Source of the DNA: a virus
Virus record (IMG/VR): IMGVR_UViG_3300046000_001242
Span: 1-20,011 of that record
Direction: 5' to 3' (one strand)
DNA: 20,011 bases
The notes under the pieces were generated by a model, which saw only the letters and a program-made list of their open reading frames with translations, searched no databases and was not told the origin of the DNA. Shown piece after piece: positions 1 through 20,011 of the stretch. The position numbers and the translations under genes are program-made. How positions within the stretch are numbered: the stretch's first letter is position 1; every line of letters starts with the position of its first letter.

Positions 1-300
1 GGTCTCAAGTACATCACGGTCATCGTCATCATCGGCGTACTGTCCAGCCTTGCGCTGGAGGCCGACAAGATTGCTGCGGTGATGGGCCTGCTGGGTGCCT
101 CGCTGACTGCGCTCATCTCCATGCTCAACGGCATTGCCGGTGCTACGGTCAAGGAAGAGAAACCGGAGTTTGCGGTCATCAAGGAACTCATCGGCAAGTT
201 GGACAAACTCGACCGTAAGGAACAGCCCATGCGGGTTGATGTCGAGGGCGACCATGTGACCGTGACCAAGGGTGAAGATGTTGTGAGGGCTTCCAAATGA
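1..300 (+). CDS. Small membrane protein of the lysis region (5' end outside window)
   Basis: An open frame enters from the left edge and stops at 298-300; the true start lies upstream or is the ATG at 79. The visible N-terminal part has two hydrophobic segments, one around YITVIVIIGVLSSLAL and one around GLLGASLTALISMLNGIAG. A charged, probably cytoplasmic tail rich in Lys, Asp and Glu follows. The stop overlaps the start of the next gene (ATGA at 297-300), so the two are probably translationally coupled. Its place directly before a holin and an endolysin suggests a lysis accessory or holin-like membrane protein. That role is inferred from position and topology; I do not recognise a specific family. 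Confidence 0.6.
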   Translation, partial: GLKYITVIVIIGVLSSLALEADKIAAVMGLLGASLTALISMLNGIAGATVKEEKPEFAVIKELIGKLDKLDRKEQPMRVDVEGDHVTVTKGEDVVRASK

Positions 301-839
301 TACCTGCCGCGCTACAAGCCATCCTAACGCCGCTGCTTGGCAACGGGCTTAACCTCGTTGCTAACGCTGTGCTGGCGAAGGGCAAGAAGGTCGTCGAGGA
401 GAAGTTGGGCGTTGAACTAAAGCCCGATATGTCCCCCGAGGACTTGGCGCGGGTGCAGATTGCTCAGATGGAGCATGAAGAGGAACTGCTCAAGTTGCGT
501 CTGGAGGAAGACAAACTTGACCTCGCTGAACTTGAGATGCGCCTAAAGGACACCAACGATGCGCGGGTACGTGAGATGCAGATTGCCACCTCCGACAAGG
601 CACCGCTGCTGAACAAACTCATCACGCCGATTCTGGCGCTCGGGCTGCTTGGCATCACCTTCACGCTCTTCGGCATCGTGCTGTTCCAAGCAAGCCCGAT
701 TGACCCGAGCCGCAAGGACATCCTCATCTACATCTTGGGCGTGCTGTCTGCGGTCGCCACGCAGGTCGTCTCGTACTACTTTGGCAGCAGCCAGTCGAGC
801 AAGGACAAAACCGACGCCATGAAGGAGGCCATGAAATGA
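297..839 (+). CDS. Holin, GTA_holin_3TM type
   Basis: This 180-residue protein starts with a short amphipathic segment (about residues 3-27). A long charged helical or coiled-coil stretch rich in Glu, Leu and Lys follows (about 50-95). Two strong membrane segments come next, at about 105-130 (PILALGLLGITFTLFGIVLF) and 142-162. It ends with YYFGSSQSSKDKTD, which resembles the C-terminal signature of the 3TM holin family described from gene transfer agents and many phages. Holins form the inner-membrane lesion that lets the endolysin reach the cell wall. The gene overlaps its upstream neighbour by ATGA, and its stop (837-839) overlaps the start of the M15 peptidase gene at 836, giving a compact lysis operon. 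The family call rests on remembered motif layout, not on a search. Confidence 0.8.
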   Translation: MIPAALQAILTPLLGNGLNLVANAVLAKGKKVVEEKLGVELKPDMSPEDLARVQIAQMEHEEELLKLRLEEDKLDLAELEMRLKDTNDARVREMQIATSDKAPLLNKLITPILALGLLGITFTLFGIVLFQASPIDPSRKDILIYILGVLSAVATQVVSYYFGSSQSSKDKTDAMKEAMK

Positions 840-1174
840 GCCTTGTAAAAGAACAAGCGGCGTTCCTGTTGGACGTTGCCAAACTCGTTAACAAAGCGAC
901 TGAGTTGGGTTTTGTCGTCACGGGCGGTGAACTTGCCCGTACCCCGGAACAGCAAGCCATCTATGTCAAGACGGGCCGCTCTAAGACGATGAATAGCATC
1001 CACCTCAAGCGGTGCGCCATCGACCTTAACTTCTTTAAGGACGGCAAACTCTGCTACGACATCCCTGCTCTTACGCCGGTTGGTGAGTATTGGCAGAGCC
1101 TCAACGAGAAGAATCAATGGGGCGGGTTCTGGAAGTCGTTCAAGGATGTGCCGCACTTCGAGCGTAGGGTGTGA
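836..1174 (+). CDS. Endolysin, M15-family peptidase
   Basis: A 112-residue protein with the zinc-peptidase layout of the M15 (VanY/L-Ala-D-Glu endopeptidase-like) family. The visible metal-ligand pattern is SIHLKRCAIDLN, with His56 and Asp63, and the C-terminal PHFE, with His107. The preceding GGELARTPEQQAIYV segment is also typical of phage M15 endolysins. It is expected to cut the peptide cross-bridge or stem of peptidoglycan once the adjacent holin opens the membrane. There is no signal peptide, which fits holin-dependent release. Its start overlaps the holin stop. Its own stop (1172-1174) abuts the 3' end of the convergent tRNA gene. Confidence 0.88.
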   Translation: MSLVKEQAAFLLDVAKLVNKATELGFVVTGGELARTPEQQAIYVKTGRSKTMNSIHLKRCAIDLNFFKDGKLCYDIPALTPVGEYWQSLNEKNQWGGFWKSFKDVPHFERRV

Positions 1175-1244
1175 TGGCGAGGAAGGAATCGAACCTTCAT
1201 TCACGGAGTCAAAGTCCGTTGTCCGACCGTTAGACGACTCGCCA
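1174..1244 (-). tRNA. tRNA-Gln (anticodon TTG)
   Basis: Read on the minus strand, the sequence folds into a cloverleaf. The acceptor stem is TGGCGAG (1238-1244) with CTCGCCA (1175-1181), 7 perfect pairs starting with the U1-A72 pair typical of bacterial tRNA-Gln. The D-stem is GTC/GAC. The anticodon stem is ACGGA/TCCGT with loop CTTTGAC, which gives anticodon TTG. The variable region is 4 nt, and the T-arm is GAAGG-TTCGAAT-CCTTC. The discriminator would be T (position 1174) and no CCA is encoded. The gene lies at the end of the leftward operon and meets the endolysin gene tail to tail. It reads CAA and, by wobble, CAG. Confidence 0.88.
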
Positions 1245-1249
1245 GCCGT

Positions 1250-1366
1250 TTACCAAGTATCGCGCCAGCCTCGGCTGCACGCCCAGTTAGGTGGCGGCAC
1301 GCGGCTCCATTCGTGGTGTCTGCGTGCCTTTAGGTTGCGGAACCAGTTGACGAACCATCTGACCAT
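1250..1366 (-). CDS. Small Trp/Arg-rich protein (38 aa)
   Basis: This short frame starts with ATG at 1364-1366, preceded by a good ribosome binding site (GGAGG, 4 nt before the ATG), and stops with TAA at 1250-1252. It overlaps the 3' end of the 193-residue gene by 37 bases and ends six bases before the tRNA. The predicted peptide is basic and rich in Trp and Arg (MVRWFVNWFRNLKARR...), with no obvious membrane segment. The overlap and the ribosome binding site fit the tight packing of this operon. I do not recognise the sequence, and a spurious frame is still possible. Confidence 0.42.
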   Translation of the reverse strand: MVRWFVNWFRNLKARRHHEWSRVPPPNWACSRGWRDTW

Positions 1367-1911
1367 AGTGCCTCCACGCTGTAGGATTGTGACGGTGATT
1401 TCCAATCTCGCGGCGGGTCGCCCGACAAATGGCTCGGGTCAACCCAATGCAATTTGTTGTTCGGGTAGGCGATGAGCGGCCCAGCCTCCAGCCGGATAAT
1501 GTGGTGGTCTTTGCTCTGGTCGCTGACCTCCGACCATCCCCCGTTGTGCCAGAAGATGCTGAACAGGTAGACCCCCGGCCTCCACACTCCGTCCCTGCCT
1601 CTTGCGCGGACGCGGTGACCCCGCAGGAATTCCATCTCCCGCACCTCGGCGTGGCGGCTAAAGGAGTCCCACCAGCAGGCGAGTTCTAAAGCCATTGGAG
1701 GGCATGGCTTCGACACAAGGGCATGGATAGGCACCCTCGCCCATTGCGCCCCACAGGCCGCCATAACGCTAAACATGGGTACCCGTGCAGGTTCGGCGCG
1801 AAACCCGAAGATAGTGCAGGGGGTAAACTCCCCGCTGCCCGTCTGGTGGTCATATAGGAATTCGTTGCGGATGTACGCCGGGGTGTACGGCGTGTCTACC
1901 ATAAAGGTCAC
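1330..1911 (-). CDS. Conserved phage protein of unknown function (193 aa)
   Basis: The start is GTG at 1909-1911, supported by GAGAGG seven bases upstream and a GTGA overlap with the stop of the YbcO-like gene. An ATG three codons further in (1900-1902) has a poorer ribosome binding site. The protein is a soluble, Trp- and Pro-containing polypeptide with segments such as EFLYDHQTGSGEF and CTIFGFRAEPARVPMF that look familiar from uncharacterised phage proteins. No catalytic motif, signal peptide or membrane segment is visible. It sits at the end of the recombination operon, so a role in early phage metabolism is possible but unproven. Confidence 0.72.
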   Translation of the reverse strand: MTFMVDTPYTPAYIRNEFLYDHQTGSGEFTPCTIFGFRAEPARVPMFSVMAACGAQWARVPIHALVSKPCPPMALELACWWDSFSRHAEVREMEFLRGHRVRARGRDGVWRPGVYLFSIFWHNGGWSEVSDQSKDHHIIRLEAGPLIAYPNNKLHWVDPSHLSGDPPRDWKSPSQSYSVEALWSDGSSTGSAT

Positions 1912-2192
1912 AGTAGTCCCTCTCGGTTGAGTTGTGCGAGGGTTCGCGTTATGCCTTCGAGGTGCAACAGGCGCACATAGTCCCGGTCAAGGTCGGTATG
2001 CGCCCTACGGTCGATAGCATCGTGGCACGCGCTACAGGCCCATGCGCCAAGGATGTCGGGTGACTTCATGCCTATGCCGGATACCCCGGCAAGCCGGTAG
2101 TGCGCCAGCACGGTTGTCTCGGAGTTGTGGTTGCAGACCTCGGGGATACGCACCATGCAGCCTCGCCCTCGGGCTTCTTTACGCAGGTTCAT
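1908..2192 (-). CDS. YbcO-like putative nuclease (DUF1364 family)
   Basis: A 94-residue protein that opens with NLRKEARGRGCMVRIPEVCN and contains TTVLAHYR and WACSACHDAIDRR, the hallmarks of the DUF1364/YbcO family of lambdoid phages and prophages. Cys12, Cys20, His31, Cys53, Cys56 and His57 are candidate metal ligands. The family's known structure is HNH-nuclease-like, so a DNA-end or branched-DNA nuclease role in recombination is likely but untested here. The start overlaps the upstream stop by ATGA at 2189-2192, and its stop overlaps the next start. NinB two genes upstream repeats the association of ybcO and nin genes seen in lambdoid phages. Confidence 0.82.
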   Translation of the reverse strand: MNLRKEARGRGCMVRIPEVCNHNSETTVLAHYRLAGVSGIGMKSPDILGAWACSACHDAIDRRAHTDLDRDYVRLLHLEGITRTLAQLNREGLL

Positions 2193-2530
2193 GCGTAGTG
2201 GCTCGGGGTCAATTCAGGTTTGTAGGTCGGCATCTCTTGTTCAGATGTTTGTTGCCGTGTACGGAAAAACCCGTCATGTTCGGGATAAGCCCGCATAAAT
2301 CGACGCGAATAAAAAGCCCGATAGTTGTTGTTCAATTTAAACGAAGTAATGCCGTCGCCGCCAACGCTATCTTTTTCCCATCGGATGCGTTCAAAAATTG
2401 CGTTGACGGAATAATTTTTATATCCGCGCTTAATCATTTCAAATGTAAACTGGACAAACATATCCCACACCTCGGGGTGTTTCTTGTGGAACTCCGTCAC
2501 CTGAAAGCGCATTTCGTCTGTCCTATTCAT
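2189..2530 (-). CDS. Hypothetical phage protein next to ninB (113 aa)
   Basis: I place the start at the ATG at 2528-2530, which overlaps the end of ninB by 8 bases. The open frame extends further upstream, but that part is a shadow of ninB. The protein starts MNRTDEMRFQVTEFHKKHP and contains a Tyr- and Arg-rich segment, FKLNNNYRAFYSRRFMRAYP. A short basic tail with TRQQTSEQEM follows. The gene is noticeably more AT-rich than its neighbours, with codons such as ATA, TTT and AAT, which suggests a different origin. The pattern resembles small proteins often found beside ninB in phages. I cannot assign a function; nucleic-acid binding would fit its charge and context. Confidence 0.75.
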   Translation of the reverse strand: MNRTDEMRFQVTEFHKKHPEVWDMFVQFTFEMIKRGYKNYSVNAIFERIRWEKDSVGGDGITSFKLNNNYRAFYSRRFMRAYPEHDGFFRTRQQTSEQEMPTYKPELTPSHYA

Positions 2531-2927
2531 ACGACGGCTCCGGTATAACGATGCCCATATCAAGGCACTTGGTTTCAAGGAACAGCAAGTAATCGCTGAA
2601 CTCTTGTTTGTCGAGCGCAGAGGAACGCTTGAGCGGTCGCAGGCGCTTCCTGCCAAACCCTTCCAGCGTCTCCCATCCAAAACACTCGCCCAGAAAGTAA
2701 TCGTGCAGGTCATCGCGTGTCCATCCTCGCAACGCTTCGCCACCGCCCTCAAGGATGGACGGGTACACCACGCCCCACAGGAACTTGTTTTGTTGGTTGG
2801 TGCGCGGCTTCTTCCATTCCGTAACCTCGACCGCCCATGTTTTAAGCGGGTCAAGGTTGGACACCATCCGCGCCACGACAGATGCCATAGCGTCCGGTCT
2901 AGTGCCTCGCGGGAAGATGCGTTTCAT
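2523..2927 (-). CDS. ninB: NinB recombination protein
   Basis: The protein of 134 residues starts at the ATG at 2925-2927, which overlaps the glycosyltransferase stop by ATGA; a longer reading from 2966 lies inside that gene and is not preferred. The motif RTNQQNKFLWGVVYPSIL and the following GWTRDDLHDYFLGECFG match the NinB (lambda Orf) family. Lambda Orf binds single-stranded DNA and SSB and can replace RecFOR functions in Red recombination. Its neighbours, a Sak-type annealing protein and a YqaJ exonuclease, form the rest of such a system. Together they suggest a full Red-like recombination module. Confidence 0.88.
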   Translation of the reverse strand: MKRIFPRGTRPDAMASVVARMVSNLDPLKTWAVEVTEWKKPRTNQQNKFLWGVVYPSILEGGGEALRGWTRDDLHDYFLGECFGWETLEGFGRKRLRPLKRSSALDKQEFSDYLLFLETKCLDMGIVIPEPSYE

Positions 2928-3607
2928 CGCTCGGATGCCCTCACGCGCGCGGCCCATTGTTTCCATTCGTGGGCGTATTCGACATTCTGATACTCGTCAA
3001 ACCACGGGCCACCCTCGGTGAAGTGTACGCAGGTCGGGTCAGGAACTTGCGCTCGGGTGTGCCAGCCCTCCAGATAGTTGTAGGTCGTCGGAAGTTCGCC
3101 AATGTGCTTGTCGCCTGCCCACATAAAGCGGTGCAGGTACATCCCGGTTTCGCCGTTGATGATTTCAGGCGTCAGCCCGTGCGTCATCGGGTGGTCGCAG
3201 TTGAAATACATGAACGACGACCAGTTCTTGCGCGGGTACTGACGCTGCGCCTGCCCGTCCATCTTGGTGAGGGAGGTCGGCTTGTAGTCGTGCTTGACGA
3301 CCCACACGGCGACATCAGGGTTGTTGTATTCGAGGAGCGGCTTCAGGTCTTTGCGAACAAGGAAGTCGCAGTCCATGAACAACGCCCGACCCTTGAAGTT
3401 CATCAGGGCGGGGACGAGGAACCGCGAGAACGAAAACTCCGTAGATGAGAACGGGTCGGGGTCGCGCCAATACAGCCCCATCTCCCGCAGGTCATCCAGT
3501 CGGAGCGCCACCACCTCGGCGTCCGTGTGCGCCAGAATCGACGCACGACAGACCTCGTAGGCGATGTCCTCGCGGCTGTCATAGCCGATGAAGATTTTGA
3601 GTTTCAA
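2924..3607 (-). CDS. Glycosyltransferase-like protein
   Basis: A 227-residue protein with the fold signature of GT-A glycosyltransferases. An N-terminal strand, KIFIGYDSRED, is followed by helical and strand segments and a clear DxD-type metal/nucleotide-sugar motif in ALFMDCDFLV (Asp79-Cys-Asp81). The later FMYFNCDHP and the His- and Trp-rich C-terminus (CVHFTEGGPWF) resemble GT8-like and related phage or capsular transferases. The start appears to be TTG at 3605-3607, overlapping the upstream stop (TTGA), with GAGGA nine bases before it. It sits inside a recombination operon, which is unusual. Its acceptor could be DNA, a host surface glycan or a protein; the sequence does not tell. Confidence 0.8.
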   Translation of the reverse strand: MKLKIFIGYDSREDIAYEVCRASILAHTDAEVVALRLDDLREMGLYWRDPDPFSSTEFSFSRFLVPALMNFKGRALFMDCDFLVRKDLKPLLEYNNPDVAVWVVKHDYKPTSLTKMDGQAQRQYPRKNWSSFMYFNCDHPMTHGLTPEIINGETGMYLHRFMWAGDKHIGELPTTYNYLEGWHTRAQVPDPTCVHFTEGGPWFDEYQNVEYAHEWKQWAARVRASER

Positions 3608-3864
3608 AACGGCAAATCCTCGTCGTCGTTGAACTTCTCGGGGTTCTTCTCGGCCATCGTCTTGGGGCGCGCGGCCTGCTTCGGCTCGAACTTCAGCGAC
3701 ATGAAGGCATCGCCCGTCTTTTGGCTGCGCTTAATCCACGCGCTGATGTTGAGGTCGATGTTGTCGATGACGGCAGAACCACGGTAGTTAGGCGCTTTTT
3801 CGTTGCCCTTCTGGTCGTTCTTGAACAGAACGCCACGGTTATTGTTGTCGTACTGCTTGTTCAC
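3604..3864 (-). CDS. Small protein with SSB-like acidic C-terminal tail (86 aa)
   Basis: The start is GTG at 3862-3864, overlapping the exonuclease stop (GTGA), with AAGGTG five bases upstream. The body contains YDNNNRGVLFKND and a beta-rich segment, AWIKRSQKTGDAFMSLKFEP, reminiscent of DUF736-like small phage proteins. The protein ends DDEDLPF, very close to the acidic tip (DDDIPF) by which bacterial SSB recruits recombination and replication proteins. That tail and its position between exonuclease and NinB suggest a single-stranded-DNA-binding or SSB-mimicking accessory protein. At 86 residues it is shorter than a typical SSB. The function is inferred. Confidence 0.68.
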   Translation of the reverse strand: MNKQYDNNNRGVLFKNDQKGNEKAPNYRGSAVIDNIDLNISAWIKRSQKTGDAFMSLKFEPKQAARPKTMAEKNPEKFNDDEDLPF

Positions 3865-4469
3865 AGGGTCACCTTTTCCAGTTTGTTGAGTTTGTCGTCC
3901 AACTCGCGCAGGAAGGCGGTCACCTCCTGCTCAAGCATCTTGATGTAATCGTCATCACGCGGGACGCGCACGACCAGCAGTTGCAGGCGCTCGGGCAGGC
4001 GCACGTCGTAGGATACGAAATCGCACCACGGCTTACCGGCACACGCCATCTGCCATTGCATCTGCGTCACATACTTCTGCGGCGGTTTGCCGTCGAAGAT
4101 GTATTCCAGATGGGTCGCGGTGTTCGGGCATTTGATTTCCACCAGCCCATCCTCGGCCAACCCGTCAGGGCTGGCACCAGACATCGCAACGGTCGGGTGG
4201 TCAATGAAGCCGACATCCTCGACCAGTATCCCGGTCTTGGCGGCGTAGGCGGCTTTGGCGTTCGGCTCCTGCTCCGTCCCCCATTCCATCGCGGCGTTGG
4301 TGAACGAGGATGCCTTCTGACCCGTCAGGCGCTCGACCACAAGGTCAGCCATGTAGTTAGCGCGACCTGCGCCATAGCCGGTCTTGGTCTTGGCGATGAC
4401 ATCAGCCACACGCGAGGCTGTGACCTTGCCAAGCCTTGCCGCAAACCAATCGTCTGTACGCTGTTCCAT
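3861..4469 (-). CDS. YqaJ-type viral recombinase / lambda-like exonuclease
   Basis: This 202-residue protein opens with QRTDDWFAARLGKVTASR, the YqaJ signature. WGTEQEPNA (about 63-71), GASPDG (98-103) and EIKCPN (111-116) supply the PD-(D/E)XK acidic residues and lysine. Proteins of this family degrade one strand from double-stranded ends, 5' to 3', and feed the single strand to the partner annealing protein, here the Sak-like product encoded immediately upstream. The start overlaps the annealing gene's stop (TAATG at 4467-4471), typical of an exonuclease-annealase pair. The length is typical of phage YqaJ proteins. A Leu- and Lys-rich helical C-terminus closes the protein. Confidence 0.92.
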   Translation of the reverse strand: MEQRTDDWFAARLGKVTASRVADVIAKTKTGYGAGRANYMADLVVERLTGQKASSFTNAAMEWGTEQEPNAKAAYAAKTGILVEDVGFIDHPTVAMSGASPDGLAEDGLVEIKCPNTATHLEYIFDGKPPQKYVTQMQWQMACAGKPWCDFVSYDVRLPERLQLLVVRVPRDDDYIKMLEQEVTAFLRELDDKLNKLEKVTL

Positions 4470-4987
4470 TAGGCTAGTTCCTTCTTGCGTGCGCTAAACG
4501 CATCCATGTGCGCTGCGCGGATGGCGGGGTCAAGTGATTTGAAGAGGGCGACGAGCGCAGCAGCGTCAGCCGCCGACGCAATCTGCGCCAGCACCTCGGG
4601 GTTGGGTTCGGCCTTTTCCGACTCGGGCAAGTCCTCACCCGCGTAGATGTAAAGGCCGAGGCCGTGCATCGCAATCGCCTTTGCCAAGCACCGCATGATG
4701 GCGGTGTTCACGGCGAACGCGTCGGGGTCGACGATGGCTCTGTTTCTGTTATCCATGACGGGCAGGATGCAGGTCTTGATGTCGCCCTTGATTTCGACGC
4801 TGACCTTGACCATCGCCGTGCCGTTACGCAGGCACATGACCGGGCTGTTGTCCCACTCGTGCGCCGTCCAACGCGCGCCGGGGTCAATCTTCAGCACCTC
4901 GGCCCACGCCCATGCCCATGACAGGTAGGTGAGGTTGCCCTTACGCTCGGTGTGGCCGTTGACGTTAATTTTCAGAAGTTCCGACAT
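4469..4987 (-). CDS. Sak-type single-strand annealing protein (DUF1071)
   Basis: A 172-residue protein starting at the ATG at 4985-4987 behind a strong GAGGAG ribosome binding site. NLTYLSWAWAWAEVLK near the N-terminus and AFAVNTAIMRCLAKAIAMHG with GLGLYIYAGEDLPE in the middle are diagnostic of the DUF1071/Sak single-strand annealing family, which is related to Rad52. Such proteins bind single-stranded DNA and anneal complementary strands during phage recombination and concatemer formation. The C-terminal third is Ala-rich and probably helical. It pairs with the YqaJ exonuclease gene directly downstream and overlaps the small gene upstream by 16 bases. Confidence 0.9.
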   Translation of the reverse strand: MSELLKINVNGHTERKGNLTYLSWAWAWAEVLKIDPGARWTAHEWDNSPVMCLRNGTAMVKVSVEIKGDIKTCILPVMDNRNRAIVDPDAFAVNTAIMRCLAKAIAMHGLGLYIYAGEDLPESEKAEPNPEVLAQIASAADAAALVALFKSLDPAIRAAHMDAFSARKKELA

Positions 4988-5130
4988 TTCTTGCTCTCCT
5001 CAATCATCTGTTTGAGTTCGCGCCGAAGTTCGTTGTGGCGGTCGATGTCTGCCTGCGTCCAAGTAAGGATGACCGGCTCGGTGTAGTACCGGCGTTCCTC
5101 ACACTCGCGTTGCTGTTGCCAGTCGTCCAT
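4972..5130 (-). CDS. Small charged protein (52 aa)
   Basis: I choose the ATG at 5128-5130 because GAGGA lies seven bases upstream and the A is shared with the stop of the 25-residue membrane gene (TGATG); an in-frame GTG at 5154 lies inside that gene. The peptide is rich in Glu, Arg and Gln with a likely helix at the C-terminus (HNELRRELKQMIEESKK). It overlaps the start of the annealing gene by 16 bases. No family is recognised. Its place in the recombination operon and small size fit an accessory or host-takeover peptide, but this is inference. Confidence 0.62.
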   Translation of the reverse strand: MDDWQQQRECEERRYYTEPVILTWTQADIDRHNELRRELKQMIEESKKCRNF

Positions 5131-5207
5131 CAGAAAGTCCTCACAGCAAGCCACGCGAGAGCAAAAAACATGACGAACGAGAACAGGTACAGGCCAATGG
5201 TTTTCAT
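5130..5207 (-). CDS. 25-aa membrane microprotein
   Basis: The frame starts at the ATG at 5205-5207, which overlaps the upstream stop by ATGA, and stops at TGA 5130-5132, which overlaps the next ATG as TGATG. The peptide is almost entirely a hydrophobic helix, MKTIGLYLFSFVMFFALAWL plus AVRTF, with a Lys at the front and an Arg near the end. It would span the membrane once. Overlaps at both ends, in register with real neighbours, make it likely to be translated even though it is so short. Many phage early operons encode such single-helix peptides that act on host membrane proteins or superinfection; no specific role can be read here. Confidence 0.68.
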   Translation of the reverse strand: MKTIGLYLFSFVMFFALAWLAVRTF

Positions 5208-5437
5208 TCGGTCACCTTTATTAGTAAATGCGCCAGCGATTGCTCGACCGTGGCGTATTCCTCGGCGCAAAGCGCCAGCCGCCAAAACATATATGCGTCA
5301 ACCGTGTCGTCTGCAATTTCCTGCACCAGCGCACAGTCGGCAGGGCTGCGGGTCTGAACCATCCGCGCCCATGCGGCACGGAGGGTCTTGTCGGTGATGC
5401 GGCACTCAAGGCCAGCAAGTTCTTCCCAGATGTTCAC
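5204..5437 (-). CDS. Hypothetical helical protein (77 aa)
   Basis: The start is GTG at 5435-5437, seven bases after GGAGG and overlapping the upstream stop (GTGA). A longer reading to 5488 is a shadow of the upstream gene. The protein (NIWEELAGLECRITDKTLRAA...) looks alpha-helical and mildly acidic, with no membrane segment or recognised motif. The stop overlaps the start of the 25-residue membrane gene. Function unknown. Confidence 0.65.
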   Translation of the reverse strand: MNIWEELAGLECRITDKTLRAAWARMVQTRSPADCALVQEIADDTVDAYMFWRLALCAEEYATVEQSLAHLLIKVTE

Positions 5438-5697
5438 AGGCTTTCCTCCCACGACCGTTGGCGGTCGAGTCGGTCTTCTGCGGCCCACTCGCGGCTCACC
5501 TCGTCGGCGTGTTTTTCAAACTCGTCAGCAAGTTTGTCATCCCACACTTCAACGGGGGACGGCAGGTTGTGCCATGTGCCATCATTGAGGGCGATAGAGA
5601 CGATGCGCTGGTCGTGGCATTCGCCTTCCGATACACCGGCCTCGACCATGCAGGTCAAGCCGTCAGCGAAGTTGTATTCAAGAATGTAGGTGGACAT
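5434..5697 (-). CDS. Hypothetical early protein (87 aa)
   Basis: I place the start at the ATG at 5695-5697, eight bases after AGGAG. A longer frame reading to 5829 runs through the upstream gene and is not preferred. The protein begins MSTYILEYNFADGLTCMVEAG, apparently beta-strand-rich, followed by an acidic helical C-terminus with DKLADEFEKHADEVSREWAAED. It resembles no family I know. Its leader carries the same 14-base sequence (5706-5719) that precedes the 124-residue gene upstream. Confidence 0.65.
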   Translation of the reverse strand: MSTYILEYNFADGLTCMVEAGVSEGECHDQRIVSIALNDGTWHNLPSPVEVWDDKLADEFEKHADEVSREWAAEDRLDRQRSWEESL

Positions 5698-5705
5698 ATC
5701 TGTTG

Positions 5706-5719
5706 CTCCTGTCTGTGGA
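5706..5719 (-). repeat. Repeated leader/RBS element, copy 2
   Basis: The 14-base sequence TCCACAGACAGGAG (minus-strand reading) occurs identically at 6106-6119, in each case just before the start codon of an early gene. It includes the AGGAG ribosome binding site. The extra conserved bases suggest a duplicated leader or a binding site for a regulator. Confidence 0.6.
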
Positions 5720-5723
5720 ATGG

Positions 5724-6098
5724 TCAAACGGCTTCGCTGTCTACGCTCGTCAAGGTTTCCGCATACCATGCGGTCGCAGTCTTTACGAAGTCTGCTTTGC
5801 CGTACTGACGAATTTCGGCCTTGACACAATGCCGCACGGCGTTTTCGACGGTGTTGTTGAGCGGTGAAACGCGGCTGTGACGCAAGTCCGACATACGCTC
5901 GTTAACCTTGTCAGCGAAATGCCGACCGTGGCGGCTGTCGAGCCACACCACGATGGCCTCGGGATTGCAGCGCGTGGCGTTGTAGAACTCGCTGATGGCA
6001 GCGGCCCACGCCCGACGCTTGTTGGTGCGGATGGTTCCGTAGAACCCGAACTTGGCGTTCTGCGTGGCGGGGAGAGAAATCGTGATGGTCGCGGTCAT
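5724..6098 (-). CDS. First gene of the left operon, hypothetical (124 aa)
   Basis: The ATG at 6096-6098 lies seven bases behind AGGAG and about 30 bases downstream of the predicted leftward start point, which makes this the first gene of the early left transcript. The product starts MTATITISLPATQNAKFGFYG and continues through RAWAAAISEFYNATRC and EAIVVWLDSRHGRHFADKV, suggesting a mixed alpha/beta protein. A basic C-terminal part follows. First genes of early phage operons often act on the host, but no motif assigns this one. Confidence 0.7.
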   Translation of the reverse strand: MTATITISLPATQNAKFGFYGTIRTNKRRAWAAAISEFYNATRCNPEAIVVWLDSRHGRHFADKVNERMSDLRHSRVSPLNNTVENAVRHCVKAEIRQYGKADFVKTATAWYAETLTSVDSEAV

Positions 6099-6105
6099 GT
6101 CGTTA

Positions 6106-6119
6106 CTCCTGTCTGTGGA
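6106..6119 (-). repeat. Repeated leader/RBS element, copy 1
   Basis: This is the identical copy of the element at 5706-5719, located in the leader of the first left-operon gene. AGGAG at its end is the ribosome binding site for the start at 6098. Confidence 0.6.
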
Positions 6120-6135
6120 TTGATTCGACACGTAT

Positions 6136-6163
6136 AGGTTAACACAAGTTTACCCCCTGTCAA
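6136..6163 (-). promoter_or_regulatory. Leftward early promoter
   Basis: On the minus strand a perfect TTGACA -35 box (6158-6163) is followed after 16 bases by TAACCT (6136-6141). Transcription would start near 6129, about 30 bases before the first left-operon gene. The operator-like palindrome at 6137-6154 lies between and over the two boxes, so a bound repressor would block RNA polymerase. This is the natural early left promoter, analogous to lambda pL. Confidence 0.6.
6137..6154. promoter_or_regulatory. Operator-like palindrome O1
   Basis: GGTTAAC-ACAA-GTTTACC is an 18-bp inverted repeat with six of seven matching pairs. It overlaps the leftward promoter. Its half-site GTTAACC recurs in the second element at 6181-6198 with the same spacing. 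The likely ligand is the helix-turn-helix protein encoded at 6207. Confidence 0.55.
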
Positions 6164-6171
6164 CACCCCCC

Positions 6172-6199
6172 TTGAATTATTTTTCACCCTCGTTAACCT
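6172..6199 (+). promoter_or_regulatory. Rightward repressor promoter (leaderless transcript)
   Basis: TTGAAT (6172-6177) and TAACCT (6194-6199) are separated by 16 bases, the same -10 box and spacing as the leftward promoter. The expected start point falls on or next to the A of the repressor ATG at 6207, and no ribosome binding site precedes that ATG. The message would therefore be leaderless, as lambda cI is from pRM. Confidence 0.5.
6181..6198. promoter_or_regulatory. Operator-like palindrome O2 (weaker)
   Basis: TTTTCAC-CCTC-GTTAACC has the same 7-4-7 geometry as O1 and a perfect right half-site, but only four of seven left-half bases fit. It covers the -10 box and spacer of the rightward repressor promoter, which suggests autoregulation. 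The centres of O1 and O2 are 44 bp apart. Confidence 0.42.
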
Positions 6200-6206
6200 C
6201 CCCGGT

Positions 6207-6428
6207 ATGGACATCCAAGCCGCCCTTGCCGTTGCAGGCTCCAAAGCCGCCCTCGCCCGTAAACTCGGGGTTAGCCGTCCGGCTGTTAGCAGGTGGGTCA
6301 AGGCAGGCAAACTGCCTGCTATGCGGGTCTGGCAATGGAAGGCTCTGGAAGCCTTGCCCCCGCAGATTGCAGCCGATTCTACGGCCACCCCGCTACCTAC
6401 CCCTGCCCTGCATCACGAGCCGCTGTAA
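6207..6428 (+). CDS. Cro/YdaS-like helix-turn-helix repressor
   Basis: A 73-residue protein whose N-terminal half is a classic helix-turn-helix: GSKAALARKLGVSRPAVSRW spans residues 11-30, followed by VKAGKLPAMRVWQ. This layout matches small Cro/YdaS-type regulators of phages and prophages. The Pro- and Ala-rich C-terminus after residue 50 is probably disordered, and there is no LexA-like peptidase domain, so it is not a full CI repressor. It lies directly beside two divergent promoters and two palindromes, the probable operators. No Shine-Dalgarno sequence precedes the ATG, which fits a leaderless message. A terminator-like hairpin follows about 20 bases after the stop. Confidence 0.85.
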   Translation: MDIQAALAVAGSKAALARKLGVSRPAVSRWVKAGKLPAMRVWQWKALEALPPQIAADSTATPLPTPALHHEPL

Positions 6429-6446
6429 TCGCGCCCACGGCGTTCT

Positions 6447-6473
6447 GTGGGAAAAAATCCCACGGTGTTTTTT
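6447..6473 (+). terminator. Probable terminator of the repressor gene
   Basis: GTGGGA (6447-6452) and TCCCAC (6458-6463) form a 6-bp stem around an A5 loop, followed after GGTG by six T residues (6468-6473). It lies 19 bases beyond the repressor stop. The same bases can form competing hairpins: CCCAC (6434-6438) with GTGGG, or TGGGAAAAAA (6448-6457) with TTTTTTCCCA (6468-6477). Confidence 0.55.
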
Positions 6474-6482
6474 CCCATTTGC

Positions 6483-6573
6483 GGCTTCTGCGGCTTTTTC
6501 CTGAAAGCACCGTTAGCGCGTGCGCGCGCGTATACGGGGGGACTAGGTAAAAGACGCAAAAGACGCAGAAGCC
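6483..6573. repeat. Inverted and tandem short repeats downstream of the repressor
   Basis: GGCTTCTGCG at 6483-6492 is repeated in inverse orientation as CGCAGAAGCC at 6564-6573. Inside the second arm, AAAGACGCA is tandemly repeated (about 6550-6568), and the first arm contains a doubled GCGGCTT pattern. An alternating purine-pyrimidine run (GCGTGCGCGCGCGTATAC, about 6517-6534) lies between the arms. Function unknown; an origin or a binding region is possible. Confidence 0.5.
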
Positions 6574-6588
6574 CCCAGAAACGACAAA

Positions 6589-6607
6589 CCCCCGCACTTG
6601 GCGGGGG
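6589..6607. terminator. Bidirectional-looking GC hairpin
   Basis: CCCCCGC (6589-6595), loop ACTTG and GCGGGGG (6601-6607) form a perfect 7-bp stem. On the minus strand it is followed by TTTGTCGTTT, a weak U-rich tract; on the plus strand no U-run follows. It may block leftward readthrough into the control region. Confidence 0.4.
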
Positions 6608-6608
6608 C

Positions 6609-7017
6609 TTGACGGGCCGGGGGGAATGGCCTTACGCTTGAGATGCTGTTCTCGCGTGATGGTTAATTTACATGGCTGTTCTAGCCCTGTCAAACACCCC
6701 ACCACGCGACCCCTTGATACGGGCATCTGTCACCGGCGGGGTGGGTGCAATCCCCACATGATGTTCAATCATCGACCAGACACCGGAAACCACGGTCTGG
6801 CGGGTCTAACAACCGCGTCCATACGGGCATAGGTTGGACTCTCTTGGCTCCCAATGTTCTTGGGGGTTAGGGGGGTCCTTTCCCGGTCCTCCGAGCATGG
6901 GTGTTAAGAAACAATCCTACAGAGATAAATCCTAAATCTTAAAAGCCTGAACTAAAGTTGTTGCATTAACCTCCGTGAATAGATACGCTTGTCCTGTCTA
7001 ACCACAGAGAGGTTTTT
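6609..7017. other. Structured non-coding region before the right operon
   Basis: No convincing gene is seen over roughly 400 bases. Several hairpins can be drawn: CACCCC (6695-6700) with GGGGTG (6738-6743), CCAGAC (6776-6781) with GTCTGG (6795-6800), and CCCAA-TGTTC-TTGGG near 6850-6864. ATACGGGCAT is directly repeated at 6717-6726 and 6821-6830. An AT-rich stretch at about 6903-6970 carries AATCCTA at 6913 and 6928 and AATCTTA at 6935. A possible promoter (TTGACG at 6609-6614, TACGCT at 6633-6638) could transcribe the region. It could be a replication origin with an unwinding element, or a regulatory RNA; neither is proven. Confidence 0.4.
6961..6989 (+). promoter_or_regulatory. Candidate promoter of the right operon
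   Basis: TTGCAT (6961-6966) and TACGCT (6984-6989) are separated by 17 bases. Transcription would start near 6996, about 20 bases before the first right-operon gene. The -10 box is weak by consensus, but the same TACGCT recurs in the candidate promoter near 6609. Confidence 0.35.
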
Positions 7018-7548
7018 ATGCACGAACTAGACGAAGCCGCATGGGAACGCTGGGTCGCCTACCGCAAGGCGATTCGCAAGCCCATTAAGGAAGCATCCGA
7101 ACACGCGATGAAACTCAAACTCGCGCGCTTCGGTGCTGACCAAGATGCGGTGGTGAGCCAGAGCATCGCCAACCAGTATCAAGGTTTGTTTGAACTGAAG
7201 GACAAGAAGAAGCCCGACCGCCCGACCAAAAGCCCGGAGCAGAAGGCGCAGGACGATGCGCTTTTCGTGCAGGCGCAGGAACGCTCTGCGAGGGCGTGGG
7301 ACAAACTGGAACCCTCCCCGCTGAACCGCCTGAAACTCTGTGACGCGCTTTGGGCGCGCTACACCTTCATGGAGGACAGCGAGGACGCGCGCGACAAGAT
7401 GGAGTGGCTGCGCGGCGTCATTGCGATGCACTTGCGAGAGGCCGAGCCGACCGAGGTGCTTGCCGACCCGCATCTTCGGACGATGGTGTTCTGTCTGTTT
7501 GGCCCGCGAGGTATCTCGCGCTTGAAGGAAAGGGAGGTGAAGCCATGA
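7018..7548 (+). CDS. Replication-type phage protein (176 aa)
   Basis: The ATG at 7018 has AGAGAGG five bases upstream. The N-terminal 60 residues (DEAAWERWVAYRKAIRKPIK, then a Lys-rich helix and VVSQSIANQYQGLFEL) resemble the C-terminal region of phage replication-initiation or helicase-loader proteins, in which an aromatic-rich helix and the 'qSiangwqGLf' pattern recur. A Lys/Pro-rich linker and a helical C-terminal half (PLNRLKLCDALWARYTFMED) follow. As first gene of the right operon, after an AT-rich region, it is a good candidate for an origin-binding or helicase-recruiting factor. No ATPase motif is present, so it is not the helicase. The family match is from memory only. Confidence 0.62.
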   Translation: MHELDEAAWERWVAYRKAIRKPIKEASEHAMKLKLARFGADQDAVVSQSIANQYQGLFELKDKKKPDRPTKSPEQKAQDDALFVQAQERSARAWDKLEPSPLNRLKLCDALWARYTFMEDSEDARDKMEWLRGVIAMHLREAEPTEVLADPHLRTMVFCLFGPRGISRLKEREVKP

Positions 7549-7772
7549 GCATCAACGACGGCGGCCCGGCGTTTCCGACCGCGCCCGTACCGACTTGGCT
7601 AGACCAGAAGCGCGAGATGTGGGCGCTGCGCGACTGGTTCGCTACCCACGCGACCGACGCTGACATCGCGGCGATTCAGAACCCGCCGCACGGGGCGCAG
7701 AACATTTCGCGGTATGAGGCGCGGTACATCCACGCCGACGCCATGCTGCGGGCGCGGGAGGTGAAGCCGTGA
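7545..7772 (+). CDS. Small phage protein (DGGPAFP type, 75 aa)
   Basis: I take the ATG at 7545, which overlaps the previous stop by ATGA and lies behind GGGAGG. The product begins MSINDGGPAFPTAPVP and continues ALRDWFATHATDADIAA, a layout I recognise from small uncharacterised phage proteins with DGGPAFP and (S/T)LRDWFA segments. It ends REVKP, the same five residues as the preceding protein, because the ribosome-binding region GGGAGGTGAAGCC is duplicated. Function unknown. Confidence 0.7.
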   Translation: MSINDGGPAFPTAPVPTWLDQKREMWALRDWFATHATDADIAAIQNPPHGAQNISRYEARYIHADAMLRAREVKP

Positions 7773-8038
7773 GCGACATCACCCTGCCCCGCGCTGTGGT
7801 CTGGAGATTACACGCGGCGTTCAGAGACGCGGACAAAACGATTAGGCCAAGCGGCGAGAAATCGGATTACAGCGCCGAAATCGCCGCCCTCGACGCCGCG
7901 CTCGCGGAGCCGGACGCCATCGCCCGAGCGGTCGAGGCCGAGCGGGAGGCGATTTGCCCGATTGTTTACGGGCTGTGCGTGTCGGACAACAACGCGCAGG
8001 AAATCGTCAACGCCATCCGTGCGAGGGGGAGCAAATGA
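7769..8038 (+). CDS. Hypothetical helical protein (89 aa)
   Basis: The start is GTG at 7769, overlapping the previous stop (GTGA) behind GGGAGG. The protein is largely helical and Ala- and Glu-rich (AEIAALDAALAEPDAIARAV), ending in a segment with CPIVYGLCVSDNNAQ. No known family is recognised and there is no membrane segment. Its stop overlaps the next start (ATGA at 8035-8038). Confidence 0.62.
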   Translation: MSDITLPRAVVWRLHAAFRDADKTIRPSGEKSDYSAEIAALDAALAEPDAIARAVEAEREAICPIVYGLCVSDNNAQEIVNAIRARGSK

Positions 8039-8211
8039 CCCGCACCTGTAAACAATGCGGTCAGAAGTTCGCGGGCGCGTCGAGCATTCTTCAGCATCGC
8101 AGCGGTGCGTGCGGTAGCGAGGAACTGCTGAAGTCTCGCGGCTGGGTTAAGACCCGCGCAGGATGGGTATCGCCCCAACGCGCAGCGCACGACAAACGCC
8201 GTGGAGTTTGA
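8035..8211 (+). CDS. Small zinc-finger-like protein (58 aa)
   Basis: The ATG at 8035 overlaps the upstream stop. The N-terminus holds a compact metal-binding pattern, TCKQCGQKF (Cys-x2-Cys) followed by LQHRSGAC (His-x4-Cys), consistent with a single zinc finger. A basic tail with SRGWVKTRAGWVSP follows. Such tiny finger proteins in phage early operons often bind nucleic acid or a host protein. It directly precedes two nuclease-like proteins, but no functional link is shown. Its last 11 bases overlap the next reading frame. Confidence 0.66.
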   Translation: MTRTCKQCGQKFAGASSILQHRSGACGSEELLKSRGWVKTRAGWVSPQRAAHDKRRGV

Positions 8212-8581
8212 GCGGCTGATGAAAAACCGACTCGCGCCGCATATCGACTACGGCGCGTTCCTCGGGCTGCTGCCGAATAATCCGAAAGCCTGTCCTTGCA
8301 ACATCGACGGCATCATTGAGCGCAAGAACAAGTTTCTCGTACTAGAATGGAAGCGCGAGGGTGAGGGGATGTCCGAAGGGCTGCGCCGCACCTTGCAGGC
8401 ACTTGCCGCTACGCCCAACTTCCAAGTGTGGGTCGTGCGTGGAGATACGGACGAAGGACTGCGGATAGCGCGGTTCTTCTTCGTGCCGCCGCAAGGCAAG
8501 GCGATGCTGCTCGGGGAGGGCGTGGACGAGTTCGTGCGCGCATACCAACTCTGGTACGAATGGGCTGACGGGTCGTTCTGA
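8201..8581 (+). CDS. PD-(D/E)XK nuclease-like protein A (126 aa)
   Basis: The start is GTG at 8201, overlapping the zinc-finger gene by 11 bases, or the ATG at 8219 with GGAG twelve bases upstream; the choice is open. The core NIDGIIERKNKFLVLEWKREG carries Asp36, Glu49 and Lys51 (GTG numbering), in the order and spacing of a PD-(D/E)XK nuclease active site between two strands. The rest is a small alpha/beta domain with VWVVRGD and FFFVPPQG strands. A DNA nuclease or resolvase role in replication is likely. It directly precedes a second protein with the same type of active site. Confidence 0.65.
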   Translation: MEFERLMKNRLAPHIDYGAFLGLLPNNPKACPCNIDGIIERKNKFLVLEWKREGEGMSEGLRRTLQALAATPNFQVWVVRGDTDEGLRIARFFFVPPQGKAMLLGEGVDEFVRAYQLWYEWADGSF

Positions 8582-8877
8582 TGCGATACCGCGCGCGCCG
8601 TGACGCGAACGATGCCGCCATCAGCGCAGCCGTCAGGGCGGCAGGATTTACGGTCTACGACTTGGGACAGGCAGGTCAAGGCGTGCCGGACAAACTGGTG
8701 ACCGCACCCGGTTTCGCCGCCTTCCTTGAAATCAAGACCCCAAAGGGTCAACTGCGGAGGGGTCAGGAACGCTTCCAGAACACGTTTGAGCCGCTAGGCC
8801 AATGGTATCTGGCCCGTGACCCTGCCGAAACGGTTGCGTGGCTTCAGGCGCGGCTGACGACGACCCAGAAGCCTTGA
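8581..8877 (+). CDS. VRR-NUC-like nuclease B (98 aa)
   Basis: The ATG at 8581 overlaps the previous stop (TGATG). The protein has the stand-alone VRR-NUC layout: a helix with AAISAAVRAAGFTVYDLG, then GVPDKLV (Pro36-Asp37), then FLEIKTPKGQLRRGQERF with Glu50 and Lys52. VRR-NUC domains are PD-(D/E)XK nucleases acting on branched DNA; small phage versions are proposed Holliday-junction or replication nucleases. The 3' end overlaps the convergent methyltransferase gene by 34 bases. Small size and the conserved core make this call fairly firm. Confidence 0.8.
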   Translation: MRYRARRDANDAAISAAVRAAGFTVYDLGQAGQGVPDKLVTAPGFAAFLEIKTPKGQLRRGQERFQNTFEPLGQWYLARDPAETVAWLQARLTTTQKP

Positions 8878-9368
8878 CCCATCAACTGATGGTGCTGGAG
8901 ATGGTGGATGTGGAACCGCTCACAGAGGCGGGGGAGCCACCAACGGGCAGGCTCTTGGATAAGGTGGGCGTTGCGACCGTCGCTTAACACCTTGACCGCC
9001 GCCCCGGTGTGGACGCTGAAGAAACCCAACCGGGGCATGATACGGGCGAGGTCATCCAGCACAGCGTCGAGCCGGTCAGGTTCGATGTGTTCTAGGACAT
9101 CAATGCAGCAGACCATATCAGCCTCTACGGGAGGCCCGTAGGACGCGAAGGCTGGGTCATAGGGGTGGTAGTCAAACTCCAGCCCTGCGGCTTGTAGCGT
9201 GGTCTGGAGGTGCTTCTTGCCAGCACCGTAGTCGGACAACGACTTGATGCCGTTATCCACGATTAACTTTGCAACGATGGGCGCAAAAGCGATGGAAGCC
9301 ACGCCGTAATTAGGGTTGGTGTGGAGTTCGACCTGCTGTGCGCGGTAGGCTTCGGAGATAGTAGTCAT
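8844..9368 (-). CDS. Class I SAM-dependent methyltransferase
   Basis: A 174-residue protein with the SAM-binding motif LSDYGAGKKHL (glycine-rich loop at about residues 46-51), an acidic strand end at YDPA (70-73) and DMVCCIDVLEHIEP (84-97), typical of class I methyltransferases. The substrate is not visible; no DPPY-type motif of adenine-N6 or cytosine-N4 DNA methylases is present, so a small molecule, protein or tRNA is as likely as DNA. SD-like GAAGGA lies seven bases before the ATG at 9366-9368. It is the only minus-strand gene in this half of the window and overlaps the 3' end of the VRR-NUC gene. Confidence 0.82.
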   Translation of the reverse strand: MTTISEAYRAQQVELHTNPNYGVASIAFAPIVAKLIVDNGIKSLSDYGAGKKHLQTTLQAAGLEFDYHPYDPAFASYGPPVEADMVCCIDVLEHIEPDRLDAVLDDLARIMPRLGFFSVHTGAAVKVLSDGRNAHLIQEPARWWLPRLCERFHIHHLQHHQLMGQGFWVVVSRA

Positions 9369-9370
9369 GC

Positions 9371-9399
9371 TTGCATCCTTCCCTGTGGGGGTCTAGCAT
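9371..9399 (+). promoter_or_regulatory. Candidate promoter of the late right module
   Basis: TTGCAT (9371-9376), 17 bases and TAGCAT (9394-9399) lie in the 59-bp gap between the divergent methyltransferase gene and the packaging module. The start would fall near 9406, about 22 bases before the ATG at 9428. The -35 box is identical to that of the candidate promoter at 6961. Confidence 0.38.
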
Positions 9400-9427
9400 C
9401 ATCCTAACCCAAAGTGGGGGAAATTCC

Positions 9428-9766
9428 ATGCCGAACACTCGTAAAGACAAGTTGGCGCTTGCGTTCAATGCGCTGAATGACGCCAAAGAGGACATGACTG
9501 AAGATGAGGTGCGCGAAATGCTAAACCGCCGCCTTCAGTCTGCCGTTCCCGCTAAAAAGCGCATCATGCCGACGATGGTCGAAGTTGAAGAGGTTGCCCC
9601 AGAAATTTACGAAGAAGGCGAAAACAAGGCGGTTCCGTTGCCGCAGTACGGGGAAGCCACGGGAAGCATGAGGAACCTGCCAGCAGTCGAAGGTGGAAAG
9701 GCAAAGCAACAAACGCTGCCTTATCGGTTTCGCAAAAAGTCTAAACTTTACGAGATGATGCAGTAA
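9428..9766 (+). CDS. Hypothetical protein opening the packaging module (112 aa)
   Basis: The ATG at 9428 has GGGGGAAA upstream. The protein begins with a helical, charged part (RKDKLALAFNALNDAKEDMTEDEVREMLNRRL, in two helices), continues with an acidic Val/Glu-rich stretch and ends with a basic tail (PYRFRKKSKLYEMM). No family is recognised. Its stop overlaps the next start (TAATG). Confidence 0.65.
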   Translation: MPNTRKDKLALAFNALNDAKEDMTEDEVREMLNRRLQSAVPAKKRIMPTMVEVEEVAPEIYEEGENKAVPLPQYGEATGSMRNLPAVEGGKAKQQTLPYRFRKKSKLYEMMQ

Positions 9767-10134
9767 TGGCCGCTCACGAAAAAAACGCGGCTTTGTTTGT
9801 CGGAACCATGTTCCATAGCGCGACTATTACGCACCTTCAGCACCTTGCCACCAAGTCCTTCGCGCAGCACATGGCGCTGGGCGAGTACTACGAGGCCATC
9901 CCCGACCTCGTGGACAAGTACGCCGAGGCGTATCAGGGGCGGTACGGCATCATCACGGGCTACGATGTCGAGTTCCACAAGAACAGCAATCCGAAGGCGT
10001 ATGTGAAGTCGCTGCTGACCTTCCTCGACGAAATCAAAGGCTCACTCCCGAAGGACAGCGACCTTGTTAACCTGTTTGACGCGGTTGTGGATGGCGTGAC
10101 GAGCCTCAAGTACAAACTCGAAAACCTCGAATAA
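9766..10134 (+). CDS. Hypothetical all-helical protein, ferritin-like features (122 aa)
   Basis: The protein reads as a four-helix bundle. It contains GTMFHSATITHLQHLATKSF and AQHMALGEYYEAIPDLVDKY, with His and Glu residues spaced as in ferritin-like or Dps-like helices, and a later DEIKGSLPKDSDLVNLFDAV helix. I recall similar proteins of unknown function in large and marine phages. Neither iron binding nor Dps membership is proven by sequence. Its start overlaps the previous stop, and its stop overlaps the next start (TAATG). Confidence 0.6.
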   Translation: MAAHEKNAALFVGTMFHSATITHLQHLATKSFAQHMALGEYYEAIPDLVDKYAEAYQGRYGIITGYDVEFHKNSNPKAYVKSLLTFLDEIKGSLPKDSDLVNLFDAVVDGVTSLKYKLENLE

Positions 10135-11378
10135 TGGCGAAGAAAGCGGAACCGTCACGGATTGCTGCCGCGCTGCAATACCTCCAGCAGGTGCGCGACC
10201 GTGCCGCTGACTTCGGTGGCGGGGTAGTCGATACCCTCGCAGACCGCGCACGGGATGTCGGTGGACTCGCCTACGAAGCCTTAACGAGCGACCCCAACAT
10301 CGGGCGCATGACGACGGCAGAGTACGCCCAAGCCGCCGCCTCTCGCGCCCCTACGCCGCGCTTGGACGCGATGGGGCGTGGAGCCGTGGAGTTGGGGCGG
10401 GCTGTCCTCACGGAGCCTGTAGAGACGGGTAAAGCCCTTGTGCGCGGTGAGGTCGAGCGGTTCCGCAGCGCAACGGAAAGCCCCCGAGCGATGGGCCAGT
10501 ATGCGGGTGAGTTCGTCAACCCGCTGCGCCTTGCCGCCGCGCTGCGCCGTGGGCCAATGCAGGAACTTGATGTGTACCACGGCACCCCGCATCGGTTCCC
10601 TAGCACGGAAGCCAACCCGCTAGGCGAACTCGACGCAAGCAAGATTGGCACGGGCGAGGGAGCGCAGGCTTACGGGCATGGGATTTACCTTGCCGAGTCG
10701 CCTGATGTGGCGAAGGGGTACAAAGAGCGGCTTTCGGGTAGCAATTCGAATGTTTTTCTTTTTGGGGGCAAAGAGATTTCAATCGTTGGCGGTAGCCCCG
10801 AGTTCAAAAAGTTTGCTCAAATTGCGAAGAATGAAGGCTTTTCGCACGAATCTGCTGTCCTTGCTTACAACACTTTGCAAGAAAAGGGCGGAGACTTGGC
10901 TAAAGCATCTTCGGAATTGGGCTGGAAAGATGCGCCTAACCCGTTTGACGATGAAGCCGCCACCTTGTTGCGTAGTCTTGACTTGAAGCCTGAAGGCGGC
11001 GCCCTCTACACCCTCGACCTCCCTGACGAGATGATTGACCGTATGCTCGATTGGGATAAGCCGTTGAGTGAGCAGTCGGAGGCGGTGCGGAAGGTTTTGA
11101 TGCCGATGGTGATGGCTAAAATGAAGGAGCGCGGCACCCCGCCACACGCTCTTGAATATTCTGCCAATCGTGCATTAGGCGGCGATATTGTCAAAAATCT
11201 GTTTGTCGGCAACGGGGTAACGAGTAAAGATGTTAGCCGGATGCTTCAAGAAGCAGGCATCCCCGGCGTTCGCTATTTCGACGCAGGCAGTCGCGGCGGC
11301 GACTCTGCAACCGGAACGCGCAACTTCGTCGTGTTCCCCGGCGAGGAAAAGAAGGTCAAGATACTGAAGCGGGATTAA
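10134..11378 (+). CDS. ADP-ribosyltransferase-like polyvalent protein (ART-PolyVal)
   Basis: A 414-residue protein with an Ala/Arg-rich N-terminal helical region (1-140) and a C-terminal ADP-ribosyltransferase-like domain. The signature is DVYHGTPHRF (His149), IGTGEGAQAYGHGIYLAE (171-188) and, near the end, GVRYFDAGSRGG with TRNFVVFPG. This is the arrangement I associate with the ART-PolyVal family found in phage and plasmid polyvalent proteins injected or made to modify host targets. Between the halves, residues about 200-285, the DNA is unusually AT-rich, which hints at an inserted segment. It sits just upstream of the terminase genes. Target and packaging into the virion are unknown. Confidence 0.78.
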   Translation: MAKKAEPSRIAAALQYLQQVRDRAADFGGGVVDTLADRARDVGGLAYEALTSDPNIGRMTTAEYAQAAASRAPTPRLDAMGRGAVELGRAVLTEPVETGKALVRGEVERFRSATESPRAMGQYAGEFVNPLRLAAALRRGPMQELDVYHGTPHRFPSTEANPLGELDASKIGTGEGAQAYGHGIYLAESPDVAKGYKERLSGSNSNVFLFGGKEISIVGGSPEFKKFAQIAKNEGFSHESAVLAYNTLQEKGGDLAKASSELGWKDAPNPFDDEAATLLRSLDLKPEGGALYTLDLPDEMIDRMLDWDKPLSEQSEAVRKVLMPMVMAKMKERGTPPHALEYSANRALGGDIVKNLFVGNGVTSKDVSRMLQEAGIPGVRYFDAGSRGGDSATGTRNFVVFPGEEKKVKILKRD

Positions 11379-11385
11379 CAGGTTG

Positions 11386-11420
11386 ATGCGGCACGGTAAA
11401 CAGCAGTAAACTGTCCGCAT
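11386..11420 (+). other. Imperfect palindromic element before the small terminase gene
   Basis: ATGCGG (11386-11391) and CCGCAT (11415-11420) are perfect inverted arms. Between them GTAAAC is directly repeated at 11396 and 11406. It is in the only gap between the ART gene and the small terminase gene, so a packaging-recognition or regulatory site is possible. Confidence 0.3.
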
Positions 11421-11441
11421 GGCAGATTGTGAAAAAGTGCA

Positions 11442-11720
11442 ATGGCTAAAGGCGTAAAGACAGGCGGGGGTAGTCGAGCAGGCATCCCCAACAAGGCCAC
11501 AGCCGCCGCAAGGGAGGCCATCTCTCGTTTCGTGGACGGCAACGCAGACCGCTTGCAGGGCTGGCTCGACGAGATACACCAAGAGAAGGGCGCAGAGGCG
11601 GCGTTTAAGTGCTTCAGCGACTTACTCGAATACCATGTGCCGAAACTCGCGCGCCACGAGCACAGCGGCCCAGACGGCAGCAAGATTGAGATTGAGGCGA
11701 CTTGGGGCAAGCCCGAGTGA
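11442..11720 (+). CDS. Probable terminase small subunit (92 aa)
   Basis: The ATG at 11442 lacks a strong ribosome binding site. The product opens with the basic segment GGGSRAGIPNKATAAAREAI and continues ISRFVDGNADRLQGWLDEI and FSDLLEYHVPKLARHEHSG. This pattern is common in short proteins directly before phage large terminase genes, where the small subunit recognises the packaging site. It overlaps the large terminase start by GTGA. No canonical helix-turn-helix is obvious. The call rests on position plus the familiar DLLEYHVPKLAR segment. Confidence 0.7.
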   Translation: MAKGVKTGGGSRAGIPNKATAAAREAISRFVDGNADRLQGWLDEIHQEKGAEAAFKCFSDLLEYHVPKLARHEHSGPDGSKIEIEATWGKPE

Positions 11721-13051
11721 AGCAGCGGGTAGAACTCCCGTACCGCCCTAGACGGGCTTTCCTGCCGTTCCATGAGCGCACCAAGCGGTGGGCCTGCCTC
11801 GTCGCGCATCGAAGAGCAGGAAAAACAGTCGCAGCGGTTAACGACATCATCCGCGCAGCCTTTATGTACCGGGGGCCGAATGGCCTCTTCGGGTATGTCG
11901 CTCCCTACCAGAACCAAGCACGCCGCATTGCGTGGGACTACTTCAAGCACTACGCCCAGCCGCTCATCAAAGATGCAAACGAAGCGCAAATGACCCTGAC
12001 GCTGGTTAACGGCGCGAAGATAGGACTGTTTGGAGCCGACAACGCAGATGCGATGCGCGGCCTCGGGTTCAGCGGCCTGTACCTCGATGAATACGGTGAC
12101 TTCAAGCCGAGCGTGTTTGGAAGCGTGTTAAGAGCCGCCCTCGCTGACAAGGGCGGTTGGTGCGTCTTTGCAGGCACTCCGAAGGGACGCAATCAGTTCT
12201 ACGACATCTACCAGACAGCCCAACGCCTGCCCGACGAATGGTTCCTGTTGCGCCTACCTGCCAGCGAGTCAGGGCTGCTGCCCCAAAGCGAACTTAACGC
12301 AGCGAAAGCCCAACTGTCGGAAGACCAATACCTCCAAGAGTTCGAGTGCAGTTTCGAGGCGGCTATCCTCGGCGCGTTTTACGGCACAGAGATGCGACAG
12401 GCAGAGCCGCGTATTAACGAGCGTGTAGTCTTTGAGCCGGGGTATCCGGTACACACCGCGTGGGACTTGGGGTATCGAGACGACACCGCGATATTTTGGT
12501 ATCAGGTCGTGGGCGGCGAGGTGCGCGTCATCGACTTCTACGCAGTCTCGGGTGCAGATATTCGCACCATCGCAGAGGTAGTCGTTAACAAGGGTTACAC
12601 CTACGGCAAGCATTACCTGCCGCATGACGCGCGCGCGAAGAGCCTACAGACGGGGCGCAGCATCGTGGAGCAGTTGGCCGACCACCTCGGCATCGGCAGC
12701 CTCTCGGTCGTGCCAAACATCGGATTGCAGGACGGAATCCAAGCGGTGCGCCAGATGCTCCCGCGCACTTGGTTCAACTCCGTGCGTTGCGGCGATGGCA
12801 TTGAGGCTTTACGCCAGTATCAACGGGAGTATGATGAGGACAAGAAAGCGTTTAGGGCATCACCCCGACACGATTGGACATCACACCCTGCTGACGCTTT
12901 CCGTATGCTGGCAGTTGCGTGGAGGCAGGAGCCTGCCGCGCAAAAGCCGTTGGAGAGCAAGGTGCTTATCGTTGGGCCGCAAAATCAGGTCACGCTCAAC
13001 GATATGTGGCAGGTACACGACCGAAGCGTCTCTAGGAGGGCGCGCATATGA
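11717..13051 (+). CDS. terL: Terminase large subunit
   Basis: The start is GTG at 11717, overlapping the small subunit stop; a TTG at 11702 is the only alternative. The 444-residue product has a Walker A motif, AHRRAGKT (30-37), a Walker B motif, LYLDEYGD with the acidic pair near 124-125, and a coupling segment at FAGTPKGRNQFYD. The nuclease domain has AWDLGYRDDTAIFW (first Asp at about 250), LPHDAR (301-306) and HPADAFR (390-396). It is the ATP-driven motor and headful or site-specific nuclease that docks on the portal. Length and motif order are normal. The next gene overlaps by ATGA. Confidence 0.95.
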   Translation: MKQRVELPYRPRRAFLPFHERTKRWACLVAHRRAGKTVAAVNDIIRAAFMYRGPNGLFGYVAPYQNQARRIAWDYFKHYAQPLIKDANEAQMTLTLVNGAKIGLFGADNADAMRGLGFSGLYLDEYGDFKPSVFGSVLRAALADKGGWCVFAGTPKGRNQFYDIYQTAQRLPDEWFLLRLPASESGLLPQSELNAAKAQLSEDQYLQEFECSFEAAILGAFYGTEMRQAEPRINERVVFEPGYPVHTAWDLGYRDDTAIFWYQVVGGEVRVIDFYAVSGADIRTIAEVVVNKGYTYGKHYLPHDARAKSLQTGRSIVEQLADHLGIGSLSVVPNIGLQDGIQAVRQMLPRTWFNSVRCGDGIEALRQYQREYDEDKKAFRASPRHDWTSHPADAFRMLAVAWRQEPAAQKPLESKVLIVGPQNQVTLNDMWQVHDRSVSRRARI

Positions 13052-13353
13052 GTGGCGTTAATCTTCCGTATCAATACCCTTACGAGACGGTCGCCGTTTC
13101 GCAGACCGCGCAGGTGCTTGGCACCAACGGCGCGGCAAACGATTACCTGCATCGCATCGTGGTGACGGTATCAACGGCGCTGACTTCAACCGTCAGCATC
13201 ATCGACGGCAGCACGACCATCCTTTCCATCCCAGCGAGTACGGCTGTTGGCGTGTATGTCGTGGAACTTGGCCTCAACGCGGCCACCGGCCCGTGGAAGG
13301 TCACGACGGGTGCAGGCGCTGCCGTGTTGGCGGTGGGCCTGTTCAGCAAATGA
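13048..13353 (+). CDS. Small structural phage protein (101 aa)
   Basis: A strong AGGAGG precedes the ATG at 13048, which overlaps the terminase stop. The product is Thr/Val/Ala-rich and beta-strand-like (VVTVSTALTSTVSIIDG, GVYVVELGLNAATGPWKVTT), ending in AVLAVGLFSK. This pattern is common in small proteins beside phage terminases and could be a head decoration or virion component. No family name is certain. Confidence 0.72.
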   Translation: MSGVNLPYQYPYETVAVSQTAQVLGTNGAANDYLHRIVVTVSTALTSTVSIIDGSTTILSIPASTAVGVYVVELGLNAATGPWKVTTGAGAAVLAVGLFSK

Positions 13354-13514
13354 ACCGTAAGCCCGGACTTTACGCCAACATCTTAGCCAAGCAGGAGCGC
13401 ATCAAGGCTGGCTCCGGCGAGAGGATGCGTAAGCCCGGTGACCCCGGTGCGCCGACCGCAAAGGCGTTCCGCGAGTCTGCGAAAACGGCTAAACCTGAGA
13501 AAAAGGGTTACTGA
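13350..13514 (+). CDS. Small basic phage protein (54 aa)
   Basis: I place the start at the ATG at 13350, overlapping the previous stop by ATGA. The product is basic (NRKPGLYANILAKQERIKAG, then GERMRKPGDPGAPTAKAF) and looks like the short lysine-rich proteins that often sit between terminase and portal genes. No function is assigned. Its stop overlaps the next start (TGATG). Confidence 0.72.
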   Translation: MNRKPGLYANILAKQERIKAGSGERMRKPGDPGAPTAKAFRESAKTAKPEKKGY

Positions 13515-13807
13515 TGAGCGCAGCATGGCAGCGTAAGGAAGGCAAGAACCCGAAGGGTGGCCTCAACGCCGCTGGCCGCGCATCGTACAAGCGTGAGACG
13601 GGCGGCACCCTCAAGCCCCCGGTCAAGGCCGGTGACAACCCGCGCCGCGCATCGTTCCTCGCACGCATGGGCAACATGGCTGGGCCGATGGAAAAGAACG
13701 GCAAGCCGACCCGCCTCGCCCTCGCGCTGCGTGCGTGGGGTGCGTCGAGCAAGGAAGATGCAAAGGCGAAGGCCCGAGCCATCTCCGCGCGCAACAAGAA
13801 GGACTAA
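13514..13807 (+). CDS. Small phage protein, DUF6321-like (97 aa)
   Basis: The product starts MSAAWQRKEGKNPKGGLNAA and contains LKPPVKAGDNPRRASFLARM and LRAWGASSKEDAKAKARAIS. This combination recurs in proteins of phages and large viruses annotated as DUF6321. It is basic and has no membrane segment. It may bind DNA or virion components. The family name is from memory and should be confirmed. Confidence 0.7.
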   Translation: MSAAWQRKEGKNPKGGLNAAGRASYKRETGGTLKPPVKAGDNPRRASFLARMGNMAGPMEKNGKPTRLALALRAWGASSKEDAKAKARAISARNKKD

Positions 13808-13810
13808 CAG

Positions 13811-16063
13811 ATGGACGAGCGCGTCAGCCAAGAACTTGAGAAGTACCTGCGCGCTGTAGGTACCTACGACAACGAGTTTGCCAAGTGGCAGGCGCGCGTC
13901 AAGAAACTCGTCAAGCGTTACCGTGACGACACGCGCGGCCAGTCGGGCAACGAGACGGCCAAGTTCAACATCCTGTGGAGCAACGTCCAGACGCTGATTC
14001 CCGCCGTCTACGCCAAACTGCCGAAGGCTGACGTGCAGCGCCGGTTTGGTGACAACGACCCCGTGGGCCGCGTGGCATCGCGCCTCATCGAACGCGCCAT
14101 CGACTTTGAGATTGAGCATTTCCCCGACTTCCGCTCGACCATGAAATACGATGTCGAGGACAGGTTCCTCGGCGGTCGCGGCACGGCGTGGGTGCGGTAC
14201 GAACCGCACGTTGCCCCCATCGGCATTGAGGACGACGGCGTATCCATCACCTCGGACATCGAAGAGGGCGAAGGCGCACCGCAGCCGCTTGAGCAAATCG
14301 AGTACGAGCGCGCCCCGGTCGATTACGTCCATTGGAAGGACTTTGGACACTCGCAAGGCCGCACTTGGGAAGAGGTGGGTCAGGTATGGCGCTGGGTCTA
14401 CATGACCCGTGAGGCGCTCGTGGAGCGTTTCGGCGCAGAGATGGCGCGCCAGATACCGACCGACTCCGGCCCGGAGACGCTGAACGCCTACCGCGACAGT
14501 AAGCGGCAATACAACCTTGCCAAAGTGTGCGAACTCTGGGACAAGGAGACGCTCAAGGTCTACTGGTTCTGCAAGGGGATGCCGCACTTCATCGACGTGC
14601 GCGACGACCCGCTCGGGCTGGAGGGGTTCTTCCCCTGCCCGAAGCCGCTTTACGCCACGACGACCTCGGACAACCTCGTCCCCGTCCCCGACTTCGTGCT
14701 GTACCAAGACCAAGCGATGGAGTTGGACATCCTCTCCGACCGCATCGACGGGTTGGTAAAGGCGCTGCGTGTGCGCGGCGTATATGACGCCTCGCAGCCT
14801 GCGCTTCAGCGCCTGATGACCGAGGGCGACAACAACGCCCTCATCCCGGTGGACAAGTGGGCGGCGTTTGGCGAGAAGGGCGGCCTCAAGGGCAGCATCG
14901 ACCTGCTGCCGCTCGACACCATCGCGCAGGCGCTTATCCAATGCTATCAAGCGCGCGCCGACATCAAGGGCCAGATATACGAAATCACGGGCATCTCCGA
15001 CATCATCCGTGGGCAGTCTGCGGCCTCGGAAACGGCCACGGCGCAGCAAATCAAGGGGCAGTACGCGGGCCTGCGCCTGCGGTCGATGCAGGAGGACGTG
15101 GCGCTTTTTGCGACGGAACTCATCCGGTTGAAGGCGCAGGTCATGTGTATGCGGTACCAGCCGCAGACCATCCTCGCCTACTCTGCCGCAGAGCAGATGT
15201 CGGACGCCGACAAGGCGCTCATCCCGCAGGCGTTGCAACTCATCCGCGACAAGCCGCTGCGTAACTTCCGCATCGACATTGCCGCTGACAGCCTTGTGCA
15301 GATTGACGAGGCGCAAGAAAAGCAGGACAGGCTCCAGTTCCTGCAAGCCTTCGGCGGTTTCTTGCAACAGGCGCTGCCGGTCGGTCAAGCCTCGCCGGAA
15401 CTTGTCCCGGTGATGATGGACTTGCTCAAGTACGGCGTGCAGGCGTTTAAGGCGGCGCGTCCGCTTGAGGGTACGATTGACGCTGCGACGGAGCAGTTGA
15501 AGCAGATGGCCGCGCAGCCGCGTGAGAACCCCGCCATGCAGCAGGCGCAGATGGAGGCGCAGGCTGAACAGGCCAAGTCGCAGATGCTCATGCAGATTGA
15601 GCAGGCTAAGTTGCAGCAGGCGGCGCAGGTTGAGGCGCTCAAGGCGCAGAACGACCAGCAACTGGAGCAGATGAAGCAGCAGTTTGAGGCGCAACTTGCA
15701 CAGCAGAAAATCGCCGCCGAACAGCAGATGGCGAAATACAAGGCCGACTTGGACGCTGCCACGAAGGTCATGGTCGCCCGTATCTCTGCCAACCCCGGCC
15801 TCGACATCCCCGCTCTGGAGCAGCAGCAAGCCGTCACCGAGCGCGTCATGCAGGACATGGGCGGCGAGGTAAGGCAGGCGATGCAGAACCTCGTGGCGCT
15901 CTACGGCCAGATGGCATCGTCTAACGACGAGAACATGAAGGGCGTGCGTACTGCCCTTGCCACGCTGACGGCTCCCAAGCGCATCGTGCGCGGCCCTGAT
16001 GGCCGTGCGGTGGGCGTGGAGGCGGTGCAGCAGACCCTTGAACTGGAGCCGCGCCTGCAATGA
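13811..16063 (+). CDS. P22-like portal protein
   Basis: A 750-residue protein starting at ATG 13811, seven bases behind AAGGA. The N-terminal part (DNEFAKWQARVKKLVKRYRD, KFNILWSNVQTLIPAVYAKL) and the middle (ITGISDIIRGQSAASETATA) are typical of P22-type portals. The portal is the dodecameric ring for DNA entry and exit and the docking site for terminase. From about residue 570 to 650 a very Gln- and Ala-rich helix (QMEAQAEQAKSQMLMQIEQA and similar) forms a coiled coil, reminiscent of the P22 barrel. Length agrees with the family. The stop overlaps the next start by ATGA. Confidence 0.92.
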   Translation: MDERVSQELEKYLRAVGTYDNEFAKWQARVKKLVKRYRDDTRGQSGNETAKFNILWSNVQTLIPAVYAKLPKADVQRRFGDNDPVGRVASRLIERAIDFEIEHFPDFRSTMKYDVEDRFLGGRGTAWVRYEPHVAPIGIEDDGVSITSDIEEGEGAPQPLEQIEYERAPVDYVHWKDFGHSQGRTWEEVGQVWRWVYMTREALVERFGAEMARQIPTDSGPETLNAYRDSKRQYNLAKVCELWDKETLKVYWFCKGMPHFIDVRDDPLGLEGFFPCPKPLYATTTSDNLVPVPDFVLYQDQAMELDILSDRIDGLVKALRVRGVYDASQPALQRLMTEGDNNALIPVDKWAAFGEKGGLKGSIDLLPLDTIAQALIQCYQARADIKGQIYEITGISDIIRGQSAASETATAQQIKGQYAGLRLRSMQEDVALFATELIRLKAQVMCMRYQPQTILAYSAAEQMSDADKALIPQALQLIRDKPLRNFRIDIAADSLVQIDEAQEKQDRLQFLQAFGGFLQQALPVGQASPELVPVMMDLLKYGVQAFKAARPLEGTIDAATEQLKQMAAQPRENPAMQQAQMEAQAEQAKSQMLMQIEQAKLQQAAQVEALKAQNDQQLEQMKQQFEAQLAQQKIAAEQQMAKYKADLDAATKVMVARISANPGLDIPALEQQQAVTERVMQDMGGEVRQAMQNLVALYGQMASSNDENMKGVRTALATLTAPKRIVRGPDGRAVGVEAVQQTLELEPRLQ

Positions 16064-16245
16064 TTACGACGACGAAAGGGATGATGGACGAGTCGCTTTT
16101 AGATAAGCGCGAAGGCGAGGTCGATAACGACCACGAACACACCCGGTGGGTGGAATACTGGCACGAGGGCGAGATGGTGCATCGGTCTGTCCATGTTCAC
16201 CTAAAGCAAGTCCCGGCCCTCTTTGGCGAAACGGAGAAACTCTGA
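16060..16245 (+). CDS. Small hypothetical protein after portal (61 aa)
   Basis: The ATG at 16060 overlaps the portal stop; ATGs at 16081 and 16084 are alternatives, with AAAGGG very close. The product contains MMDESLLDKREGEVDNDHEH and HTRWVEYWHEGEMVHRSVHV, a compact acidic then aromatic segment seen in uncharacterised phage head-region proteins. No function is assigned. The stop overlaps the next start. Confidence 0.66.
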   Translation: MITTTKGMMDESLLDKREGEVDNDHEHTRWVEYWHEGEMVHRSVHVHLKQVPALFGETEKL

Positions 16246-16700
16246 TGCCTAACTCGCAGGCAATGTGTACCTCGTTCAAGGTCGAAATCCTCGGCGGCGT
16301 TCACGCCATCGGCACCCCGCCAACTCGGGCAAACACCAACAAGGACACCTTCAAGGCTGCGCTCTACGAGGCCACGGCTACCGTTAACGCTGCCACGACC
16401 GCCTATAACGCCTCTGGAGAGGTGTCGGGCGCGGGGTATAGCGCAGGCGGCATCACCGTTTCCAACGCCACAGCGCCCACCTCAAGCGGAACCACGGCGT
16501 ATTGGACGCCCTCTGCCTCGCTGACTTATTCGGCGGTGACCCTGACGACGGCGTTTGACGCGGTGTTGATTTACAACAGCACGCAGGCCGACAAGTCGGT
16601 CGCGGTTTACACCTTCGGGGCGCAGACGGTCACGGCGGGTAATTTCATCCTGACCATGCCGACTAACGATGCCTCTACCGCGCTGATGCGGATTGTGTGA
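16245..16700 (+). CDS. Probable head or decoration protein (151 aa)
   Basis: The start at ATG 16245 lies eight bases behind GGAG and overlaps the previous stop (TGATG). The protein is Thr-, Ala- and Gly-rich, with alternating strand and loop segments such as VSNATAPTSSGTTAYWTPSA and TFGAQTVTAGNFILTMPTND. Low charge and beta-rich composition suggest a virion protein, likely head-related because of its position between portal and scaffold. No family is recognised. Confidence 0.7.
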   Translation: MPNSQAMCTSFKVEILGGVHAIGTPPTRANTNKDTFKAALYEATATVNAATTAYNASGEVSGAGYSAGGITVSNATAPTSSGTTAYWTPSASLTYSAVTLTTAFDAVLIYNSTQADKSVAVYTFGAQTVTAGNFILTMPTNDASTALMRIV

Positions 16701-16706
16701 TGAGCC

Positions 16707-17351
16707 GTGGCGAAGGGGCCGTGGGACACAGGTACATGGGATGACGCGCAATGGGACAGCCTCCCGGTCACAGGCGTCACCGGAACAGGCGGCGTCGGTA
16801 GCCTCGGCACCCAGCAAAGCGTCACGCTCTCGGGCAATTCTGCAACGGGCGCGGCGGGAAGCGTCGGAGCAAGCCTTGAGGCGAGCCTTACGGGTGTCTC
16901 TGCCGTCGGAGTCGTCGGAGATGAAACCGATTCGGTCGAGGTTGCCCTTTCTGGTGTGGGAGCATCTGGCGCGACAGGTGCTGTCGGCCTTCAAGGAGAG
17001 GTTGCGCTTGCCGGTGTGGAAGCGACCGGAGCCACCGGCACCCTCACCGCCTCCGTCCAGCCCATCATCGTCATCAGCGACTCCCACGAAGGCGACAAGA
17101 ACCGCAAGAAGCGGTGGGAAGAAGAGCAAGAAAGGCGTGAAAGGCGCAAGCAAGAGTTAATCTCGGTTTACGAGCAACTGCACGAAGCACGCCCAGAGAT
17201 TGCAGAGAGGATTGTTGAACCGCATTTAACTGTTAACATCGCACAACCCACGATTAACTGGGATGCGCTGTTAGGCGACATCGACAGGGTGGAGAGACTG
17301 ATGCGAGAGCATCAGGAAATGGACGACGAAGAAGTATTGTTGCTGCTATGA
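16707..17351 (+). CDS. Repeat-containing structural protein (214 aa)
   Basis: The apparent start is GTG at 16707 (AKGPWDTGTWDDAQWDSLPV follows); no strong ribosome binding site precedes it. Residues about 20-115 consist of four to five imperfect repeats of about 20 residues built on a (V/L)(S/T)G-x-(S/G/E)A(T/S)G-(A/V)-x-G pattern, for example LSGNSATGAAGSVG and LSGVGASGATGAVG. A highly charged helical segment (KNRKKRWEEEQERRERRKQE) and a C-terminal part follow. Similar repeat proteins occur next to phage portals and may sit on the capsid or in the tail. The stop overlaps the next start. Confidence 0.72.
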   Translation: MAKGPWDTGTWDDAQWDSLPVTGVTGTGGVGSLGTQQSVTLSGNSATGAAGSVGASLEASLTGVSAVGVVGDETDSVEVALSGVGASGATGAVGLQGEVALAGVEATGATGTLTASVQPIIVISDSHEGDKNRKKRWEEEQERRERRKQELISVYEQLHEARPEIAERIVEPHLTVNIAQPTINWDALLGDIDRVERLMREHQEMDDEEVLLLL

Positions 17352-17695
17352 AACGAACTTATGTGATGGTTGACGGCGAGTTTGTGGAGCGTAAGCGCGA
17401 CGAGCGTGGGCGCTATCACTACGTTGTCCCCGACATCGCGCCGTACAAGTCGATGATTGACGGGCGCATGATTACCTCGCGCTCCCAGCATCGTCGGCAC
17501 CTCAAGGCTAACGGTTGCGTCGAGGTCGGCAACGATGACCCGACCAAGTTCGTGAGCAAACCCAAACCCCAGAACAGCCGAGTGGATGTGTTGCGCCACC
17601 AGTTGGCGAACATGACCCACTCGGATGCGAACAAGTTGTTGTCGCGGTTGCGCGATGAAATCCGATTTACCCACGACCCCCACAGGAGACGGTAA
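17348..17695 (+). CDS. Hypothetical head-region protein (115 aa)
   Basis: The ATG at 17348 overlaps the upstream stop. The N-terminus YVMVDGEFVERKRDERGRYH is followed by PYKSMIDGRMITSRSQHRRH and a segment, GCVEVGNDD. The rest is basic and helical. Proteins of this type sit before scaffold genes in several phages. No enzymatic motif is visible, and its place suggests a morphogenesis role. Confidence 0.7.
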   Translation: MKRTYVMVDGEFVERKRDERGRYHYVVPDIAPYKSMIDGRMITSRSQHRRHLKANGCVEVGNDDPTKFVSKPKPQNSRVDVLRHQLANMTHSDANKLLSRLRDEIRFTHDPHRRR

Positions 17696-18660
17696 TGGAA
17701 CAAGCCCCACAGGCAGAGACGCTCGACCGCAAGGAGTTGCTCGAACAGCAGTTTGAGCAGGCCGAGGACACCCCGCCGCAGGGACGGGATGAGCAGGGGC
17801 GCTTTGCCCAGAAGCAGGTCGAGGAACCGCAGGTTGCTGAACCTGCCGAGGAACCCGTGTGGCGCAAGCCGCCTGCCTCGTGGAAAAAGGAATATCACGA
17901 ATACTGGTCGAAGGCCGACCCCAAGATTCAGGAATACGCTTGGCAGCGCGAAGAACAGATGAAGCGCGGCGTGGAGCCGCTGCTCTCAAAGGCGCAGTTT
18001 GCCGATGCGATGAATCAGGCGCTGGAGCCGTACCTGCCGACCATTCAGGGGCTTGGCCTGAAGCCGGAGCAGGCGGTTGCCGCTCTCGCGCAGGCCGACT
18101 ACACGCTGCGTAACAGCCCCCCGGCGCAGAAGATGCAGTACCTGACGCAGTTGGCTGCGTCCTACGGCATCAACCTTAACCAAGTCATGCAGGGTGGTCA
18201 GCAGGCCGCCCAACCCTCCATCGACCCGATGGTGTATCAGTTGCAGAACGAACTGAACACCGTCCGTGGCGAGGTCATGGGGTGGAAGCAGCAGCAGGAG
18301 ATGGCCGAAAACCAGACCCTGCTAAACGAAATCAACAGTTTCTCAATGACGGCTGAACACTTCGAGGAAGCGCGTCCGACGATGATTCAGTTGCTCCAAT
18401 CTGGGGTGGCTGAAACGCTTGAGGACGCCTACGAGAAGGCCATTCGGCTTGATTCAGATTTGTTTGACAAGGTGCTATCAGCCCGACAGGCAGAGGTTGC
18501 ACAACGTCAGGCAACGGAGAAGAACCGGGCAGCGAAAGCCGCCCGAGCAGCAGCGGTCAGCGTCAGAGGTTCCACACCCGGAACTAACACGGCTCCCAAA
18601 GCGCATAGTCGCCGCGCAATGCTGGAAGAAGCGTTTGAAGAATCCAGTTCGCGGTTGTAA
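17695..18660 (+). CDS. Scaffolding protein
   Basis: The ATG at 17695 lies six bases behind AGGAG and overlaps the previous stop (TAATG). The 321-residue product is Gln-, Glu- and Ala-rich and mostly helical, with a disordered acidic N-terminus and the conserved-looking WRKPPASWKKEYHEYWSKAD. It ends in a basic, Ala-rich segment (RAAKAARAAAVSVRG) as scaffold C-termini do when they bind coat protein. Its position directly before the major capsid gene is the usual one. Scaffold directs procapsid assembly and leaves before packaging. Confidence 0.85.
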   Translation: MEQAPQAETLDRKELLEQQFEQAEDTPPQGRDEQGRFAQKQVEEPQVAEPAEEPVWRKPPASWKKEYHEYWSKADPKIQEYAWQREEQMKRGVEPLLSKAQFADAMNQALEPYLPTIQGLGLKPEQAVAALAQADYTLRNSPPAQKMQYLTQLAASYGINLNQVMQGGQQAAQPSIDPMVYQLQNELNTVRGEVMGWKQQQEMAENQTLLNEINSFSMTAEHFEEARPTMIQLLQSGVAETLEDAYEKAIRLDSDLFDKVLSARQAEVAQRQATEKNRAAKAARAAAVSVRGSTPGTNTAPKAHSRRAMLEEAFEESSSRL

Positions 18661-18684
18661 TTAACTGATTCAGGAGTCAATTAA
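18661..18684 (+). promoter_or_regulatory. RBS hairpin before the capsid gene
   Basis: TTAACTGA (18661-18668) and TCAATTAA (18677-18684) pair at seven of eight positions and present TTCAGGAG, which holds the ribosome binding site, in the loop. The capsid ATG follows immediately. It may tune translation of the most abundant virion protein. Confidence 0.4.
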
Positions 18685-19629
18685 ATGTCTTTTGCTAACT
18701 CCAGTATCAGCGACATCATCGCTACTAACATTCAGAGCCGTAGCGGTGAACTCGCTGACAACGTGACGAACAACAATGCGTTGCTTCGTCGTCTCAAAGA
18801 AAGGGGCAATGTTAAGACCTTTTCGGGAGGAAACGTAATCCTCCAGGAAATCATGTACCAAGATAATACGACCAATAATACAAATTCGTATTCTGGGTAC
18901 GAGGTGCTTAACGTCGGTCAGAACTCGCCCATCTCTGCGGCGCAGTTCAGCATCACGCAGTACGCGTCTGCTGTGTCCATCTCGGGTCTGGAGATGATTC
19001 AGAACTCGGGTAAGGAAGCCATCATCGACCTGCTCGACGGTCGTATGGAGGTTGCCGAGGCGCAACTGGCGAACCGCATCAGCGGTGACCTGTACGGCGA
19101 CGGAACCGGCAACGCGGGTAAGAACCTCACGGGTCTTGCTGCCGCTGTGCCGGATAGCCCGTCGACTGGCACCTACGGCGGCATCAACCGTCAGGTGTGG
19201 CAGTTCTGGCGTTCGGTGGCCTTCTCGGCCACGGGCGACGGCACGGGCGCTGTCACCAGCAGCAACATTCAAGGCTACATGGATGCGGTTGCGGTGCAGT
19301 TGATTCGTGGTACTGACAAGCCCGACCTCATCGTTGCGGACAACAACTACTACAAGTTCTACCTCCAGAGCCTTCAGGCCATCCAGCGCATCACGGACTC
19401 CGGTTCGGGCATGGCTGGCGCTGGCTTCGCCTCGCTGAAGTATTTTGGCGCGGGCATGGCCTCGGACGTGGTGCTTGATGGTGGTATTGGTTCGTCGTCG
19501 TACAACGGCGGCGTGGGCAATGCCAACCATATGTGGTTCCTCAACACCAAGTACCTGATGTTCCGCCCCCACAAGGACAGAAACTTTGTCCCGATTGGCG
19601 GCGACCGTCAGGCTGTCAACCAAGACGCT
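18685..19629 (+). CDS. Major capsid protein, exon 1 (315 codons)
   Basis: ATG 18685 lies eight bases behind GGAG. The protein begins MSFANSSISDIIATNIQSRS and includes ALLRRLKERGNVKTFSGGNV, SGLEMIQNSGKEAIIDLLDG and HMWFLNTKYLMFRPHKDRNF. These segments are typical of an HK97-fold major capsid family from podovirus- and siphovirus-like phages. It is the main shell subunit. Exon 1 ends with codon GCT (Ala315) at 19629; the open frame continues only five codons (KPTIH) into the intron before TAA at 19645-19647. After splicing to exon 2 (19873-19947) the protein has 339 residues and ends with LIGWAGNLTSSGPQFCGVLI plus N. A collinear reading would wrongly give a 320-residue product. Confidence 0.92.
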
Positions 19630-19872
19630 AAACCTACGATTCACTAATGGCGTCTATAAACCCTCTCTGATTGACTTGGAAACCCGGAAGCGGGCAACAG
19701 GGGCCAAGCGAAAGCAGGCTGAACGACTAAGTGAGAGGGGGCGAACGAAAAAGGTTCGCCATGCGATAGTCTGAACTGCGGTATAACCAAAGAAGCCGCA
19801 GAGGGTGACCCGAAGAGGTTGCCCCGCCATCCGAAAGGGTGGTCAGTAGCCGAAAGGCGAAGTAACAGAATG
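19630..19872 (+). ncRNA. Group I intron (243 nt) in the major capsid gene
   Basis: P1: exon bases AGACGCU (19623-19629) pair with GGCGUCU (19649-19655), ending in the diagnostic U.G at the 5' splice site. P10: AAU (19646-19648) pairs with AUU, the first three bases of exon 2 (19873-19875). P3: 19661-19667 with 19733-19739. P4: 19675-19679 with 19704-19708. P5: CCCG-GAAG-CGGG (19683-19694). P7: GACTA (19725-19729) with TAGTC (19767-19771). P8: GGCGAAC (19740-19746) with GTTCGCC (19754-19760). P9: CTGCGG (19776-19781) with CCGCAG (19796-19801). Peripheral hairpins occur at 19803-19824, 19827-19842 (GAAA loop) and 19849-19858 (GAAA loop). The intron ends in G (19872), the expected omega-G. There is no homing-endonuclease frame. 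The size matches compact bacterial group I introns; the subclass is not determined. Confidence 0.92.
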
Positions 19873-19947
19873 ATTGTGAAACTGATTGGCTGGGCGGGTA
19901 ACCTTACCTCGTCCGGCCCGCAGTTCTGCGGCGTGTTGATTAACTGA
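19873..19947 (+). CDS. Major capsid protein, exon 2 (24 codons plus stop)
   Basis: Beginning after the intron's terminal G, the frame reads ATT GTG AAA CTG ATT GGC TGG..., giving IVKLIGWAGNLTSSGPQF and ending CGVLIN before TGA at 19945-19947. Joined to Ala315 it forms NQDA-IVKLIGWAGNLT, the usual C-terminal strand of this capsid family. The exon has no start codon or ribosome binding site in the correct place, so it is only expressed by splicing. Confidence 0.9.
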   Translation: MVKLIGWAGNLTSSGPQFCGVLIN

Positions 19948-19961
19948 TAGGGGATACGAAA

Positions 19962-20011
19962 ATGACTGTTATTGTTAACGGGTTTGCGTACCCTGCTCTC
20001 GGTTATACCGA
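19962..20011 (+). CDS. Start of the next structural gene (truncated by window end)
   Basis: An ATG at 19962 follows AGGGGA by several bases and opens a frame, MTVIVNGFAYPALGYTE, that runs off the right edge. It directly follows the capsid gene, where head-completion or decoration genes usually lie. Too little is visible to name it. Confidence 0.6.
   Translation, partial: MTVIVNGFAYPALGYT

Follow-up and report, generated by a model that had tools for sequence, protein, structure and literature searches.

A predicted leaderless Cro-type repressor gene and three candidate operators in the early control region of a clade of uncultivated phages

The control region and its relatives

The window, by which is meant the whole 20,011-nt stretch of DNA that was analysed (a 20-kb virus record), is organized around a control region at approximately 6.1–7.0 kb, with recombination genes (encoding a Sak annealing protein and a YqaJ nuclease) reading leftward and genes for replication, packaging and head proteins reading rightward. 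The features of the control region and its flanks are as follows.

5724–6098, minus strand: first leftward gene under PL (phrog_8020), with ATG at 6098 and the Shine–Dalgarno (SD) sequence AGGAG
6163–6158 (−35) and 6141–6136 (−10), minus strand: PL, predicted leftward early promoter, TTGACA-16-TAACCT
6137–6154: O1, predicted 7-4-7 operator GGTTAAC-ACAA-GTTTACC, covering the PL −10 and spacer
6172–6177 (−35) and 6194–6199 (−10), plus strand: PM, predicted rightward repressor promoter, TTGAAT-16-TAACCT, with elements invariant in 28 regions
6181–6198: O2, predicted asymmetric operator TTTTCAC-CCTC-GTTAACC, covering the PM spacer and −10
6207–6428, plus strand: Cro/YdaS-type repressor gene, 73 aa, no ribosome binding site, probably leaderless
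6579–6658, minus strand: predicted structured small RNA of ~80 nt, folding into three hairpins and having a C-rich loop, with a terminator hairpin at its end
6665–6693, minus strand: P4, predicted small-RNA promoter, TTGACA-17-TAAATT, with 10/12 consensus matches; conserved, with varying −10 letters
6961–6989, plus strand: PR, predicted replication-gene promoter, TTGCAT-17-TACGCT, leadered, with SD AGAGAGG
6964–6981: O3, predicted operator CATTAAC-CTCC-GTGAATA, inside PR and ahead of the gene at 7018
7018–7548, plus strand: replication gene (phrog_678, 'replication initiation O-like'), behind PR and O3

Elsewhere in the window, a complete tRNA-Gln (TTG) gene is found at 1173–1244 on the minus strand, where it overlaps the endolysin gene's end by 2 nt.

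A scan of IMG/VR yielded 80 relatives of the repressor, which together with the window make up 81 loci; these collapse to 28 distinct 75-nt regions upstream of the repressor gene and amount to few independent lineages. The members of this clade are uncultivated phages, and the repressor sequence is nearly invariant among them. Among the INPHARED phages, no match was obtained either by a nucleotide search with the control region or by tblastn with the repressor, and among bacteria and archaea (genomes of 84,980 species) a single distant repressor homologue was seen, in a Phenylobacterium MAG (L082), the gene of which has an SD and is without operators of the type described below. Additional scans for distant relatives recovered, for the most part, the same clade again. 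Two genomes of the clade, G001 and G004 (~34.3 and 34.5 kb), appear to be complete, since the ends of the former overlap by 2,320 bp at 99.96 % identity and the latter has a 127-bp exact end repeat.

The repressor protein

The 73-aa protein matches the Pfam family PF15943 (YdaS) at 6.8e-9, above the cut-off, and P22_Cro at 2.8e-6, just under the cut-off of that family; its solved relatives are the Cro proteins of Xfaso 1 and Pfl 6. The structure model (mean pLDDT 75) comprises four helices and a poorly predicted tail, and its top Foldseek matches are the Cro proteins of Xfaso 1 and N15, with P22 Cro within the first ten, at a probability of about 1 but with E-values of only about 0.04 to 0.4. 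By sequence and by modelled fold, the repressor belongs to the Cro family, in agreement with the Cro/YdaS-type assignment made in an earlier note on this DNA. The Pfam name 'toxin' for YdaS has been disputed, and YdaS has been argued to be the equivalent of Cro (PMC5917428, PMC9986795).

A second small helix–turn–helix (HTH) protein, of 55 aa, is encoded among the rightward early genes of G001 (7644–7811 of locus L084, plus strand); it is also present in L026, L031, L038 and L087, and was not found in the window.

The divergent promoters and the repressor message

The earlier note had described two divergent promoters that share the −10 TAACCT and a 16-bp spacing, with TTGACA on the left and TTGAAT on the right, and these elements, sigma-70-like in character, are indeed present at the positions given. 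PL, in which TGT stands immediately ahead of the −10 (extended −10), would direct transcription of the gene at 6098–5724 and then of the recombination genes. Neither PL nor PM was called by a generic promoter scan, since their −10 hexamers agree with TATAAT at no more than 3/6 positions (T1, A2 and T6), and the support for both as promoters is comparative: in 28/28 distinct regions, PM shows no change in its TTG, its 16-bp spacing or CGTTAAC[CT]T, and the PL −35 is retained in nearly all relatives, with the −10 relocated in a second class.

Each of these promoters had also been described as overlapped by an 18-bp palindrome. The description holds for O1, which departs from GGTTAAC-N4-GTTAACC by one mismatch and pairs at 6/7 positions. 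'Palindrome' is too generous a word for O2, which has three mismatches to the same motif and pairs at only 4/7 positions, one of its arms being perfect and the other weak (TTT[CT]AC). In the second class (45 loci), O1 reads GTTAAC-N4-GTCAAC, is located ~12 nt closer to PM and adjoins the leftward −35; the site has thus acquired a new place and a new sequence, yet two arms separated by N4 have been kept. Activation of PM from O1 (centred at about −61 in the window) was weighed but given up in view of this ~12-nt displacement, and within the leftward gene the GTTAAC at 5901 was rejected as an extra site for want of a counterpart in the complete genome G001.

The upstream regions of L013, L015, L026 and L076 are mosaic: either of two PL/O1 modules may be joined to differing PM/O2 modules, and in the second PL module the leftward gene is frequently preceded by a hairpin-like repeat, GGTCGTTTGTGACC.

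The repressor ATG of the window, at 6207, lies 7 nt past the PM −10 and is not preceded by an SD. The distance between the −10 and the ATG is 7 nt in 18 regions, 8 nt in 8 and 6 nt in 2, and is therefore confined to 6–8 nt in 28/28, with the nucleotides directly before the ATG varying freely. The anti-SD energies ahead of the repressor range from +1.2 to −2.7 kcal/mol (20 distinct contexts), compared with −4.5 or lower for 20 of the 27 other gene starts tested in the window, the leftward gene and the replication gene being served by AGGAG and AGAGAGG, respectively; a few other genes of the window are likewise without a clear SD. A pyrimidine precedes the A of the repressor ATG in 19/20 contexts, as expected of a +1 A. 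These features point to a repressor mRNA that is probably leaderless, starting at A6207 or 1–2 nt away, and bear out the earlier suggestion that the rightward start falls on an ATG without a ribosome binding site. Leaderlessness is not a trait of the protein family, since the gene of the distant homologue L082 has an SD. It is very unlikely that the message comes instead from read-through or a remote promoter and is translated from an unusual site, as the −10s of PL and PM, weak by consensus, might be taken to suggest, given that a fixed 16-bp −35/−10 pair stops 6–8 nt short of the ATG in all 28 regions, that none of these regions has an SD and that the window offers no in-frame start farther upstream.

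A third candidate operator and the operator motif

The search for additional sites of this type, which the earlier note had recommended, revealed one further conserved site, O3, which its author had missed. In 56/56 loci, namely those that reach far enough downstream, O3 is the top match to GTTAAC-N4-GTTAAC in the interval from 250 to 1500 nt past the repressor start. Among relatives its letters change (ATTAAC-CTCC-GTGAAC, GTTCAC-CTGA-GTTAAC, GTTTAC-CTCC-GTTAAC and GTTAAC-CGCC-GTAAAC) but neither arm nor the N4 gap is lost; the surrounding PR is retained as TTGC[AG]T-17-TANNNT, with variable −10 letters. The copy in the window has three core mismatches and, taken alone, a p of about 0.25, compared with one or two mismatches (p 0–0.05) in relatives, from which the support for the window O3 as a candidate operator comes.

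The window as a whole contains four matches to GGTTAAC-N4-GTTAACC at three or fewer mismatches, against 0.49 expected, and two separate core matches (two or fewer mismatches over the 12 GTTAAC bases) within 110 nt before the ATG occurred in 0.025 % of Markov randomizations. Taken together, the sites have the consensus GTTNAC-N4-GTNAAC. Matrices built from one class of operator recover the other classes among the best-ranked sites: a matrix from O1 sites absent from the window ranked O2 third in 20 kb, the O1-trained matrix ranked O3 third in G005, and an O3-trained matrix ranked O1 second and O2 third in G001. A high-scoring site at 12583 falls within the terminase coding sequence and was treated as coding conservation.

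The conservation of these sites cannot be credited to protein binding alone, since some letters serve both promoter and operator. The GTTAAC boxes might even be promoter elements only (an extended −10, GTTAAC[CT]T), with the protein binding elsewhere; the overlap of GTTAAC with the −10 in both PL and PM and the weak second arm of O2 would accord with such a reading, which is nevertheless improbable, given that the arms of O3 and of the second-class O1 lie in the promoter spacer, off the −10, with an identical N4 gap, and that the operator matrices detect one another's sites.

A predicted small RNA between the repressor and replication genes

In 78/81 loci, a leftward TTGAC[AT]-17-(T/C)ANNNT is kept and is followed by the predicted RNA of ~80 nt, the other three loci ending too soon; in the window, the RNA is flanked by the repressor stop at 6428 and the gene at 7018. 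RNAalifold alone gave a partial structure because the C-tract slips in the alignment, and the hairpins were therefore additionally read sequence by sequence. Across 35 distinct sequences, compensatory changes are present in all three hairpins (ACGC/GCGT to ACCTC/GAGGT, GGCC/GGCC to GGGC/GCCC and CCCCC/GGGGG to CCCTCC/GGAGGG). For hairpins 1 and 3, 92.4 % of cells pair, compared with 84.0 % in shuffles, and the covariation is 0.157 compared with 0.054. A search with the model of the RNA returned one strong copy per genome and no copy in MW202691 or BUCT555, and no Rfam family attained its gathering score over the region. The RNA family may be new.

Two further elements were noted in this interval. 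A conserved plus-strand TTGACG-17/18-TANNCT faces P4 (TTGACG-18-TACGCT at 6608–6637 in the window) and may be either a promoter or the mirror of RNA stems; it was not counted as a third rightward promoter, since its letters also form the stems of the small RNA. Within the P4 spacer (6671–6687 in the window) lies a short dyad, the arms of which co-vary in most relatives (GGCT/AGCC, ACCCC/GGGGT, AACCG/CGGTT).

Proposed early-gene shut-off and alternative readings

The arrangement is best explained, and in our judgement quite likely produced, by one autoregulated Cro-type protein that would turn down early transcription via O1, O2 and O3. After infection, host RNA polymerase would fire PL, PM and PR, and the PM message, starting at or next to the AUG, would be translated without an SD. 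The 73-residue protein, as a dimer, would bind the GTTNAC-N4-GTNAAC sites and, as it accumulates, would block PL and thereby the recombination genes (O1), PR and thereby the replication gene (O3), and its own PM (O2). The presumed outcome is early transcription held at a steady low level, that is, a Cro-like role combined with negative autoregulation. Promoter-like elements, sites, spacing, conservation, the absence of an SD and membership in the Cro family are read directly from the sequence; dimer binding, repression, the exact 5′ end and the order in which the sites would be filled are what the model adds.

The regulator had been presented in the earlier note as the basis of a possible one-repressor switch, and a search for a CI-like gene had been proposed. 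No S24 (CI-type) repressor was found in 16 records, no tyrosine integrase in sets of 16 and of 4 records, and no serine recombinase in 10 records, the complete genomes G001 and G004 being among the records searched; a Pfam scan of 41 G001 proteins and the window repressor turned up nothing else related to lysogeny in the families listed. The 'one repressor' part of that proposal agrees with the absence of S24 and integrase families from the phages searched, but has to accommodate the 55-aa HTH protein of some relatives. A 'switch' in the lambda sense is not upheld: the searches revealed no gene for integration, and each of the three candidate operators is placed on core elements of its promoter. 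From such a placement one would expect straightforward repression, of the repressor as well as of the early promoters, and not a pair of alternative stable states; the PL/PM pair is not a left/right decision point, because the replication genes have their own promoter and operator, O3. Since the arrangement fails the defining tests of a lambda-type switch, Cro-type early-gene shut-off is the simplest reading.

A different matter, which concerns ancestry and is compatible with early-gene shut-off, is whether the region is a decayed temperate control region, in which a lambda- or P22-like ancestor lost cI and the integrase and kept cro, the operators and an OOP-like RNA. We regard this as possible but doubtful. 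The order of a Cro-like gene, a leftward small RNA and an O-like gene mirrors that of lambda, and the capsid relatives include Mx8, which is a temperate phage, and a Bradyrhizobium phage, but in the complete genomes no trace of either cI or int was found.

A genuinely bistable switch run by one repressor, in which a high level of the protein would maintain a quiescent, possibly plasmid-like state and a low level would permit lytic growth, is considered unlikely. The divergent promoters and related operators at a repressor gene do resemble immunity regions, and a leaderless message recalls those of lambda cI and of cI and cro in PY54 (PMC4488713). Against this, the records searched, including two complete genomes, contain no integrase, serine recombinase or S24 gene, the position of O2 on the core of PM predicts negative rather than positive autoregulation, and the single distant homologue among 84,980 species' genomes gives no sign of resident prophages. 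With similarly low probability, a one-protein module composed of a leaderless autoregulated Cro, three promoters and an OOP-positioned RNA might replace the CI/Cro pair and allow these integrase-less phages to choose between rapid lysis and a carried low-activity state.

Comparison with known phage systems

This region is a pared-down relative of phage control regions already described rather than a demonstrated switch between lysis and lysogeny. In lambda, the cI message transcribed from pRM is leaderless, and OOP is a leftward small RNA located between cro and O. The region described here resembles lambda in its probably leaderless repressor message and in the leftward small RNA between Cro-type and O-like genes, and differs in that the leaderless gene is Cro-type rather than CI, that neither CI nor an integrase was found, and that the RNA is without an accepted Rfam match. 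As with OOP, a short terminated leftward RNA is predicted here, from conservation, in the stretch that separates the cro side from the O gene; an antisense relation to a CII-type gene is not found, the RNA lying within the 6428–7018 gap.

The Cro proteins of P22, N15 and Xfaso 1 and the YdaS proteins of Rac-like prophages (PF15943, PF14549) are similar to the repressor in size, HTH, sequence and fold, and P22-type Cro/YdaS genes adjoin divergent early promoters, as here. In contrast to these systems, no CI partner was found, and the predicted operators are located on PL, on the repressor's own promoter and on the replication promoter.

In the Yersinia phage PY54, which is temperate and has both CI and Cro, the cI and cro mRNAs were found by RACE to be leaderless, with the AUG at the 5′ start, and Cro binds one short palindromic site and is believed not to repress its own gene (PMC4488713). 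The likeness lies in the repressor message, which is probably leaderless here as well, and in the short palindromic Cro site, predicted here; the difference is that one Cro site is present there, compared with three predicted sites here, the repressor's own promoter among them. Leaderless phage repressor messages are thus already known (lambda cI; PY54 cI and cro, PMC4488713). The present case differs in that leaderlessness is predicted for a Cro-type gene with no CI detected alongside it, and in that the candidate operators extend to this gene's own promoter as well as to the two early directions.

This makes the clade a comparatively well-supported case of a Cro-type regulator apparently working without CI, in which the predicted operators and leaderless start are fixed by dozens of related regions, and offers a compact and testable case in which to study the purpose of Cro in non-integrating phages. 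The recurrence of leaderless repressor translation in lambda cI, in PY54 cI and cro and, as predicted, in this clade raises the question of whether it is a recurring design.

The same divergent layout, read by eye from the sequence, is present in a distant environmental phage, MW202691 (Caudoviricetes sp. ctkAd229; L163), at 7860–8080, where TTGCTG-17-TAAACG is followed after 6 nt by the ATG of a Cro-like gene, a divergent TTGACA-17-TACAGT is present, GTAAAC/GTTTAC lies on both −10s and an O-like replication gene is located farther to the right. This phage differs in its 131-aa regulator, in the lack of a match to the small-RNA model and in its half-site, the last of which makes the co-evolution of protein and operator testable.
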